Shown piece by piece: positions 1 to 64,000 of a DNA stretch of 64,000 nt. The stretch is from Paremcibacter congregatus (GTDB taxonomy: Bacteria > Pseudomonadota > Alphaproteobacteria > Sphingomonadales > Emcibacteraceae). The DNA is taken from assembly GCF_006385135.1 (NCBI RefSeq), contig NZ_CP041025.1, positions 1,891,501-1,955,500 of the forward strand. Reading direction: 5' to 3'. The notes under the pieces were generated by a model. It was not told where the DNA came from and made no database searches. It worked only from the letters and a program-made list of their open reading frames with translations. The stretch's first letter is position 1; every line of letters begins with the position of its first letter. The position numbers were made by a program, and so were the translations under genes.

Positions 1-1146
1 TTCTCCGGTATTGAGCGTACCAAGGGCTTCGGCTTGTTTATATTTCTGCGTGACCAGAGAGGTTATTTCCGCCATGGCCTGAGTATGGCGTTCTTCAGAC
101 CATTCACCAATCTCAATCAAATGACCTTTGAGCCGTTCGACCGGATCCCCCAGCGGCCAGACACGGGCTTCATCTTCCGGCCGGTATTTCGTCGGATCAT
201 CACTGGTGGAATGGGCATCGGCGCGGTAGGTAAACAGTTCAATCAATGTCGGGCCGCCGCCATTACGCGCCCGTTCGGCCGCCCATTTTGTCACGGCATA
301 AACCGCAAGGAAATCATTACCATCGACTCGCAAGCCCGGCATACCATATCCGATGCCACGACTGGCGAAGGTGGCTTTCTCACCGCCGGCGAAACCCTGG
401 AAGCTGGAAATCGCCCACTGGTTATTGACCACATTAAGCAGTACCGGCGCGTCATATACGGCGGCAAAGGTCATGCCGTGATGGAAGTCCGCCGTCGCCG
501 TCGTCCCTTCTCCAATCCAGGTAGAGGCAATGGCGTCTTCGCCCTTATAGGAGGAAGCCACCGCCCAACCGACTGCCTGACAAAACTGGGTGCCCAGATT
601 ACCGGAGATCGAGAAAAAGTTTCCCTCTTTCCAGGTATACATGATCGGCAGCTGGCGACCTTTGCAATTGTCCCCCGCATTGGACAGACAATGGTTCATC
701 ATATCGAGAAGATCGCGTCCCCGGGAAATCAGCAGGCCTTGCTGGCGATAGGAGGGAAAGAGCATATCATCTTTATCGAGCGCCATGGCCTGGGCAACCG
801 CCACGGCTTCTTCGCCGCGGGATTTCATATAAAAGGACATTTTCCCGACCCGTTGCATATTCTGCATCCGGTCATCATAGATGCGGGTGGTCAGCATGTC
901 GCGCAACCCCTGACGCAAGACTTCCGGATCGAGTTTCGGATCCCATTCCCCGTGGGCCTGACCCTTCATATTCAGCACCCGTATGATGCCGTTGGCGAAG
1001 GGGAAAAGTTCCTTGGGATCACTCATCACATGGGGGCGCGGCAAAGCGCCCGCATTGGAAATATCAAGGTCGTCGAATTCCGGTTTTTCTCCGGGACGAT
1101 GGCGGGGGGCAGGCACATTGAGATTTTTTGCGCTGTGGGGGACCAT
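1..1146 (-). CDS. bkdA1: 2-oxoisovalerate (branched-chain keto acid) dehydrogenase E1 alpha, partial
   Basis: Thiamine-diphosphate E1 alpha subunit of the branched-chain 2-oxo acid dehydrogenase complex, which oxidatively decarboxylates the keto acids of Val, Leu and Ile. Translation of the minus strand gives 382 residues before the window edge cuts the C-terminus. The cofactor segment reads GEGTTATADFH followed by NNQWAIS, and the E1 alpha loop reads YRADAHSTSDDPTKYR. The start is the ATG at 1146 behind a GGAGAAGT Shine-Dalgarno. The long proline-rich N-terminus (AKNLNVPAPRHRPGEKPEF) is typical of bacterial BkdA1 rather than pyruvate E1. It is divergent from an Lrp-type regulator at 1274, the usual bkdR arrangement. 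The remaining bkd genes would lie left of the window. A 392-codon frame on the opposite strand is a shadow. Confidence 0.93.
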   Translation of the reverse strand, partial: MVPHSAKNLNVPAPRHRPGEKPEFDDLDISNAGALPRPHVMSDPKELFPFANGIIRVLNMKGQAHGEWDPKLDPEVLRQGLRDMLTTRIYDDRMQNMQRVGKMSFYMKSRGEEAVAVAQAMALDKDDMLFPSYRQQGLLISRGRDLLDMMNHCLSNAGDNCKGRQLPIMYTWKEGNFFSISGNLGTQFCQAVGWAVASSYKGEDAIASTWIGEGTTATADFHHGMTFAAVYDAPVLLNVVNNQWAISSFQGFAGGEKATFASRGIGYGMPGLRVDGNDFLAVYAVTKWAAERARNGGGPTLIELFTYRADAHSTSDDPTKYRPEDEARVWPLGDPVERLKGHLIEIGEWSEERHTQAMAEITSLVTQKYKQAEALGTLNTGE

Positions 1147-1215
1147 TTATACTTCTCCTTTTCCAGACATAATAACAGCAATTACGTGAAATTTCTTCCC
1201 ATTGATCCGTGAAAA

Positions 1216-1231
1216 TGCCATAATTACGGCA
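1216..1231. promoter_or_regulatory. near-perfect palindrome between bkdA1 and its Lrp-type regulator
   Basis: TGCCATAATTACGGCA is a 16-bp dyad with only one mismatched pair (A/C flanking the central TAATTA). It lies in the divergent intergenic region, 42 bp before the regulator's start codon. Its position makes it a candidate Lrp/BkdR-type operator. This is inferred from symmetry and location only. Confidence 0.35.
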
Positions 1232-1273
1232 CAATATTTATGGAAATACAAAAAATATGGGAAAATATACCAA

Positions 1274-1723
1274 ATGGATGCTTTAGATATAAAAATACTG
1301 AATCTGCTGCAGGATGACGCCTTGATGACGGTGGTCGAAATTGCGGATAAGATCGGTTCGTCAAAATCTGTTTGCTGGCGCCGGATACAACGGTTGCAGG
1401 ACGACGGGGTCATCAAAAAACGGGTGGCTCTTCTGGAGCATAATAAAGTCGGCCTGGATATTATTTTGTTTGCTCATGTCAAGATGACGGCCCATGGTCG
1501 AAAATTACCAAAGTTTATCGAGGTCATCAAGGATATCCCGCAAATCGTAGAGTGCTATACTCTTATGGGAAATGTGGATTTTCTGCTGAAAATCGTTGTC
1601 GAGGATATTCAGCAATATGAGGAATTATGGTGGAACCACTTATCCCCCATCGAAGGGGTGCAGGAAATCAATTCAACCATCGCCATGACAGAAGTCAAGC
1701 ATACCACCCGCCTGCCCCTGTAA
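1274..1723 (+). CDS. Lrp/AsnC family transcriptional regulator (BkdR-like)
   Basis: A 149-residue Lrp/AsnC regulator. The N-terminal HTH (residues 1-50) carries the family signature CWRRIQRLQDDGVI. The C-terminal RAM/effector-binding domain follows, with VECYTLMGNVDFLLKIV around residues 95-112. I chose the ATG at 1274 because it begins exactly at the canonical MDALDIKILNLLQ start of the family; an upstream TTG in frame would add 24 unusual residues. It is divergent from bkdA1, so it most likely responds to branched-chain amino acids and controls that operon. It is clearly paralogous to the regulator at 7114-7590 (both have CWRRI, ECYT and a terminal VK-TT-PL motif). Confidence 0.9.
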   Translation: MDALDIKILNLLQDDALMTVVEIADKIGSSKSVCWRRIQRLQDDGVIKKRVALLEHNKVGLDIILFAHVKMTAHGRKLPKFIEVIKDIPQIVECYTLMGNVDFLLKIVVEDIQQYEELWWNHLSPIEGVQEINSTIAMTEVKHTTRLPL

Positions 1724-1737
1724 AGCAAAAAATCCGG

Positions 1738-1772
1738 TAAAAAAATGGCTGCTCCTCAATCGAGAAGCAGCC
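1738..1772 (-). terminator. rho-independent terminator of the kynR-kynU unit
   Basis: A 7-bp inverted repeat GGCTGCT / AGCAGCC (1747-1753 and 1766-1772) is followed on the minus strand by a run of T (A-run at 1738-1745 on the plus strand). It lies 22 bp beyond the kynU stop codon. No T-run follows on the plus strand, so it serves kynU. Confidence 0.8.
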
Positions 1773-1793
1773 ACAGGTATCAGCCGCGACGGA

Positions 1794-3035
1794 TCAGGTC
1801 ACAGCAGTTAATTGGTTATATTTTGCATTTTTCCACAGATCATATTTCATGATCTTTTTCAGCCGTGCGACAGCATCCCAGACATCGACATACCGGACAT
1901 AAAGAGGGGTAAAACCAAAACGAACGATGTTCGGGGCCCGGAAGTCACCGATCACTTTGTCCGCAATCAGGGCCTGCATGATGGCATATCCATAGTCATG
2001 TCTGAATGACACTTGGCTGCCCCGGGCCTCACCGTTACGCGGTGTGGCGAGTTCAAAGCCATATTTGCCGCATTCGCTTTCGACAAGCTCAATAAAATAG
2101 TCACAGAGGGTAATTGATTTCTGACGCAGATCAGCCATATCGGCCCGCATCATGACGTCCAGACCACATTCCAGAACGGACAGGGAAAGGATCGGCTGTG
2201 TACCGGTCAGAGACTGCCAGATTGTCCCTGACGGCCGATAATCCCGTTCGAAAGCGAAGGGCGCCGCGTGGCTCCACCAACCTGTCAGGGGTTGGGCCGC
2301 CGTACCTTGATGGCGTTTGGCGACAAAGATGAAGGCCGGGGCCCCTGGCCCGCCATTGAGATATTTATAGCCGCAGCCCACAGCAAAATCGACATCGCAT
2401 TTATTCAAATCAATCGGCAAAGCGCCGGCGCTGTGGCACAGGTCCCAAATTACCAGCGCCCCGACCGCATGTGCTTTTTCTGTAATGGCCTTCATATCCA
2501 AAAGATGACCGGTTTTATAATGCACCTGAGTCAGAGACACCACGGCCACATCTTCGGTAATGGCATCAATAATCTGGTCAATTTCGGCGAAACGGATTTC
2601 ATGGCCTTGTCCGCGCTGTTTGATCAAGCCCTGGGTCATGTAATTGTCGGTAGGAAAATTACTTCCCTCCATGACAATGACCTTACGACCTTCTCTCAGA
2701 TCCAGCGCCATGGACAGCAGTTTGTAGAGGTTCAGACCCGTAGCGTCACAAGCCAGAACTTCACCGGATGCTGCTCCTATTAAGGATGCAATTTTGTTGC
2801 CGAGTTTTTCGGTCAGGTGAAACCAGCCATTTTTGTTCCAGCTGGTGATGAGATCCTGCCCCCATTCCCGTTCAACAACATCAAGCGCCCTGGCCTTGGC
2901 GGATTTAGGCATGGCGCCGAGCGAGTTACCATCAAGGTAAATCAGGTCTTCCGGCAATTCAAATTCGTCGCGAAACGCGGCAAGGGGATCATTCTCGTCT
3001 AACTTGAGAAAATCTTCACGGGTATAATTTGGCAT
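1794..3035 (-). CDS. kynU: kynureninase
   Basis: PLP-dependent hydrolase converting kynurenine to anthranilate plus alanine. The product is 413 residues, normal for the family. It begins MPNYTREDFLKLDENDPLA, and the Schiff-base lysine lies in GCGYKYLNGGPGAP (Lys224 by my count). WDLCHSAGALPIDL supplies the conserved Asp/His of the cofactor site. The start at 3035 sits one base after the stop of the upstream XRE-cupin regulator, so the two are surely co-transcribed. A longer in-frame extension up to 3482 overlaps that regulator and is rejected. With kynA and a formamidase nearby, the three-step Trp-to-anthranilate pathway is complete. No kynurenine 3-monooxygenase is seen here. Confidence 0.96.
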   Translation of the reverse strand: MPNYTREDFLKLDENDPLAAFRDEFELPEDLIYLDGNSLGAMPKSAKARALDVVEREWGQDLITSWNKNGWFHLTEKLGNKIASLIGAASGEVLACDATGLNLYKLLSMALDLREGRKVIVMEGSNFPTDNYMTQGLIKQRGQGHEIRFAEIDQIIDAITEDVAVVSLTQVHYKTGHLLDMKAITEKAHAVGALVIWDLCHSAGALPIDLNKCDVDFAVGCGYKYLNGGPGAPAFIFVAKRHQGTAAQPLTGWWSHAAPFAFERDYRPSGTIWQSLTGTQPILSLSVLECGLDVMMRADMADLRQKSITLCDYFIELVESECGKYGFELATPRNGEARGSQVSFRHDYGYAIMQALIADKVIGDFRAPNIVRFGFTPLYVRYVDVWDAVARLKKIMKYDLWKNAKYNQLTAVT

Positions 3036-3036
3036 T

Positions 3037-3639
3037 TCACATACTTTCTGCAGTTTCACTGACGACGTTTGAACAAACGACCAATAAACGGGCGGTGTCC
3101 TGATTTTTAGAGACAAAGCGATGTCCGGAGCTGCTGTCAAGGTAGGCGCTGTCCCCGACTTCCAGCGCAACCGGCTTGTAATCTTCGGTATAAAGAATAA
3201 CCCCGCCTTCAAGGACGTAGATAAATTCTTCCCCCGGGTGACGCGCCAGCTTCCCCAGGTCCTGTGGGCTGGCGGGCGGTACATCCAGAATTCCGGGATG
3301 CATGGATTTGTTGAGCAACTCGCTTCCCAAAACTTCCACCTGATATGTATCAACCGCATTAATGCCCCCCTGTCCGCGGCGAATGATGGTCCGGCGTCCC
3401 GCCTTGGCAGGCCCCGCCTGATCATCAAAAAGTACGGCGATATTAATTGAAAGCCCCCGGGCCAGTTTTTGCAAATTGGCATATGTCAGGGTTGCTTGAT
3501 GATTTTGAACCTTTGACAGGGTTGAAACCGGAATATCGACCAGGTCGCTTAATTGTTTCAACGTCAGCCCGCGTTCCTGACGCAGCGTCGCAAGACGGTC
3601 CCCAAGGGTCCGTTCTGTTATAGCATCTTGTTCTGTCAT
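3037..3639 (-). CDS. XRE-family regulator with C-terminal cupin domain
   Basis: A 200-residue regulator. An XRE-type HTH at residues 10-65 (LGDRLATLRQERGLTLKQL, then IPVSTLSKVQN) is joined to a cupin (residues about 110-190, HPGEEFIYVLEGGVILYTED). This architecture senses small metabolites. Its placement one base upstream of kynU and divergent from the formamidase gene suggests control of kynurenine catabolism. In pseudomonads an unrelated Lrp-type KynR does this job. The start is uncertain: in-frame ATGs lie at 3672, 3654 and 3639, and a GTG at 3690, none with a strong Shine-Dalgarno. I use 3639 because MTEQDAITERTLGDRL gives the usual family length. Confidence 0.85.
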   Translation of the reverse strand: MTEQDAITERTLGDRLATLRQERGLTLKQLSDLVDIPVSTLSKVQNHQATLTYANLQKLARGLSINIAVLFDDQAGPAKAGRRTIIRRGQGGINAVDTYQVEVLGSELLNKSMHPGILDVPPASPQDLGKLARHPGEEFIYVLEGGVILYTEDYKPVALEVGDSAYLDSSSGHRFVSKNQDTARLLVVCSNVVSETAESM

Positions 3640-3695
3640 GGTCCTGGCCGTCATATCATCCACTTTCATCGTATGGAAGGAGCCTACCACATATG

Positions 3696-3746
3696 TTTCA
3701 TATTGAAAACATTTTTCTGATTAGAAAATATTTTCACAATCTTGTG
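3696..3746. promoter_or_regulatory. divergent kynurenine-operon operator region
   Basis: Three symmetric elements are packed here. The first is TTTCATATTGAAA (3696-3708), whose reverse complement recurs exactly in front of kynA. The second is a 31-bp imperfect dyad of GAAAA/TTTTC half-sites (3705-3735). The third is the perfect palindrome CACAATCTTGTG (3735-3746). They lie between the regulator/kynU unit and the formamidase gene. Binding by the XRE-cupin regulator is my inference. Confidence 0.5.
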
Positions 3747-3813
3747 ACATAAAATTTTATATGCCATAGTGGGGTCCTGCAGTTTTAACTCAAAGATTTA
3801 TAAGGCCTTATAT

Positions 3814-4677
3814 ATGACCCTGTATCGAGGAATGGATAAAGAAACTCTGAACCGGGAATATTCACCAAGTTCCTGCGTTAAAGACATTATGCCCTATATT
3901 CAGGCCTATATTGATGAAAGCGCTGCTGCTTATGATCTTCTGGCGGAACAGTGTCGCTCAGGCGTTAAATATGGGCCGGAGGATCGTTCCGTTGTCGATA
4001 TCTTTACACCGAACGGTTCAGGTCCCTGCCCGGTTCATATCTTTATACATGGTGGATACTGGCAGGAATTATCTGTGCGCGAGAGCGTGTTTGCCGCCCC
4101 GAACTTTGTTGCACATGATATTGTGTTTATGGCGCTGGATTATACCCTTGCACCGGAGGCAAGCCTGACGGAAATCGTCGAACAAGTGCGCCGCGGTGTG
4201 CTCTGGATTCTCGAAAATTGTGCCGAGTATGGCGGTGATAAAAGTAACATTACCCTGTCAGGCAGTTCCGCGGGGGCCCATCTGGTGGCGGAAGTTCTGG
4301 CCACAGACTGGAATGCGCAAGGCTATGAAGAATGCCCGATCAAAGGAGCTTGTGAAGTGAGCGGCGTATTTGACCTCACTCCCCTCGTCCATACCTATGT
4401 TAATGATCCGCTCCAATTGACGGAGACGGAAGTGCAGAATCTCAGTCCGGCAAATCATATCCCGTCACATGCCTGCCCGGTGGTCTTCGCCTACGGCGAC
4501 AATGAAACGTCAGAGTTTAAACGCCAGACCCGTGACTATTACGCGGACTGGGTCAAGGCGGGGCACCCGGCGTCGTTTATGGAACTTGCAGGCTTTAATC
4601 ATTTTGATGTGATTATGGAACTTGGAAATAAGGACAGCCGGTTGTTTCAGGCTGTCCTTGATCAGATTCGCGCCTAG
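3814..4677 (+). CDS. arylformamidase (kynurenine formamidase), alpha/beta-hydrolase type
   Basis: A 287-residue alpha/beta hydrolase of the AFMID/arylformamidase class, expected to hydrolyse N-formylkynurenine to kynurenine. It carries the diagnostic oxyanion motif HGGYWQ (about residue 80) and the nucleophile elbow GSSAGAH. The terminal FNHFDVI supplies the catalytic His. This is not the metal-dependent cyclase-like KynB of many bacteria, but the animal/fungal-like fold. I start at 3814 (MTLYRGMDKETL), 8 bp behind AAGG; a GTG 45 bp upstream is less likely. Its stop codon overlaps the convergent kynA stop in the shared tetranucleotide CTAG. Confidence 0.9.
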   Translation: MTLYRGMDKETLNREYSPSSCVKDIMPYIQAYIDESAAAYDLLAEQCRSGVKYGPEDRSVVDIFTPNGSGPCPVHIFIHGGYWQELSVRESVFAAPNFVAHDIVFMALDYTLAPEASLTEIVEQVRRGVLWILENCAEYGGDKSNITLSGSSAGAHLVAEVLATDWNAQGYEECPIKGACEVSGVFDLTPLVHTYVNDPLQLTETEVQNLSPANHIPSHACPVVFAYGDNETSEFKRQTRDYYADWVKAGHPASFMELAGFNHFDVIMELGNKDSRLFQAVLDQIRA

Positions 4678-5519
4678 AGAGAAGTGCGCACGGTCCACAG
4701 TTCAGGGAAGAACCGCAGATCCAGCGCCTTCACCAGATAGCTCACCCCGCCGGTGCCGCCGGTGCCGCGACGGAAACCGATGATGCGCTCAACGGTTTTC
4801 ATATGGGCAAACCGCCAGGTCTGGAAACGATGTTCAAGATCGACCAGTTTCTCGGCCCAGTCATAGAGATCCCAATATTCCTCGCCATTTTCGTAAACCT
4901 TTTTCCAGGCTGCCTCAACATCGGGGTGGGCTTGATATGGTTCGCTCCAATCCCGCTCCAGACACTCTGCCGGCAAGTCAAAACCTCGCCGGGCCAGAAG
5001 CTGTAATGTCAGGTCATAGATGCTCGGGTTTTCGAGAACATTTTTAACCTGGGCATAGATGTTCGGGTGGTCTTTATGGGCTTCAATCATACCTTTGTTT
5101 TTGTTGCCGAGAGAAAATTCAATCATGCGGTACTGATAGGACTGGAAGCCGGAACTTTGACCAAGTGCATCGCGAAAGCTGAGATAGTCTTTCGGGGTCA
5201 TGGTCGACAGCACATTCCACGATTGGGTCAGCTGTTCCTGAATGCGGGCTATACGGGCCACCATTTTCATCGCCAGATCAAGGTTGTCTTCCTTGAGGCA
5301 TTCCATCGCCGCCGTCATTTCATGGATTGATAATTTCATCCATAGCTCTGACGCCTGATGAATGATGATGAACATCATTTCATCATGTTTATCAGACCGT
5401 AACGTCTGTGCGCTTAAAATGCTGTCCAGTTCCAGATATTGGCCGTAACTCACATCTTGCGACCAGTGAATTTTTTCTCCGGTAAGATCCACGGAGGAAT
5501 CGATTTTCTCGCCTGTCAT
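4674..5519 (-). CDS. kynA: tryptophan 2,3-dioxygenase
   Basis: Haem dioxygenase that opens the indole ring of Trp to give N-formylkynurenine. The product is 281 residues, typical length. Motifs seen: FIIIHQASELWMK near the N-terminus, YQYRMIEFSLGNK in the middle (substrate-binding Tyr/Arg), FAHMKTVERIIGFRRG with the haem-ligand His, and GTGGTGGVSYL. The ATG at 5519 follows AAAGGAAT. An operator-like palindrome (5528-5542) lies just upstream and touches the Shine-Dalgarno. Convergent with the formamidase gene, sharing 4 bp at the stops. Confidence 0.97.
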   Translation of the reverse strand: MTGEKIDSSVDLTGEKIHWSQDVSYGQYLELDSILSAQTLRSDKHDEMMFIIIHQASELWMKLSIHEMTAAMECLKEDNLDLAMKMVARIARIQEQLTQSWNVLSTMTPKDYLSFRDALGQSSGFQSYQYRMIEFSLGNKNKGMIEAHKDHPNIYAQVKNVLENPSIYDLTLQLLARRGFDLPAECLERDWSEPYQAHPDVEAAWKKVYENGEEYWDLYDWAEKLVDLEHRFQTWRFAHMKTVERIIGFRRGTGGTGGVSYLVKALDLRFFPELWTVRTSL

Positions 5520-5527
5520 AAATATTC

Positions 5528-5542
5528 CTTTCAATATGAAAG
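5528..5542. promoter_or_regulatory. kynA leader palindrome, shared with the kynU/formamidase promoter
   Basis: CTTTCAATATGAAAG is a perfect 6-3-6 dyad. Its core TTTCAATATGAAA is found again, base for base, on the minus strand at 3696-3708. It lies 9-23 bp before the kynA start and abuts the AAGGAAT ribosome-binding site. Candidate operator for coordinated kyn control. Confidence 0.5.
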
Positions 5543-5557
5543 TATTTTACGCCTAAA

Positions 5558-5611
5558 GTAAAAAAAAGCAAGACAGATAATCTACAGAATAAAATCTGCC
5601 CCTGTCTTGCT
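5558..5611 (-). terminator. terminator of the leucine dehydrogenase gene
   Basis: A 10-bp perfect inverted repeat AGCAAGACAG / CTGTCTTGCT (5568-5577, 5602-5611) has a second nested pairing ATCTG/CAGAT in its loop. It is followed on the minus strand by a run of seven T. It lies just past the stop at 5634. Confidence 0.8.
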
Positions 5612-5633
5612 CTTGTTTTAGTCTTGCAGAATA

Positions 5634-6686
5634 TTAGGCTTTTTCTTGCCGGGCCTTTTCAATGATTTCCGCAGCCAATTCGTCGGCAATAATATTGGTG
5701 GGGCGCTTTTCACTCACGGAACGCTCAAAAATCGTTGTCAGGCTGTTGTAAATATTGTCCACCTTGGCATTAACCCAGGCCTCGTCATATTCACCACGGG
5801 TTTCCGCCGCGACATTTATGATTCCGCCAGCATTGATGACATAATCCGGCGCATAAAGTATACCACGGTCCATCAACGCCTGACCATGATCATCCCGGGC
5901 CAGCTGATTATTCGCGGCCCCGGCAATGATGGTCGCTTTGAACTGACCAATGGTATCGTCGTTGACAATCGCACCCAGCGCACATGGGGCAAAGACATCG
6001 GCATCAGCGGTCAGGATATCATCCAGTCCGACAACCGTCGCATCACATTCATCAACGACCCGCTTTAACGCATCAAGATCAATATCGGAAACCAGAAGTT
6101 TCGCCCCGGCCGCATGCAAATGCTTGCAGAGATAATAGCCCACATGACCAACCCCTTGAACGGCTACGGTAAGCCCTTTGACGTCGTCGAGACCGAGTTT
6201 GTGCTTTACCGCCGCTTTGATGCCGAGATATGTTCCCGTCGCGGTGAAAGGAGAAGGATCCCCACTGGCATGTTCCCCCTTGTCAAGACCGGCAACATAT
6301 GGTGTTTCCTCAGCCACGATTTCCATATCGGAAACAGAAATCCCCACATCCTCTGCGGAAATATATTTACCGCCAAGTCCGTTTATCATCCGACCAAAAG
6401 CCCGGAACAGTTCTTCAGATTTGTCGGCACGGGGATCTCCCATGATTACCGCTTTACCGCCGCCAAGCTTCAATCCGGCGACAGCGTTTTTATGGCTCAT
6501 CCCGCGGGACAGACGTAGGGCATCATTCAGGGCATCTGTTTCCGTGTCGTATTTCCACATGCGGCATCCACCGGCCGCGGGGCCTAGCGATGTATCATGA
6601 ACCGCAATAAAAGCCTTCAGGCCTGTTTTCTTGTCATGCAGATAAACCACCTGCTCGTGACCCTTGAATTGATTAACGTCCATCAT
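5634..6686 (-). CDS. Leu/Val/Phe-type (Glu_dehydrog family) amino acid dehydrogenase
   Basis: A 350-residue NAD-dependent amino acid dehydrogenase. It most resembles leucine dehydrogenase, which reversibly deaminates branched-chain amino acids to the keto acids consumed by the bkd complex. The glycine-rich segment GPAAGGCRMW and the catalytic lysine region KNAVAGLKLGGGKAVIMGD (Lys78) are present. The Rossmann motif VAVQGVGHVGYYL and NAGGIINVAAE follow. The start is ATGATG at 6686/6683 with no strong Shine-Dalgarno. It is divergent from an Lrp-type regulator at 7114 across 427 bp. Phenylalanine or valine specificity cannot be excluded from sequence alone. Confidence 0.92.
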   Translation of the reverse strand: MMDVNQFKGHEQVVYLHDKKTGLKAFIAVHDTSLGPAAGGCRMWKYDTETDALNDALRLSRGMSHKNAVAGLKLGGGKAVIMGDPRADKSEELFRAFGRMINGLGGKYISAEDVGISVSDMEIVAEETPYVAGLDKGEHASGDPSPFTATGTYLGIKAAVKHKLGLDDVKGLTVAVQGVGHVGYYLCKHLHAAGAKLLVSDIDLDALKRVVDECDATVVGLDDILTADADVFAPCALGAIVNDDTIGQFKATIIAGAANNQLARDDHGQALMDRGILYAPDYVINAGGIINVAAETRGEYDEAWVNAKVDNIYNSLTTIFERSVSEKRPTNIIADELAAEIIEKARQEKA

Positions 6687-7113
6687 TTTTCAAAACTCTG
6701 TTTACGTTTCCCGGAAGTGATAAAGCGGCATCACCTTTGCCGGGATTTTTTGCTGACCAATCAGGTTATATGGCCTGATAACTCTTACTGGTAGTCACCT
6801 GTTTTGGCTTTGTCGAGGCTTTTTTTTCTGGACCATCTGGTCTAATTTTTAATCCTTAAAGCGGAAAAATGTAAATATGAAATATCCTTTGGATTGCTGT
6901 AAAAATCACGCAACAAAATGTCCCCTTTTCGTCAAAATGAGACAAAATAAACTAAGTAATAATATTGCGCACTTTGGGAATAAAATTCTAAAAACTTGTA
7001 GAATTCAAAGAATTCATCGCAAGATGCGCACGAAAGTGTTTTTCCGGATGACAAAGAATCTGATTTCCGCGAAGGTGATCGCAAAGATTCAGTCTGAAAA
7101 TGGATGCAATATT
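6687..7113. promoter_or_regulatory. intergenic region with two palindromes, dehydrogenase/Lrp divergence
   Basis: This 427-bp AT-rich gap holds GACCATCTGGTC (6831-6842), a 5-2-5 dyad. It also holds AATTCTA / TAGAATT (6984-6990 and 6999-7005), a perfect 7-bp inverted repeat with an 8-bp spacer. Both have the size of Lrp-family sites and lie between a branched-chain dehydrogenase and its divergent regulator. No gene is seen; an in-frame extension of the downstream regulator to 6877 looks spurious. Confidence 0.4.
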
Positions 7114-7590
7114 ATGCTAGATGATCTGAGCGAGGTGGATAAAAAAATCCTGGCGGCACTACAGGAAGACTGCAGCCTGACGAATACAGAACTGGCGCAA
7201 AAGGTCGGGCTGTCCACGGCGCCCTGCTGGCGGCGGATCAAAAGACTAGAAGACAAGGGAATTCTCACACAGCGGGTGGCCCTGGTGAATCCGAAAAAAC
7301 TCGATCTGGATATACTGGTATACGCCAGCGTGAAACTGTCCAGCCACACGGAAGAGTCGCTTGAAATATTCGAACGCACTATTGGTCTCTACCCGGAGGT
7401 CACTGAATGCTATACCATCAGCGGTTCTATGGATTACATGATCCGGGTGATCACCCGCGATATGCAGACCTATGAAACTTTTCTGCGTCAGAAACTGCTG
7501 AAAATGGACATGGTCAACGAGATTCATTCGCGTTTTGCCGTGACCAAGGTAAAGCAAACCACTGCCATACCACTGGAACTGTCAATCTGA
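7114..7590 (+). CDS. Lrp/AsnC family transcriptional regulator
   Basis: A 158-residue Lrp/AsnC regulator. The HTH is at residues 5-55 (VDKKILAALQEDCSLTNTELAQ, then CWRRIKRLEDKGI), and the RAM domain contains TECYTISGSMDYMIRV. I start at the ATG at 7114 (MLDDLSEVDKKIL) because the family begins there; the frame is open upstream but the extra 79 residues look non-coding. It is divergent from the leucine-type dehydrogenase, and I infer that it regulates it. Paralogue of 1274-1723. The last 9 bp overlap the convergent nucleotidyltransferase gene. Confidence 0.9.
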   Translation: MLDDLSEVDKKILAALQEDCSLTNTELAQKVGLSTAPCWRRIKRLEDKGILTQRVALVNPKKLDLDILVYASVKLSSHTEESLEIFERTIGLYPEVTECYTISGSMDYMIRVITRDMQTYETFLRQKLLKMDMVNEIHSRFAVTKVKQTTAIPLELSI

Positions 7591-8181
7591 CGGCAAAGCT
7601 AGGGCCCGGTATGCAGCCGGGCTGTCGACATCCCTGAAAATGGCCGGGCTATGGCTCTCTACCTCATGAACATGGGGTCTATAAGTCGTCAGAAGGCTTT
7701 TCGCTCCCTGATCGCCGGTGATATCCTCAAAGGCCGCAAAAAAAACGCGCCCCCACAGAACGGGATTACCCCGACGTCCCTGATGTACGGGAATGATGAT
7801 GTCGCGCCCCTGATCGGGCGCATAGGCTGCAATAATACTGGACAATATCTCTCGCGAGATATCCGGCATATCCCCCAACATCACCAGCATGGCATCATAA
7901 TCTGGCGCCACGGCGGCCAACCCGGCCTTTAGGGATCCACTCATGCCATCCTCATAACCTGCGTTATGAACAAAGCGAGCCCGCTTGCAGGAGACCGCCT
8001 GACGCACTTTCTCCGCCTGATGCCCCGTCACAATAATGATATCAGACAGGTCCCTCGCCTGGGCCACACAATGGGCGATCAGGGGCTGTCCCCGATATGG
8101 CAGCAGAAGCTTATTCTGATCCCCCATGCGGCGGGACTGACCCGCGGCAAGAATGACGGCAGCAATCCGGGGCGCCGTCAC
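7582..8181 (-). CDS. MobA/MocA-like molybdopterin nucleotidyltransferase
   Basis: A 199-residue NTP-transferase of the MobA/MocA group, which attaches CMP or GMP to molybdopterin. The N-terminus shows the signature AVILAAGQSRRMGDQNKLLLPYR in two overlapping parts: LAAGQSRRMG for the phosphate loop and NKLL for the catalytic Lys. LVMLGDMPDIS is the metal-binding DxP block and GRRGNPVLWG a conserved late motif. Coupling to an XdhC gene (4-bp ATGA overlap) favours MocA-type cytidylylation for a xanthine-dehydrogenase-family enzyme. No such enzyme is encoded in the window. Confidence 0.87.
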   Translation of the reverse strand: MTAPRIAAVILAAGQSRRMGDQNKLLLPYRGQPLIAHCVAQARDLSDIIIVTGHQAEKVRQAVSCKRARFVHNAGYEDGMSGSLKAGLAAVAPDYDAMLVMLGDMPDISREILSSIIAAYAPDQGRDIIIPVHQGRRGNPVLWGRVFFAAFEDITGDQGAKSLLTTYRPHVHEVESHSPAIFRDVDSPAAYRALALPSD

Positions 8182-9134
8182 AACGCCGTCCCGTTATGGT
8201 ATATATCAACAAGTTGAGCCATAATAGACAAGGCAATCTCGGCCGGCGTCTTGGCGCCAATATCAAGACCAGCCGGTCCATGTATACGGTCGATTTGCTG
8301 TTCAGTAAATCCTTTGGCCCGCAGGCGATCCTGACGCGCCGCCTGGGTTTTGCGACTGCCGAGAGCGGCAATATAAAAACACGGTGATGTCAGGGCGATT
8401 TCCAGGGCCGGGTCATCAAGCTTTGGATCATGACTGAGCGTAATGACCGCTGTACTGCCCGTAATTGGGTGGCGGGTGAGATATTCATCCGGCCAGTCCG
8501 ATACCATCGTGCGGCCCGGGAACCGTTCCGCCGTGGCAAAGCGGCCGCGCGGGTCGATAATCGTCACCGCCAGATCAAGACTGTCGGCAATCTTCATCAT
8601 TGCCTGGGTGATATGCACGGCCCCAATAACGATAACATGCAGCGGTTGTGCCAGAATATGATGAAACCGATCATGCCCCTGCTCTTCCCGCAAGTAACTT
8701 TTATCCGTCGCACTCTGTGGTGTCGCGAGTATGGTGTGCCCGGTCTGACAATCCGTGATCAGTTCCAGCGCTTCTGTGGCTTCTAAAACTTGCGGTATGA
8801 AGTCTATTTTTGTGGTCATGCTTTCGACCAACACCCTCACCCGCCCCCCACAAGACAGACCAACCTCCCAGGCGCGGTCATTGGAGGCTTCAAAATCCAA
8901 TAGCTGAGGTACACCATTGGCCATCGTTTCCTGAGCGGCCTCTATCACCGCCCCTTCGATACAGCCGCCAGAAACAGAGCCTTCAATCTCCCCCCTGTCA
9001 TTGAGCAACATATAACTGCCCACAGGACGTGGGGACGCGCCCCAGGTATCGACAACCGTGGCCAGCGCCATCGAATGGCCGGACTCATGCCATTGTTTTA
9101 TTTTACGCCACAAGGGCTTCCAGTCTGAGCTCAT
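8178..9134 (-). CDS. XdhC/CoxI family molybdo-enzyme maturation factor
   Basis: A 318-residue XdhC-family protein, which inserts sulfurated molybdenum cofactor into xanthine or CO dehydrogenase-like enzymes. The N-terminal XdhC/CoxI domain is seen as ALATVVDTWGASPRPVGSYM and GSVSGGCIEGAV. The C-terminal Rossmann domain shows LHVIVIGAVHITQ, then IDPRGRFATAERFPG and YIAALGSRKT. I start at the ATG at 9134 (MSSDWKPLWRKI); a TTG 36 bp upstream has less support. It overlaps the downstream nucleotidyltransferase by 4 bp, forming a two-gene maturation module. The large catalytic subunits are absent nearby. Confidence 0.88.
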   Translation of the reverse strand: MSSDWKPLWRKIKQWHESGHSMALATVVDTWGASPRPVGSYMLLNDRGEIEGSVSGGCIEGAVIEAAQETMANGVPQLLDFEASNDRAWEVGLSCGGRVRVLVESMTTKIDFIPQVLEATEALELITDCQTGHTILATPQSATDKSYLREEQGHDRFHHILAQPLHVIVIGAVHITQAMMKIADSLDLAVTIIDPRGRFATAERFPGRTMVSDWPDEYLTRHPITGSTAVITLSHDPKLDDPALEIALTSPCFYIAALGSRKTQAARQDRLRAKGFTEQQIDRIHGPAGLDIGAKTPAEIALSIMAQLVDIYHNGTAL

Positions 9135-9208
9135 GGCGTCATCTTTACGTATAATTGGCACCGGGTGCAAGGCATCAAGAGATTAACCGCATCATATTAG
9201 AGACGAAA

Positions 9209-9559
9209 TCATTCGCCCCATATGGCGAATTCATTCCCGCTCGGCTCGATAAAGTGAAACCGCCGACCTCCGGGAAAAGAAAAGATATCCTTGATGATCG
9301 TCCCGCCAGCCTCCTGCACCGCCTTCAGGCTGTCCTCGAGATGATCACTATAGAGTACAACCAATGCAGAACCTTCGGCCTGACTGGCTTTCAGATCGGC
9401 ATGGTAAAAGCCGCCGTCCAGCCCGGCATCCTGTATGGCGCAATACTCTGGCCCGTAATCCTGAAAGGACCAGCCGAAAGCTTTCGTGAAAAAGGCTTTG
9501 GTTGCGGCAATATTCTGGGCAGGAAGTTCGACATAGTTAATTTTATGATGGTTACTCAT
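9209..9559 (-). CDS. VOC (glyoxalase/bleomycin-resistance) family protein
   Basis: A 116-residue single-module VOC protein. It opens INYVELPAQNIAATKAFFTKAFGWSF and ends GGRRFHFIEPSGNEFAIW, the two hallmark beta-alpha-beta-beta-beta repeats. The start is preceded by AAGGAAGCC. The substrate is not predictable. It lies 15 bp downstream of an AraC-type regulator gene in the same direction, so the two are probably co-transcribed, and it is upstream of xdhC by 74 bp. Confidence 0.85.
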   Translation of the reverse strand: MSNHHKINYVELPAQNIAATKAFFTKAFGWSFQDYGPEYCAIQDAGLDGGFYHADLKASQAEGSALVVLYSDHLEDSLKAVQEAGGTIIKDIFSFPGGRRFHFIEPSGNEFAIWGE

Positions 9560-9574
9560 GGTGGCTTCCTTATG

Positions 9575-10402
9575 TTATGAATTGTGGTCTAAACTCTGTT
9601 GATACTGTTCCGGTGTTTGGCCAAGCAGAGCCTTGAAGTCATTAATGAAATGTGACTGATCAAAGTAGCCAAGGTCAAGGGCCAAATCCGTCCAGTTCAG
9701 TGTATCGTTTTTCTCAACCCGTTCCAAGGCTTCATGCAGGCGATAACGGATGATGATCCATTTGGCCGAAATGCCGACATATTTCTGAAACAGTCTCTGT
9801 AGTTTGCGTGGCTCCAGTGTATAGGCCTCACACAGGTCTGCGACCTTCTGGATGGTTCGATCTTCACAAATGCGCGCCACAATCGCATTGACCAGAAGGA
9901 TCATTGGATCAATATCCGGTGCGACCTGAAAAAAACGCCGCTCCAGAAATTTTATCTTTTCGGCCACGTCCTGCATCAGCAGAAGTGTCGCTGTAAAATT
10001 CCCGGACATTTGAGGAAAATAAGTTTCAATGGAACAGGTTTGATCTGTTAATGACACATCTCTTTTACCAGCGGCATCCGCGAAAGCATAAAACCCGGCG
10101 GGGGTGAATTTAACACCCACCAGATTGCCTTTTCCGGAAATATCGTGGCTAAACCGGTGACTGACTATTCCCGTTATTTCTGACTTCTCTTCCAAAAATG
10201 TCATATTAACCGCGGGATGAGGCAATACCTCCTGACGATGGGTCACTCCGTCAGGCAGGTCCCAGTCTATCAGCCAGTAATGTTCAATCAGGTCTGCAAA
10301 GTTGGCGTCCGGCAAAAACCGGTTCAGGTTAAAAGCCTTGTATGCACTTACTTCCCGCACAATGCCCCGGACAGGTTTATTTTTTGTGGTGACGCCCATC
10401 AT
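9575..10402 (-). CDS. AraC family transcriptional regulator
   Basis: A 275-residue regulator with a ligand-binding N-terminal half (EHYWLIDWDLPDG, HPAVNMTF, GVKFTPAGFYAF, the DUF6597 type). The C-terminal AraC HTH pair is at residues 165-270, with LCEAYTLEPRKLQRLFQKYVG for the first helix-turn-helix and LDLGYFDQSHFINDFKALLG as the classic second one. It is divergent from a GFA-family gene and upstream of the VOC gene, and could respond to an electrophile or aldehyde. That role is inference only. Confidence 0.9.
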   Translation of the reverse strand: MMGVTTKNKPVRGIVREVSAYKAFNLNRFLPDANFADLIEHYWLIDWDLPDGVTHRQEVLPHPAVNMTFLEEKSEITGIVSHRFSHDISGKGNLVGVKFTPAGFYAFADAAGKRDVSLTDQTCSIETYFPQMSGNFTATLLLMQDVAEKIKFLERRFFQVAPDIDPMILLVNAIVARICEDRTIQKVADLCEAYTLEPRKLQRLFQKYVGISAKWIIIRYRLHEALERVEKNDTLNWTDLALDLGYFDQSHFINDFKALLGQTPEQYQQSLDHNS

Positions 10403-10482
10403 TGTCGTTTTTTTCCAATATCATATTGCATTTGTTTGCTACCATAAATCAACATATGCAGAAACATAAGGAAAATGACATC

Positions 10483-10830
10483 ATGACGCATTATAAGGGC
10501 AGCTGTCACTGTGGCGCGGTTGCGTTCGAAATTGACGGGGATATAGAAAACGTAATTGAATGCAATTGTTCAATCTGTATTCGGCGGGGACATAAGTTGT
10601 GGTTCGTCAACAAGGCGGACATGAAGTTTTCAACCGACGAAGAGGCTCTTCAAGGCTATCAGTTCGGTAAAAAACACATCACACATCGTTTTTGCAAGAC
10701 CTGCGGCACACCGATGTTCAGTGATGGGGCATTTGAGGACTATATCAAGGCTGGTATCAACCTGCGTTGCATTGAGGACCTTGACCTTGAGGCCCTGACC
10801 TGCATTCAATATGACGGGGCGAGCAAGTAA
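10483..10830 (+). CDS. GFA family (glutathione-dependent formaldehyde-activating-like) protein
   Basis: A 115-residue zinc protein of the GFA/CENP-V fold. It has the cysteine pairs CHCGAV, CNCSIC and FCKTCGTPMF that form two zinc sites. The ATG at 10483 follows AAGGAAA by 8 bp; an upstream ATG at 10456 is less well placed. Family members bind S-hydroxymethyl-glutathione or unknown thiol adducts, so the true substrate is open. It ends 4 bp before the convergent MarR-GNAT gene. Confidence 0.9.
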   Translation: MTHYKGSCHCGAVAFEIDGDIENVIECNCSICIRRGHKLWFVNKADMKFSTDEEALQGYQFGKKHITHRFCKTCGTPMFSDGAFEDYIKAGINLRCIEDLDLEALTCIQYDGASK

Positions 10831-10834
10831 TCGT

Positions 10835-11797
10835 CTATTTAGCCACTCTGTATTCCATATAAACATCCGCACGGACATAGGGCGTATCAGGCCGTGAGGG
10901 CGCATGGACAAATCCAGATTTCTCATATAGCGCGATGGCCGGTGCAAGCTGGTGATTGGTTTCAAGAAATAACTTGGCGCCGCCGCGGGCGTGAAAACGA
11001 TCGACCACTGTATCCATTAATTTCTGGCCAACACCCAGTCCCCGCGCCTCCGGGCGCACGCCCATCTTGCTGACTTCAAATATATTGTCCCCATGATGCT
11101 TAAGCGCGACAACCCCCAGAACCCGGCCTTCTGATAAAGCAAAGTAAATTTCGCCGCCCTCGGCAAGGATATTTTTCTCCGGCTGGTTCAAATTTACCAG
11201 GTCGGGCTCTTCCAGTTCAAAATAGGTTTCGATCCATTGCTTGTTGATGTCGTACCAGTCCTGCCGGTATTTGACATGAAACGGCACGATGTCAACATCG
11301 GGTATGATCTTGTGCTTCTTGCTTTCTTCTATCCGCTGGTACAGGCCTTTTTGATGTAGACATTCTTCAAAATCCTCCAGCGCGGCCATCAGGTCATGGT
11401 CGGATTCTGTGCGAATGTCCTGTATTGCCTTTTTAGCCAGCCGCCAAAGCGGCAGCAGTCGTTCCACCAGAACCTCGCCCTCTTTCGTCAGATGTACGAT
11501 ACGGCTCCTTGCGTCCTCTCCTACTTTTAAGGCGACAATGTCCATATCGATCAACTGCTTTACCGTTTGGGAAATTGCCGATTGGGTCAGGGCTGACATG
11601 TTTTGCAGTTCCGCAATACTGAGTTCCTTCAGGTTATGCAGGGCAAATACCACCGGGAAATGCCGGACCCGGAAATCAAGGCCAGCCTCCTGATATACTT
11701 TTTCCATGTCCGTACTCAGCAATTCGTAAACTCGTTTCAGTCGGGTGCCGATGCCTAAATCAAAAAATATTTCCTGTGTCATTTTATCGCGGCTCAT
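10835..11797 (-). CDS. MarR-type regulator fused to GNAT acetyltransferase
   Basis: A 320-residue two-domain protein. Residues about 20-150 are a MarR winged helix (LKELSIAELQNMSALTQSAISQTVKQL, wing ARSRIVHLTKEG). Residues about 165-318 are a GNAT domain with the acetyl-CoA loop MGVRPEARGLGVGQKLM and the late motif IALYEKSGF. Such MarR-GNAT fusions are an established architecture in proteobacteria, and the acetylated partner is unknown. Start at 11797; ATG 11782 is an alternative. A symmetric element directly before the start suggests autoregulation. Confidence 0.9.
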   Translation of the reverse strand: MSRDKMTQEIFFDLGIGTRLKRVYELLSTDMEKVYQEAGLDFRVRHFPVVFALHNLKELSIAELQNMSALTQSAISQTVKQLIDMDIVALKVGEDARSRIVHLTKEGEVLVERLLPLWRLAKKAIQDIRTESDHDLMAALEDFEECLHQKGLYQRIEESKKHKIIPDVDIVPFHVKYRQDWYDINKQWIETYFELEEPDLVNLNQPEKNILAEGGEIYFALSEGRVLGVVALKHHGDNIFEVSKMGVRPEARGLGVGQKLMDTVVDRFHARGGAKLFLETNHQLAPAIALYEKSGFVHAPSRPDTPYVRADVYMEYRVAK

Positions 11798-11818
11798 ATT
11801 ATTTACATAAGCAATAAT
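11798..11818. promoter_or_regulatory. candidate MarR-type operator
   Basis: ATTATT and AATAAT form an inverted repeat separated by 9 bp, immediately upstream of the MarR-GNAT start codon. The size and AT-rich symmetry suit MarR proteins, but the repeat is short and may occur by chance in AT-rich DNA. Confidence 0.25.
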
Positions 11819-11859
11819 ATAATCACTAATGAATAATAATCAAGTGCGGAAAAATAAAT

Positions 11860-12810
11860 CTATTCCGGTAATTTTGCTAAAAAGTCCGCCAAGCTTTTAA
11901 GATAAAATTCCTCGTTTTCAGCCATCGTGGCATGCCCGGCATTGGGCACGATTACCGTCTGGGACTGGGGAATCATATTCGCATATTTATGACAGCTTTT
12001 CGGGGCCGCTTCATCAAATTCACCGCAGATCATAAGGGTTGGAACCGCAATGTTGTGCAGTTTTCTACTCCCGTCATAGCCTTTCAGCGTTCCTGTCGCA
12101 TAAAAGTCGCTGCTGCCCCACATATGTACATACATATTCTCATTCCACTCTGACGCCCCCGTCCAGTAATCCCGGCCGGGACACGGGTCCTGCCGGCACA
12201 TATGTTTGCTGTAGAAAACTTCCTCAGCCGCCTTATAGTCAGGATGATCCTGTGTGCCTTCCGCAATATGTTTGCGCAGAGTATAGCTGACGTTTGGCGG
12301 CAACTGATCAATCCACACCTGATTATCAGCAATCCATTGTGCAGTGCTGATCAGGGGACTTGACAGGATTGCAGCTTTCAGACCATCGGGTCTGCGGGCG
12401 GCATATTCCGCCGCAAGCGTTCCGCCCCAGCTGTGTCCGGCAATAATCACGTCCTTCAGGTTAAGCGCCGCACGGATATGGTCAATTTCTGCGACAAAAC
12501 GTTCTACGGTCCAGTTTTCCGGGTTGTTGGGGCGATCTGAATTTCCGGTTCCCAGCTGATCATAAAGAATAACCGGATAGGCATCGGCCAGGGCGACATA
12601 AGGCATATTGGTGCGATGAATGCCGCCGGGGCCACCGTGCATGACAATGATGGCTGGGGCTTTACCAATATGTTCGGCGCCATTCAGGCGATACCAGATG
12701 CGCCCCCCATCTACATTAATATACCCGGCTATTTCCGGGTCCTGATGCGCAACCGCCGGAGAAAGAGGGAGCAGAAAAAGTATTATCACAAGTAATTTTA
12801 AATGCCGCAT
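11860..12810 (-). CDS. exported alpha/beta hydrolase, proline iminopeptidase-like
   Basis: A 316-residue S33-type alpha/beta hydrolase. Residues 1-21 are a Sec signal peptide (KLLVIILFLLPLSPAVAHQ). The oxyanion motif HGGPGG, followed by YDQLGTGNSD and the nucleophile elbow GHSWGGTLAAEYA, match proline iminopeptidases and related epoxide hydrolases. ICGEFDEAAP gives the acid and NAGHATMAE the His. A cap containing paired Cys (CRQDPCPG) fits a periplasmic location. The actual peptide or ester substrate is unknown. Divergent from the malonyl-CoA synthetase gene. Confidence 0.88.
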   Translation of the reverse strand: MRHLKLLVIILFLLPLSPAVAHQDPEIAGYINVDGGRIWYRLNGAEHIGKAPAIIVMHGGPGGIHRTNMPYVALADAYPVILYDQLGTGNSDRPNNPENWTVERFVAEIDHIRAALNLKDVIIAGHSWGGTLAAEYAARRPDGLKAAILSSPLISTAQWIADNQVWIDQLPPNVSYTLRKHIAEGTQDHPDYKAAEEVFYSKHMCRQDPCPGRDYWTGASEWNENMYVHMWGSSDFYATGTLKGYDGSRKLHNIAVPTLMICGEFDEAAPKSCHKYANMIPQSQTVIVPNAGHATMAENEEFYLKSLADFLAKLPE

Positions 12811-12904
12811 GTCCAGTCGCCCCTTGTCATTGGTGGTGTTTTATTCTTATAAGATATTAACCTATAACTCACTTTATCGCGAAAGGCAAAAGGGCCGTTT
12901 TATC

Positions 12905-14383
12905 ATGAGTAACGCCAATCTTTATGAGTTGTTTCTGTCCCGTTTTCCCACTGACAGGACGAAACCTTTTCTGCAACAGGAAGATGGACGTTCGATCAGC
13001 TACAGTGATATGGACTTGCTTTCGGCCAGAATGGTCACCGTACTGAAAGATAACGGCCTGTCAAAAGGAACCAGATTACTGGTGCAGGTTGAAAAATCAA
13101 TGGAGGCCGTTTGCCTGTATCTTGCATGCCTGAGATTAGGGGCGGTTTATTTACCTCTGAACACGGCCTATGTGTCTGCGGAAGTGACCTATTTCGCCGA
13201 AGATGCCCGGCCGGCCCTTATGGTATTGCCGGAAGACAAGATTGCACCCTTTACAGCCCAGAGCCATCGGGCGATGACCATGAATGATTTTGTGCGAGCC
13301 GCGACCACAGCCACCCCCTGCCCGGAACTGGCCCAGGTCGAAAAGGATGATCTGGCCGCCATCCTCTACACTTCCGGCACAACCGGTCGGTCGAAGGGCG
13401 CCATGCTTAGTCATGACAATCTGGCCAGTAACGCCCTCACTCTACATAAGATATGGCATTGGCAGGCGGATGACGTCCTGCTGCATGCGTTGCCAATTTT
13501 TCATGTCCACGGCCTGTTTGTCGCTTTGCACTGCGCCCTGCTCGGGGGCTCTACGGTCTGGTTCCTGCCTTCTCTTGATATCGATGCCTTAATTCGACTG
13601 ATCCCGCGCAGCACAGTTCTTATGGGGGTACCGACCTTTTATACCCGGCTCTTGCAGCATATGGATTTCAATCGCGACCTTTGCCGCTCCATGCGGGTTT
13701 TTATCTCAGGGTCCGCCCCTTTACTCAGTGAAACCTTCACCCGGTTTGAACAGGTCACCGGACACCGGATACTGGAACGTTACGGCATGAGCGAGGCAGG
13801 CATGATTACCTCCAACCCCTATGATGGAGACCGAGTTGCGGGAACTGTTGGTTTTGCCCTGCCTGATGTTCAGCTGCGCATATGTGATGATCAGGGCGAG
13901 ATAGTCCCTTGCGGCGAAATCGGAACATTGGAATATAAAGGACCAAATCTGTTTCAAGGGTATTGGGAAATGCCGGAAAAAACGGCGGCGGAAATGCGGC
14001 CCGATGGCTATTTTATTTCCGGTGATCTGGCGGTGTCTGACACTGAAGGCCGTATATCCATCGTCGGGCGGGCCAAGGATCTGATTATTTCCGGGGGATA
14101 TAACATCTACCCCAAAGAAATCGAAACGGCCCTGGACAAAATCCCAGGCATCCTGGAAAGCGCCGTCATCGGCGCCCCGCATCCTGATCTCGGGGAACAA
14201 GTCGTTGCCGTCGTCATCCGGCAGCCATCCAGTAAAATAGAAGCACAGGACATCCAGAACAAGCTGTCAGAACAGCTCGCCCGGTTTAAGCAGCCGCGCC
14301 ACATCATTTTCCGGGATAGCCTTCCCCGGAACACCATGGGCAAAGTACAGAAGACCATACTGAGAGAAGAAATTGCGCTATAG
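12905..14383 (+). CDS. matB: malonyl-CoA synthetase-like AMP-forming acyl-CoA ligase
   Basis: A 492-residue ANL-superfamily adenylating enzyme. The P-loop-like motif LYTSGTTGRSKGAMLSH is at about residue 160. ERYGMSEAGMITSNPYDGDR is the A5 block and strongly resembles MatB (malonate plus CoA plus ATP to malonyl-CoA). SGDLAVSD and GRAKDLIISGGYNIYPKEIE are present, as is the terminal catalytic Lys region PRNTMGKVQKTIL. The ATG at 12905 gives the MatB length; 32 upstream in-frame codons are non-coding. No malonyl-CoA decarboxylase or transporter lies beside it. Other short-chain acid substrates remain possible. Confidence 0.82.
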   Translation: MSNANLYELFLSRFPTDRTKPFLQQEDGRSISYSDMDLLSARMVTVLKDNGLSKGTRLLVQVEKSMEAVCLYLACLRLGAVYLPLNTAYVSAEVTYFAEDARPALMVLPEDKIAPFTAQSHRAMTMNDFVRAATTATPCPELAQVEKDDLAAILYTSGTTGRSKGAMLSHDNLASNALTLHKIWHWQADDVLLHALPIFHVHGLFVALHCALLGGSTVWFLPSLDIDALIRLIPRSTVLMGVPTFYTRLLQHMDFNRDLCRSMRVFISGSAPLLSETFTRFEQVTGHRILERYGMSEAGMITSNPYDGDRVAGTVGFALPDVQLRICDDQGEIVPCGEIGTLEYKGPNLFQGYWEMPEKTAAEMRPDGYFISGDLAVSDTEGRISIVGRAKDLIISGGYNIYPKEIETALDKIPGILESAVIGAPHPDLGEQVVAVVIRQPSSKIEAQDIQNKLSEQLARFKQPRHIIFRDSLPRNTMGKVQKTILREEIAL

Positions 14384-14552
14384 AATATTATTTACAAATA
14401 CAACCTATGAGGGCTCATAACTTTAAGGGTTATATTTATTTCAACAAGATATAATTATTAAATATCAATAATTTACATGTTGAAATATATGCAAAGTTAA
14501 ATTAAAAATTGGATTGCTTTGCGGATTATTATCATATGAGATGTCGATTAAT

Positions 14553-14596
14553 AAGTGTAAAATATTCTGACAAAGTGTCGGAAAACTTTACACTTT
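14553..14596. promoter_or_regulatory. upstream inverted/direct repeats of the PEP-CTERM promoter
   Basis: AAGTGTAAA (14553-14561) is inverted at 14587-14595 (TTTACACTT). A third copy, AAAGTGT (14572-14578), lies between them and pairs with ACACTTT (14590-14596). They lie about 75-115 bp upstream of the sigma-54 promoter, the usual place for enhancer-binding-protein sites. The rest of the 366-bp gap 14384-14749 is AT-rich and shows no gene. Confidence 0.5.
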
Positions 14597-14668
14597 TACA
14601 GCGCTTACTTGCCGGAAGAATCACCCTAAATTAATATAAGCAGGCAAGATACTCCCCTTTTATAACTT

Positions 14669-14684
14669 TGGCACACTACATGCA
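14669..14684 (+). promoter_or_regulatory. sigma-54 promoter of the PEP-CTERM gene
   Basis: TGGCACACTACATGCA matches the RpoN consensus TGGCAC-N5-TTGCA in every fixed position but one (A for the first T of TTGC). The GG and GC doublets have correct spacing. Transcription would begin near 14695, giving a leader of about 55 nt before the ATG at 14750. Sigma-54 control of PEP-CTERM genes through PrsK/PrsR is known in other bacteria. Confidence 0.7.
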
Positions 14685-14749
14685 TATGCAGTTGATGTAT
14701 GTACAAGTTATTGCATGCGTATAAGTAACAATAAACATAGGATTGGATA

Positions 14750-15514
14750 ATGAAAAAGTTTTTAGTAAGCAGCTTTGCTGCCATAACAGCAATGATGTCA
14801 TCTGCATCAGCGGCAGTCGTTCAGATTGATGCATTCAGCACAGGCTGGTATGATAGCGTATTGGGTTTCCACTATGCGTGGAGTAATACTACAGCGGGTC
14901 GTAACCCTGCATTTGGATCAGTGTTCCGCGACTACTTCGCCTTTGATCTTTCCAGCATTGCCGGCCTGCCCGGAAATGTTAGAAATGTTAAAATTACCTT
15001 CCGTGATATTGAAGGAAAGTATGACAGTATAGACCCGACAGAAACCTTTCAGTTAAGCTCTTTTGAAGGTGATATAGATGACCTGATCTCCGAGAATTTT
15101 ACGGGAGGTGCCGATCCTTATGACCAGGCCGGTGGCCTCGCCTTATATAGCGACCTTGGGGATGGCGATGTTTATGGAACACGGGTTATTAAGAAGCCAG
15201 GCGCAACCGTCTTTCCAAACGGTTTTACCGTTCATATTATGGATGAATTCACCATGGCCCTGTCCAGCAGCGCCGTAGATAATATGAATGCGGCACTTGC
15301 TTCTCTGGATCAGCGCTTCGCTATTGGCGGACAACTGACGTCTTTGTCAGACAGAACGGATTTTGAAGCTATTTTTTCCGCCAGCCAGCCCTCGTTTGGT
15401 GGACCAGCCTTTATCACCGTTGAAGTTCCGGAACCAGCGCCTGTTGCGCTGCTTGGTCTTGGGTTGTTAGGTATTGCGGCCGTCCGCCGTCAAAGACTAT
15501 CCCGAAAGGCATAA
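14750..15514 (+). CDS. PEP-CTERM sorting-domain protein
   Basis: A 254-residue exported protein. Residues 1-22 are a signal peptide (FLVSSFAAITAMMSSASAA). The body has no recognised enzymatic motif and is rich in Asp and Ser. The last 29 residues form the sorting signal: the VPEPAP motif, a hydrophobic segment LLGLGLLGIAAV and a basic tail RRQRLSRKA. An exosortase (XrtA/EpsH-like) is expected to cleave at PEP and route the protein to the envelope or extracellular matrix; none is in this window. The Shine-Dalgarno is AGGA. The gene stands alone, between a sigma-54 promoter and a bidirectional terminator. Confidence 0.9.
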   Translation: MKKFLVSSFAAITAMMSSASAAVVQIDAFSTGWYDSVLGFHYAWSNTTAGRNPAFGSVFRDYFAFDLSSIAGLPGNVRNVKITFRDIEGKYDSIDPTETFQLSSFEGDIDDLISENFTGGADPYDQAGGLALYSDLGDGDVYGTRVIKKPGATVFPNGFTVHIMDEFTMALSSSAVDNMNAALASLDQRFAIGGQLTSLSDRTDFEAIFSASQPSFGGPAFITVEVPEPAPVALLGLGLLGIAAVRRQRLSRKA

Positions 15515-15523
15515 ATATTACCT

Positions 15524-15561
15524 AAAAAAATGGCAGAGGTTTAAAAGCCTCTGCCATTTTT
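15524..15561. terminator. bidirectional terminator, PEP-CTERM gene and argG
   Basis: TGGCAGAGG / CCTCTGCCA (15531-15539 and 15548-15556) form a perfect stem extended by A-run/T-run pairs on both sides. It therefore has a U-tract in either direction. It lies between the converging stops at 15514 and 15582. Confidence 0.9.
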
Positions 15562-15581
15562 ACATTTACAGCTCTTCCGGC

Positions 15582-16814
15582 TTATTCGTAGGAAGGACTG
15601 ATTTTCGACTTGCCACGCTGGTTCAACAACCGTAACCGCAAGGCATTCAGTTTGATAAAGCCTTCCGCATCCCGCTGGTCGTATACTTCATCTTCTTCAA
15701 AGGTGACATGTTCCATGGAATAAAGCGATTCTGGAGATTTACGCCCAACCAGATGCACGCCGCCTTTATAGAGTTTCAGACGCACAGTACCACAGACATT
15801 TTCCTGAGACTTATCGATCAGGGCCTGCAGCATCTCCCGCTCTGGCGAGAACCAGAAGCCGTTATAAATCAGTTCGGCATATTTCGGCATCAGTTCGTCT
15901 TTCAGATGCATGGCTCCCCGATCCAGTGTGGTGCTTTCAATGCCCCGATGAGCCGTCAGAAGAATTGTGCCACCCGGTGTTTCATAAATACCGCGTGATT
16001 TCATCCCGACGAAGCGGTTTTCCAACAGATCAAGACGGCCGATGCCATTGGCTCCGCCGAGCTCATTGAGCTTTGTAAGCAATGTGGCCGGAGACATTTT
16101 TACGCCGTCAATCGCGACCGCATCACCTTTTTCAAACTCGACTTCAATATAGGTCGCCTTATCCGGTGCCTCTTCCGGAGAAACAATGCGGTTATAAACA
16201 TATTCCGGGCTTTCTTCCCATGGATCTTCCAGCAATTTGCCTTCACTGGAGGTATGCAGGAGGTTGGCGTCTACGGAGAAAGGCGACTCGCCGCGTTTGT
16301 CTTTCGCGACCGGAATTTGATGTTTCTCGGCATAATCAATCAGCTTCGTACGACTGTTCAGATCCCATTCTCGCCATGGCGCGATCACAGTAATTTCCGG
16401 ATCAAGGCCATAATAACCGAGTTCAAAGCGTACCTGATCGTTGCCCTTGCCAGTCGCCCCGTGACAGACGGCGTCGGCGCCTACGGCATGGGCAATTTCA
16501 ATCTGGCGTTTGGCAATCAAAGGACGGGCGATGGCCGTACCAAGAAGGTAAACCCCTTCATAAAGCGCATTGGCCCGGAACATAGGGAAAACATAATCGC
16601 GGACAAAATCTTCGCGCAAATCTTCGATGAAAATTTCCTTGACCCCAAACATCTCTGCTTTTTTACGCGCCGGTTCCAGCTCCTCGCCCTGCCCCAGATC
16701 GGCAGTGAAAGTGACCACTTCGCAATTGTAGGTATCCTGAAGCCATTTCAAAATAATGGAGGTATCCAGGCCGCCAGAGTAGGCGAGAACGACTTTTTTA
16801 ATCTCTTTGCTCAT
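15582..16814 (-). CDS. argG: argininosuccinate synthase
   Basis: A 410-residue ATP-dependent ligase joining citrulline and aspartate in arginine biosynthesis. The N-terminal PP-loop [15 protein letters not shown] binds ATP. Further family blocks are [35 protein letters not shown] and [19 protein letters not shown]. Two ATGs occur in tandem at 16817 and 16814 behind AAGGAT; I use the second for better spacing. A longer open frame to 16898 lacks a ribosome-binding site. No other arg gene lies in the window, and the gene has its own terminator. Confidence 0.97.
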
Positions 16815-16923
16815 CATATATCCTTCACAATCCGGACAAAATGTTCCCGGGATTACTGTTATGCGGGCGCAGTATAGGTAAAAGCAAACCCGACGCAACC
16901 TTTTCCTACATAAACACTACTTA

Positions 16924-16996
16924 ATTATTCTGATAAAAAATAATTATCAGAATAATATTCGATTTAATCAGCAATAAAAGAATATTATTTTGATTT
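16924..16996. promoter_or_regulatory. triple inverted-repeat cluster upstream of the envelope locus and argG
   Basis: ATTATTCTGATAA (16924-16936) is followed after 7 bp by its exact reverse complement (16944-16956). A third, degenerate copy ATTATTTTGATTT (16984-16996) matches at 10 of 13 positions. AATAATATTC (16951-16960) also pairs with GAATATTATT (16980-16989). The block lies 110 bp upstream of argG and 80 bp upstream of the esterase gene. It reads as an AT-rich repressor-binding array; TGATAA/TTATCA half-sites recall Fur-type boxes, but the spacing is not canonical. Confidence 0.5.
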
Positions 16997-17076
16997 AGTG
17001 AAAAAGCATGACCGCACTATACATATTATATTAGGTTACCATACTATAGAATACCCAAAAGGAGGAGAAATGCTGA

Positions 17077-17841
17077 ATGTTTTTGCGTGCTTTAATGAGC
17101 TATCTTTTAATCTCCTGTCTGACCGTACCGTCAGGTTTCGCAAAAAGCAGCCTGACAGATAACATTCGCATCTCCAGCAAAAATCTGGGATATGATCTTC
17201 AGTATAGGGTGTACCTTCCAGATGGCATGACGCCTTCTCACAAATTACCGACAATCTATATTACCGATGGACAATGGTATCTGATCCAGGGAAAATTTAA
17301 CGAAGTGCTTGACCGGGAAATCGCGGCGGGCGCCATTGGCCCCGTGATTGCCATCTTTATTGATAACCGGAATCCTGATGACCTGTCCGAGATAAGGCGG
17401 AACCGGGAATTTTTTTGCAAAAAAGAATATGTCGAATTCTATACCAAGGAACTGGTTCCGGAAATTGATGCACAGTACCCCACCCAGCCTGATCGTACAG
17501 AGAGAGTCATAATGGGGGTTTCATTTGGCGGAATAAATGCGGCATGTTTCGGTTTAATGGCATATCCCATATTTGAAGGTATCGCCATGCAGTCACCGGC
17601 CAATGACAAACATGTTGGGCTGATGACGACGTTATATAAAGAAGAGGAAAAAAGGCCACTTAAGATATTTATGTCTGTGGGCACGCTTAACGACAATACA
17701 GCGGCGGGACGGCGGTTTAAACGTACTCTCGTCGCCAAAGGTTATGATGTGACATACAAGGAAACCAGACAAGGCCACAACTGGAAAAACTGGCGTCCCC
17801 TGTTTGATGATCTTTTAAGGACTTTTTTTGGCCCCCAATAA
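17077..17841 (+). CDS. exported putative esterase (enterochelin-esterase-like fold)
   Basis: A 254-residue alpha/beta hydrolase of the Esterase/IroE-Fes-like family (PF00756 type). The signal peptide spans residues 1-22 (LISCLTVPSGFAKS). The body starts YDLQYRVYLPDGM, and the nucleophile elbow is VIMGVSFGGINAACF (Ser at about 150). The C-terminal QGHNWKNWRPLFDDLL carries the catalytic His of the family. The Shine-Dalgarno GGAGG lies 11 bp before this ATG and 4 bp before an out-of-frame ATG at 17070. First gene of a co-directional set with a propeller protein and a TonB-dependent receptor, so hydrolysis of an imported ligand is plausible. That is inference. Confidence 0.8.
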   Translation: MFLRALMSYLLISCLTVPSGFAKSSLTDNIRISSKNLGYDLQYRVYLPDGMTPSHKLPTIYITDGQWYLIQGKFNEVLDREIAAGAIGPVIAIFIDNRNPDDLSEIRRNREFFCKKEYVEFYTKELVPEIDAQYPTQPDRTERVIMGVSFGGINAACFGLMAYPIFEGIAMQSPANDKHVGLMTTLYKEEEKRPLKIFMSVGTLNDNTAAGRRFKRTLVAKGYDVTYKETRQGHNWKNWRPLFDDLLRTFFGPQ

Positions 17842-17872
17842 TTTAACCCGACCAAAACAGGGATCTTGTCTT

Positions 17873-19129
17873 ATGCGTATTTCGATTTTTTTATTGTCCT
17901 TTTGGCTGTCACTCAGCGGCGCCTTTGCCCAGTCTATTGGCGATTTATGGCGCGAGGCCGGGACGGCCTATAACCAGAAAGACTATCCGCAGTTTATCAC
18001 CAAAATGAAGAAGATTGAACAGATCCGCCCCTACCAGCTTGCTGCAAAAAAGAATATGATCAGAGGCTATAGTCTTTCCGGCCAGATTGAGAAAGCCTTC
18101 CACCACATTGATCTCGTGATCGGACAAGGTGGGTATATTGACGTGTCCGGAAAAGACTTTAAAGCACTTCATGGGTCTCCTGAATTTAAAAGAGTTACCA
18201 AAAAACTCGTCGAAAATAACTCTGCTGACGGGAAAACTGATATTGCATCTTCTGTCAGCGAGACGGGGCTATTGCCCGAATCTATTGCGATTCATGCACG
18301 GAACAAAACTCTGTACATCGGCTCCGTGCGTCGTGGAAAAATCCTGAAAGTGTCGCCTGATGGTAATGTGACCACATTTGCAGAGCCAACTGTTGAAAAT
18401 GGTTTGTTAGGTGTGTTTGGACTTAAAATAGATTCTGTTCGTCGGCATCTCTGGGCCGCGAGCAACGATATAGAGCAACATATCGGAATCAATAAAGGTA
18501 ATTCTGATAAAGCCGGCTTGTTTCAGTTCGACCTGGACACAGGACGCCTGATTAACAGCTATTTCATCGCGTCTGAGGCGCCAGCTCTGTTGGGCGACCT
18601 GGTAATTTCCCCCGAAGGAGATATCTATGCCACGGACAGTTACAATCCGGTTATTTATAAACTGGATAGAGAGTCTGGACAGTTGCTCCCTTTCCATACT
18701 TCTGATCGATTTATAAACCTTCAAGGGATATGTACCGACGGCGCGCAGTTATATGTCGCTGATTATCATGCCGGAATTTTTTCTTTGGACATGAACACAG
18801 GGAATCTCGCGAAGATTTCCCATGACAAGACGGTCAATATAGGAGGTATTGATGGACTCTATTGTGGGGATGGAAACCTTGTGGCGATTCAAAATGGTTT
18901 CACACCTTATCGTGTTATAAAACTTGACCTGAGCGAGGGCCATATCAAAAAACTACAGGTCCTGCAAAAGAACCTGCCCGTGTGGCGGGAACCAACATTG
19001 GGAGTTCTTCATGGCAACATTTTCCATTATGTCGCCACCAGCCAATGGGGCGCATATGATCAACAAGGTAAGGTCGCAGAAGGCAGTGTCCTTGCCCCCG
19101 TGATTGTTATGAAAATCCTGTTGGAATAA
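17873..19129 (+). CDS. exported TPR-like/beta-propeller protein (SMP-30/NHL-like)
   Basis: A 418-residue exported protein of unknown function. Residues 1-19 are a signal peptide (LLSFWLSLSGAFAQ). Residues about 22-105 look like two TPR-type helical repeats (WREAGTAYNQKDYPQFI, then RGYSLSGQIEKAFHHIDLV). Residues about 115-418 show repeated strand motifs of a six-bladed SMP-30/NHL-type propeller: SIAIHARNKTLYIGSVRRG, then LVISPEGDIYATDSYNPVIY, then GICTDGAQLYVADYHAGIF. No lactonase metal site could be confirmed by eye. It lies 31 bp after the esterase stop and before the receptor gene. The start at 17873 gives a clean signal peptide. Confidence 0.7.
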   Translation: MRISIFLLSFWLSLSGAFAQSIGDLWREAGTAYNQKDYPQFITKMKKIEQIRPYQLAAKKNMIRGYSLSGQIEKAFHHIDLVIGQGGYIDVSGKDFKALHGSPEFKRVTKKLVENNSADGKTDIASSVSETGLLPESIAIHARNKTLYIGSVRRGKILKVSPDGNVTTFAEPTVENGLLGVFGLKIDSVRRHLWAASNDIEQHIGINKGNSDKAGLFQFDLDTGRLINSYFIASEAPALLGDLVISPEGDIYATDSYNPVIYKLDRESGQLLPFHTSDRFINLQGICTDGAQLYVADYHAGIFSLDMNTGNLAKISHDKTVNIGGIDGLYCGDGNLVAIQNGFTPYRVIKLDLSEGHIKKLQVLQKNLPVWREPTLGVLHGNIFHYVATSQWGAYDQQGKVAEGSVLAPVIVMKILLE

Positions 19130-19323
19130 ACTCTCCCTTCTTCCCGTCACAGTATCCTTTTAATCATTCTTTGCTACTTATCCTGCCGGAACATAATTTG
19201 GTCGCAAAATTAATACCGTTTATCAGACAAGGGTTGCATCACCTCCCCTGACCGCGCTATCTGTTTTGGTACAAAAATATAACAAATAATCAAAATATAA
19301 AAAAATCTTCGGAAGTTAGAGTT

Positions 19324-21453
19324 ATGGTATTTAGCAAAGCCGCGTCGCGCGTCTGTTCAGGCGCCTCAATCCCTATTATACCCCCACTGCGTTATATCTT
19401 GCTAATGAGCGTCTCCCCTTTTCTATGTGCACCTTCTTCTGCATGGGCGGATGACATCAGCAACAGCGATACACCTTTTGAAATGTCAGACCGGGTCTCT
19501 TACGCGCCCACCTATTTTCAACAATACAATCCGTTAACAGCTGCCGATATGGTCAATCAGCTGCCCGGCTTCAATCTAATTGAGGAAAGCGGCGACCGCG
19601 GGTTCGGTCAGGGCCAAGGAAATTTGCTTATCAATGGCAAACGTCCCAGTACGAAATCAAACAAACCGGAAGAATTGCTCAAACGTATTGCAGCGGAAAC
19701 TGTCGTCCGTATTGAAGTTCTACGCGAAGGATCTTCTGAGTTGTCCGGCCAGTCAGGGTTGATCGCCAATGTGATTACGGATAGCGAAAGCAGCCTGTCC
19801 GGGTCTTATTTGGCCGGCGTCTATTTTCATGAAGAAGGTATGGTGCGCCCGGAAGCCCGGCTATCCATCGGCGGGAATATAGATAATTTCAGCTACAATG
19901 TTGATTTAAGCCTTGATGTCTGGAAACACGAAGAATCCGGCAAGGAGAATGTCAGGGATGCCGACTTCAACCTGACCCAGATCCGTGCAGAACAACGCAA
20001 TGTCCATAACAGAACACCGAAACTGAATATTAATCTGGGATGGAATGGCGATAATGGAGACGTCGCTAACCTAAGCTTACAGGCCTTTTATTTCAAACAT
20101 AATTTTCATGAAACATCTGACCAGTTTATGGCCCAAGGCATGGTGACCAGTAATTTATTGCGTATGATAGAAACCCGGTCCGGTGAAGATGAGTATACGT
20201 ATGAGATTGGCGGCGACTATACAACGGATTTCGCGGGCGGCTCTTTGAAATTCATTGGGCTGCGCCGTCGGGAAGACAGCCGTTTCTTCACCCATTATGA
20301 CGATACCGCTGAAGACGGGAGTTTTTTCCGCTATAACAGCAGGCGCCAGCCGATTGAATCGGAAACCATTTTGCGTACCCTTTATACGACAGAGCCAACA
20401 ACTGGCCATGTTCTGGAATGGGCTATTGAGGGGGCTTTTAATACACTTGATACAACTGCAACCTTTCAGGAAGACACCGGCAGCGGTTTTGAAGACGTTC
20501 TTCTTTCCGGCAGCAACACCCGTGTTGAAGAGCGTCGCGCAGAAAGCAGCCTGCTATATGTCCTGCCTTTAGGAAAAAAATTACGTTTCCAGACATCGGT
20601 TGCCGTTGAATATTCAGAATTATCCGTGTCGGGTAATAATAACAATACTCGCTCCTATGTTCGCCCCAAGGGTTTTGCCGCCCTGACCTTCGATGCCACT
20701 GCCGAAACACAGTTCCGGGGTCGCATCGATCGCAAAGTCGGCCAACTGAACTTCTTTGACTTTGCCAGCAGACGGGATATCTCACAGGGCCAGACCGACA
20801 GCGGCAATACGGAACTGGTTCCGGAACAGCTCTGGCGTTTTGAAATGACCGCGGAACATAGATTTAGCCCCAAAAATGTAACGACACTCACCGTCTATTA
20901 CGAAACATTTGAAGATTACAACATGTTAGTGCCTCTCGCTGGAGGAGGACAGGGAATAGGTAATGTTGACGGCGCCAAAAACAAAGGCATTACCCTTACG
21001 TCTACATGGATGCTGGACAGTTTGGGCGTCAACGGTGGCAAACTGGATTTTGCCGGAACGTACCAGGACAGCGAGATCAAGGATCCTTTTACAGGGATTT
21101 TCCGTCATTTCGACTGGCAGGAGCAATGGCAGATTGAAATCACTTTCCGGCAGGATATCCAGGATACAAACTGGGCCTGGGGATTGAATTACTGGGACAA
21201 TACAGAACTGCCCGGATACCGTAAAGACCGCGTAAATAAGGGACCTTTTGGTCCAACTTACTTTGCATATGTTGAACATAAAGACGTCTTGGGCATGACG
21301 TTAACTGCAAAATATTACAATGCCTTTGGTCGCACCATGCAGTATAACCGAGAGTTTTTCGCCCCAGACCGCCTCGGAAATTTTGACGGAGGGGAATTTC
21401 GCAGCTTAAGACGCGGCGGATATTTTAATATCCAGCTTGCCGGGAAATTCTAA
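19324..21453 (+). CDS. TonB-dependent outer-membrane receptor
   Basis: A 709-residue outer-membrane receptor. A long signal region ends SSAWADD; a second ATG at 19405 would give a shorter conventional signal. The plug domain (residues about 65-165) reads TAADMVNQLPGFNL, GNLLINGKRPSTKS and VVRIEVLREGSSE. The remainder has alternating aromatic/polar strands (a 22-strand barrel is expected) and ends in FNIQLAGKF with the terminal aromatic typical of BAM substrates. The Shine-Dalgarno is GGAAG. It lies 194 bp after the propeller gene. The ligand is unknown; the neighbouring esterase makes a siderophore or other esterified substrate a reasonable guess. No N-terminal secretin/STN domain was seen. 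Confidence 0.85.
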   Translation: MVFSKAASRVCSGASIPIIPPLRYILLMSVSPFLCAPSSAWADDISNSDTPFEMSDRVSYAPTYFQQYNPLTAADMVNQLPGFNLIEESGDRGFGQGQGNLLINGKRPSTKSNKPEELLKRIAAETVVRIEVLREGSSELSGQSGLIANVITDSESSLSGSYLAGVYFHEEGMVRPEARLSIGGNIDNFSYNVDLSLDVWKHEESGKENVRDADFNLTQIRAEQRNVHNRTPKLNINLGWNGDNGDVANLSLQAFYFKHNFHETSDQFMAQGMVTSNLLRMIETRSGEDEYTYEIGGDYTTDFAGGSLKFIGLRRREDSRFFTHYDDTAEDGSFFRYNSRRQPIESETILRTLYTTEPTTGHVLEWAIEGAFNTLDTTATFQEDTGSGFEDVLLSGSNTRVEERRAESSLLYVLPLGKKLRFQTSVAVEYSELSVSGNNNNTRSYVRPKGFAALTFDATAETQFRGRIDRKVGQLNFFDFASRRDISQGQTDSGNTELVPEQLWRFEMTAEHRFSPKNVTTLTVYYETFEDYNMLVPLAGGGQGIGNVDGAKNKGITLTSTWMLDSLGVNGGKLDFAGTYQDSEIKDPFTGIFRHFDWQEQWQIEITFRQDIQDTNWAWGLNYWDNTELPGYRKDRVNKGPFGPTYFAYVEHKDVLGMTLTAKYYNAFGRTMQYNREFFAPDRLGNFDGGEFRSLRRGGYFNIQLAGKF

Positions 21454-21454
21454 A

Positions 21455-21490
21455 TACAAAAAAAGGCCCGGTATTTTAGTCCCGGGCCTT
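21455..21490 (-). terminator. thiC terminator
   Basis: AAGGCCCGG / CCGGGCCTT (21463-21471, 21482-21490) is a perfect 9-bp stem followed on the minus strand by a run of seven T. It is placed 29 bp past the thiC stop. Confidence 0.85.
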
Positions 21491-21519
21491 GATGTTCTCT
21501 AATGCGTTCAGCTCTCGCC

Positions 21520-23376
<1,857 letters not shown>

Positions 23377-23455
23377 TCAGTGTTTTATCGCGCAGCATTG
23401 CACAACGCAGAGACTGCGGTAATCCGGATTCATGTGGGGGAAATCTAATCATATT

Positions 23456-23578
23456 CCATCCCTCCGCCAGAATAACCCGGATCAGGTTCAAAGGGTCCTC
23501 CACTTGTAAACTATAATGCATATATATCATCATGACGCTTACCGGTGGGGTCTCAGCTTCATACAAAGCTCCCCTTGG
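23456..23578 (-). promoter_or_regulatory. TPP riboswitch (THI element) of thiC
   Basis: Read on the minus strand, the aptamer has the conserved GGGGAGC start, GCTGAGA, then ACCCTTTGAACCTGATC, GGGTTATTCTGGCG and closing GGAGGGATGG. These are the hallmark TPP-sensing segments. It lies about 100 nt before thiC. No strong terminator is obvious between aptamer and gene, so translational control is more likely than attenuation. That last point is inference. Confidence 0.95.
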
Positions 23579-23677
23579 AATTGGGCACATGCTCGTCCTT
23601 TTTGCCCCAAACTTCAAGTAAAATATTTTAAAGCGTTTTTTATGGGTTTTTACCAAAGGTTTCGCTATAACACCTGC

Positions 23678-24142
23678 ATGATAATTGAACTGGATCAAAT
23701 CAAGAACACCATCACCACGGGGCAACGGCTTCTGGGGCTCGATCTCGGCAGCAAAACCATCGGTGTTGCCCTGTCAGATATCATGTGCAATATCGCCACC
23801 CCCATGGAGATTATCCGCCGCACCAAATTTACCAAGGATGCAGAGCGATTGCTGACCATTATCTCAGAACAGAATGTGGGTGGTCTGGTTCTCGGCTTAC
23901 CCTTGAATATGGACGGCACGGAAGGTCCACGCTGCCAATCAACCCGCCAGTTCGCTGAAAATATGGCCGGCAAGATAGACATCCCGGTTGTTCTCTGGGA
24001 TGAACGGCTGTCCACTGTCGCTGTTACCCGCACCTTGCTGGACGCGGATGCCAGCCGCAAACGCCGCAAGGAAGTGGTCGACAAAATGGCCGCCGCATAT
24101 ATTCTTCAGGGCGCTCTGGACAAAATGTCCTATTCCCGGTGA
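23678..24142 (+). CDS. ruvX: RuvX/YqgF Holliday-junction resolvase-like nuclease
   Basis: A 154-residue RNase H-fold protein of the YqgF/RuvX family, linked to pre-16S rRNA 5' processing. Motifs: [17 protein letters not shown] with the first catalytic Asp, [17 protein letters not shown], and [16 protein letters not shown] followed by [15 protein letters not shown] with the final Asp. The ATG at 23678 gives the family length; upstream in-frame ATGs run into the thiC riboswitch region. It ends 6 bp before the convergent Anbu-type gene. Confidence 0.92.
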
Positions 24143-24148
24143 CCCTGT

Positions 24149-24868
24149 TTACGGCAGCAGGTTCTTGAACCGGCACCCATCCGGCAGTTTCCCCAGCAGT
24201 TCCACCAGATGCGAGTTCCACCACTCATACAATGGCGCCAGATCGTCATAAGCATAAAGTTCATGACGCCATTTACGGTCACTGGCATAAGTGAGCAGGT
24301 CCAGGGGATACCCCACATCAACCGTACTGACCCGTGTCGAGTCAAAGGCGAGATAGGCAATCTTGATCACCATCCGCAACGGGGTATCATAATCCAGGGT
24401 CCGATCGAGAAACGTTTTCCCATAGGATGTTGCCCCGATGGACATATAACTGGCCCGTTCATTCATTTCAACCCAGTTGCCTTCCGGATAAACCAGATAC
24501 ATGCAAGGGGCTTCGTCTTCATCCAGTTGACCACCAATAAGGGCATGCAAATCAAACCGTAGATGCGACCGTTGCAAGGCGTCCCAATCTTCAGTTGCCA
24601 CCTGCCGCAAGGCTTCTGTATAATAATGTAGAACATTGCGCAGCATAGGCTGCACAACCTTGCCATCCTTCCGGCAGGCATCATCGAAATAGGCGAGGGT
24701 TTTGTCGCGAATCGAACGCAATCCAGAGGTCATGATACATATTTTATGGGGCCCAATCTGATGTAAACTGACCTTACCGGCATTATGGGCTTGCATCCCG
24801 CTGGTAAGGCGCCCGTCAGCCAGACAGACCAAGCCTTCTTTTACGCGAATTCCAAGACAATAAGTCAT
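24149..24868 (-). CDS. Anbu-type proteasome homologue (predicted proteasome-type protease)
   Basis: A 239-residue member of the bacterial proteasome-like Anbu family (COG3484 type). The protein begins M-TYCLGIRVKEGLVCLADGR. Removal of Met would expose Thr1 as the N-terminal nucleophile, with Asp17 and Arg19 in the conserved positions and a Lys at 31 near the usual Lys32. Further motifs are IGGQLDEDEAPCMYLVYPEGN and SYGKTFLDRTLDYDTPL. The Shine-Dalgarno AAAGGAGC confirms the ATG at 24868. Anbu genes usually stand with alpha-E, ATP-grasp and transglutaminase genes; none is here. Instead it is divergent from a Gln-rich small protein and convergent with ruvX. Confidence 0.88.
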   Translation of the reverse strand: MTYCLGIRVKEGLVCLADGRLTSGMQAHNAGKVSLHQIGPHKICIMTSGLRSIRDKTLAYFDDACRKDGKVVQPMLRNVLHYYTEALRQVATEDWDALQRSHLRFDLHALIGGQLDEDEAPCMYLVYPEGNWVEMNERASYMSIGATSYGKTFLDRTLDYDTPLRMVIKIAYLAFDSTRVSTVDVGYPLDLLTYASDRKWRHELYAYDDLAPLYEWWNSHLVELLGKLPDGCRFKNLLP

Positions 24869-25143
24869 CTTTTGCTCCTTTACGAGGTTCTTCCGCCTAG
24901 ACAAAAGCCTGCGGAAAAAATAATTCACAATTTGAGCTGATATTCGACAAAAAAACACTGGCACCCATTGTATAATTCTTTGTCCTGAGATACAATTACC
25001 TTTGTGCGGTGTAGGCTCGCGGGCCATTATATACAGTACGCTTTCCCCCATAGTAAGATATGTTTTTTTCAAGTAAATGAACTCGCTTGTCCGTGAGTTT
25101 ATATGGCATTTTTAACTGACCCTGAAACCAAGGAGACATTACC

Positions 25144-25437
25144 ATGCCTGAAAGAAAGCAATCTGCTCAACGTATGAGCCATATTCAGACACCTGAATTG
25201 CGGCGGCAGGAGCTGAGCAGAGTTCAGCTTCAGCAAAACCAGGAAGCCTTTCAGTTGCAGCAGGCTCAACGTCAGGAACTGTTACAGGTTCAACAACAAC
25301 AAGCCCAGGAGTTAAGGCAGCTGCAACAAAATCAAATGCAGCAACTGCAGCAACTGACCCAAAAGCAACAGCAGGAAGTAGAGGAATGCTGTCAAAATCT
25401 GCGTTATTCAGCCCAACACGAAGGTGAGCAAATCTAG
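25144..25437 (+). CDS. glutamine-rich small protein, unknown function
   Basis: A 97-residue protein with 34 Gln (about 35%), many Glu and Leu and only one Phe. Residues 20-80 repeat short units such as LQQAQRQELLQVQQQQ and LRQLQQNQMQQLQQL, which suggests a long amphipathic helix or coiled coil. A lone vicinal pair CC occurs at residues 82-83. No signal peptide or membrane segment. It is a real gene: a strong AAGGAG Shine-Dalgarno 8 bp before the ATG, and its own GC-rich terminator just after the stop. It is divergent from the Anbu-type protease gene across 275 bp. I do not recognise a family; a scaffold, a phase-separating protein or a protease substrate are possibilities. Confidence 0.75.
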   Translation: MPERKQSAQRMSHIQTPELRRQELSRVQLQQNQEAFQLQQAQRQELLQVQQQQAQELRQLQQNQMQQLQQLTQKQQQEVEECCQNLRYSAQHEGEQI

Positions 25438-25456
25438 TTTCCTTAGTATACTCTCC

Positions 25457-25487
25457 GCCCTGCCCTTGTGGGCGGGGCTTTTTTTTA
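25457..25487 (+). terminator. terminator of the Gln-rich gene
   Basis: GCCCTGCCC (25457-25465), loop TTGT and GGGCGGGGC (25470-25478) give a 9-bp stem with one G-U pair. It is followed directly by eight T. Very strong intrinsic terminator, isolating the gene from pyrB. Confidence 0.92.
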
Positions 25488-25508
25488 CTCTTTTTGCACC
25501 TAAGTCCG

Positions 25509-25532
25509 CCTGAAAAGGATAGTATCCTCAGG
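25509..25532. promoter_or_regulatory. palindrome upstream of pyrB
   Basis: AGGATAGTATCCT is a 6-1-6 dyad flanked by CCTG and CAGG. It lies about 90 bp before pyrB and just ahead of a TTGACT hexamer (25542-25547). It could be an operator for the pyr-plsY-dprA run; there is no further evidence. Confidence 0.3.
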
Positions 25533-25619
25533 TTCGTGAAATTGACTTGCGTATAAGACCATATGTTCCTATAAAATATCTCTTCAGTAACCCATGGGAT
25601 AAACATTAAGGACTGAAGC

Positions 25620-26591
25620 ATGTCTCCAGCCGACAACACGGCAAATTTGAGCTTTCCCCACCAACATCTTCTCGGCATTGAAGGGCTCAAGGAACAGGAT
25701 ATCACCTGTATTCTCAACCGGGCTGACAGATATGCGGAACAGAACCGGAAAACCAATAAGAAAACTGACATTCTGACGGGCCTGACCCAGATCAATCTGT
25801 TTTTTGAAAATTCCACCCGGACTCGTATGTCATTTGAACTTGCCGGGAAACGTCTCGGTGCTGATGTCATCAACATGTCTGTGGCAGGGTCATCAATCAA
25901 AAAAGGTGAAACCCTTCTTGATACGGCCTCGACCCTGAATGCGCTTCAGCCGGATCTGCTGGTGGTCCGGCATGGCAGTTCGGGAGCGGTAAAACTTTTG
26001 TCCCGGAAAGTCAATTGCGCTGTACTCAATGCCGGTGACGGCACTCATGAGCATCCGACTCAGGCTTTGCTTGATGCCCAGACCATCCGGCGACGCAAGG
26101 GAAAACTGGCCCGCCTTACGGTGGCCATATGTGGCGATGTCCTGCACAGCCGGGTCGCGCGCTCCAACATTCATTTGCTGAATATTATGGGGGCCCGGGT
26201 TCGGGTCATTGGTCCCTCGACCCTGGTGCCGGCCAGTCTGGCCTCGCTCGGGGTGGAAATCTATCATGATATGAGAGAAGGCCTGAGAGACTGTGACATT
26301 GTCATGATGTTGCGCCTGCAGACCGAACGCATGCAGGGCGGATATTTCCCGTCGATCAGTGAATATTTCACCCTCTATGGCCTCGACTATGACAAATTGT
26401 CCGTGGCGAAAGAGGATGCCTTGATTATGCATCCCGGTCCTATGAACCGCGGCGTGGAAATTGACGCGGCTGTCGCCGATGATCTGACCCGCAGCGCTAT
26501 TCAGGAACAGGTTGAAATGGGAGTTGCGGTGCGTATGGCTTGCCTTGATCTGCTGACCCAGCAAAAACGCGAACAGGAGATGGGCCGATGA
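25620..26591 (+). CDS. pyrB: aspartate carbamoyltransferase catalytic subunit
   Basis: A 323-residue enzyme joining carbamoyl phosphate and aspartate in pyrimidine synthesis. The carbamoyl-phosphate motif [20 protein letters not shown] is at about residue 62. [13 protein letters not shown], then [14 protein letters not shown] and MLRLQTERM, follow, and the C-terminus has [13 protein letters not shown]. It opens a forward operon and overlaps pyrC by 4 bp (ATGA). No pyrI is present, as expected in this class, where PyrB associates with a dihydroorotase-like partner. Confidence 0.97.
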
Positions 26592-27871
26592 GCGACTTTA
26601 CTCTCTATAAAAACGCCCGTCTTCTAGACCCGGAAAGCGGCCTGGATCAGCCAGGAGATATCTTGATTGAGGGCAATTCAATCGCTCGGGTGGGCGGACA
26701 AATTGATGCCCCGAAAGATGCCAAAGTCGTTGACTGTGCGGGAAAATGTCTCTGTCCCGGATTGATCGATATGCGGGTTTTTGTCGGCATTCCCGGCGCA
26801 GATTATCGCGACACGATTGAAAATACCGGCGAATCCGCCGCCGCTGGCGGTGTAACTACCGTTTGCGTCCAGCCCGTCACCGACCCGATTATTGATGATC
26901 TTGGTCGGGTCGAGTTTCTCGCCAGCCGCACAACAAAAGCCAAAGTCAATTTTATCCCTTTCCCGGCAATTACCAAACAATTGTCCGGTAAGCAGATGAC
27001 CGAAATCGGTCTGATGAGCAAAAACGGGATCAAGGCCTTTACCGACGGAAACAAAAGCGTTGCCAACCCCGCCCTGATGACACGGGTTCTTAAATATGCC
27101 TCCATGTTCGATGCTCTGATCATTCAGCATCTGGCGGTGCCGGAACTCTCTGAAAGCGGCTGTATGAATGCCGGAGCTCTCGCCACACGGCTTGGTTTGC
27201 CGGGCATTCCCACGGCGGCCGAGACCATCATGCTGGAGCGGGACATCCGCCTGTTGCGGTCCAACCCGTGCCGTTATCATGCGGCCCAAATCACCTGCCA
27301 GGACAGCATTGAAGTGGTTGCGGCGGCAAAACGCGATAAATTACCGGTAACCGCCGGTGTTGCGGTGCCGCATTTCTCGCTCAATGAATATGCCATTGAG
27401 GAATACCGCACCTTCACCAAACTATCGCCGCCGCTTCGATCCGAGGAAGACCGGGTTGCGGTTCTTAATGCTCTCAAGGATGGCACCATTGATGTCATTG
27501 TCAGTGGCCATGATCCTGAAGATCCGGAAAGCAAACGCGTCCCTTTCCAGGAAGCCGAGGCCGGGGTAGTTGGCCTGGAAACCATGTTGCCGGTTTCACT
27601 CGAACTTTATCATAACGGCAGTTTGCCCCTGCTGGACATTCTGGCGAAGATGACCTGTAATCCCGCACGCCTGATGGGGTTAGAAACCGGAGCCCTCAAG
27701 GAAGGCGCGCCTGCGGATCTTTGTCTATTCGATCTTGATACCCCAAACCGCGTTGACCCGGAAAAAATGGTATCTCTGACCAAAAACACCCCTTTCGACG
27801 GGCGCCCAATCCAGGGCCGGGTCCTGAGGACCATTGTCAGCGGCAAAACCGTATTTGAGTATTCTGTATGA
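26588..27871 (+). CDS. pyrC: dihydroorotase (or PyrC-like subunit)
   Basis: A 427-residue class I amidohydrolase cyclising carbamoyl-aspartate. It starts [21 protein letters not shown] and has the beta-strand block [18 protein letters not shown]. The usual metal-binding DxHxH after GLID is here D-M-R-V, so the first His pair is missing. The later region [21 protein letters not shown] shows HDP. Loss of zinc-binding His is a mark of the inactive PyrC' form that supports aspartate carbamoyltransferase, so catalytic competence is doubtful. Overlaps pyrB and plsY by 4 bp each. Confidence 0.9.
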
Positions 27872-28488
27872 ATGTTTTAATCAACGAGCTGCCGCTCAGC
27901 TATTTCCTGTCCAGTCTCGTTGGCGGATATCTTCTGGGCTCCCTGCCCTTCGGAATAATCCTGACACGGCTCGCCGGACAGGGGGATCTGCGTAAAATCG
28001 GATCGGGAAATATCGGCGCGACAAACGTTTTGCGCACGGGAAACAAAGGTCTGGCGCTCGCCACCCTGCTGCTTGATAGTGGAAAAGGCGCTCTGGCGGT
28101 TCTCCTGGCCTATCTTATCTTTCCGAAAGACCCTCTCCTGCTTTATTGCGCCGGCGGAGGCGCGTTTTTCGGACATCTTTATCCGCTTTATCTCAAGTTT
28201 AAAGGCGGCAAAGGGGTTGCAACTTTTCTCGGCACCCTGCTGGCGATCAACTGGCCGTTGGGACTGGCCTGCTGCCTGACCTGGGCATTGTCAGCCGTTC
28301 TGTTTCGTATTTCTTCCTTGTCAGCTCTGATTGCGGCCGCCTTGTCACCGTTTTACAGCTATTTCCTTTTGCATAATTCTTCGCTTGCTATTTTTGCGTG
28401 CATATTGTGTAGTATGATCTTTATACGACACGCTGAAAACATAAAACGACTTTTAGCCGGTACTGAACCCAAGATCGGAAAAAAGTAA
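27868..28488 (+). CDS. plsY: glycerol-3-phosphate acyltransferase PlsY
   Basis: A 206-residue membrane acyltransferase using acyl-phosphate to make lysophosphatidate. Five hydrophobic segments are seen. The three PlsY motifs are GSLPFGIILTRLAG with SGNIGATNVLR, LKFKGGKGVATFLG, and the C-terminal IFIRHAENIKRLLAGTEPKIG. It overlaps pyrC by 4 bp. The pyrB-pyrC-plsY-dprA-topA order is common in alphaproteobacteria. Confidence 0.96.
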   Translation: MNVLINELPLSYFLSSLVGGYLLGSLPFGIILTRLAGQGDLRKIGSGNIGATNVLRTGNKGLALATLLLDSGKGALAVLLAYLIFPKDPLLLYCAGGGAFFGHLYPLYLKFKGGKGVATFLGTLLAINWPLGLACCLTWALSAVLFRISSLSALIAAALSPFYSYFLLHNSSLAIFACILCSMIFIRHAENIKRLLAGTEPKIGKK

Positions 28489-28541
28489 TCTCCGTCTCTT
28501 TAGAGTAGTTGCGGTTAGGGACATAACCTTTGGGGAAACAT

Positions 28542-29687
28542 ATGTCCGACAAAGCACACCAAAAGGATCTTTCCGATGCAGAGAAGCTTGCCCGTCTGCG
28601 CCTGATCCGGACCGAGAATGTTGGCCCGGTCACCTTTCGTCATCTGATTGCGCGCTATGGCTCCGCAGCCGAAGCCCTTGACGCTCTTCCCGGTCTCGCC
28701 CGAAAAGGCGGTCGAAAGAAACCCCTGATCGCCGCGCGACAGGATATCATCCAACAAGAAATTGATCACCTGCACCAGATTGACGGGCATCTCATTATAT
28801 ATGGCGATACTCTTTATTCCAGACCGCTGATGGCGATTGAAGATGCCCCGCCTGTTTTGATGGGCCGGGGACATCCCCATCTTCTCGACCAGAAAGCCTT
28901 CGCAATCGTCGGCGCCCGCAACTGTTCGGCCATAGGCACTAAGCTCGCGGGTTCATTAGCACGAAAAATGGGCGCTGCCGGTTATGTGGTCTCTTCCGGC
29001 ATGGCGCGGGGGATTGATGCCGCTGCTCATTTGGGGGCCCTTGACAGCGGCACCATTGCCGTTCTCGCCGGCGGCGTCGATGTCATCTACCCCCGGGAAA
29101 ATACCGCACTTTATGAGGATATCGCAAACCGGGGACTTGTTCTGTCGGAGATGCCCCTTGGCACCCAGCCTCAGGCCCGACATTTTCCACCCCGCAACCG
29201 CATTATTTCAGGCCTGGCCGCCGGCGTACTGGTGATAGAGGCCACCCAAAGGTCAGGCACATTAATTACCGCCCGCCTCGCGCTCGAACAAGGTCGTGAG
29301 GTTTTCGCAGTACCCGGTTCGCCCCTTGATCCCCGTGCAAAAGGTCCCAACAGTCTACTGCGTCAGGGGGCTAATCTGGTCGAGGATGTGGAAGATATCC
29401 TGGATGTCCTGCGCATGAATGCGGATCGTAAAATTTCAGAACCCACATTGGATATCTTTACAGAGGAAACCCCCTTGGCGGCAAGTATCAAGGGCAGGGC
29501 AATTGATGAGGCCCGTCCGATAATCCGTGACAAACTGAGTGTCACACCAACGGCGATTGATGAATTGATCCGCCTATGCGATTTTCCCCCCGCAGTGGTG
29601 CAAACGGTGCTTTTAGAACTGGAACTGGCGGGAGAAATTGATCGTTATCCCGGAAACAGGGTAGCTTTTTCCGCCACAACACGTTAA
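28542..29687 (+). CDS. dprA: DNA-processing protein DprA
   Basis: A 381-residue DprA/Smf protein that loads RecA on incoming single-stranded DNA. Its SAM-like N-terminus shows RTENVGPVTFRHLIARYGS. The Rossmann core has FAIVGARNCSAIGTKLAG, SSGMARGIDAAAHLGAL, FPPRNRIISGL and VFAVPGSPLDPRAKGPN. A C-terminal winged helix (residues about 320-380) is present. ATG 28542 follows GGGGAAA. An upstream TTG at 28530 is in frame but poorly placed. Confidence 0.96.
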   Translation: MSDKAHQKDLSDAEKLARLRLIRTENVGPVTFRHLIARYGSAAEALDALPGLARKGGRKKPLIAARQDIIQQEIDHLHQIDGHLIIYGDTLYSRPLMAIEDAPPVLMGRGHPHLLDQKAFAIVGARNCSAIGTKLAGSLARKMGAAGYVVSSGMARGIDAAAHLGALDSGTIAVLAGGVDVIYPRENTALYEDIANRGLVLSEMPLGTQPQARHFPPRNRIISGLAAGVLVIEATQRSGTLITARLALEQGREVFAVPGSPLDPRAKGPNSLLRQGANLVEDVEDILDVLRMNADRKISEPTLDIFTEETPLAASIKGRAIDEARPIIRDKLSVTPTAIDELIRLCDFPPAVVQTVLLELELAGEIDRYPGNRVAFSATTR

Positions 29688-29729
29688 AAGCCCTTAATTT
29701 GTATAAATCAGAGATCAGCGAAAACGCAC

Positions 29730-32354
29730 ATGAAAACTGTTGTTGTAGAATCACCGGCGAAAGCCAAGACAATTAATAAATACCTTGGCAAGGACTATAA
29801 GGTCTTGGCAAGCTTTGGCCATGTTCGCGATTTGCCGTCGAAAAATGGCTCTGTAGATCCGGACGAAGATTTTGCCATGATCTGGGAAGTCGACAGCGAC
29901 AGCAAAAAACGCATCAAGGATATTGCCGATGCGACCAAGGAGTCTGACGAACTGATCCTCGCCACCGACCCCGACCGCGAAGGGGAAGCCATTTCCTGGC
30001 ATGTGCTCGAACTCTTGAAAGCCAAGCGTGGCGTGATGAAAGACGTCAAAGTCAAACGGGTGGTTTTCAATGAGATTACCAAAAGCGCCATTCTACAGGC
30101 CATGGAACATCCCCGTGATATTGACTCGCCTCTGGTTGATGCCTATCTCGCCCGACGGGCGCTCGATTATCTCGTGGGCTTTAATCTGTCGCCTGTTCTG
30201 TGGCGCAAGCTGCCCGGTTCCCGCTCCGCCGGCCGGGTACAATCGGTGTCCCTGCGGCTGATCTGTGACCGTGAACTGGAAATTGAGCAGTTCAACTCAG
30301 AAGAATACTGGACTGTGGATGTTGATCTCGCCAATCAGGCCAAGGAAACCTTCACCGCCCAACTCGCCCTGCTGAACGGTGAAAAGCTGAAAAAATTTAC
30401 CCTGACCACCGAGAAAGAAGCGGCAGCGGCGGAACAGGCGGTCAAAGGATCCAACTTCACCATTTCAACGGTGGAAAGCAAACCGGCCAAGAGATTTCCG
30501 GCCCCGCCCTTTACCACATCGACCCTGCAACAAGAAGCCTCGCGAAAACTCGGGTTTAATGCTCAGCGCACCATGCGCTGTGCCCAGAAGCTCTATGAAG
30601 GGATCGATATTGGCGGCGAAACGGTTGGTCTGATCACCTATATGCGTACCGATGGCGTTACCATCGCCAAAGAAGCTGTTGACGGCTGCCGCGATGTTAT
30701 TGCGGCCGAATATGGCGGCAATTATGTGCCATCTGCGCTGCGGGTGTATAAATCCAAAGCCAAGAATGCCCAGGAGGCCCATGAGGCGGTACGTCCTACC
30801 GACATGGCCCGCTTGCCAAAAACAGTTGCGGACCGGCTCGATGAAGATCAACGCCGCCTGTATGAATTGATTTGGAAACGTACGGTCGCCAGCCAGATGG
30901 CGGAAGCCAAATTCGAACGCACCACTGCCGACATTCTGTCTGAAGACGGGAAAGTCGGCCTGCGTGCCAACGGCTCCGTACAGATTTTTGACGGCTTCCT
31001 GAAACTCTATCAGGAAGGCAAGGATGACGCTGATAACGATGAAAACGATAAGCGTCTGCCCAAACTGACCCAGGGCGAAAAAGTCTCCCAGGAAAAAATT
31101 ATCCCGACGCAACATTTCACGGCTCCGCCGCCCCGCTTTACCGAGGCCTCTCTGGTCAAGAAGATGGAAGAACTCGGCATTGGCCGCCCGTCGACTTATG
31201 CGTCCGTGCTCACTGTGCTGCGGGATCGTAATTATGTGGTGATGGACAAAAACCGTTTTGTGCCCGAAGACAAGGGCCGTCTGGTCACCGCTTTCCTGCA
31301 GAATTATTTCAGCAAATATGTTGAATTTGACTTCACCGCCAATATGGAAGAACTGCTCGACAAGGTTTCTAATGGCGATATCCCATGGAAAAAAGTTCTG
31401 GCGGACTTCTGGCGTGAATTTCATACCGCCGTTGAAGGCACGAAGGAATTGCGCGTTTCAGACGTGTTGGAACGCCTTAACCAGTTCCTGGCGCCCTTTA
31501 TTTTCCCGGAAAAGGAAGATGGTTCAAACCCCCGCGCCTGCCCAAAATGTGATGATGGCATTCTCAGCCTGAAGACCAGTCGTTACGGCGCCTTTATCGG
31601 CTGTTCGCATTACCCGGAATGTAATTATACCCGGAAAATGAACAATGGCGACGGTGACGAGGAAGACGGCAACCGCGTGGTCGGGACGGATCCCGAAACT
31701 GGTATGGAAGTTACCGTGCGCGCCGGACGCTTTGGTCCTTATGTTCAATTGGGTGAACCGGCTGACAAAACCGAAAAACCCAAACGCGGATCAATTCCCA
31801 AGGGCATGGATGCGGCCTCCGTCGATCTGGAAAAGGCCCTGAAACTTCTGTCCCTGCCCCGTACTGTGGGGTTACACCCGGAAGACGGTAAAGTCATCAA
31901 AACCGCCATTGGCCGTTTTGGGCCGTATGTGTCACACGCCGGTGTTTTCGCCAGCCTGAAAGACCCGGAAGATGTCTTTAACCTCGGTCTGAACCATGCC
32001 GTAGAGCTGGTCGCGGAAGCCAAGCGCAAAAAAGGCGCCGCCGCCACGCCGATCAAGGAACTGGGCAAGCATCCCGAAGACGACGAGCCGATCAATGTCT
32101 ATGATGGCCGTTATGGCCCCTATGTCAAATACAAGCGCGTAAACGCCACAATTCCGAAGGACAAAGATCCGCAATCGGTGACACTGGAAGAAGCGCTTGA
32201 ACTGATCAAGGCAAAGGCCTCTAAAGGCAAGAAAAAACCAGCCGCCAAAAAAGCACCGGCCAAGAAAAAGGCGCCGGCGAAGAAGGCAGCTGCCAAAAAG
32301 GCCCCCGCCAAGAAACCGGCAACCAAGAAAAAAACCGCGAAGGCTGACAATTAA
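29730..32354 (+). CDS. topA: DNA topoisomerase I
   Basis: An 874-residue type IA topoisomerase relaxing negative supercoils. The Toprim start is TVVVESPAKAKTINKYLG and ATDPDREGEAISWHV supplies its acidic metal ligands. The catalytic Tyr is in VGLITYMRTDG (Tyr304). Zinc-finger Cys are at about residues 603-635 (CPKCDDGIL, GCSHYPECNY). Three further C-terminal repeats carry RFGPYV or RYGPYV. The last 45 residues are a Lys/Ala/Pro tail resembling histone H1, likely a DNA clamp. It follows dprA by 42 bp and precedes rnr by 2 bp. Confidence 0.98.
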   Translation: MKTVVVESPAKAKTINKYLGKDYKVLASFGHVRDLPSKNGSVDPDEDFAMIWEVDSDSKKRIKDIADATKESDELILATDPDREGEAISWHVLELLKAKRGVMKDVKVKRVVFNEITKSAILQAMEHPRDIDSPLVDAYLARRALDYLVGFNLSPVLWRKLPGSRSAGRVQSVSLRLICDRELEIEQFNSEEYWTVDVDLANQAKETFTAQLALLNGEKLKKFTLTTEKEAAAAEQAVKGSNFTISTVESKPAKRFPAPPFTTSTLQQEASRKLGFNAQRTMRCAQKLYEGIDIGGETVGLITYMRTDGVTIAKEAVDGCRDVIAAEYGGNYVPSALRVYKSKAKNAQEAHEAVRPTDMARLPKTVADRLDEDQRRLYELIWKRTVASQMAEAKFERTTADILSEDGKVGLRANGSVQIFDGFLKLYQEGKDDADNDENDKRLPKLTQGEKVSQEKIIPTQHFTAPPPRFTEASLVKKMEELGIGRPSTYASVLTVLRDRNYVVMDKNRFVPEDKGRLVTAFLQNYFSKYVEFDFTANMEELLDKVSNGDIPWKKVLADFWREFHTAVEGTKELRVSDVLERLNQFLAPFIFPEKEDGSNPRACPKCDDGILSLKTSRYGAFIGCSHYPECNYTRKMNNGDGDEEDGNRVVGTDPETGMEVTVRAGRFGPYVQLGEPADKTEKPKRGSIPKGMDAASVDLEKALKLLSLPRTVGLHPEDGKVIKTAIGRFGPYVSHAGVFASLKDPEDVFNLGLNHAVELVAEAKRKKGAAATPIKELGKHPEDDEPINVYDGRYGPYVKYKRVNATIPKDKDPQSVTLEEALELIKAKASKGKKKPAAKKAPAKKKAPAKKAAAKKAPAKKPATKKKTAKADN

Positions 32355-32356
32355 TT

Positions 32357-34633
32357 ATGGCCCCTAAAAAGGATATTCCCTTCCCCACCCAGGATGACGT
32401 CCTGGCCTATGTTCGGGAAAATCCCAGTAAGATTTCCAAACGGGATATTGCACGCGCCTTTCATATTCGCGGCGATCAGCGGATCAAACTGAAAAAACTG
32501 CTTCGGGAAATGACCGAAGCCGGACAACTCGATAAGGGGCACAAGGGGCAAATCCATGTGAGCGGTGAACTACCGCCGGTCTGCGTTGTCGAGGTCACGG
32601 GCATTGACAAGATGGGCGACCTGACAGCACGGCCAACCAACTGGCCCCTCAAAGGTCAACCGGAAGATACGCCGCCGCCACTGGTGACCATTTTCGCAGA
32701 TGACAAACGCGGCAATCTGGCCCGGGGCGATCAGGCTTTGGTCCGCCTGACCCAGAACCGCGATGTGAAAGAACTCAGCTATGTCGCGCGTGTGATCCGT
32801 AAGCTGGAACGCACTTCCAGTCTGGTAATGGGTATTTTCCGTGCCCAGGATGACAATGTCGCCATGGTCCAGCCCACCGACAAGAAAGATCGCAATCAAT
32901 ATCTGATTGCGCGTAAGGATTGGGGCAAGGCCCGCGACGGTGAACTGGTTTTGGTCGATGTGCGCGAAAAGAAAAGCACCCGACGTCATATGGGCCCCAA
33001 ACGCGCTGTTGTAATGGAATGTCTGGGGACGCTGGATGATCCACGCTCCATCAGCCTGATCGCGATTCACACCCATGGTATCCTGACGGAATTTGCCGAC
33101 CAGACAATTGAGGAAGCCCAACGCTCTGTCCCTCCTGTCCTCGGCAATCGCACAGACCTGCGTGATATCCCCCTGATTACAGTCGATCCGGCAGATGCCC
33201 GCGATCATGATGATGCCATCTGGGCCGAACGTGATCCCGACCCCAAAAACAAAGATGGCTGGCACATCATTGTCGCCATTGCCGATGTGGCCCACTATGT
33301 CACACCGGGGTCATCACTGGAAAGTGACGCCTGGAAACGCGGAAATTCGACATATTTTCCCGACCGGGTCGTTCCCATGCTGCCGGAAGCTCTGTCCAAC
33401 GGACTGTGTTCGTTGCAGGAAGGCGAAGATCGTTATACGCTGGCTGTGCATATATGGTTTGATCAACGCGGGAAGAAAATCCGCCATAAATACGTCCGCG
33501 GTCTGATGCGATCCGCCGCCGGACTGTCTTATGAAGAATTTCAAAATGCCCATGACGGCAAGGTGAGCCAAAAGGCCCGTCCCCTGATGGACAGCGTTAT
33601 TGAACCGCTCTACGGTGCTTTTGCCTGCATGCAAAAAGGCCGGGAGTATCGGGAGCCGCTCAATCTGGTGATGCCGGAACGCAAGATCTTGTTGGATGAG
33701 GCCGGTAATGTCACAGGCATTCACCCCCGTAAAGCTCTTGACGCCCATAAACTGGTGGAAGAATTCATGATCCAGGCCAATGTGGCCGCCGCAGAAGAAC
33801 TCGAACTGAAAGGCTGGCCCTGTATTTACCGGGTTCATGAACAGCCAAGCGAGGAAAAGCTCAATAACCTGCGCGAATTCCTCGGCAGTCTGGGCTACAA
33901 TTTTGCCAAGGGCATGGTTCAGCGTCCGAAACTGTTCAATAATATCCTGCGCAAAGTCGAAGATACACCGCAACGGGATGTGATTAACATCATTATCCTG
34001 CGCACCCAGTCCCAGGCGGTATACAGCACCGATAATCTGGGGCATTTTGGCCTGTCTCTGGCGCGCTATGCCCATTTCACCTCCCCCATACGCCGCTATG
34101 CCGACTTAATGGTCCACAGGGCCCTAATTGGCGCTCTAAAGCTCGGGAACGACGGACTCGACAAGCTTGATCGGGAGAAGCTCAGCGAAACGGCCGCACA
34201 TATCAGTAAAACCGAACGTATTTCGATGGTCGCGGAACGGGAATGTACAGATCGTTTTGTTGCCGCCTATATGTCCCAACATGTCGGGGAAGAGTTTACC
34301 GCCACCATTGCCGGGGTCAGTCGCGCCGGTTTGTTCGTCACGTTTTCGGAATCAGGCGGAGACGGGTTTATTCCCGTGTCCTCAATGGTCGGCGATTACT
34401 TCCGCCATGATGCGGAACTGCATCTTCTGGAAGGGGAATACACGGGAATTGTTTACCAGTTGGGCGATTCTATCACCGTGCTCCTGAAAGAGGCCAATGG
34501 CGTCACCGGTGGCCTGCTTTGTCAGCTTATTGATCCGGATTTACTGGCCAAAGGCAAACCGAACAAAGCCAAAACACGGGGCCGGACACAAGGCCGCGAG
34601 GGGCGTTCAAATCGTCCGCGTCGGAAAAGATAG
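32357..34633 (+). CDS. rnr: ribonuclease R
   Basis: A 758-residue 3'-5' exoribonuclease of the RNB family. An N-terminal winged helix (ISKRDIARAFHIRGDQRIKLK) and cold-shock domains lead to the RNB core. The catalytic acidic cluster is VDPADARDHDDAIWAE (about residue 278) and HFTSPIRRYADLMVHRAL is the late RNB signature. An S1 domain follows (ATIAGVSRAGLFVTFSESGGDG), then a basic tail. The start lies 2 bp after the topA stop, so it is translationally coupled. The stem at 34625-34648 overlaps its stop codon. Confidence 0.97.
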   Translation: MAPKKDIPFPTQDDVLAYVRENPSKISKRDIARAFHIRGDQRIKLKKLLREMTEAGQLDKGHKGQIHVSGELPPVCVVEVTGIDKMGDLTARPTNWPLKGQPEDTPPPLVTIFADDKRGNLARGDQALVRLTQNRDVKELSYVARVIRKLERTSSLVMGIFRAQDDNVAMVQPTDKKDRNQYLIARKDWGKARDGELVLVDVREKKSTRRHMGPKRAVVMECLGTLDDPRSISLIAIHTHGILTEFADQTIEEAQRSVPPVLGNRTDLRDIPLITVDPADARDHDDAIWAERDPDPKNKDGWHIIVAIADVAHYVTPGSSLESDAWKRGNSTYFPDRVVPMLPEALSNGLCSLQEGEDRYTLAVHIWFDQRGKKIRHKYVRGLMRSAAGLSYEEFQNAHDGKVSQKARPLMDSVIEPLYGAFACMQKGREYREPLNLVMPERKILLDEAGNVTGIHPRKALDAHKLVEEFMIQANVAAAEELELKGWPCIYRVHEQPSEEKLNNLREFLGSLGYNFAKGMVQRPKLFNNILRKVEDTPQRDVINIIILRTQSQAVYSTDNLGHFGLSLARYAHFTSPIRRYADLMVHRALIGALKLGNDGLDKLDREKLSETAAHISKTERISMVAERECTDRFVAAYMSQHVGEEFTATIAGVSRAGLFVTFSESGGDGFIPVSSMVGDYFRHDAELHLLEGEYTGIVYQLGDSITVLLKEANGVTGGLLCQLIDPDLLAKGKPNKAKTRGRTQGREGRSNRPRRKR

Positions 34634-34659
34634 AAGATTGTATCTTTTCTGTCCGTTTT
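34625..34659 (+). terminator. weak terminator after rnr
   Basis: AAAAGATA / TATCTTTT (8 bp, 8-nt loop) spans the rnr stop codon. Six bases later comes TTTTT. AT-rich stem, so only partial termination is likely; rpmG has its own promoter just downstream. Confidence 0.4.
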
Positions 34660-34672
34660 TCGTGTCTTTTAC

Positions 34673-34700
34673 TTGACTTGGGCGGGATAAACTGTATTTT
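34673..34700 (+). promoter_or_regulatory. housekeeping promoter of rpmG
   Basis: TTGACT (34673-34678) and TATTTT (34695-34700) are separated by 16 bp. They lie 42 bp before the rpmG start. The hexamers fit a vegetative sigma-70 promoter, with a slightly short spacer. Confidence 0.5.
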
Positions 34701-34741
34701 CCCTTCACGTATTTTGGAATTTAAGAATTGGAGCCAAGCAC

Positions 34742-34909
34742 ATGGCGAAACCTACAGTTGTAAAAATTAAACTCGTCAGCACGGCTGGTACTGGTTATTA
34801 CTATGTAACCAAGAAAAACCCACGTAACATTACGGAAAAAATGACTTTCCGCAAGTACGATCCAGTTGTGCGCAAGCATGTCGAATTTAAAGAACATAAA
34901 ATTAAATAA
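34742..34909 (+). CDS. rpmG: 50S ribosomal protein L33
   Basis: A 55-residue protein beginning [20 protein letters not shown] and continuing [30 protein letters not shown]. This is the canonical L33 of proteobacteria, the form lacking the zinc-binding Cys pairs. The Shine-Dalgarno GGAG lies 8 bp upstream. Too short for typical ORF cut-offs, but unmistakable. Flanked by its own promoter and a bidirectional terminator. Confidence 0.97.
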
Positions 34910-34930
34910 TTTTCGTTCTTATCTCATACA

Positions 34931-34970
34931 AAAAACGGTCTGTGTCACAAGATACAGACCGTTTTTTTTA
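34931..34970. terminator. bidirectional terminator, rpmG and pleD
   Basis: ACGGTCTGT / ACAGACCGT (34935-34943, 34954-34962) is a perfect 9-bp stem. A run of A precedes it and a run of eight T follows, so it works on both strands between the convergent rpmG and pleD genes. Confidence 0.92.
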
Positions 34971-34998
34971 TGGATTGTTTAAAGAGGCCAGCCTCTGT

Positions 34999-36369
34999 TT
35001 AGTCCTGGCTACAAACCTGATTACGGCCATTTTCCTTGGCCTTGTACAGCGCCTGATCTGCCGCCACCAGAAGCTTGCTGCTTGAGGTATTGTTATCGCC
35101 CGATATGGCCAGGCCAATACTGACCGTGATGTCAATCGGGGTTTCAGAGCCGGAAATTTCAAACGGCTCATCGGCGATGGAACGGCGCAAACGTTCCGCG
35201 ACAAAATGAGCATATTCCAGGTTGGTTTCAGGCATCACCACAACAAACTCTTCCCCGCCAAATCGGGCGGCTAGATCAATATTGCGGATGTCATTGCTGA
35301 TCCGACGGGCAAATTCATGCAGGACCTCATCACCGGACGCATGACCGTATGTGTCATTGACGATCTTGAACTTGTCCAGATCCATCATCAACAGTGACAC
35401 TTTTTTGCGTTTGTCATTTTCCTTGGACATCATATTGTCCAGATGAGACGATAAAAAGTGACGGTTGTACAAACCGGTTACCGCATCTGTCATTGCCATT
35501 TCAATGGATTTCTGCATATTGCGCCGCAAGCGGTTGGCATATCTTTTCTGGCGAATTTGCGCCTTTGAACGGGCCACCAGTTCATTGCGATCGATAGGCC
35601 GGGCGATATAATCGGTTACACCCAGTTCCATGGCCCGCACGAGCTGTTGCGTATCGCCTTCATCGACAAGCACCAGAATCGGAATTTGCCGCGTTGCCTC
35701 AGCCGACCGCAAATGCGAACAGAGCCGTAGGCCGTCAATTTCCGAAAGACTAAGACTGATGATGATAAGATCAAATTTTTCAAGACTGGGGGTGGTAATT
35801 TCACCGCTTTCAACATTGTCCACCGTAACAGTGGCGATATCTTCCAAATAACTCTGAATACGTCCCGCCACCCGAATATAATCTTCCACCAACAGCACCT
35901 TGGCGTTGGACAGGCTGATATTCCGGCTGAGGTCCGGGCCTATTTTAATGCCCAGATCCTGCCCGGTTGCTTCGCGCATGCGGAGTTCGTCCATCAAGAC
36001 TTTCAGGCGTACCAGTGAACGCACGCGGGCGAAGAGTGGCAAATCAAGTACAGGTTTGGTAAGAAAGTCATCGGCACCCGCTTCCAGTCCGGCAACCCGG
36101 TCCTTTGGCTGGTCCAGAGCGGTCACCATAATAACGGGGATATGAGCAGATTTTACATTTGCCCGAATACGGCGACATACTTCGAATCCGTCCATCCCCG
36201 GCATCATCACATCCAGCAGGACAATATCAGGGTTTTCTTGTTCTATGATCGCAAGCGCATCTTCGCCATTCATGGCCGTCAGCACATCGAAATATTCGCT
36301 GGTGAGCTTGGCTTCCAGGAGTTTTACATTTTGAATAACATCATCAACAACGAGTACGCGTGCTGTCAT
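34999..36369 (-). CDS. pleD: PleD-type response regulator/diguanylate cyclase
   Basis: A 456-residue REC-REC-GGDEF protein producing cyclic di-GMP on phosphorylation, a cell-pole and motile-to-sessile switch in Caulobacter. The first receiver has Asp53 in DIVLLDVMMPG. The second receiver has FDLIIISLSLSEIDG, where Ser replaces the phosphoacceptor, so it is an adaptor pseudo-receiver as in known PleD. The cyclase site is RFGGEEFVVVMPE, with an inhibitory I-site RNID five residues before it. It lies 9 bp downstream of divK on the same strand. Confidence 0.96.
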   Translation of the reverse strand: MTARVLVVDDVIQNVKLLEAKLTSEYFDVLTAMNGEDALAIIEQENPDIVLLDVMMPGMDGFEVCRRIRANVKSAHIPVIMVTALDQPKDRVAGLEAGADDFLTKPVLDLPLFARVRSLVRLKVLMDELRMREATGQDLGIKIGPDLSRNISLSNAKVLLVEDYIRVAGRIQSYLEDIATVTVDNVESGEITTPSLEKFDLIIISLSLSEIDGLRLCSHLRSAEATRQIPILVLVDEGDTQQLVRAMELGVTDYIARPIDRNELVARSKAQIRQKRYANRLRRNMQKSIEMAMTDAVTGLYNRHFLSSHLDNMMSKENDKRKKVSLLMMDLDKFKIVNDTYGHASGDEVLHEFARRISNDIRNIDLAARFGGEEFVVVMPETNLEYAHFVAERLRRSIADEPFEISGSETPIDITVSIGLAISGDNNTSSSKLLVAADQALYKAKENGRNQVCSQD

Positions 36370-36378
36370 ACCAGATCT

Positions 36379-36744
36379 CTAACCTGCAAACTTTTTAACG
36401 GTTTCGATAAATTGGCCCACTGATATGGGTTTGGCAATGTAAGCCTCGCATCCGCCGGCGCGAATTTTTTCTTCATCCCCCTTCATGGCAAACGCCGTTA
36501 CGGCAATAATGGGTATGCTCCGTAGATCTTCGTCTTCCTTGATCCATTTGGTGACTTCAAGTCCGGACACTTCCGGCAACTGAATATCCATGAGGATAAG
36601 ATCCGGTTTCTCCTCCCGGGCCAATGCCAGCGCCTTCATGCCTTCTTGGGTTTGGACGGTATCATAACCGTGCGCATTCAAAAGGTCGCAAAACAACTTC
36701 ATATTCAATTCGTTGTCTTCTACTACTAATATTTTCTTCCGCAT
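36379..36744 (-). CDS. divK: single-domain response regulator DivK
   Basis: A 121-residue receiver-only protein. It starts [20 protein letters not shown], has phosphoacceptor Asp53 in [13 protein letters not shown], and [19 protein letters not shown] with Thr and Lys of the active site. Together with the adjacent pleD this is the conserved alphaproteobacterial divK-pleD operon that feeds cell-fate signals to the CtrA pathway. The 172-bp upstream gap to 36917 shows no clear CtrA box. Confidence 0.95.
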
Positions 36745-36916
36745 ATTTTCTTCCTGGCTATTGCCTGTGCGAATTCCCCGTTCATCACAGTAACTCTTTT
36801 ATCCTGTTAGACATTACTTTGCTACAAATTTAACCTGAGTATATGAAAAAGCTGTTAACAAGAGGAACCTTGTGTATAAAATACCTTCACAAGAAAGAGG
36901 CATTAGCGATTAAGAT

Positions 36917-37198
36917 ATGAACAAAGAACAAGCTGAAATCATAGCCCTGCAGGCCTTGACCTATATGGCGACCCACGAAGATATCCTGATTGCATATTTG
37001 CGTTTATCAGGTATTGCGCCCGAGGATCTTAAAAATTCCGCCGCTAATCCCGCCACATTAGGCAGCATTATAGATTATTTCCTGCAAGATGAAAAAAGAC
37101 TAGTCGCGCTTTGTGATGCCGAGAATATTGCGCCGGACCATCTGATCAAAGCCAGACGTTGTCTGCCTGGTGGCGAAGATATACCCTATACGACATAA
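36917..37198 (+). CDS. DUF3572 family protein
   Basis: A 93-residue helical protein of a small family widespread in alphaproteobacteria and often found next to divK/pleD. The conserved start EQAEIIALQALTYMATHED and the segment FLQDEKRLVALCDAENI match the family. No function is known. Divergent from divK and 34 bp upstream of a HAD-like gene, so probably in a unit with it and dinB. Confidence 0.85.
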   Translation: MNKEQAEIIALQALTYMATHEDILIAYLRLSGIAPEDLKNSAANPATLGSIIDYFLQDEKRLVALCDAENIAPDHLIKARRCLPGGEDIPYTT

Positions 37199-37232
37199 TC
37201 CGGCCCATGTGCCCCATTCTTGAGTAAAAAAT

Positions 37233-37880
37233 ATGAAGCATGCCCTGGAGCAATTAAAGTCTCTGTCTCTTAATCCTCGTCGCCCGGTCATTGTTACCGA
37301 CGCCGATGAGGTGATTCTTCATTTCGCTGATATTCTTTCCGAATATCTGGCGAGCCAGGATATGTATGTCAATTTTGTCAGTTATGCTCTTGAGGGAAAT
37401 ATTAAATACCGGGCCACGGATGAACCGGTGTCCAGCACTCTTTTTGGCCAGCTTATCGATGATTATTTTGAAAAATATGTCGAGAAACAACCCCTTGTCG
37501 ATGGCGCTGTCCATCATTTGAACCGCCTGTCAGAACTGTGTAATATCGTCATTCTGACTAATATCCCTCATGACTTTGCCGACCGCAGACGCGAATTGTT
37601 CAGCCGAAAAGGGCTGCCCTACCCGATGATATCCAGCAGCGGTCCAAAGGGCCCGGCTCTGGACATGCTGTCGCGCATGACCGATCAACCTTTGTTTTTC
37701 ATCGATGATATTGCCCATCATCACACATCCGTGGCAAAAATAACGCCTCAGGTTCAGCGTATCCAGTTTATCGCCAACCGGCATCTCCACAGTATTGAAA
37801 CAAAAGCCAAAGACTGTCATCATAGATGCGAAGACTGGGCCGAGATCGAACGCGTGATCCGGGAAACACTGCTAACCTGA
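37233..37880 (+). CDS. HAD-like hydrolase of unknown substrate
   Basis: A 215-residue HAD-fold protein. Motif I is weak: VIVTDADEVILHF contains D-A-D-E where DxDx(T/V) is expected. Motif II is IVILTNIPHDFADRR. FFIDDIAHHHTSV is the acidic motif IV. It resembles 5'-nucleotidase-like HADs of alphaproteobacteria. It ends 8 bp before dinB. The substrate cannot be told. Confidence 0.7.
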   Translation: MKHALEQLKSLSLNPRRPVIVTDADEVILHFADILSEYLASQDMYVNFVSYALEGNIKYRATDEPVSSTLFGQLIDDYFEKYVEKQPLVDGAVHHLNRLSELCNIVILTNIPHDFADRRRELFSRKGLPYPMISSSGPKGPALDMLSRMTDQPLFFIDDIAHHHTSVAKITPQVQRIQFIANRHLHSIETKAKDCHHRCEDWAEIERVIRETLLT

Positions 37881-37888
37881 AATACCAC

Positions 37889-39163
37889 ATGATGTCTGCA
37901 TTTTGCCGTGACTGCCTGAATGATATTGCACTTCATGATGACGCCATGACGGCGGATTTCCTATGCCCGAACTGCGGAAGCCCGCGCATTCTTGCCCACC
38001 GGGAACTTCATCAGCTCAGCCTTTGCCATATTGACTGCGATGCTTTTTACGCCAGCGTTGAAAAACGAGACAATCCGGAATTATTGTCAAAGCCGGTGAT
38101 CATCGGGGGCGGCAAACGCGGAGTTGTCTCGACCTGTTGTTATATCGCCCGAACTTACGGCGTGCATTCCGCTATGCCGGTTTATCAGGCAAAGAAACTT
38201 TGCCCTCATGCCGTCTTTATTTCCGGCGATATGGCAAAATATAGAACCGCGAGCCAACAGATCCGGCAAATTTTTGACCAAATGTCCCCCAGCATTGAAC
38301 CCTTGTCACTGGATGAAGCATTTATCGACCTGACCGGTACCGAAAAACTTCATGGTGATATTCCAGCCAAGATCATTGCCCTCGCGGTGGCGCGCATTGA
38401 ACAGGATATCGGAATTACCGTATCGGTAGGCCTGAGCTATAATAAATTTCTTGCAAAACTGGCCTCCGATCTCAACAAACCCAGGGGCTTTTCACTGATT
38501 GGCAAAGCCGAAGCCCCTGCTCTACTTGCACCGATGTCGATCGCGAAAATCTGGGGAGTTGGCAAGGTGATGCAGAAAAAAATGAAAAGCGACGGCATCA
38601 GTCAGATCGGCCAATTACAACATCTCGATCTGAAGTATCTGATCACCAAATACGGTGTGATGGGAGACAGATTGTATCATTTCTCTCGGGGGGAAGACAG
38701 CCGTTTCGTCAAAAGTCAGCGTCCGACCAAAAGCATTTCCAATGAAATCACCCTACAGGAGGATTTATCAGATTATGCGGCACTAAAATCCCTGCTGTGG
38801 AAATTGTGTGAAAAAGTTTCCGGACGGTTGAAAGAAAAAAACTATGCCGGAATGACGGTGACTCTGAAACTGAAAACATCATCATTTCGCCAGATAACCC
38901 GTTCCAGCACCCTGGACAGCCCGACCCAGATGGCCGAAACCCTGTATAAAGTCGGGGCGCGATTACTGGAACCGGAATGCAACGGCCAATGCTATCGTCT
39001 GATCGGTATTGGCATGGCGGGGCTATGCGGCACCGAACAGGCGGATCAACCTGACCTGATTGAGGGCGGACGCGCCAAGGAAATCAAGACCGAGCGCTTA
39101 ATGGATGACATTCGTCGTAAATATGGTAAGAATATAATAAAAAAAGGTCGTAATCTTTTATAG
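37889..39163 (+). CDS. dinB: DNA polymerase IV with N-terminal zinc ribbon
   Basis: A Y-family translesion polymerase of about 424 residues. Residues 6-34 form a zinc-ribbon-like CRDCLND...CPNCGSP extension found in many alphaproteobacterial DinB proteins. The catalytic palm has LCHIDCDAFYASVEKRDNPEL and SLDEAFIDLTG. The thumb HhH is IWGVGKVMQKKM. The C-terminal little finger ends near residue 390. It ends KKGRNLL, with no canonical beta-clamp QLxLF motif obvious there. Tandem ATGs at 37889/37892 lack a strong Shine-Dalgarno, so coupling to the upstream gene is likely. No LexA box was seen. Confidence 0.95.
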   Translation: MMSAFCRDCLNDIALHDDAMTADFLCPNCGSPRILAHRELHQLSLCHIDCDAFYASVEKRDNPELLSKPVIIGGGKRGVVSTCCYIARTYGVHSAMPVYQAKKLCPHAVFISGDMAKYRTASQQIRQIFDQMSPSIEPLSLDEAFIDLTGTEKLHGDIPAKIIALAVARIEQDIGITVSVGLSYNKFLAKLASDLNKPRGFSLIGKAEAPALLAPMSIAKIWGVGKVMQKKMKSDGISQIGQLQHLDLKYLITKYGVMGDRLYHFSRGEDSRFVKSQRPTKSISNEITLQEDLSDYAALKSLLWKLCEKVSGRLKEKNYAGMTVTLKLKTSSFRQITRSSTLDSPTQMAETLYKVGARLLEPECNGQCYRLIGIGMAGLCGTEQADQPDLIEGGRAKEIKTERLMDDIRRKYGKNIIKKGRNLL

Positions 39164-39190
39164 TCAAAAGCTTAAATAAGGGGACTTCAT

Positions 39191-40786
39191 ATGCTTAATT
39201 TCAAATCTTTGGTAAAATTCTCCCTCGCGACAGCCTTGAGTACCGCTCTGATGGCATCTGCGGCTGCTGCAGAGAAGCGGGAAGTCCCCGACCGGGCCGA
39301 GGGGGACGGCCAATATAAGCGTCTTATCCTGCGCGGCGGTTATGTGATTGACGGCACCGGGGCACCTCCTTTTGGGCCCGTGGATATCGTGGTCGAAAAG
39401 GACAGGATTGCCGAAATCAGAAATGTGGGCACCCCTGGTGTCGCCATTGATCCCAAAAACAGACCCCAGCCCGGTGACCGCGAAATTGACGTGCAGGGCA
39501 AATATATCATGCCCGGTTTTATTGACCTTCATTCCCATATTCACTCCCTTGACAGCGAACAGGGCGTCTCCCCCGAGTATATATTCAAGCTTCAGCTCGG
39601 TCACGGCATTACCACTATTCGTAGCCTCGGCTCCGGTGGCGACAAACGGGTTGTTGGCTTTAAACGTCGCAGCGCCATGAATGAAATTACCGCACCGCGT
39701 ATTGTCGCCTTCCCTATGTTTTACGGGGTGACTTCCCCCGAAGCCGCCCGTAAACGGGTTCAGGAAATCAAGAAGAATGGCGCGGATGGCATAAAATTTT
39801 TTGGCGCTCCTGAAGAAATCCTCTGGGCGGCTCTGGATGAGGCCAAGAAACAAGGTCTGATGACAACCATGCACCACGCACAGCTTGATGTCACACACGC
39901 CAATGTACTGACCACCTCCGCACACGGACTGGGCAGTATGGAACATTGGTACGGCCTGCCCGAGGCACTTTTTGAAGATAAAGTCATCCAGAATTACCCT
40001 ACCGATTATATCTATAATAATGAGCAAGATCGTTTCAGTCAGGCAGGGCGTCTTTGGAAACAGGCCGCCAAACCAGGCAGCAAAAAATGGAATGAGGTTA
40101 TGGACACCCTGCTCGCGCGGGATTTTGCTCTTGATCCTACATTCACCATCTATCTCGCCAGCCGCGATCTGATGCGCATGAGCCGCGCCGTGTGGCATGA
40201 TGAATATACGATGCCGAATCTATGGGAATTTTACCGCCCCAACCGTGAATCTCACGGCGCATTCTGGTTTTACTGGACGACCCAGGACGAAATCGAGTGG
40301 AAGAACAATTACAAACTGTGGATGCAGTTCATTAATGAATATAAAAACCGCGGCGGTAAGGTGGGGCTCGGCAGTGACACCGGCTATATTTACAGCCTCT
40401 ATGGCTTTGGCTATATCCAGGAAATGGAACTGATGCAGGAAGCGGGCTTTCATCCGCTTGAAGTCATCCGGGCCGCAACACAGATCGGGGCACAGATCAT
40501 CAAGAAAGATGATGAAATCGGCACCCTGCAAGTGGGCAAGAAAGCCGATATCGTGATTGTAGATGAAAACCCGGTTCACAATCTTAAAGTACTGTATGGC
40601 ACCGGCGCCATCAAACTCAACGATAGTACCGGCAAGGTAGAGCGGGTCGGCGGTGTCCGCTGGACCATCAAAGACGGTATCGTTTATGATGCCTATGCCT
40701 TACGCGAAGACGTTAAGAAGATGGTTCGGGATGCAAAAAATAAAGCGGGTATCTCGCTTGACAAGCCCTTGTCCGTCGCAAATTAA
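39191..40786 (+). CDS. exported amidohydrolase
   Basis: A 531-residue metal-dependent amidohydrolase with a signal peptide (residues 1-27, ending ASAAAAEKRE). The metal site begins FIDLHSHIHSLD (HxH). HHAQLDVTHANVL and LGSMEHWYG supply later His, and GLGSDTGYIYS the Asp. The final beta-domain has GTLQVGKKADIVIVDENP, the imidazolonepropionase/prolidase-like signature. It is probably periplasmic and acts on dipeptides or similar amides; the substrate is not determinable. The Shine-Dalgarno is GGGGA. A 344-codon frame on the other strand is a shadow. Confidence 0.9.
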   Translation: MLNFKSLVKFSLATALSTALMASAAAAEKREVPDRAEGDGQYKRLILRGGYVIDGTGAPPFGPVDIVVEKDRIAEIRNVGTPGVAIDPKNRPQPGDREIDVQGKYIMPGFIDLHSHIHSLDSEQGVSPEYIFKLQLGHGITTIRSLGSGGDKRVVGFKRRSAMNEITAPRIVAFPMFYGVTSPEAARKRVQEIKKNGADGIKFFGAPEEILWAALDEAKKQGLMTTMHHAQLDVTHANVLTTSAHGLGSMEHWYGLPEALFEDKVIQNYPTDYIYNNEQDRFSQAGRLWKQAAKPGSKKWNEVMDTLLARDFALDPTFTIYLASRDLMRMSRAVWHDEYTMPNLWEFYRPNRESHGAFWFYWTTQDEIEWKNNYKLWMQFINEYKNRGGKVGLGSDTGYIYSLYGFGYIQEMELMQEAGFHPLEVIRAATQIGAQIIKKDDEIGTLQVGKKADIVIVDENPVHNLKVLYGTGAIKLNDSTGKVERVGGVRWTIKDGIVYDAYALREDVKKMVRDAKNKAGISLDKPLSVAN

Positions 40787-40799
40787 GGAATCAGGCGTT

Positions 40800-41174
40800 A
40801 TGATGAGCCGGGAAGAATTTGATGATTATTGTCGGAACCTGACATCGACCACCAATGTCATCCAGTGGGGCAATGCTTCGGTCTGGAAGGTTGGAGGCAA
40901 GATTTTTGCCATATGTTCACATTGGGGCGTAGGCGAGACGCAAAAAATAAGTTTCAAATGCTCTGACCTCAGTTACCAGGTTCTGTGCGAACTGCCTGGC
41001 ATCACCCCGGCCCCCTACCTCGCCCGGGCAAAATGGGTGCAGATCGCCGACCCCGACGCCATGAGTGAGCAAGACGTAAAAGACTATATCAGAACCGCCC
41101 ACAACATCATTGCCCAGAAACTGACCCAAAAAATGCGGGCGGAACTGGGTCTTGACCTCCTGAAAAAGTCCTGA
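40800..41174 (+). CDS. MmcQ/YjbR family protein
   Basis: A 124-residue protein of the MmcQ/YjbR-like fold (double-wing DNA-binding-like). Typical pattern: VIQWGNASVWKVGGKIFAIC, then the late block APYLARAKWVQIADPDAMSEQ. Function in the family is unknown. Tandem ATGs at 40800/40803 follow AAGGAA. It lies 13 bp after the amidohydrolase and is likely co-transcribed. Confidence 0.87.
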   Translation: MMSREEFDDYCRNLTSTTNVIQWGNASVWKVGGKIFAICSHWGVGETQKISFKCSDLSYQVLCELPGITPAPYLARAKWVQIADPDAMSEQDVKDYIRTAHNIIAQKLTQKMRAELGLDLLKKS

Positions 41175-41182
41175 TTACTTTC

Positions 41183-41257
41183 CCTTATGGTTCTCGCTTG
41201 TTAACCATAAGGAAGCCTTCTTTTACCTATCAAGGGCGGTAAAAATTACCGCGCCTT
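41183..41257. promoter_or_regulatory. two hairpins/palindromes upstream of the sigma-54 promoter
   Basis: CCTTATGGTT / AACCATAAGG (41183-41192, 41203-41212) is a perfect 10-bp inverted repeat and may be the terminator of the preceding unit, though its T-run is weak. GCGGTAAAAATTACCGC (41236-41252) is a perfect 7-3-7 palindrome, within a longer stem 41232-41257. Its centre is about 75 bp upstream of the -12 element, a suitable place for an enhancer-binding protein. Confidence 0.5.
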
Positions 41258-41304
41258 ACTTCAACCATTTTTGAAACATAGGTTACTTCAATGACTTAAC
41301 TGTT

Positions 41305-41320
41305 TGGCACGATGCTTGCT
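41305..41320 (+). promoter_or_regulatory. consensus sigma-54 promoter of the diguanylate cyclase gene
   Basis: TGGCACGATGCTTGCT matches TGGCAC-N5-TTGCW exactly. The predicted transcription start is near 41331, giving a 30-nt leader with GAGGT before the ATG at 41361. The gene would be switched by an RpoN activator rather than by the housekeeping sigma factor. Confidence 0.75.
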
Positions 41321-41360
41321 GAGTATCCTGTAACAGTAACTGGCGTATAAGAGGTAAATT

Positions 41361-42050
41361 ATGAATCAAATCACAATCCCGTTGAACAAACATCAGACGG
41401 CCCCGGCCAACGAAATCAACCGGCTTGCAGATCAATTACTGTCGGACTTTAAAGTTTCCGGCAAGCGTATCTCTCCCAAGAACTGGAATTTGCTGTCCGA
41501 AATTCTGAATTTTGTCGCCGAAGCAGAACAAACCATCGCCGCCCAGAATGAACGGATCGAGAAGCTGGAGGTTCTCTCCACAACAGACCCTTTAACAGGC
41601 CTGCTCAATCGTCGCGGCATGATGCAGGAACTTGACCATGCCATCGCCCTGGCCAACCGACATGGCGATTCAGCCATTCTGGCCTATATTGATCTTGATG
41701 GTTTCAAGCAGGTCAACGACACATATGGCCACGGAGTTGGTGATGCCCTGCTGACTCATTTCGCCAACGGTTTAAAGTCATCCATACGTCAAACAGATTT
41801 TGCCGCCCGCTTCGGCGGAGATGAATTCGCGTTGTTGCTCAATCATCTGGAACTGGAAGGTGGCCGCAACCGGACACATTTTATCCAGCAACAAATGAAT
41901 TTCACCAAATTTAAGTGCGATACGGTTACCCTTCCTGTACGGGCAAGTTTCGGTCTTGCAGAAATCACCCCGGGCAAGTCCCTGGAGGACATCATTCAGG
42001 CCGCAGATCAGGAGATGTACCGCAATAAAACCCTGCGCAAAAGCAATTGA
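41361..42050 (+). CDS. GGDEF diguanylate cyclase
   Basis: A 229-residue cytoplasmic protein. Residues 1-70 are helical and probably coiled coil, with no receiver or PAS domain. The GGDEF domain starts STTDPLTGLLNRRGMM and has AYIDLDGFKQVNDTYGH. The active site is RFGGDEFALLL, preceded at the right distance by the I-site RQTD. It is therefore likely active and product-inhibited. No transmembrane segment. Driven by the sigma-54 promoter at 41305. Confidence 0.93.
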   Translation: MNQITIPLNKHQTAPANEINRLADQLLSDFKVSGKRISPKNWNLLSEILNFVAEAEQTIAAQNERIEKLEVLSTTDPLTGLLNRRGMMQELDHAIALANRHGDSAILAYIDLDGFKQVNDTYGHGVGDALLTHFANGLKSSIRQTDFAARFGGDEFALLLNHLELEGGRNRTHFIQQQMNFTKFKCDTVTLPVRASFGLAEITPGKSLEDIIQAADQEMYRNKTLRKSN

Positions 42051-42109
42051 CCGGAAAAGTTTGGAAGTCAGGTAAAATCCGGCTTTAATTTTAGCCGACC
42101 TCGGTGTAA

Positions 42110-42140
42110 TCTTCCGGACAATGTAACAATTACCGGAAGA
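42110..42140 (+). promoter_or_regulatory. hairpin covering the ridA ribosome-binding site
   Basis: TCTTCCGG / CCGGAAGA (42110-42117, 42133-42140) is a perfect 8-bp inverted repeat. Its right arm contains GGAAGA, the only Shine-Dalgarno for the ATG at 42149. A three-codon mini-ORF (ATG AAT TTA TGA) begins at 42141, and its stop overlaps that start as ATGA. Both suggest translational control, but this is untested inference. Confidence 0.4.
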
Positions 42141-42148
42141 ATGAATTT

Positions 42149-42622
42149 ATGACGCAGCATCAGTTTGAGAAAAACCTCGAAAAACTTGGAATCACCTTGC
42201 CCGTTCCCGTGGCGCCGGTCGCCAATTATGTCACCTTCGTCCAAACTGGCAATCTGTTGTCTGTTTCCGGGCAGTTGCCGCTCGATCTGGACGGAAAGTT
42301 GCCTTATCAGGGGAAAGTTGGCGCGGATGTTACCCCGGAAGATGCGGCCAAAGCCGCCCGCCTTTGCGCCATCAATATTATCAGCCAAATTAATAAAGCC
42401 TGTGGCGGTGACCTCAGCCGAGTGGTGCGCATTGTCAAGCTTGGCGCTTTCGTCAATTGCGTTGATGGTTTTGCCGCCCAGCCCGCTGTGGTAAACGGCG
42501 CCTCTGACCTGATGGTTGAAGTTTTCGGTGATGTTGGCAAGCATTCCCGTTCTGCCGTTGGAACCAATGCTTTGCCTCTCAATGTTCCCGTTGAAATAGA
42601 TGCTCTTGTGGAGATTTCTTAA
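42149..42622 (+). CDS. RidA/YjgF family protein
   Basis: A 157-residue RidA-superfamily protein of the longer YjgH-like subtype. Characteristic segments are YVTFVQTGNLLSVSGQLPLD, INIISQINKACGGDLSRVV and SRSAVGTNALPLNVPVEIDA. In true RidA the imine-hydrolysing Arg lies in the RSxV or RxxVxxxxLP block; here HSRSAVGTNALPL keeps a corresponding Arg. It likely detoxifies reactive enamine/imine products of PLP enzymes. It is followed by GDPD at 8 bp. Confidence 0.88.
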   Translation: MTQHQFEKNLEKLGITLPVPVAPVANYVTFVQTGNLLSVSGQLPLDLDGKLPYQGKVGADVTPEDAAKAARLCAINIISQINKACGGDLSRVVRIVKLGAFVNCVDGFAAQPAVVNGASDLMVEVFGDVGKHSRSAVGTNALPLNVPVEIDALVEIS

Positions 42623-42630
42623 TTAATCAC

Positions 42631-43377
42631 ATGAATAAAAAATGGCTGACAGATTCTTCTTATGCCCCCTTGGCTTTTGCGCATCGCGGATTGCATGGCC
42701 CGGTGACCGGACATGTGGAAAACTCCCTGTCAGCCTTTCTTGCCGCCAATGATGCCAATGTCGGTATTGAACTTGATGTGTTGTTAAGTAAAGACAATCA
42801 GGCGATGGTTATCCATGAAGTGAATTTACATCGGCTGACCGGGCTTGATGCCGATATTGGGGATTTCACTGCCGAGGAACTGATGCAAATTAACCTCAGC
42901 GGCGTCCAGGATGTTATTCTGCCGCTGTCCCACGTTCTCGCCGCCGTTGAGCCAAAATTCCCGCTGTTGGTAGAAATCAAAGGCGATCAGCTCAAACCAC
43001 AGGTTATTGCAGCGGCGAGCCATCAGGCCCTTAAAGATTACAAAGGACCGGTGGCGATCATGTCTTTCTACCCCGATATCATCACATGGTTCAAGGATCA
43101 TGCTCCGGATATCGCCCGGGGGCTTGTCGCGACCAGTCGCAATGATGGTGACCTGCCCGACGCCTACTTTTCGGAAGACGGACAAATAAAGATTACCAAA
43201 AATTTGGACGTTGATTTTATCGCCTATGACATTCGCACGCTACCGAACAAGGTTTCTGCCTATTGCCGGGAAAAGTCCCTGCCCCTGTTTACCTGGACTG
43301 TAAGAACGCAAGCTGAAAAGGATCGCGCCAGGCAATATACCAATGGCCCGATCTTTGAAATTTTACCTGATGACTGA
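42631..43377 (+). CDS. glycerophosphodiester phosphodiesterase
   Basis: A 248-residue GDPD-family TIM barrel. The N-terminal motif AFAHRGLHGP and ENSLSAFLAANDAN, then GIELDVLLSKDNQAMVIHE, give the conserved HR, E-N-T/S, E-D and H catalytic residues. LLVEIKGD is a later strand with Glu and Lys. It hydrolyses glycerophosphodiesters to glycerol-3-phosphate. No signal peptide, so cytoplasmic. It overlaps the next gene by 8 bp. Confidence 0.92.
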   Translation: MNKKWLTDSSYAPLAFAHRGLHGPVTGHVENSLSAFLAANDANVGIELDVLLSKDNQAMVIHEVNLHRLTGLDADIGDFTAEELMQINLSGVQDVILPLSHVLAAVEPKFPLLVEIKGDQLKPQVIAAASHQALKDYKGPVAIMSFYPDIITWFKDHAPDIARGLVATSRNDGDLPDAYFSEDGQIKITKNLDVDFIAYDIRTLPNKVSAYCREKSLPLFTWTVRTQAEKDRARQYTNGPIFEILPDD

Positions 43378-44548
43378 CTATCATATTTCTCTCATCACCA
43401 GTCTTGACGAGATCTCGGCCGAGGAGTGGGACAGCTGTTGTTTTACACAAGAAACAGGTCACAACCCTTTTATATCCCATGCTTTCATGTTCGCGCTGGA
43501 AGACAGCGGCTGCGCAGTGGCGGACACAGGGTGGCAGGCGCAGCATATCATTGCCCGGACCGGCGACAAGGGCAATATTGTCGGTGTCATGCCGCTTTAC
43601 CTGAAGTCTCATTCATACGGCGAATATGTTTTTGATCACGCCTGGGCCAACGCCTTTCAAAGTGCCGGAGGTCATTACTATCCCAAACTGCAAACCGCGG
43701 TTCCCTTTTCTCCGGTGACCACCCCGAAACTTCTGGTTCACCCCACGGCCCTGAAGGCGGAGGTTCAAACCATTTTGATTCAGGCCGCAGAGGCCGCCGC
43801 TCGTAAGCTCTCGGTTTCAAGCCTGCATGTAACTTTTGCTGAACGGCACGAATGGGACCTGATGGCCGAACAGGGATTTCTCAAGCGCCAGGACCAGCAG
43901 TTTCACTGGCTGAATGAATGCTATGGGGAATTTGAGGATTTTTTACAAAAGCTCTCTTCCCGTAAACGTAAAAATATACGCAAGGAACGTCGCCTTGCCG
44001 TACAAAATGATATCGAGATAGAACTGTTGAACGGTCATCAGATCACAGAAGATCATTGGGACGATTATTTCAGTTTTTATCTCGACACCGCCAACCGGAA
44101 ATGGGGGCAGCCTTACCTGAACAGACGCTTTTTCAGCCTTCTGGGAAAAGGGTTACCGAATCGCACTCTGCTTGTCATGTGTAAACGCGGCGGACGTTAT
44201 ATCGCCGGCGCGCTCAATTTACTGAGTGATGACACGCTTTATGGCCGCTATTGGGGGGCAATCGAGGATCACAGATACCTGCATTTCGAAGTCTGTTACT
44301 ATCAGGCGATTGAGTATGCCATTGCCCACGGCCTGAAGAAAGTCGAAGCCGGCGCCCAGGGCGAGCATAAACTCTCCCGAGGGTATCTGCCGACGTCCAC
44401 CTATAGCGCCCACTGGATCAGAGATCCGGGTTTTCGCCAGGCGGTAGAAAATTATCTGGTGCAGGAAAGACAAGCCGTCTTGCATGAGCAGGAAATATTA
44501 CGAGACTTTGCCCCCTTCAAAAAAACGTCTCCACTACCAAAAAGCTAG
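43370..44548 (+). CDS. GNAT/FemAB-like acyltransferase (COG3146 type)
   Basis: A 392-residue protein of the family once called peptidogalycan biosynthesis/recognition (PF04339). Conserved stretches include WDSCCFTQETGHNPFISHAF, FDHAWANAF and FLQKLSSRKRKNIRKERR. The late acceptor-binding blocks are GRYWGAIEDHRYLHFEVCYYQ and GAQGEHKLSRGYLPT. The fold is a duplicated GNAT domain, but the substrate is unknown. The start at 43370 overlaps the GDPD stop. Its own stop shares CTAG with the convergent small gene. Confidence 0.88.
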   Translation: MTDYHISLITSLDEISAEEWDSCCFTQETGHNPFISHAFMFALEDSGCAVADTGWQAQHIIARTGDKGNIVGVMPLYLKSHSYGEYVFDHAWANAFQSAGGHYYPKLQTAVPFSPVTTPKLLVHPTALKAEVQTILIQAAEAAARKLSVSSLHVTFAERHEWDLMAEQGFLKRQDQQFHWLNECYGEFEDFLQKLSSRKRKNIRKERRLAVQNDIEIELLNGHQITEDHWDDYFSFYLDTANRKWGQPYLNRRFFSLLGKGLPNRTLLVMCKRGGRYIAGALNLLSDDTLYGRYWGAIEDHRYLHFEVCYYQAIEYAIAHGLKKVEAGAQGEHKLSRGYLPTSTYSAHWIRDPGFRQAVENYLVQERQAVLHEQEILRDFAPFKKTSPLPKS

Positions 44549-44940
44549 TCAGTTTTTTTCTGATACTCAATGAATTTACCCAGACCACAACTCGGTCCCT
44601 GGATCCCGCCCGTGGAATCAAATACGGTGATGATGTCAATCTTGCACAGCTGGCTGGTATGGACTTTATAGCTGAAGGATTTTTCAAATCCAAGACGGGC
44701 GCATCGGTGGGGCAGCTTATTCAAATAAGCTTTCTTGCCTTTCATCTTGAACAGAATATGAGAATCGTCAATCACCTGTGTTGAATCAATCCGGTTCAGG
44801 GAAACGCAATTCTCGACCTTCCCTGTTTTGGTATATTTCTCAAGGGCTTTAGCGACCTTATCTTCTTTATCATCTTTTGCAAAGCCTGAGCTTGTCATCA
44901 CAGCAACTGCAATCACAGACGTCAAAATCTTTCCGAACAT
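44545..44940 (-). CDS. exported DUF6491-like protein
   Basis: A 131-residue small exported protein. Residues 1-21 form a signal peptide (ILTSVIAVAVMTSSGFAK). The mature part has the family pattern NCVSLNRIDSTQVIDDSHIL, then LNKLPHRCARLGF and CKIDIITVFD, with four cysteines that could form two disulfides. Function unknown. The ATG at 44940 follows AGAGGATAGG. It is convergent with the GNAT-like gene, the two overlapping by 4 bp at their stops. Confidence 0.8.
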   Translation of the reverse strand: MFGKILTSVIAVAVMTSSGFAKDDKEDKVAKALEKYTKTGKVENCVSLNRIDSTQVIDDSHILFKMKGKKAYLNKLPHRCARLGFEKSFSYKVHTSQLCKIDIITVFDSTGGIQGPSCGLGKFIEYQKKTD

Positions 44941-45036
44941 AAGCCTATCCTCTTGTTGAATAATCAATTGGACAAAGTATACAGGGATCAAGCTGAATTC
45001 CCAATGAACAAAACCATTCAGCTCAATTTGCGGGCC

Positions 45037-47355
45037 TTACTTGACGAATTCCTTCGGCTTTCCGGACGAACTGTCAGGCAGTTTGATGATCGGGTTCACC
45101 GGTCCCGGTTCGATATCAAACAGCAACTTGCCGTCCTTTACCCGTACCGTGACCTCACCCCCATTGACCAACTTGCCAAACAGAAGTTCATTGGCCAGCG
45201 GTTTTTTCACATGCTCCTGAATTGTCCGGCTTAAAGGCCGCGCGCCGTAAAGACGGTCATAGCCCTTTTCTGACAACCATGTTTTAGCGGCCGGTGTGAG
45301 CGTAATATGGACCTGACGTTCTTCCAACTGCATTTCCAGTTCAAGAACGAATTTCTCCACCACTTGCCCCATAACCTGCGGCGACAGATTCTTGAACGGC
45401 ACAATGGCATCCAGCCGGTTGCGGAATTCAGGCGTGAACAGCTTCTTGATCGCCTCTTCGTCCTCGCCAACACGCACGCTGGATCCAAAGCCAATGGCTT
45501 CCTTGCTCATGTCCGACGCCCCGGCATTGGTGGTCATCACCAGAATGACATTCCGGAAATCAATCTTCTTGCCGTTGCTGTCTGTGAGTTTTCCGTGATC
45601 CATCACCTGCAACAGGATATTGTATATATCCGGGTGAGCTTTTTCGATCTCATCCAGCAGGATCACACAATGTGGCGCCTGATCCACGGCATCGGTCAAC
45701 AGCCCCCCCTGATCATAGCCAACATAGCCGGGCGGCGCCCCGATCAACCGGGAAACCGAATGACGTTCCATATATTCGGACATATCAAACCGATGCAGTT
45801 CCAGCCCTAACAGGCTGGCCATTTGTTTGGTGACCTCTGTTTTACCAACCCCTGTCGGGCCACTGAACAGATAGCTGCCGATGGGTTTTTCGTCTTCGCG
45901 CAGGCCAGCACGGGCAAGACGAATGGCATCCGTCAGCACCTCGATGGCTTCATCCTGTCCGTAGATCACCCGTTTCAGGTCGGTATCGATACAGGCGAGC
46001 AAAGCCGTATCATCCTTGGACACCGATTTTGCCGGAATGCGGGCAATCTTAGAAACAACACGCTCCACATCTTCAACCGTGATCTCTTTCTTGCGTTTGT
46101 CAGCCGGGATCAGCATTTGAGACGCCCCGACCTCATCAATCACGTCAATGGATTTATCAGGCTGTTTGCGGTCGTTGATATAACGAGACGACAGATCGAC
46201 TGCCGTATCAATTACTTCATCACTGAAGATCACATCATGATGCTCTTCAAAATACTTCTTCAGCCCTTTGATAATTTCCTTGGTTTCAGGAATGGTCGGT
46301 TCCTTGATATCAATTTTCTGGAAACGTCGCAGCAAAGCGCGATCTTTTTCGAAATGAGACCGATATTCTTTATAGGTGGTGGAGCCGATACAGCGAATGG
46401 TGCCGGCGGACAAGGCCGGTTTTAACATATTGGAAGCATCCATCGCCCCGCCACTGGTCGCACCAGCGCCAATAATGGTGTGAATTTCATCAATGAACAG
46501 AATTGCGCCGTCATTTTCCTCGACTTCGGCGATAACCGATTTCAGGCGTTCTTCAAAGTCGCCCCGGTAACGGGTACCGGCCAGAAGTGTTCCCATGTCA
46601 AGACTGAATATGGTCGCATTTTGAAGGACTACAGGGACTTTCTTCTCTACAATATGTAGCGCCAAACCTTCGGCAATCGCGGTTTTGCCAACGCCCGGAT
46701 CTCCCACATACAGCGGGTTATTCTTTGATCTCCGGCACAGAATCTGAATAGTGCGCTCCACCTCATGTGACCGCCCGATCAGATTGTCAATTTTACCGGC
46801 TCGCGCTTTTTCATTAAGATCCACGCAATATTTATCGAGCGCGGTTTCTTCCTTCTCGGCCACGTCGCCCTCTTCGCCGAGATCATGGAATGTATCCTCT
46901 TCGCCCACCTTGCCGGCTGACTTCGCGACCCCGTGCGACATATAGCTGACCGCATCCAGACGGGTCATATCATATTGCTGCAGGTAATAGACCGCATGGC
47001 TTTCCCGTTCCGAAAAGAGCGCAATCAACACATTGGCGCCGGTCACTTCTTCCCGGCCCGAACTTTGAACATGCAGGATCGATCGTTGGATCACCCGCTG
47101 AAATCCGGCCGTGGGGCTCGCTTCGCCGCCCTGGTCGGAAATAATATTTTCCAGTTCCATATCCAGATAGGATTTCAGTTCCGCCCTCAACTGGCGCACA
47201 TTGACATCACAGGCGCGCAGAACCGCGACCGCATCCTGGTCGTCCAGCAACCCGAAGAGCAGATGCTCCAACGTCGCGAATTCATGTTTACGAGAATTCG
47301 CCTCGCCAATAGCGCGATGGAGCGTATGCTCCAGATTGGGGGAAAATGTTGGCAT
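45037..47355 (-). CDS. clpA: ATP-dependent Clp protease ATP-binding subunit ClpA
   Basis: A 772-residue double-AAA+ unfoldase for ClpP. The N-domain starts [20 protein letters not shown]. The first Walker A is [13 protein letters not shown] with Walker B ILFIDEIH; the second is [13 protein letters not shown] with [15 protein letters not shown] ClpP-binding IGF-type loop is expected in KEAIGFGSS. The ATG at 47355 follows AGGAAT. It lies 5 bp downstream of clpS. The GTG extension upstream is rejected because it overlaps clpS. Confidence 0.97.
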
Positions 47356-47360
47356 AAACC

Positions 47361-47687
47361 CTATTCCTTTTCCAGTGTGCACTGCAGGGGATGTTCATTG
47401 CGACGCGCATGATCTATCACCTGCATGACTTTTGTTTCTGCGACCTCAAAACTGTATACGCCACACAATCCGACACCGGTTTGGTGGACATTAAGCATAA
47501 TTTGCACGGCTTCTTCTTCGGACTTCTGAAAATAGGTCTTGAGCGCCAACACCACGAAATCCATCGGCGTATAGTCATCATTCAACATAAGGACCTTATA
47601 CATTGATGGTTTTTTCGTCTTGGGGCGTGTCTGCGTTAAAACGCCAGATTTCTCAATGCCCTTGTTGTCGTTCTGGTCTTCACTCAT
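47361..47687 (-). CDS. clpS: ClpS adaptor (N-end rule)
   Basis: A 108-residue adaptor. The N-terminal extension is flexible (residues 1-25). The core has [20 protein letters not shown] (the degron pocket N-D-D-x-T-x-M-x-F-V), then [20 protein letters not shown]. It delivers proteins with bulky N-terminal residues to ClpAP and precedes clpA in a two-gene operon. Confidence 0.97.
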
Positions 47688-47915
47688 TGGTCTGCCATAT
47701 TGTTCAATTTCACTATATTTATAATAGGAATTCTGAGAGAAGATTTAAAGACATCATTGAGTTTTTACTGAAAAAAACCTGTTATTGTCTTTATGAAACA
47801 ATAATATTACCGTTTCTTAATTTTATCCCCGGAATCCTAATGTAACGTTAAAATGCAGAAAGTTCACCTGAAGGTAACGTAACAGTCAAATTGGGGTTAT
47901 TTAAGGCCATCCAAC

Positions 47916-47945
47916 AGAAAAAGCCCGGCTATGACTAGCCGGGCT
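47916..47945 (-). terminator. terminator of the phasin gene
   Basis: AGCCCGGCTA / TAGCCGGGCT (47922-47931, 47936-47945) is a perfect 10-bp stem with a 4-nt loop. It is followed on the minus strand by a T-rich run. The rest of the 307-bp gap 47688-47994 is AT-rich and shows nothing else. Confidence 0.85.
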
Positions 47946-47994
47946 AATATTCAGGTGAGGTCTTCCCTCATGACGCAATATGCGAAAGTAGAAT

Positions 47995-48519
47995 TTATTT
48001 TGCCTGTGGCAGGTTAAATTCTTCAGCAACGGCTTCGTAGCGGGCCTTGAGTGGCGCTACGACATCGTTGGTTGTCTTGGTCGCAGCTTCGTTGAATTTC
48101 GTAGCTTCAGCAACGAAATCATCATAGCGACCTTTAAGCATACTGGTCTGAAGTTCAAAAAACTCGGCCGGTGTTTTCGCCGCAAACAATGTTTTCACAT
48201 CGGCCACGTTTTTCTCAACAGCCGCTTTTGTGGTTTCCACGAAATCGGCATTCACAGACTGGGCTGTTTCCGCTGCGATTTTGCTGGATGCCACCAGGGC
48301 TTCATAATTGGCTTTGTTAAAGGCTGTGACTTTTTCAAAACCTTTTGTGGCTTCCTGAGTAGCCTGTTTCACTGAATCCTGGGCCGCCTTAGTCGCGGTC
48401 TGAACAGTTTCCTGGGCTGTTTTAGCCGCCTGCTCAACAGTTTCCTGTGCAGCTTTAAAAGTAGCGTTTTCTGTAGTTTTGGCGTTAGCCGTTGTCTTTG
48501 ATGCTGTAGCTTTGGTCAT
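47995..48519 (-). CDS. phasin family protein
   Basis: A 174-residue Ala/Thr/Lys-rich helical protein of the phasin_2 type that coats polyhydroxyalkanoate granules. Residues 1-60 are low-complexity repeats such as AAQETVEQAAKTAQETVQTA. The family core has NKANYEALVASSKIAAETAQ and KTPAEFFELQTSMLKGRYDD. Two ATGs (48525 and 48519) follow AGAGGAAT; I use the second for spacing. Two matching operator-like sequences bracket its promoter. The PHA synthase is not in the window. Confidence 0.93.
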   Translation of the reverse strand: MTKATASKTTANAKTTENATFKAAQETVEQAAKTAQETVQTATKAAQDSVKQATQEATKGFEKVTAFNKANYEALVASSKIAAETAQSVNADFVETTKAAVEKNVADVKTLFAAKTPAEFFELQTSMLKGRYDDFVAEATKFNEAATKTTNDVVAPLKARYEAVAEEFNLPQAK

Positions 48520-48554
48520 AATCATATTCCTCTGTAAATGATATTCACAATAAA

Positions 48555-48635
48555 TTTGTGCAACGCAACATACTATAGTATTAGGAATACAGAGAATTAA
48601 TTAGAAAGTCAACATATTTTGTGCATTGCAACATA
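48555..48635 (-). promoter_or_regulatory. phasin promoter bracketed by two 18-bp operator repeats
   Basis: TTTGTGCAACGCAACATA (48555-48572) and TTTGTGCATTGCAACATA (48618-48635) match at 16 of 18 positions in the same orientation, 63 bp apart. Each has a TGC...GCA dyad core. Between them, on the minus strand, TTGACT (48612-48607) and TATTCC (48589-48584) are separated by 17 bp, forming a sigma-70 promoter. TGC-rich sites of this kind are reported for the PHA repressor PhaR in other alphaproteobacteria. Confidence 0.65.
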
Positions 48636-48683
48636 AATGTCATCCTGAATGATCCCAGTGGCCATAAAATATGAAAAAATTCG

Positions 48684-50081
48684 TTAAATGCTATGCACAA
48701 TGGGGGCTAAACCGGACAGGCCAAGATGATAATTCAGATGTGCAATGACAAGGTTCAGCTTATCAGGGCTTGCCGCTTCACAGCGGACAACAAGGGCGGC
48801 CTGGGTATTTGAAGGGCGCAGCAACCACCACCCCTGCTCCGATGTAACCCGCATTCCATCAATAGTGCTGACCTCATGGGTAGTTGAGTTGAGACGCGAC
48901 AGCACCTCTTCAATGATGATGAATTTACGCTTCTCTTCACAAAACAGTCGAATTTCAGGGGTCGACACCTGATGGGGATAGGCCGCCAGAAGCACCTGCA
49001 TGTTAGTTTTATGCCCGGCAAAAACATTCAACAACCGCAGTGCAACATAAATGGCGTCATCATAGCCATAGAACTGGTCTTTGATATAAATGTGACCACT
49101 GAGTTCTCCTCCCAGCAGGGCACCGGTTTCGCGCATTTTTTCTTTAATCAGAGAATGCCCGGTCTTCCACATCAGCGGCTTCCCGCCCAACTCAGCTATG
49201 CGGTTAAATGTCACCTGGCTTGATTTCACATCTGCGATAATGGTCGCCCCAGGAGTACGCTGGAGAATATCCTCGGCCAGAAGGCTGATGATGTGATCCC
49301 CCCAGATAATGCCGCCTTCCCGGTCAACCACCCCGATCCTGTCGCCATCGCCATCAAATGCAAACCCCAGGTCAAGCTTCTTTTCCTGCACCAATGTCTG
49401 AAGCTGCATCAGGTTTTCCGGAATTGTCGGGTCAGGATGGTGGGCGGGAAAAGTACCGTCTATCTCGCCATTAATGACATAATGCGTTCCCGGTAGCCGT
49501 TCTACCAAACGCGTCACCATTTCTGCGGCAGCCCCATGCCCGGGATCCCAGCCAATCTTAAATCCTTTTTCAGCCAGAAGTTTCAGGTCGACATCTTGCA
49601 AGAGGCGGTTCAAATAACGCCCCCGCAGATCAATATTCTGATACTTCCCCTGCCCGTGCCTGAAATCGCCATGGGCGGCCAGTTCCCCCAAGGCCGTGAT
49701 CTGGGCCCCGTGTAAAGCATTCTTCCCCAGCAATAACTTAAACCCATTGTCCTCAATCGGATTATGGGACCCGGTCACCATGATACCGCCATCTGCTTCC
49801 AGACTGAACACTGAATAATACAGCAATGGTGTCGGGCCACAGCCAATATCGATAACATCAATGCCTGTACTGCGCAGACCGGCAATCAGGGCCTCCGTCA
49901 ATTCCGGGGAACTCAGACGGCCATCCCGGCAAACCGTGACCTTCTGCCCCCCGGCCCGCAGCACTCGGGTTCCAAAACTTCGGCCAAGATAATCAGCATC
50001 CCGCACATTCAGTGTGTCGCCAAATCGCCCCCGGATATCATAGGCCCGCAAGATCGAAGGATCAAAGTGATGCTGTGTAAT
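48684..50081 (-). CDS. phosphomannomutase/phosphoglucomutase, apparent AUU start
   Basis: A 465-residue alpha-D-phosphohexomutase making mannose-1-P or glucose-1-P for polysaccharide precursors. The N-terminus HHFDPSILRAYDIRGRFG is the family start. The phosphoserine loop is GGIMVTGSHNPIEDNGFK, the metal loop is FAFDGDGDRIGVVD and the sugar loop is GGELSGHIY. No ATG, GTG or TTG lies at the proper start; the frame stays open to ATT at 50081, placed 4 nt after a strong AGGGGAGGAG. The only usual-type codon, TTG at 50051, would remove part of the conserved N-terminus and is 34 nt from the Shine-Dalgarno. Downstream of the J-domain gene. Confidence 0.88.
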   Translation of the reverse strand: MTQHHFDPSILRAYDIRGRFGDTLNVRDADYLGRSFGTRVLRAGGQKVTVCRDGRLSSPELTEALIAGLRSTGIDVIDIGCGPTPLLYYSVFSLEADGGIMVTGSHNPIEDNGFKLLLGKNALHGAQITALGELAAHGDFRHGQGKYQNIDLRGRYLNRLLQDVDLKLLAEKGFKIGWDPGHGAAAEMVTRLVERLPGTHYVINGEIDGTFPAHHPDPTIPENLMQLQTLVQEKKLDLGFAFDGDGDRIGVVDREGGIIWGDHIISLLAEDILQRTPGATIIADVKSSQVTFNRIAELGGKPLMWKTGHSLIKEKMRETGALLGGELSGHIYIKDQFYGYDDAIYVALRLLNVFAGHKTNMQVLLAAYPHQVSTPEIRLFCEEKRKFIIIEEVLSRLNSTTHEVSTIDGMRVTSEQGWWLLRPSNTQAALVVRCEAASPDKLNLVIAHLNYHLGLSGLAPIVHSI

Positions 50082-50085
50082 CTGA

Positions 50086-50095
50086 CTCCTCCCCT
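50086..50095 (-). promoter_or_regulatory. strong ribosome-binding site deciding an AUU start
   Basis: On the minus strand AGGGGAGGAG is followed by TCAG and then ATT-ACA-CAG-CAT. This is close to ideal anti-16S complementarity with 4-6 nt spacing to ATT. It is the main evidence for the non-canonical start of the mutase gene. Confidence 0.6.
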
Positions 50096-50107
50096 GGTAA
50101 TCGCGTT

Positions 50108-50557
50108 TTAGTCAATTTCTTCGAGTAAAATATCTCTTGCCTGATTCAGTTTGGTGGCGAAATAGTCCGATCCGCCCTGATCCGGATGCATTTTCATCAT
50201 AAGTTTATGATGAGCTTCCTTAATTTCCGCCCGCGAGGGCCGTCCTGTCAGGTCAAGAATGCTCAAGGCTTCATCTTTCGTCATTCGGCCCAGTGCCTGC
50301 GTCGACGCCTTGGAAGGTCTGGATGAAACCATAAACCGCCATAAACCGCCCTGTGCAGAGAAAAAAGCCAAACCACCCAGAATGGCCGCGACGGCAACAT
50401 TTCCCCGGATCAGGATCAAAAACGCCAATCCCCCGAGAACGACTGCGCCGCCATAGCGGAAAAGCAATGTCAGCTTAGGCGAGTTTGATTGCCTGATCAG
50501 CCGTGAAATCACGTAAACCAGAAAAACCAACCCGAGAATAATAAGGATATATGGCAT
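50108..50557 (-). CDS. membrane-anchored J-domain protein
   Basis: A 149-residue protein. Two or three N-terminal membrane segments (ILIILGLVFLVYVISRLI; YGGAVVLGGLAFLILI; VAAILGGLAFFSAQ) precede a C-terminal J domain at about residues 95-149. That domain contains the HPD tripeptide in HKLMMKMHPDQGGSDYF. It resembles the TIM14/Pam18-like or DjlA-like co-chaperones found in alphaproteobacteria. The start at the ATG at 50557; a TTG before it is in frame. It lies 26 bp before the mutase start and 8 bp after mipZ. Confidence 0.88.
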   Translation of the reverse strand: MPYILIILGLVFLVYVISRLIRQSNSPKLTLLFRYGGAVVLGGLAFLILIRGNVAVAAILGGLAFFSAQGGLWRFMVSSRPSKASTQALGRMTKDEALSILDLTGRPSRAEIKEAHHKLMMKMHPDQGGSDYFATKLNQARDILLEEID

Positions 50558-50565
50558 CAAGGCCC

Positions 50566-51420
50566 CTATTCTGCTGCTGCGGCGGCTTTATGCCAGCCCG
50601 CCAATTTCAAATCATCCATCAGACGGCGAATTTCTTGTCGCGCCGCCACATGGGACATGGTCATCTTCTGATTACCGCTATCACGGAAATCAACCAACGT
50701 CAGACCTTTGGGGAAAAGCTCACGGTAGATGACGCGTTCGCCCAATCCCGGGACATACCGGAACGCCACCCGTTTTTGCAGCTGGTTCAGAACCTCATGA
50801 ACCCGGCGCTTGTTTTTGGCATCCAGTGCCGATGTCCGATTGCGCATTACCACCCAATCAATGGTTCCCCGATCTTTCAGGGCGCGCTTCTTACGGGCTT
50901 CCCATACCATTTCGCTATACAGACTGAGTTTTTCCACCTGATAGGTATCCGGGTTGACCTTGGCCAACAAATCAACATCCACAAAACTGTCATTGACCGG
51001 AGTAATCAGGGTATCGGCGGACATATGGGCCACGCGGGACAAAAAGGTATCACTTCCCGGACAATCAATCAGAATATAGTCATACTCGTTTTGCAGGTTT
51101 CCAATAAGGGTCAAAAGGTTTTCTTCATCCTTCTGCTCCATTTCCGCGGCAGAGCCTTCTTCCGAACGGGGCAGAACATGCGCATCAGGCATGGTAAGCT
51201 TCAACCCGTGTTCAGCTGCGTAATCCTGACGGTTTTCAATATAACGGGCAAGAGACTTCTGGCGCGCATCGAGATCAATGATGGCAACCGTGAACCCCCG
51301 TTCCAGCAGGCTCACGACGATATGCATAGCGGAAGTGGACTTCCCTGATCCGCCTTTTTCATTCCCCACCACGATGATATGTGCACCGTTGTTTTTAGTT
51401 GTTTTCACCCCTTGGTTCAT
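50566..51420 (-). CDS. mipZ: division-plane positioning ATPase MipZ
   Basis: A 284-residue ParA-like ATPase that forms a gradient from the poles and inhibits FtsZ near ParB. It has the deviant Walker A in AHIIVVGNEKGGSGKSTSAM, IDLDARQKSLARY, Walker B YILIDCPGSDTFLSR and the MipZ-specific RNRTSALDAKNKRRV. It is restricted to alphaproteobacteria lacking MinCD. First gene of a minus-strand unit with the J-domain protein and the mutase, and divergent from a glucosaminidase gene. Confidence 0.97.
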   Translation of the reverse strand: MNQGVKTTKNNGAHIIVVGNEKGGSGKSTSAMHIVVSLLERGFTVAIIDLDARQKSLARYIENRQDYAAEHGLKLTMPDAHVLPRSEEGSAAEMEQKDEENLLTLIGNLQNEYDYILIDCPGSDTFLSRVAHMSADTLITPVNDSFVDVDLLAKVNPDTYQVEKLSLYSEMVWEARKKRALKDRGTIDWVVMRNRTSALDAKNKRRVHEVLNQLQKRVAFRYVPGLGERVIYRELFPKGLTLVDFRDSGNQKMTMSHVAARQEIRRLMDDLKLAGWHKAAAAAE

Positions 51421-51539
51421 TATGACACCCTCACACTTTGAAACTTAATCTTAGGTCAGTTCCACTGAAATTTTAAGTCAATATTATTTAAAAGTCTGGC
51501 ATTCCCACCCATACCTCATTATAAACTGACCGGTAACAT

Positions 51540-52526
51540 ATGGCCAGACGACTCTTAATCAGAATGACCGAAATGTATAAACACCATCAGCGTACCCCAA
51601 TCAGAAACACTATTATAACCCTCTTTGCAATAGGGTTTTTTATTGTTGGACCTCTGTGGCTAGCCAACTGGCAGATTAAGCAGAGTTTCGTTCCTTATTC
51701 CCCTATCAAGCATGTTGATATAATCCATCTGCAAGAAGGAAAAAGCACTATAAAGCTTCTGGCGGCCTACGGGTTTGATCTGAGAAAGATTCGCCAGAAA
51801 AAATCCGGTGTTCCGGCCTTGTACTTTGCCAATCTGCCACGGGAATTAACGAAACTAAAGGACACCCGGGAAAAGAAGCGCCTGTTTCTATCCGCGCTGC
51901 TGCCCCCCATTCTCAAGGTCAACAACATTATTACGCAGGACAGACAGCGCCTGAAGAAAATCATCCTCAAGCTGACCTTGGGGGAGAATGCCACAGAGGC
52001 GGAATATTACTGGGTGACGCAAAAACTGGTATACTATAAAATCAAGGTCAATGATGTACAGGACTTCATGGATCGTATGGATGTGATTCTGGATGAGCTA
52101 TTAAGCCGCATGAATGTAATTCCGCCACAACTGGCGTTGGCCCAGGCCGCTCAGGAAAGCGGATGGGGTACCTCGCGTTTTTCCCAGAAAGGTAATGCGC
52201 TATATGGTGAATGGATCTGGGGGAACGGCTGCGGCATGGTGCCCCGACAGCGGGAGCCGGGTAAAAAACATCGTATGAAGTGCTTCCCTACTATTATTGA
52301 AGCCGTCAGCAGCTATATCCACAACCTGAATACCCATCGGGCCTATCAGGAATTGAGGCAGGTCAGGCGTCGGTTTCGGGATGACCAATCCATGGATGTC
52401 AATGCGCTGGTGGAAACCATGACGCAATATTCACAGGAAAGGGATCATTATGTCACAAAAATCAAAAATATTATTCGTGTTAACAGGCTCAATGATTTCA
52501 GACGTGCTTACTTACAACCCGTGTGA
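51540..52526 (+). CDS. membrane-anchored Bax-like glucosaminidase-domain protein
   Basis: A 328-residue protein. One N-terminal membrane anchor (residues 21-43, IITLFAIGFFIVGPLWLAN) is followed by a region of unknown fold. The C-terminal glucosaminidase domain (residues about 190-320) has LALAQAAQESGWGTSRFSQK with the catalytic Glu, GNALYGEWIW and SYIHNLNTHRAYQELR. It resembles E. coli Bax and is expected to act on peptidoglycan. Start codons at 51540, 51564 and 51573 are all possible. Divergent from mipZ, so a division-related role is plausible. Confidence 0.85.
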   Translation: MARRLLIRMTEMYKHHQRTPIRNTIITLFAIGFFIVGPLWLANWQIKQSFVPYSPIKHVDIIHLQEGKSTIKLLAAYGFDLRKIRQKKSGVPALYFANLPRELTKLKDTREKKRLFLSALLPPILKVNNIITQDRQRLKKIILKLTLGENATEAEYYWVTQKLVYYKIKVNDVQDFMDRMDVILDELLSRMNVIPPQLALAQAAQESGWGTSRFSQKGNALYGEWIWGNGCGMVPRQREPGKKHRMKCFPTIIEAVSSYIHNLNTHRAYQELRQVRRRFRDDQSMDVNALVETMTQYSQERDHYVTKIKNIIRVNRLNDFRRAYLQPV

Positions 52527-52553
52527 AACAAAGATCGCTGATTAGGAAAAAGT

Positions 52554-53462
52554 ATGATTTCATCATCTGTTCAGATTATCCGTATCAAAAGTGAACTGCG
52601 GGCGCAGATCAAGGCCTGGCGCATGGAAGGATTGACCATTGGAATGATCCCGACCATGGGCGCCCTGCACCATGGGCACCTTTCCCTGATCCGTCAAATT
52701 CAGCAACATGTGGACAAGGTCGTGGTCAGCATCTTTGTAAACCCAAAACAATTTGGCCCCAACGAAGATTTTGACAAATACCCGCGACAGGAAACAGCCG
52801 ATGTCATGAAACTGGAAGAGGTCCAGGCGGATTTGCTATATGCCCCAAATCCGGAAGAAATGTATCCCGGCGGTTTTCTGACCAATGTTTCCGTGTCTGA
52901 AATCACCGAAGGACTATGCGCCGCAAAACGTCCCGGACATTTTGATGGCGTAACAACAGTGGTCACCAAACTGTTGCTTCAATGTCTGCCCGATATGGCG
53001 ATTTTCGGTGAAAAAGATTTCCAGCAGTATGTGGTGTTGAAACGTCTGACCCTGGACCTTGATATTCCCACACAGGTGATTTGTGGAGACCTTATTCGCG
53101 ACGATGATGGTCTCGCCACCTCTTCACGCAATGTCTACCTCAGCCCGGAAGAACGCCAAATCGCGCTCGAAATCCCCAAAACCCTCCAGCAAATCGTCAA
53201 AGATATCGAAAGTGGCGCCATAGAACAAGGCAAGCTTTCGTTGCAGGAAATACTCGACAAAGGAACCGAGCACCTGCTATCGGCCGGTTTTAAAGAAGTG
53301 CAATATCTGGAGATCAGGCGTTCCGAAGATCTGGCGCCAGTGGTCGACAGGCTAACGGCGCCGTCCCGGGTTCTGGTGGCGGCCGTTGTCGGCAAGACCC
53401 GCCTGATCGATAACATGCCAATCCGCGTATCCGATAAGGTGCATCCGCCTATTCTCGACTAG
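52554..53462 (+). CDS. panC: pantothenate synthetase
   Basis: A 302-residue ATP-dependent ligase of pantoate and beta-alanine. Motifs: IPTMGALHHGHLSLIRQIQ with the HxGH nucleotidyl site, VSIFVNPKQFGPNEDFDKYPR, RPGHFDGVTTVVTKL, FGEKDFQQYVVLKR, and the late RDDDGLATSSRNVYLSPEER with the KMSKS-equivalent SSRN. The ATG follows TAGGAAA. It stands alone, with no panB beside it. Confidence 0.97.
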   Translation: MISSSVQIIRIKSELRAQIKAWRMEGLTIGMIPTMGALHHGHLSLIRQIQQHVDKVVVSIFVNPKQFGPNEDFDKYPRQETADVMKLEEVQADLLYAPNPEEMYPGGFLTNVSVSEITEGLCAAKRPGHFDGVTTVVTKLLLQCLPDMAIFGEKDFQQYVVLKRLTLDLDIPTQVICGDLIRDDDGLATSSRNVYLSPEERQIALEIPKTLQQIVKDIESGAIEQGKLSLQEILDKGTEHLLSAGFKEVQYLEIRRSEDLAPVVDRLTAPSRVLVAAVVGKTRLIDNMPIRVSDKVHPPILD

Positions 53463-53471
53463 ACCCCGCGA

Positions 53472-53897
53472 TTACAACAGGCCAAGGTCCCTGAGTTTTT
53501 GCGACATGTCCTCCGGCAGGCTGTCGGACCGGGCGCCATCGGCGATGTCTTTTGGCGCATCCTTGGGGTCCAGATAACGCCACCCCTGATGCGGCCGCCG
53601 CGGTTGGCTTTCGGTCCGCACCAAATTTGTGTCCATGACAAATTTGCATTTTACGCCGGTATCCGTTTCCACCGGTTCAAGCCCGATGATGCGTTGCCGC
53701 ACCTGGATAAATCCTTTGATTACCCAATAAATGGATCCCCCGTCCAGAACCTCCACGGCTCGTTTAGGACGCGCGCGGGTGATATGATAATTATACGGGG
53801 TGCCATCGGGAAGGAAATGTGACCTGGCCTGTCGAACCTCAATCAAATGTTCAATGCTATCAATGCCGACACAAAGTTTTAAAATATGTACTGTCAT
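53472..53897 (-). CDS. DUF1489 family protein
   Basis: A 141-residue protein of a small conserved alphaproteobacterial family. Family-like segments: ILKLCVGIDSIEHLIEVRQ, then YHITRARPKRAVEVLDGGSIYW and HQGWRYLDPKDAPKDI. Function unknown. It lies 6 bp downstream of mgtE on the same strand, so it is co-transcribed. Convergent with panC (9-bp gap). Confidence 0.9.
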   Translation of the reverse strand: MTVHILKLCVGIDSIEHLIEVRQARSHFLPDGTPYNYHITRARPKRAVEVLDGGSIYWVIKGFIQVRQRIIGLEPVETDTGVKCKFVMDTNLVRTESQPRRPHQGWRYLDPKDAPKDIADGARSDSLPEDMSQKLRDLGLL

Positions 53898-53903
53898 GGA
53901 ACC

Positions 53904-55304
53904 TTACAAAAGCGTAATCGAAGCCAGACCGAGAAAGGCGTAAAAGCCGATAACATCGGTAATGGTGGTAACAAAAATACTGCTGGCAAGTGCGGGGTCA
54001 ATGTTCATTTTATCAAGCCCCACCGGCACCAGAATGCCGGACAGGCCGGCACACACCATATTGATCACCATAGCCACGGCAATTACCCCGCCGAGGGCGA
54101 CATTGGAAAAATACAGCGATGTCAGGACACCAATAATAACCGCCATCACCAGTCCGATCAGCAATGAAATGGAGAATTCTTTACCGATCACCCGGCGGAC
54201 GTTGGAGGACGTCAGGTCCCTGGTCGCCAAAGCCCGCACCGCCACCGTCATGGTTTGTGTGCCGGCATTTCCTCCCATACTGGCAACGATTGGCATCAGA
54301 ATAGCCAGCGCCACCATCTGCTGAATGGTGCCATCAAAAATCGCAATCACCATTGAGGCGAGGATCGCCGTCAACAGATTTACCAATAACCAGACAATAC
54401 GGTTCCGGGAAGCTTCAAAAATGGTTTCGGTGATATCCGTTTCCTGGATACCGGCCATACGCATGATATCTTCCTGAGCCTCTTCATTGATCACGTCAAC
54501 CACGTCATCGACCGTAATCATCCCCATCAGGCGGCCGCTTTCGTCAACAACCCCCATAGACGTCAGATCGTATTGCCGGAACATGTAAGCGACTTCTTCC
54601 TGGTCTTTCGAGGCAGGCACCACTTTCGGATCCGAATCCATAATTTCACTGACATGAGTTTTATCCTCGGCACGGATCAGGCGGCTCAATGAAACAGTAC
54701 CAATGGGATGATGCAGCGGGTCAACCACAAAAATTTCATAGAATTCGGATGGCAGGTCTTCATCGGCGCGCAGAGTTTTGATCACATGTCCTACGGTCCA
54801 GGATCCTGGCACCGTGATGACATTTTTCTGCACCATACGTCCGGCGCTGTCTTCCGGATAGGAAAACGCTTCTTCGACCACCAGCCGTTCTTCACTCGGC
54901 ATGGCGGCGATGATCCTGTCACGCTCCGCCTCGTCGATATCTTCCAGAATGCCGACGGCGTCATCACTTTCCATCTGGCTGATGGCGTCAACCACATGTT
55001 GATCATCCATTTTATGAATGACTTGATCCAGCGCGGAATCCTCAAGCTCCATCAGAACTTCAGGGTCCATTTCCGCGCCGTAATAATCAACAAGTTCCAC
55101 CCGTTCATTACCGCTCAACTGTTCAAAAACATCGGCAACGTCGGCGGAATGCAACGGTTCAAGCAAGTAGTCTAGCTGCTCGGAGTCATTTTCCTGCAAG
55201 GCATGAGAAATCTCGTCAATCAACTGAGGTGTTACTTCGAACACATCCTGTTGCGGCGACGATTTGCTTTTCTGCTGCTCTGATGACGGGTCGTAATGTG
55301 CCAT
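53904..55304 (-). CDS. mgtE: magnesium transporter MgtE
   Basis: A 466-residue Mg2+ channel/transporter. The cytosolic N-domain (residues 20-140) is helical and acidic, as in MISQMESDDAVGILEDIDEAE-type repeats (seen as DAISQMESDDAVGILEDI). A CBS pair follows (residues about 145-270, LMGMITVDDVVDVINEEAQED). Five membrane helices make up the C-terminal third, with the pore signature SMGGNAGTQTMTV and VPVGLDKMNIDPALAS. No M-box riboswitch was recognised in the 5' region. Confidence 0.96.
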   Translation of the reverse strand: MAHYDPSSEQQKSKSSPQQDVFEVTPQLIDEISHALQENDSEQLDYLLEPLHSADVADVFEQLSGNERVELVDYYGAEMDPEVLMELEDSALDQVIHKMDDQHVVDAISQMESDDAVGILEDIDEAERDRIIAAMPSEERLVVEEAFSYPEDSAGRMVQKNVITVPGSWTVGHVIKTLRADEDLPSEFYEIFVVDPLHHPIGTVSLSRLIRAEDKTHVSEIMDSDPKVVPASKDQEEVAYMFRQYDLTSMGVVDESGRLMGMITVDDVVDVINEEAQEDIMRMAGIQETDITETIFEASRNRIVWLLVNLLTAILASMVIAIFDGTIQQMVALAILMPIVASMGGNAGTQTMTVAVRALATRDLTSSNVRRVIGKEFSISLLIGLVMAVIIGVLTSLYFSNVALGGVIAVAMVINMVCAGLSGILVPVGLDKMNIDPALASSIFVTTITDVIGFYAFLGLASITLL

Positions 55305-55630
55305 AACGACTTACCCTGCATTTTCATTGGCCCATCCGGTGGGCACAGTTTAAATTCTTCTTGTCTCTGGTATCGGATTTTTATGAATTAAGGTCAAGGA
55401 TTTATCCACCCGACTTCTTGTAAATAGAAAGGAATCTTCAGGGGGCGTTCGAATGACTTGTAAATGGTTAACAAAAAGTTAATTTATAAGACAATTCCTT
55501 TGCTTATTCTTTTTATTCAGATAAAATAATATACAATCTACCGAGTCGACCAACGAAGTCGGCAGAATTAAATTTCATGTAAGTACATTTATTAAAACTT
55601 TTGTTCACTAAGGTAGTCAGGCAGAAATAC
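55305..55630. promoter_or_regulatory. mgtE upstream region with a consensus CtrA box
   Basis: This 326-bp AT-rich gap has no gene. TTAACAAAAAGTTAA (55468-55482) matches the full CtrA site TTAA-N7-TTAA and lies 164 bp upstream of the mgtE start. A small hairpin is possible at about 55538-55563 (CCGA...TCGG with TCG/CGA inside). Nothing else stands out. Confidence 0.4.
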
Positions 55631-55662
55631 ACAAAAGAGACGGTTTATCCCGTCTCTTTTGT
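55631..55662. terminator. terminator of the downstream-lying alpha/beta hydrolase gene
   Basis: ACAAAAGAGACGG and CCGTCTCTTTTGT form a perfect 13-bp stem with a 6-nt loop. The A/T-rich stem base gives U-rich ends on either strand. It sits 18 bp past the stop of the minus-strand hydrolase at 55680. Confidence 0.75.
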
Positions 55663-55679
55663 CGTTTCAGGCGTCTGCC

Positions 55680-56453
55680 TTAGCCGTGTTTTACAAGATA
55701 GTTTTCCATCACAGTCGCCAGTCTTGCCGGCGTTTCCAGCATAGGAAAATGGCCGCTGTTCTGTATCACATCAATCGTCGCTTTCGGAAACCACTCCAGA
55801 ATAGTCTGGCTCATGGCTTCTGCGGTGATGCCCTGATCATACTCGCCAACCAATACCAGAATTGGCGTTTTCAGACCCTGAACCTTGTTCGAAAAGTCCG
55901 TTTCTGTCCACGCCAGCATATAATCATGAAACGCCTGTTTTTCCGTGGTTTCCCGTGATCGCCGGACAATATATTTATACCAGGACTCTGATAAACGGCT
56001 GCTTGTCAGATAGTTTAATATCTGGATACGGTTTTCATCCTGTTCTGCGGCCCGGTGAAACAGCGGCTTGCTGTCGTCTTCCAACGGAGATCCACACGCG
56101 GGAACCGGGGTAATGGCAACTGCCGAACTTACCCGGTTCGGGACCATTTGTATCACTTTCTGCACCGCCATGCCGCCCATGGAATGGCCCACCAGATGAA
56201 ACATATTCCAGTCCAGATGATCCGCTAAAGCGATACAGTCCTTGGCAATTTGTTCAATAGTATGCTCCCCGGCCATGTTAAGCGATTTGCCATACCCGCG
56301 ATAATCCGGAAAAGCATAGGTAAACCGGTTCGTATCCAGAAAAGGTATGATGCTGTCATACGCCGTATGGTCGCTCCACCATCCGTGAAGAATAATGACT
56401 TTTTGCGGCCCCTGCCCCAAGACAATATGGCCGATGATGTCGTTGTCACTCAT
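55680..56453 (-). CDS. alpha/beta hydrolase
   Basis: A 257-residue cytoplasmic alpha/beta hydrolase. It has VIILHGWWSDHTAYDSIIPFL (oxyanion region), the nucleophile elbow HLVGHSMGGMAVQKV, the acid LVLVGEYDQGITAEA and the His in NSGHFPMLETP. General esterase/haloperoxidase type; the substrate is unknown. It lies 30 bp after the metallo-hydrolase gene and probably shares its transcript. Confidence 0.88.
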   Translation of the reverse strand: MSDNDIIGHIVLGQGPQKVIILHGWWSDHTAYDSIIPFLDTNRFTYAFPDYRGYGKSLNMAGEHTIEQIAKDCIALADHLDWNMFHLVGHSMGGMAVQKVIQMVPNRVSSAVAITPVPACGSPLEDDSKPLFHRAAEQDENRIQILNYLTSSRLSESWYKYIVRRSRETTEKQAFHDYMLAWTETDFSNKVQGLKTPILVLVGEYDQGITAEAMSQTILEWFPKATIDVIQNSGHFPMLETPARLATVMENYLVKHG

Positions 56454-56483
56454 GATGTTCCGTCTCCTGCTCTTGACCTATCT

Positions 56484-57161
56484 CTACTCAAGGATGATAA
56501 TCTGCCCCTGCAGCGGAATTATACAATCGCCGCATTTCGGGACAATCTCGTCTTTGGTATGATGGTAAATGATTATTTTTTTCGCCGCGGGCAGCGCCTG
56601 ATTCAATATTGCCTTGCGATAAAACCAGGGAGTAATGAACAAGGCCTCCAGTTCTGGCAGATTTTTCAACACCGCAAGCTGTTCCGTATCCCCGGTAAAA
56701 AACAGCTTCTTGTTTTGCCAGTTAACCAAATATGTATAATGCTCGACATTGGCATGGGCCGCCTTCACAGGGGTTATTTTAGCCGCGCCGAAGGTGATCC
56801 TGTCTGTAAAGGGGATCACTTTGCTCCGCGGCATCATCGCCGTAATCTCCGCCGGACCAATCAGAGACCACCCCCGTTCGATAAACAGCAAAGGCGCAAA
56901 ATGATCCTCATGGCGGTGAGTGACCAAGGCTGCCACATTTTGGGTTTCCGCTGGAAGGCTATATTCATACTCCATATAGCCATAGGCCCCCGATTTATAG
57001 GGAAAATCCGTCATAATGGTGTGATCGCCATCGCTGATGCGGAAAGCTTCATTGCCGATAAATTCCACTTCCAGCGCTTGAGCATGACTGTTTTCAGCAG
57101 GAAACAGGACGCTGGCAAACAGCAGCCCCGTCAGCACAACATACTTCAGAGTATAGATCAT
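56484..57161 (-). CDS. exported MBL-fold metallo-hydrolase
   Basis: A 225-residue beta-lactamase-fold protein with a signal peptide (residues 1-27, YVVLTGLLFASVLFPAENSHA). The metal motif is LVTHRHEDHFAPLLFIERG (HxHxDH), with later KAAHANVEHYTYL and FFTGDTEQLA carrying the bridging Asp. The C-terminal IIIYHHTKDEIVPKCGDCI adds a His and a Cys pair. It is UlaG/YcfU-like rather than a true lactamase; the substrate is unknown. The ATG at 57161 follows GGGGAAG. Confidence 0.85.
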   Translation of the reverse strand: MIYTLKYVVLTGLLFASVLFPAENSHAQALEVEFIGNEAFRISDGDHTIMTDFPYKSGAYGYMEYEYSLPAETQNVAALVTHRHEDHFAPLLFIERGWSLIGPAEITAMMPRSKVIPFTDRITFGAAKITPVKAAHANVEHYTYLVNWQNKKLFFTGDTEQLAVLKNLPELEALFITPWFYRKAILNQALPAAKKIIIYHHTKDEIVPKCGDCIIPLQGQIIILE

Positions 57162-57418
57162 ATGTCTTCCCCATATTTTTGATGTCACAACAGTGTACAG
57201 TATGAAATAGTATTTTCAAATAGACCATACCAAATTTCACAACAGCTGCACCGGTCTTTTACCGAGGCTGTTTGACCACTAAACTCCTTTAGATATTAAA
57301 TATTCTTCCATCAGAACAATATTTTTTTTCATTTCGTTTTTCTCTCCTTGGTTAACATTTTCTTCAGGATTGAGGCATAGGTATCAAGATATAAAATCGG
57401 TCTTTCAGAGTAGAAATT

Positions 57419-58831
57419 ATGAAGAATATCCCTTTACGCCGCATCGGCGTCGCCGTCATCGTTTTGTTTTTAATGGCGGGCGCCCTGTTTATTTCCACCT
57501 CCTATAACATTTATGCCAATATTGCAGATGCACAGACCTTGTGGTTATCAGATAGCGCCGCAAGCGACAGCACCCTGGCCCGCGAATTGACCGCTAAACT
57601 GGACCGTGCCAACAGTTTTGCTACAGCCATGTTCTGGTCCGCCATCGCCAGTATGATTGTCATGATTATTTCTACTTACCAGGTGTTGTTCAAAACCATT
57701 TTGCAGCCCCTCACCCGCATCACCGACTCCCTCACCGAACTTGCCCAAGGGCATCTTAACATCACCATTCCCTGCGCCGACTACGGATCTGAATTTGGAG
57801 AAATGGCGGATGCAGCCCGCCAGTTTCAGGTCAGCAGTCAAGAACGTCTGAAGCTGGAAGAAGATAATATAAGGGCGCAAAAGGAAAAAATGCAGCTGGA
57901 AGATCAGAATCGTCAGCAACAGGACAAAGTGCGGCAGGAAAAACGTGACAAAGAACGCGAACAACTTCGCTTGCAGGAACAACGCACACAGGATTTGGAA
58001 CAACGCATCAATCTGTTTGATCAGCAAATCAAGGGCAACATGCAGCAGGTCGAACTCGCCGTCCAGAAATTGAGTGATTCCTCCGGCGCCATGTCGGATA
58101 CCGCTGTCGCCACCGAGAACCAGACCACCACGGCCGCCACCGGGGCAAACCAGAGTTCCCGCAACATGCAGATGGTTGTCAGTTCGACCGAAGAACTGGC
58201 CCGGTCCATTGCCCAGATCAGCAGTCAGATGGATCAGTCCCGCAAGATTACGCAGGATGCCATTGAGAAGGTGGATACGACCGCCACAACGGCAGGCCAT
58301 CTGACGACGTCATCCCGGAGCATCGGCGACGTCATCAGCCTGATTGAAGAAATTGCCAATCAAACAAATCTTCTTGCGCTTAACGCCACCATTGAAGCCG
58401 CCCGTGCTGGTGAAGCCGGCAAAGGATTTGCCGTCGTGGCGTCAGAAGTCAAGGCGCTGGCTGGCCAAACAGCAAGCGCCACACAGGAAATCACCGGGCA
58501 TATCAATGAAATTCAGAACATCAGTGAGAATATTGTCAAGGACATCAGTGACGTAAAGACGATTGTTGAAGAAAATTCGCGCATCATCAGCACTGTCAAC
58601 AACGCCGCCGAAGAACAATCCTATGCCACGCGGGAAATCACTTCTCATATTCAGCAGGCCGCCAATGAAACCAATCAGGTGTCCAGTCAGATTAATCTGG
58701 TTCAAAAAGGTATAACCACAACCCTCAATGCATCCCATGCGGTACAGGGAATTTCAACTGACCTGTCCCGGAACGGGGTACAAATTCAAAGCGTGGTCGG
58801 GGAATTCCTTGGGGACATCCGCGCCATATAG
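57419..58831 (+). CDS. methyl-accepting chemotaxis protein with short periplasmic domain
   Basis: A 470-residue MCP. TM1 is at residues 8-28 and TM2 at about 72-92, leaving only about 43 residues outside, too few for a standard ligand domain. A HAMP domain follows ([20 protein letters not shown]). Then comes an unusual charged coiled coil at residues 140-200, rich in [17 protein letters not shown]. The signalling hairpin carries [20 protein letters not shown] and the tip sequence [17 protein letters not shown]. No C-terminal CheR-docking pentapeptide. No che genes are adjacent. It may sense energy state or membrane/cytoplasmic cues. Confidence 0.93.
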
Positions 58832-58951
58832 GAAGAAATCGCAACATTGTAAAGGCGGCTTTAACTCAGGAAGTCGTCGGAAATAGTTTTTCTTGCCCTC
58901 TCAGCAGAAGAAATATAATATCTGACAGATACATATAAAGAGGAGCGTGAC

Positions 58952-59413
58952 ATGCTGACATTTGAAGATTTCACAATAGGTCAAATCACTGAATTTGGGG
59001 ATTATCTGGTGACCGAGGAAGAAATCATCGAATTCGCCACCAAATATGATCCCCAGCCGTTCCATACTGATCCGGAATTCGCCGCCAAATCCTTTCATGG
59101 AAAACTGATCGGCAGCGGCTGGATGACTACCGCAATCATGATGAGAATGCTCTGTGATAATGCTCTGACCAACAGCAGCAGCATTGGGTCCCCGGGCGTT
59201 GATAATCTGCGCTGGGTAAAACCTGTCTATGCCGGGGATCGTCTGCGGGTACATTGCGAAATCCTGTCTGCACGGGAATCAAAAACCCGTCCTGGTGTCG
59301 GTATTGTTGTTCAGAAGGTCGCTGTTCTTAATCAAAACGATGAAGCCGTAATGACTTTGCAGCCGACAAGCATGTATCTCACCCGTATCGCCGCCGCCCA
59401 ACAGCAGAAATAG
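58952..59413 (+). CDS. MaoC-like hot-dog dehydratase
   Basis: A 153-residue single-hot-dog protein. The motif EIIEFATKYDPQPFHTDPEFA has the R-hydratase Asp and His of the MaoC active site (DPQPFHTD). GKLIGSGWMTTAIMMRM and DNLRWVKPVYAGDRLRV complete the family pattern. It probably hydrates an enoyl-CoA. The Shine-Dalgarno GAGGAG lies 7 bp before the ATG. Not clustered with other fatty-acid genes here; a link to PHA metabolism (phasin elsewhere in the window) is only a suggestion. Confidence 0.9.
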   Translation: MLTFEDFTIGQITEFGDYLVTEEEIIEFATKYDPQPFHTDPEFAAKSFHGKLIGSGWMTTAIMMRMLCDNALTNSSSIGSPGVDNLRWVKPVYAGDRLRVHCEILSARESKTRPGVGIVVQKVAVLNQNDEAVMTLQPTSMYLTRIAAAQQQK

Positions 59414-59459
59414 AGGTCAAAGTTACTCCCCAAAGGACACCTTCGTTTTAAGGCGAGAG

Positions 59460-59485
59460 ATCAACTTTAACTTTCTAAAGTTGAT
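59460..59485. repeat. inverted repeat between the MaoC and membrane-protein genes
   Basis: ATCAACTTT and AAAGTTGAT form a perfect 9-bp inverted repeat with an 8-nt loop. No T-run follows in either direction, so it is an operator or RNA hairpin rather than a classical terminator. It lies 57 bp before the GTG start at 59542. Confidence 0.45.
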
Positions 59486-59541
59486 GAAGGACGTTAGTCT
59501 ACACCTGTTTTTGAATAGAAACTGAAACATTGGAGTCCCAT

Positions 59542-59946
59542 GTGAAACTGGCTGAACTGACACACAACAAATACCTAAAAACCCGCCTGGCGATTATCTT
59601 TATACTGAGTGGGTTGCTTATCCTATACCACTTGTCAAAAGTAGTTGACCTCTACATTGCTCCCGGCATCACTGAGGCATCTCCACTCTTACTGATCCAA
59701 TCAGCCGTACGCATCGCGATTGCCAGCACTCTTCTTCTGGTCGTATTCGGCCAGAAAAGGGCATTATGGGGGATGTGGATCGCCATTACGGCGCTGACTG
59801 TGACCCGGTATATTCTTTTACTGCAAACTGAACCCTTAAGTGGCATTGAGTTTACAACTTATCTATCCTACCTCAGGGGCTTTATTTTTCCGACGATCAT
59901 CACGCTATGTTATCCTACCGCACGGCGGGAGAATTTAACCCCCTGA
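59542..59946 (+). CDS. small integral membrane protein, unknown
   Basis: A 134-residue protein with four predicted membrane helices: AIIFILSGLLILYHLSKVV, LIQSAVRIAIASTLLLVVF, MWIAITALTVTRYILLL and FIFPTIITLCY. The start is a GTG at 59542 with GGAG placed 7 bp upstream; a longer TTG frame is less likely. No family recognised and no charged catalytic motif visible. It is convergent with a methyltransferase gene, with an 11-bp gap. Confidence 0.65.
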   Translation: MKLAELTHNKYLKTRLAIIFILSGLLILYHLSKVVDLYIAPGITEASPLLLIQSAVRIAIASTLLLVVFGQKRALWGMWIAITALTVTRYILLLQTEPLSGIEFTTYLSYLRGFIFPTIITLCYPTARRENLTP

Positions 59947-59957
59947 AGCATGCTCTG

Positions 59958-60704
59958 TCAGAAGCGGCTAATTTTTACGGTTAACGGCCACCTCACCTGC
60001 TTTACCTTGGCGGGATCACCCCAGACCTGCTGCAGATCATCCCGTATCACATCCATGGGATCCTGTCCCTGTGCCGCCTTGTAGCGCGCCACAGCAGACC
60101 ACGTATCAAGGTAGCCCGTCAACTCCGCCAAATTCCATTCAATACACATATCAAACTGAAGTGCATCCTCAACCGTAAACGGAAAGATGATATTTTTATA
60201 ACCGGTGTCGACCAACTGACGTTCTGGGGGCCAATAATCACCCAACATATCATCACAATAATGGTTCACCACCCGGTCAATCTCGGGGGTCACTTTAAGG
60301 TAATTATAGGTCCAGGCGGCAAATATCCCGCCCGGCCTGATCACTCGTCTGACTTCTTCGAAAAAATCAGTTTCCGCAAACCAGTGCAGCGCCTGCGCCA
60401 CTGTTATCAGGTTAACACTCTTGTCAGAAAGCCCGCTTTGTTCACCGCGCGCCACCCGGAAAAGGACATTATCCGGGCCGGACGCCTGCCCGACCTGGGC
60501 AGCACTTGCATCTGTCGCGATAACTTGCCTGAAGTAAGGGGCGAGCCCGCGGGCCGCTTGTCCGGTGCCCGTGGCGCAATCCCACATCAGATCATGGGCG
60601 GTAGAAATTTCCGCCAGATGCCTATAGAGCTCTACAGGATAAGTGGGCCGGTAAAGACCATACCCTTTTGACTGGGTCGAAAAATGATCCTTGAACTCCG
60701 CCAT
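59958..60704 (-). CDS. class I SAM-dependent methyltransferase
   Basis: A 248-residue methyltransferase of the UbiE/TMT1-like type. FSTQSKGYGLYRPTYPVELY is the N-terminal signature. Motif I is MWDCATGTGQAARGLAPYF, motif II VIATDASAAQVGQA, then ITVAQALHWFAETDFFEEV and RVIRPGGIFAAWTY. It is similar to yeast trans-aconitate methyltransferase homologues (Thiopurine/Methyltransf_11 group). The substrate is unknown. The gene stands alone. Confidence 0.9.
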   Translation of the reverse strand: MAEFKDHFSTQSKGYGLYRPTYPVELYRHLAEISTAHDLMWDCATGTGQAARGLAPYFRQVIATDASAAQVGQASGPDNVLFRVARGEQSGLSDKSVNLITVAQALHWFAETDFFEEVRRVIRPGGIFAAWTYNYLKVTPEIDRVVNHYCDDMLGDYWPPERQLVDTGYKNIIFPFTVEDALQFDMCIEWNLAELTGYLDTWSAVARYKAAQGQDPMDVIRDDLQQVWGDPAKVKQVRWPLTVKISRF

Positions 60705-60724
60705 AATCCCTCCTGAGAATGTTC

Positions 60725-60755
60725 ATAAAAAAGGGCCGCCCAAAAGGCAGCCCTT
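60725..60755 (-). terminator. terminator of the petABC operon
   Basis: AAGGGC-C-GCC and GGC-A-GCCCTT (60731-60740, 60746-60755) form a stem with one mismatch and a CAAAA loop. A run of T follows on the minus strand. It lies 26 bp past the cytochrome c1 stop. Confidence 0.8.
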
Positions 60756-60781
60756 AAATCTAACATCAAAAGCAAGATTTC

Positions 60782-61618
60782 TTATACAAGGTCTTCGCCT
60801 TTTTTGACCCGTTTCCAGACCCGCTTGTTAACAAAATACAGCAGGATGGTCAGCAGTGTCATATAGATGATAACCTTCAGACCCATTTTCTTCCGCTCTT
60901 CCATTTTAGGCTCTGCAGCCCAATACATGAACGTTGCGACGTCTTTGGCCATCTGTTCTTTTGTTGCCTCGGTGCCGTCAGCATATTCGACCAGTTCGTC
61001 AAACAGTGGCGGCGCCATAGCAATCTGGTTACCAGAGAAGGCTTCATTGAAATACATCCCCTCGGCCATTTCAACCCCGTGCGGGGCCTCTTCGTGGTAT
61101 GTCGTCAGGATGCCAACGATATAATCTTCACCGTAAATGCTGTTCCACGGCGTGAAGATGGATAGATGTTCACGAGATTTCCCCAGAAGGGAAAAGTCAG
61201 GTGGAAAAGCGCCATTGTTTGATTCCCGGGCTTCTTCCTCTGATCCAAAAGGAGAAGGGAAATAATCCTGAGGCAAACCTTTACGGTATTTGACTTCGCC
61301 TTCATCATCCAGTCCGGCAGGGAATTCATATTCAGCGGCGAAAGCTTTCACTTCATCCACGGAATAGCCCAGATCGGCCAGGTTGCGAAAGGCCACCATT
61401 TTAAGGGAGTGGCAAGAAGAACAAACTTCTTTATAAACCTGAAGCCCACGCTGCAATGCCGCTTTATCGAAGGTTCCGAAAGGCCCCGCATGAGGCCATT
61501 CGTTTTTCTTCAGATCGTAAGCGCTGTCGCCGGCAGCGGCGGAAACCGCCGTACCGCCAACGACCATTACGGTTGCTGTCACAGCCATCAGGCCAATTTT
61601 CTTGATAGTATACAACAT
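60782..61618 (-). CDS. petC: cytochrome c1 of the bc1 complex
   Basis: A 278-residue membrane-anchored c-type cytochrome. Residues 1-29 are a cleaved signal. The haem motif is YKEVCSSCHSLKMVAF. The late region has the Met ligand in FNEAFSGNQIAMAPPL. It ends with an anchor helix VIIYMTLLTILLYFV and basic KRVWKRVKKGEDLV. The start is the ATG at 61618 (AAAGG upstream). Translated 4 bp after the cytochrome b stop, in the order Rieske-cytb-cytc1. Confidence 0.96.
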   Translation of the reverse strand: MLYTIKKIGLMAVTATVMVVGGTAVSAAAGDSAYDLKKNEWPHAGPFGTFDKAALQRGLQVYKEVCSSCHSLKMVAFRNLADLGYSVDEVKAFAAEYEFPAGLDDEGEVKYRKGLPQDYFPSPFGSEEEARESNNGAFPPDFSLLGKSREHLSIFTPWNSIYGEDYIVGILTTYHEEAPHGVEMAEGMYFNEAFSGNQIAMAPPLFDELVEYADGTEATKEQMAKDVATFMYWAAEPKMEERKKMGLKVIIYMTLLTILLYFVNKRVWKRVKKGEDLV

Positions 61619-61622
61619 ATCT

Positions 61623-62891
61623 TTAGCCTTTCTGGTTTGCGTCAAGAACTGACTGGGCAATACTGGTCGGAACAGGTTTCGTACTTTCCATGCGACTGAC
61701 CAGCGGTACAATCACAATGAAGTAGGCAAAGTAGAAAACAGACCCAATCTGACCCAGGGTCAACGCGGTAACACCGCCTGCCATATCAATCATTACTTCA
61801 TCCGGCAGTTTTGTCCCGAGATAGCCAAGGAAGATCGCATTAACCAGGAACAACCAGAAGAAAAAGGCTGTTACCGGACGGAACTTCGCAGACCGGATTT
61901 TGGACCCGTCAAGCCATGGCAGAACAAAGAAAATCAGAATGGACGCAAACATAGCGATCACACCAAGAAGCTTGTCCGGTACGGCCTTCAGGATCGTATA
62001 GAAAGGCAGGTAATACCATTCCGGTACGATATGAGCCGGCGTTACCATTGGATTGGCTTCGATGTAGTTGTCCGGATGCCCCATGATATTCGGCATAAAG
62101 AAGATGAATACGGCAAAGATCACGATAAAGAAGGACAGCCCAAAGGCATCTTTCGCTGTGTAATAGGGGTGGAACGGGATTTTGTCACCCGGACCTTTCG
62201 CATCAATACCCAGAGGGTTGTTGGACCCTGGCAGATGCAATGCCCAAATATGCAAAATCACAACACCGACAATCACAAACGGCAGCAGATAATGCAGGCT
62301 GAAGAAGCGTTGCAGTGTCGGATTATCAACAGAGAAACCGCCCCACAGCAGATGCAAAATGCTTTCGCCCATACCGTCAACGAAGTCAAAGGCGCCAAAC
62401 AGGTTGGTGATCACCGTTGCGCCCCAGAAGCTCATCTGGCCCCATGGCAGAACGTATCCCATAAAGCCGGTAGCCATCATCAGCAGATAAATGACCAGCC
62501 CCAGGAACCACAACACTTCGCGGGGAGACTGGTAAGAGCCAAAATACATACCGCGCAGGATATGAATATAAACCACGACAAAGAACATCGAGGCGCCATT
62601 GGCATGAATATAGCGAATCAACCAGCCATAATTCACGTCGCGCATGATATGTTCGACCGCAGCGAAGGCGAAATCCACATGCGGCGTGTAATGCATAACC
62701 AAGATAATACCGGTGATGATCTGCACAACCAGCATAAAGCCGGCCAGTGATCCAAAGTTCCACCAGTAGTTCAGGTTCCGGGGGGCGTTATAGCCGGCAC
62801 CCAGGGTCCCATGAATAAGGCCCAGAATCGGCAGTCGATCCTCAAACCATTTTACAGCCTTGTTTTCAGGCGTATACGTACTAGATCCCAT
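61623..62891 (-). CDS. petB: cytochrome b of the bc1 complex
   Basis: A 422-residue eight-helix quinol-oxidising subunit. Haem-ligand helices show [42 protein letters not shown], and [21 protein letters not shown]. The Qo-site motif PEWY is in [12 protein letters not shown]. Full length for bacteria with a separate c1. It lies 10 bp after the Rieske gene. Confidence 0.97.
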
Positions 62892-62901
62892 TTTTAGCTC
62901 C

Positions 62902-63432
62902 CTATCCGATCTTGACCGTTGTATCGTTCAAAAACGCATATGTTGGTACTTCCATATTCCGGGGCGCCGGGCCCTTACGGATACGACCGGAAATGTCATA
63001 ATGCGATCCGTGACAAGGACAGAACCAGCCACCGAATTCTCCACGCTGATCAAGAGGCACACAGCCCAGATGTGTACAAACACCAACCATGATCAGCCAT
63101 TCAGGCTTCTCGGTCCGTTGTTCGTCAGTCTGGGGGTCTCTCAGATCGGCTGTGTCGTCTGCAACCGCTTTTGCAATTTCTGCATCCGTTCTATGGCGAA
63201 TGAAGACAGGCTTACCGCGCCACAGGATTTTTACGGTTTGTCCTCGTGGAATGGAGGACAGATCCACCTCAACAGAGGCAAGCGCCAAAACGTCAGCGGA
63301 TGGATTCATTTGATCGACAAGGGGCCAGGCCGCGGATGCTACACCCACGGTGCCTACCGCACCTGCCGCAACATAAAGGAAATTACGCCGGGTAACGTCC
63401 TCGTCATGTTCAGAATGGTCAGTGGTGGTCAT
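62902..63432 (-). CDS. petA: Rieske iron-sulfur subunit of the bc1 complex
   Basis: A 176-residue [2Fe-2S] protein. The Tat-type N-terminus [19 protein letters not shown] is uncleaved and serves as the membrane anchor. The cluster boxes are [10 protein letters not shown] and [13 protein letters not shown]. First gene of the petABC operon. Start at 63432, with AGGTTCTTTA (AGG) ahead. Confidence 0.97.
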
Positions 63433-63763
63433 TAAAGAACCTCTTAAATGCTTTTATGCAGACTACTTAATTCAATTGGTCAAGAGGATAGAATAAACCG
63501 CCGCTTTCTTAAAACATGTTTAAGCAAACAACACACGCAAACCCCACCCTTCCATATACACCGTCCCTGATTTACTCAGTTTAAAGATAATTTGCAATCA
63601 CTTATTGGCTCTTTCTTCCGGAAAGGCAGGTTGAAAGTGTTATTTACATTGATTTCACACTCAAATAAACTACCTTAAAATTCATACAATATGTTTATGC
63701 TTAACGACATCAGCTACAAAGCTCTTAAATTTATACATCTCTAAACTCGATATCATTAATCTT
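63433..63763. other. AT-rich intergenic region, petA to right-end ORF
   Basis: A 331-bp non-coding gap between divergent genes. Base composition is clearly more AT-rich than in the coding block on its left. I see no strong palindrome, tRNA or terminator. It should contain the petA promoter and that of the right-end gene. Confidence 0.5.
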
Positions 63764-64000
63764 ATGCATACCTTCATAAAAAAAACCGCCAAACTTATTT
63801 TTAGAGATTATCAAATCTATAAAATATATTTCATTGATATACAAAATTATGAGCTCAGTAATTTAGATATAAATTTACAAGAGTTATCAGGAGTTTTTAG
63901 ACCTATTCAGCTATCTGATGACCATTCTGCGGGCTTTTCAGGGCCGGAAGCTTATGGGTATGAATATTTAAGCAGTTTATCTCATACAGAAGCATTGGCA
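63764..64000 (+). CDS. truncated open frame at the window end, possible acyltransferase
   Basis: An ATG-started frame of 79 codons with no stop before the window ends. It begins MHTFIKKTAKLIFRDYQIYK and continues with IYFIDIQNYELSNLDI and DHSAGFSGPEAYGYEYL. The codons are strongly AT-biased (many ATA, TTA, AGA), unlike the genes to the left, which suggests transferred DNA. The N-terminus resembles the start of some GNAT-like proteins of surface-polysaccharide loci, but I cannot assign it. Without the C-terminal part both function and start are provisional. Confidence 0.45.
   Translation, partial: MHTFIKKTAKLIFRDYQIYKIYFIDIQNYELSNLDINLQELSGVFRPIQLSDDHSAGFSGPEAYGYEYLSSLSHTEALA

Follow-up and report, generated by a model that had tools for sequence, protein, structure and literature searches.

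A probable AUU start codon in the pgmG gene of Paremcibacter congregatus

To our knowledge, only a handful of bacterial genes have documented AUU starts. A phosphohexomutase gene of Paremcibacter congregatus appears to begin with ATT; it lies in a window of 64,000 nt (the whole stretch of DNA analysed, from whose first letter all positions in the feature lists are counted). Is this ATT a genuine start codon, a misread ATG, the mark of a decaying gene or not the start at all? If the base is right, a metabolic enzyme joins the handful, and the locus offers a natural example of a gene that, displaced by a distant paralogue, loses its good start codon with its frame still intact. Mis-annotation is another likely consequence, since gene callers that accept only ATG, GTG and TTG would put the start at the first downstream TTG or deeper.

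The pgmG gene and its start region

The gene and the features around its 5′ end are as follows.

48684..50081, minus strand: pgmG, encoding phosphoglucomutase/phosphomannomutase PgmG, 465 codons plus TAA counted from ATT (Pfam, NCBIfam; motifs DGDGDR, TGSHNP, GELSGH and RPSNT)
50079..50081, minus strand: ATT (AUU), apparent start codon, aligned with the ATG of same-length orthologues and the sole start-like codon before the conserved N-terminus
50086..50095, minus strand: AGGGGAGGAG, Shine-Dalgarno (SD) sequence, −10.5 kcal/mol with the 16S tail CACCUCCUU
50049..50051, minus strand: TTG, first conventional alternative start, without an SD (+0.6 kcal/mol); its use would drop the conserved H-x-F-x-x-x-I
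50112..50114, minus strand: TGA closing the pgmG frame upstream, as read from the sequence

The gene product is PgmG, a predicted phosphoglucomutase/phosphomannomutase. Translated from ATT, it carries the Pfam domains PGM_PMM I–IV of a four-domain phosphohexomutase, the enzyme family named in the sequence-only reading, and scores 639 bits against the NCBIfam model PgmG (NF046027, curated equivalog cut-off 600), covering model positions 2–456 of 460. The phosphoserine loop TGSHNP, the metal loop DGDGDR, the sugar loop GE(L/M)SGH and the phosphate-binding R-x-SNT all fall in invariant columns. The protein is like other NF046027 members in its full four domains with active-site motifs and in the family-wide synteny of its gene with mipZ and a dnaJ-like gene; unlike them, it shows 52–56% identity to the family orthologues, evolves faster and has ATT where others have ATG. 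The codon usage of pgmG is average and its frame is intact.

Read on the minus strand, the frame has the TGA at 50114-50112 as its upstream limit and ends with the TAA at 48686-48684. After the TGA it reads CTA AAA CGC GAT TAC CAG GGG AGG AGT CAG ATT ACA CAG CAT CAC TTT GAT CCT TCG ATC TTG, with no in-frame ATG, GTG or TTG between this TGA and the TTG at 50051. The SD sequence AGGGGAGGAG ends 4 nt ahead of ATT and its GGAGG lies 6 nt ahead, a working distance such as a functional AUU start would need. With the 16S tail taken from the same genome, the SD–16S duplex is −10.5 kcal/mol for the pgmG ATT vs +0.6 kcal/mol for the TTG at 50051. Duplexes as strong are found at ∼3% of 435 ATG genes of the genome and at 0.6% of random sites; among the 30 pgmG genes compared, this SD is the strongest, beating those of all 29 orthologues. 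For mRNA structure at the pgmG start nothing above chance level was found. The initial description of the start region (an apparent AUU start, no ATG or GTG at the 5′ end, a strong and well-placed SD) is thereby borne out, its coordinates and distances included. ATT is the only plausible start codon as the frame reads, and pgmG probably has an AUU start.

Two further candidates were considered and rejected. Among the other upstream codons (CTA, AAA, CGC, GAT, TAC, CAG, GGG, AGG, AGT and CAG), AGG alone is one base off ATG, but it lies within the SD. A frameshift fusion to the upstream dnaJ-like gene would have to join different frames at a junction where no slippery site was seen, and the two are separate genes in orthologues.

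Translation from the TTG at 50051 would shorten the protein by ten residues. TTG is among the normal start codons, the AYDIRG motif would be retained, and the alignment with AlgC structures starts only at residue 8 of the ATT-started protein. Yet this TTG lies 34 nt past AGGGGAGGAG and has no SD of its own, and the conserved H4, F6 and I10 would go. The peptide HHFDPSI, encoded between ATT and TTG, is the only 7-mer among 1,352,273 translated in the sampled genome that reaches its own score against the orthologue profile, and this best fit indicates that the ancestral start lay upstream of TTG. The earlier objection that a TTG start would trim a conserved part thus agrees with the profile, and we give such a start very little credence; it would make neither of the N-terminal peptides MTQHHFDPSILR and TQHHFDPSILR. 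The conservation of the N-terminus is a record of history, not proof of present translation.

Start codons of orthologues and the identity of the base

Aligning orthologues at the start codon had been proposed as a check, and it places ATT on the position of ATG. Among the pgmG genes of 29 relatives belonging to the same family and order, 28 start with ATG and one with GTG, a few codons ahead of the conserved H-x-F. The distance from the start to L-R-x-Y-D is the same in several orthologues (MTKHVFHSTVLREYDVRG, MTAHTFHSTVLREYDIRG vs ITQHHFDPSILRAYDIRG of P. congregatus), hence ATT falls on their ATG; by sequence comparison it occupies the homologous position, and the conserved N-terminus offers no canonical start, as expected of a functional AUU start. 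An alignment-based search yielded 80 named loci with 74 assignable starts, namely 54 ATG, 16 GTG and 4 TTG (left out were a long-N-terminus AlgC-like form whose start could not be assigned and five loci that were not located). Neither the 29 relatives nor these 74 loci contain an orthologue with an AUU start. A single-protein search of the genome contigs found no relative, and the genomes searched hold no orthologue closer than the family ones.

The canonical codons in all orthologues with assignable starts speak for a sequencing or assembly error, T for G, in which case the codon is really ATG and pgmG an ordinary, well-translated gene. AUU starts are very rare, as the sequence-only reading had remarked: AUU replaced AUG in 1 of 61,358 reconstructed ancestral AUG starts (Belinky et al. 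2017, PMC5622118). A real switch therefore has a low prior itself, ∼1.6e-5 per gene, which is on par with finishing errors and makes an error a serious rival. On the other side, the genome is a single contig, 98.8% complete, with no N in our sample, and an error would need to have hit the start of precisely that gene of the locus which congeners have lost and which evolves fast. Three things, the single-contig assembly, the relaxed constraint described below and the SD, count towards a real base, although none of them is proof; we regard an error as unlikely, while giving it serious weight.

Loss of pgmG in the genus and CpsG-type phosphomannomutases

The neighbours of pgmG that bear on its history are listed below.

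50108..50560, minus strand: dnaJ-like gene, upstream of pgmG and 26 nt ahead of ATT; its DnaJ domain falls short of the Pfam cut-off, and relatives have the same neighbour
50566..51420, minus strand: mipZ, syntenic neighbour, serving as locus marker and rate yardstick (synteny, rate comparison)
47995..48525, minus strand: phasin gene, found directly after the dnaJ-like gene in congeners without pgmG (synteny)

Since mipZ, the dnaJ-like gene and pgmG adjoin one another in other genera of the family (loci L100, L102 and L104), pgmG is ancestral at this locus. Protein search did not detect it in 15 congeners, several of whose genomes are incomplete; in 14 of the 15 the phasin gene comes straight after the dnaJ-like gene, and the contig of the remaining one ends too early. 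Most congeners without pgmG have a CpsG-type phosphomannomutase instead. Across 60 relatives, 38 have pgmG only, 15 a CpsG-type gene only and seven neither (Fisher p 3e-8, ignoring shared ancestry), a pattern that comes largely from one genus, though CpsG-type genes without pgmG also occur in two genomes from a different genus and in one from a different family. The mutual exclusion suggests repeated displacement of one gene by the other. Set against these relatives, P. congregatus is the one genome with both types; against NF011943 (cut-off 801) its two CpsG-type genes reach 810 and 760 bits. The loci listed for the exclusion are L198 (3021-4388) and L199 (3189-4565), for genomes G000-G060.

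On the branch of P. congregatus, pgmG has accumulated 0.78 substitutions per site vs 0.255 for mipZ, and eight of 127 otherwise invariant PgmG columns are changed, all conservatively. The constraint on pgmG looks relaxed yet not absent.

Could pgmG then be an incipient pseudogene, its start codon just lost, AUU of no useful use and the frame open only through recency? The loss in 15 congeners, the accelerated branch with its eight changed columns and the presence of two CpsG-type genes point in this direction, and a stop-free frame survives 40% of the time at 2% neutral substitutions per site. A decaying gene would fit poorly, however, with the retained strong SD, the intact catalytic motifs, the conservative nature of every change in the invariant columns and the average codon usage, and we hold this reading to be decidedly unlikely.

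The explanation that we prefer, and think probably right if by no means safely so, is a genuine AUU start that gives low-level, full-length PgmG from an intact, vertically inherited gene and is tolerated through partial redundancy with CpsG. The ancestral AUG would have turned into AUU, and the unusually strong SD would set the ribosome on this codon in the cell, where the initiator tRNA would pair with two of three bases. The discriminating factor would be IF3, as reported for infC and Streptomyces sigR (PMC5472188); it would reject most AUU complexes, so that initiation would be IF3-sensitive and the yield of full-length PgmG reduced to a low level. Such a weak start may be tolerated because two CpsG-type phosphomannomutases, presumed functionally redundant with PgmG, are present and because congeners have lost pgmG. 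Most likely, this pgmG persists, weakly translated, where the closest relatives have lost the gene, and is not a purpose-built regulatory switch.

Non-AUG starts in the genus and in known systems

A precedent in the genus for non-AUG initiation is the AUA-started infC. infC was found in 15 genus genomes, and every one of these genes opens with AUA downstream of GCAGGAGGAA, a stop codon standing immediately before the AUA; an ATG at codon 6 is absent in three genus members (L032, L036 and L039). The arrangement resembles the established autocontrol of IF3, except that AUA replaces AUU. The infC loci are L031 (G000:C1:376340-376843, minus strand) and L032-L045.

An IF3-limited AUU start whose SD was strengthened to match, with PgmG output tracking the IF3 level along with the AUA-started infC, we consider improbable. 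The bolder proposal of the sequence-only reading, adaptive control in which AUU holds PgmG under IF3 and so ties sugar-nucleotide supply to translational state, can point to the AUA-started infC, which implies IF3-sensitive codons in the genus, to a pgmG SD strengthened like that of infC, and to the GTC start of Streptomyces sigR, shown by experiment to be repressed by IF3 (PMC5472188). But no relative has AUU, the gene is absent from congeners, and nothing indicates that the amount of PgmG is important in the presence of CpsG. A start under IF3 control of the infC or sigR type would be expected to keep its codon across relatives; for pgmG these have 28 ATG and one GTG, and the gene was not found in the 15 congeners. 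With AUU in one genome only and two extra CpsG-type phosphomannomutases at hand, the proposed coupling did not hold up, and adaptive control appears to us quite improbable.

Returning to the preferred low-level AUU start, one close likeness in the literature is to Staphylococcus aureus cvfC1 (AUU), ccpN (AUA) and infC (AUA), which also combine a weak start codon with a very strong SD; the S. aureus genes differ in that relatives share their start codons (as stated for cvfC1 and ccpN) and in that these were mapped by ribosome profiling (PMC13009471). There, in poor medium, the yield from AUU and AUA starts with extended SDs was ∼10% of that from AUG (PMC13009471). Stronger SDs are reported to accompany start-codon weakening as a trend, which for SD conservation is not significant in alphaproteobacteria (PMC5622118). 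Escherichia coli infC and pcnB, whose AUU starts are credited to Butler 1987 and to Binns and Masters 2002 as cited in PMC1780047, resemble pgmG as intact genes with AUU after an SD and a conserved N-terminus without a canonical start. According to the same secondary source they were experimentally tested, whereas pgmG encodes a metabolic enzyme and has AUU in one genome only. Streptomyces sigR shares with pgmG a non-canonical start outside infC and differs in its codon (GTC vs ATT), in encoding a regulator rather than an enzyme and in the experimental status of its IF3 repression (PMC5472188).

Within P. congregatus we sampled 1.68 Mb (∼40% of the genome, 1,069 gene-like frames), into which the infC locus was put deliberately. 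A very strong SD followed by an ATN codon, with no SD-bearing canonical start nearby, was found only at pgmG and infC; at weaker candidates, e.g. L085 and L060, a canonical start has an SD of its own. Hence AUU is not in general use, and the 1.68 Mb gave no sign of relaxed start-codon use in the genome at large. L085 (G000:C1:3900001-3920000) contains a frame of 269 codons in which AGGAGGAGAGAC precedes ACG ATA; eight codons further on stands an ATG whose own SD is weaker. The site is possibly another non-AUG start, with the ATG as the simpler reading.
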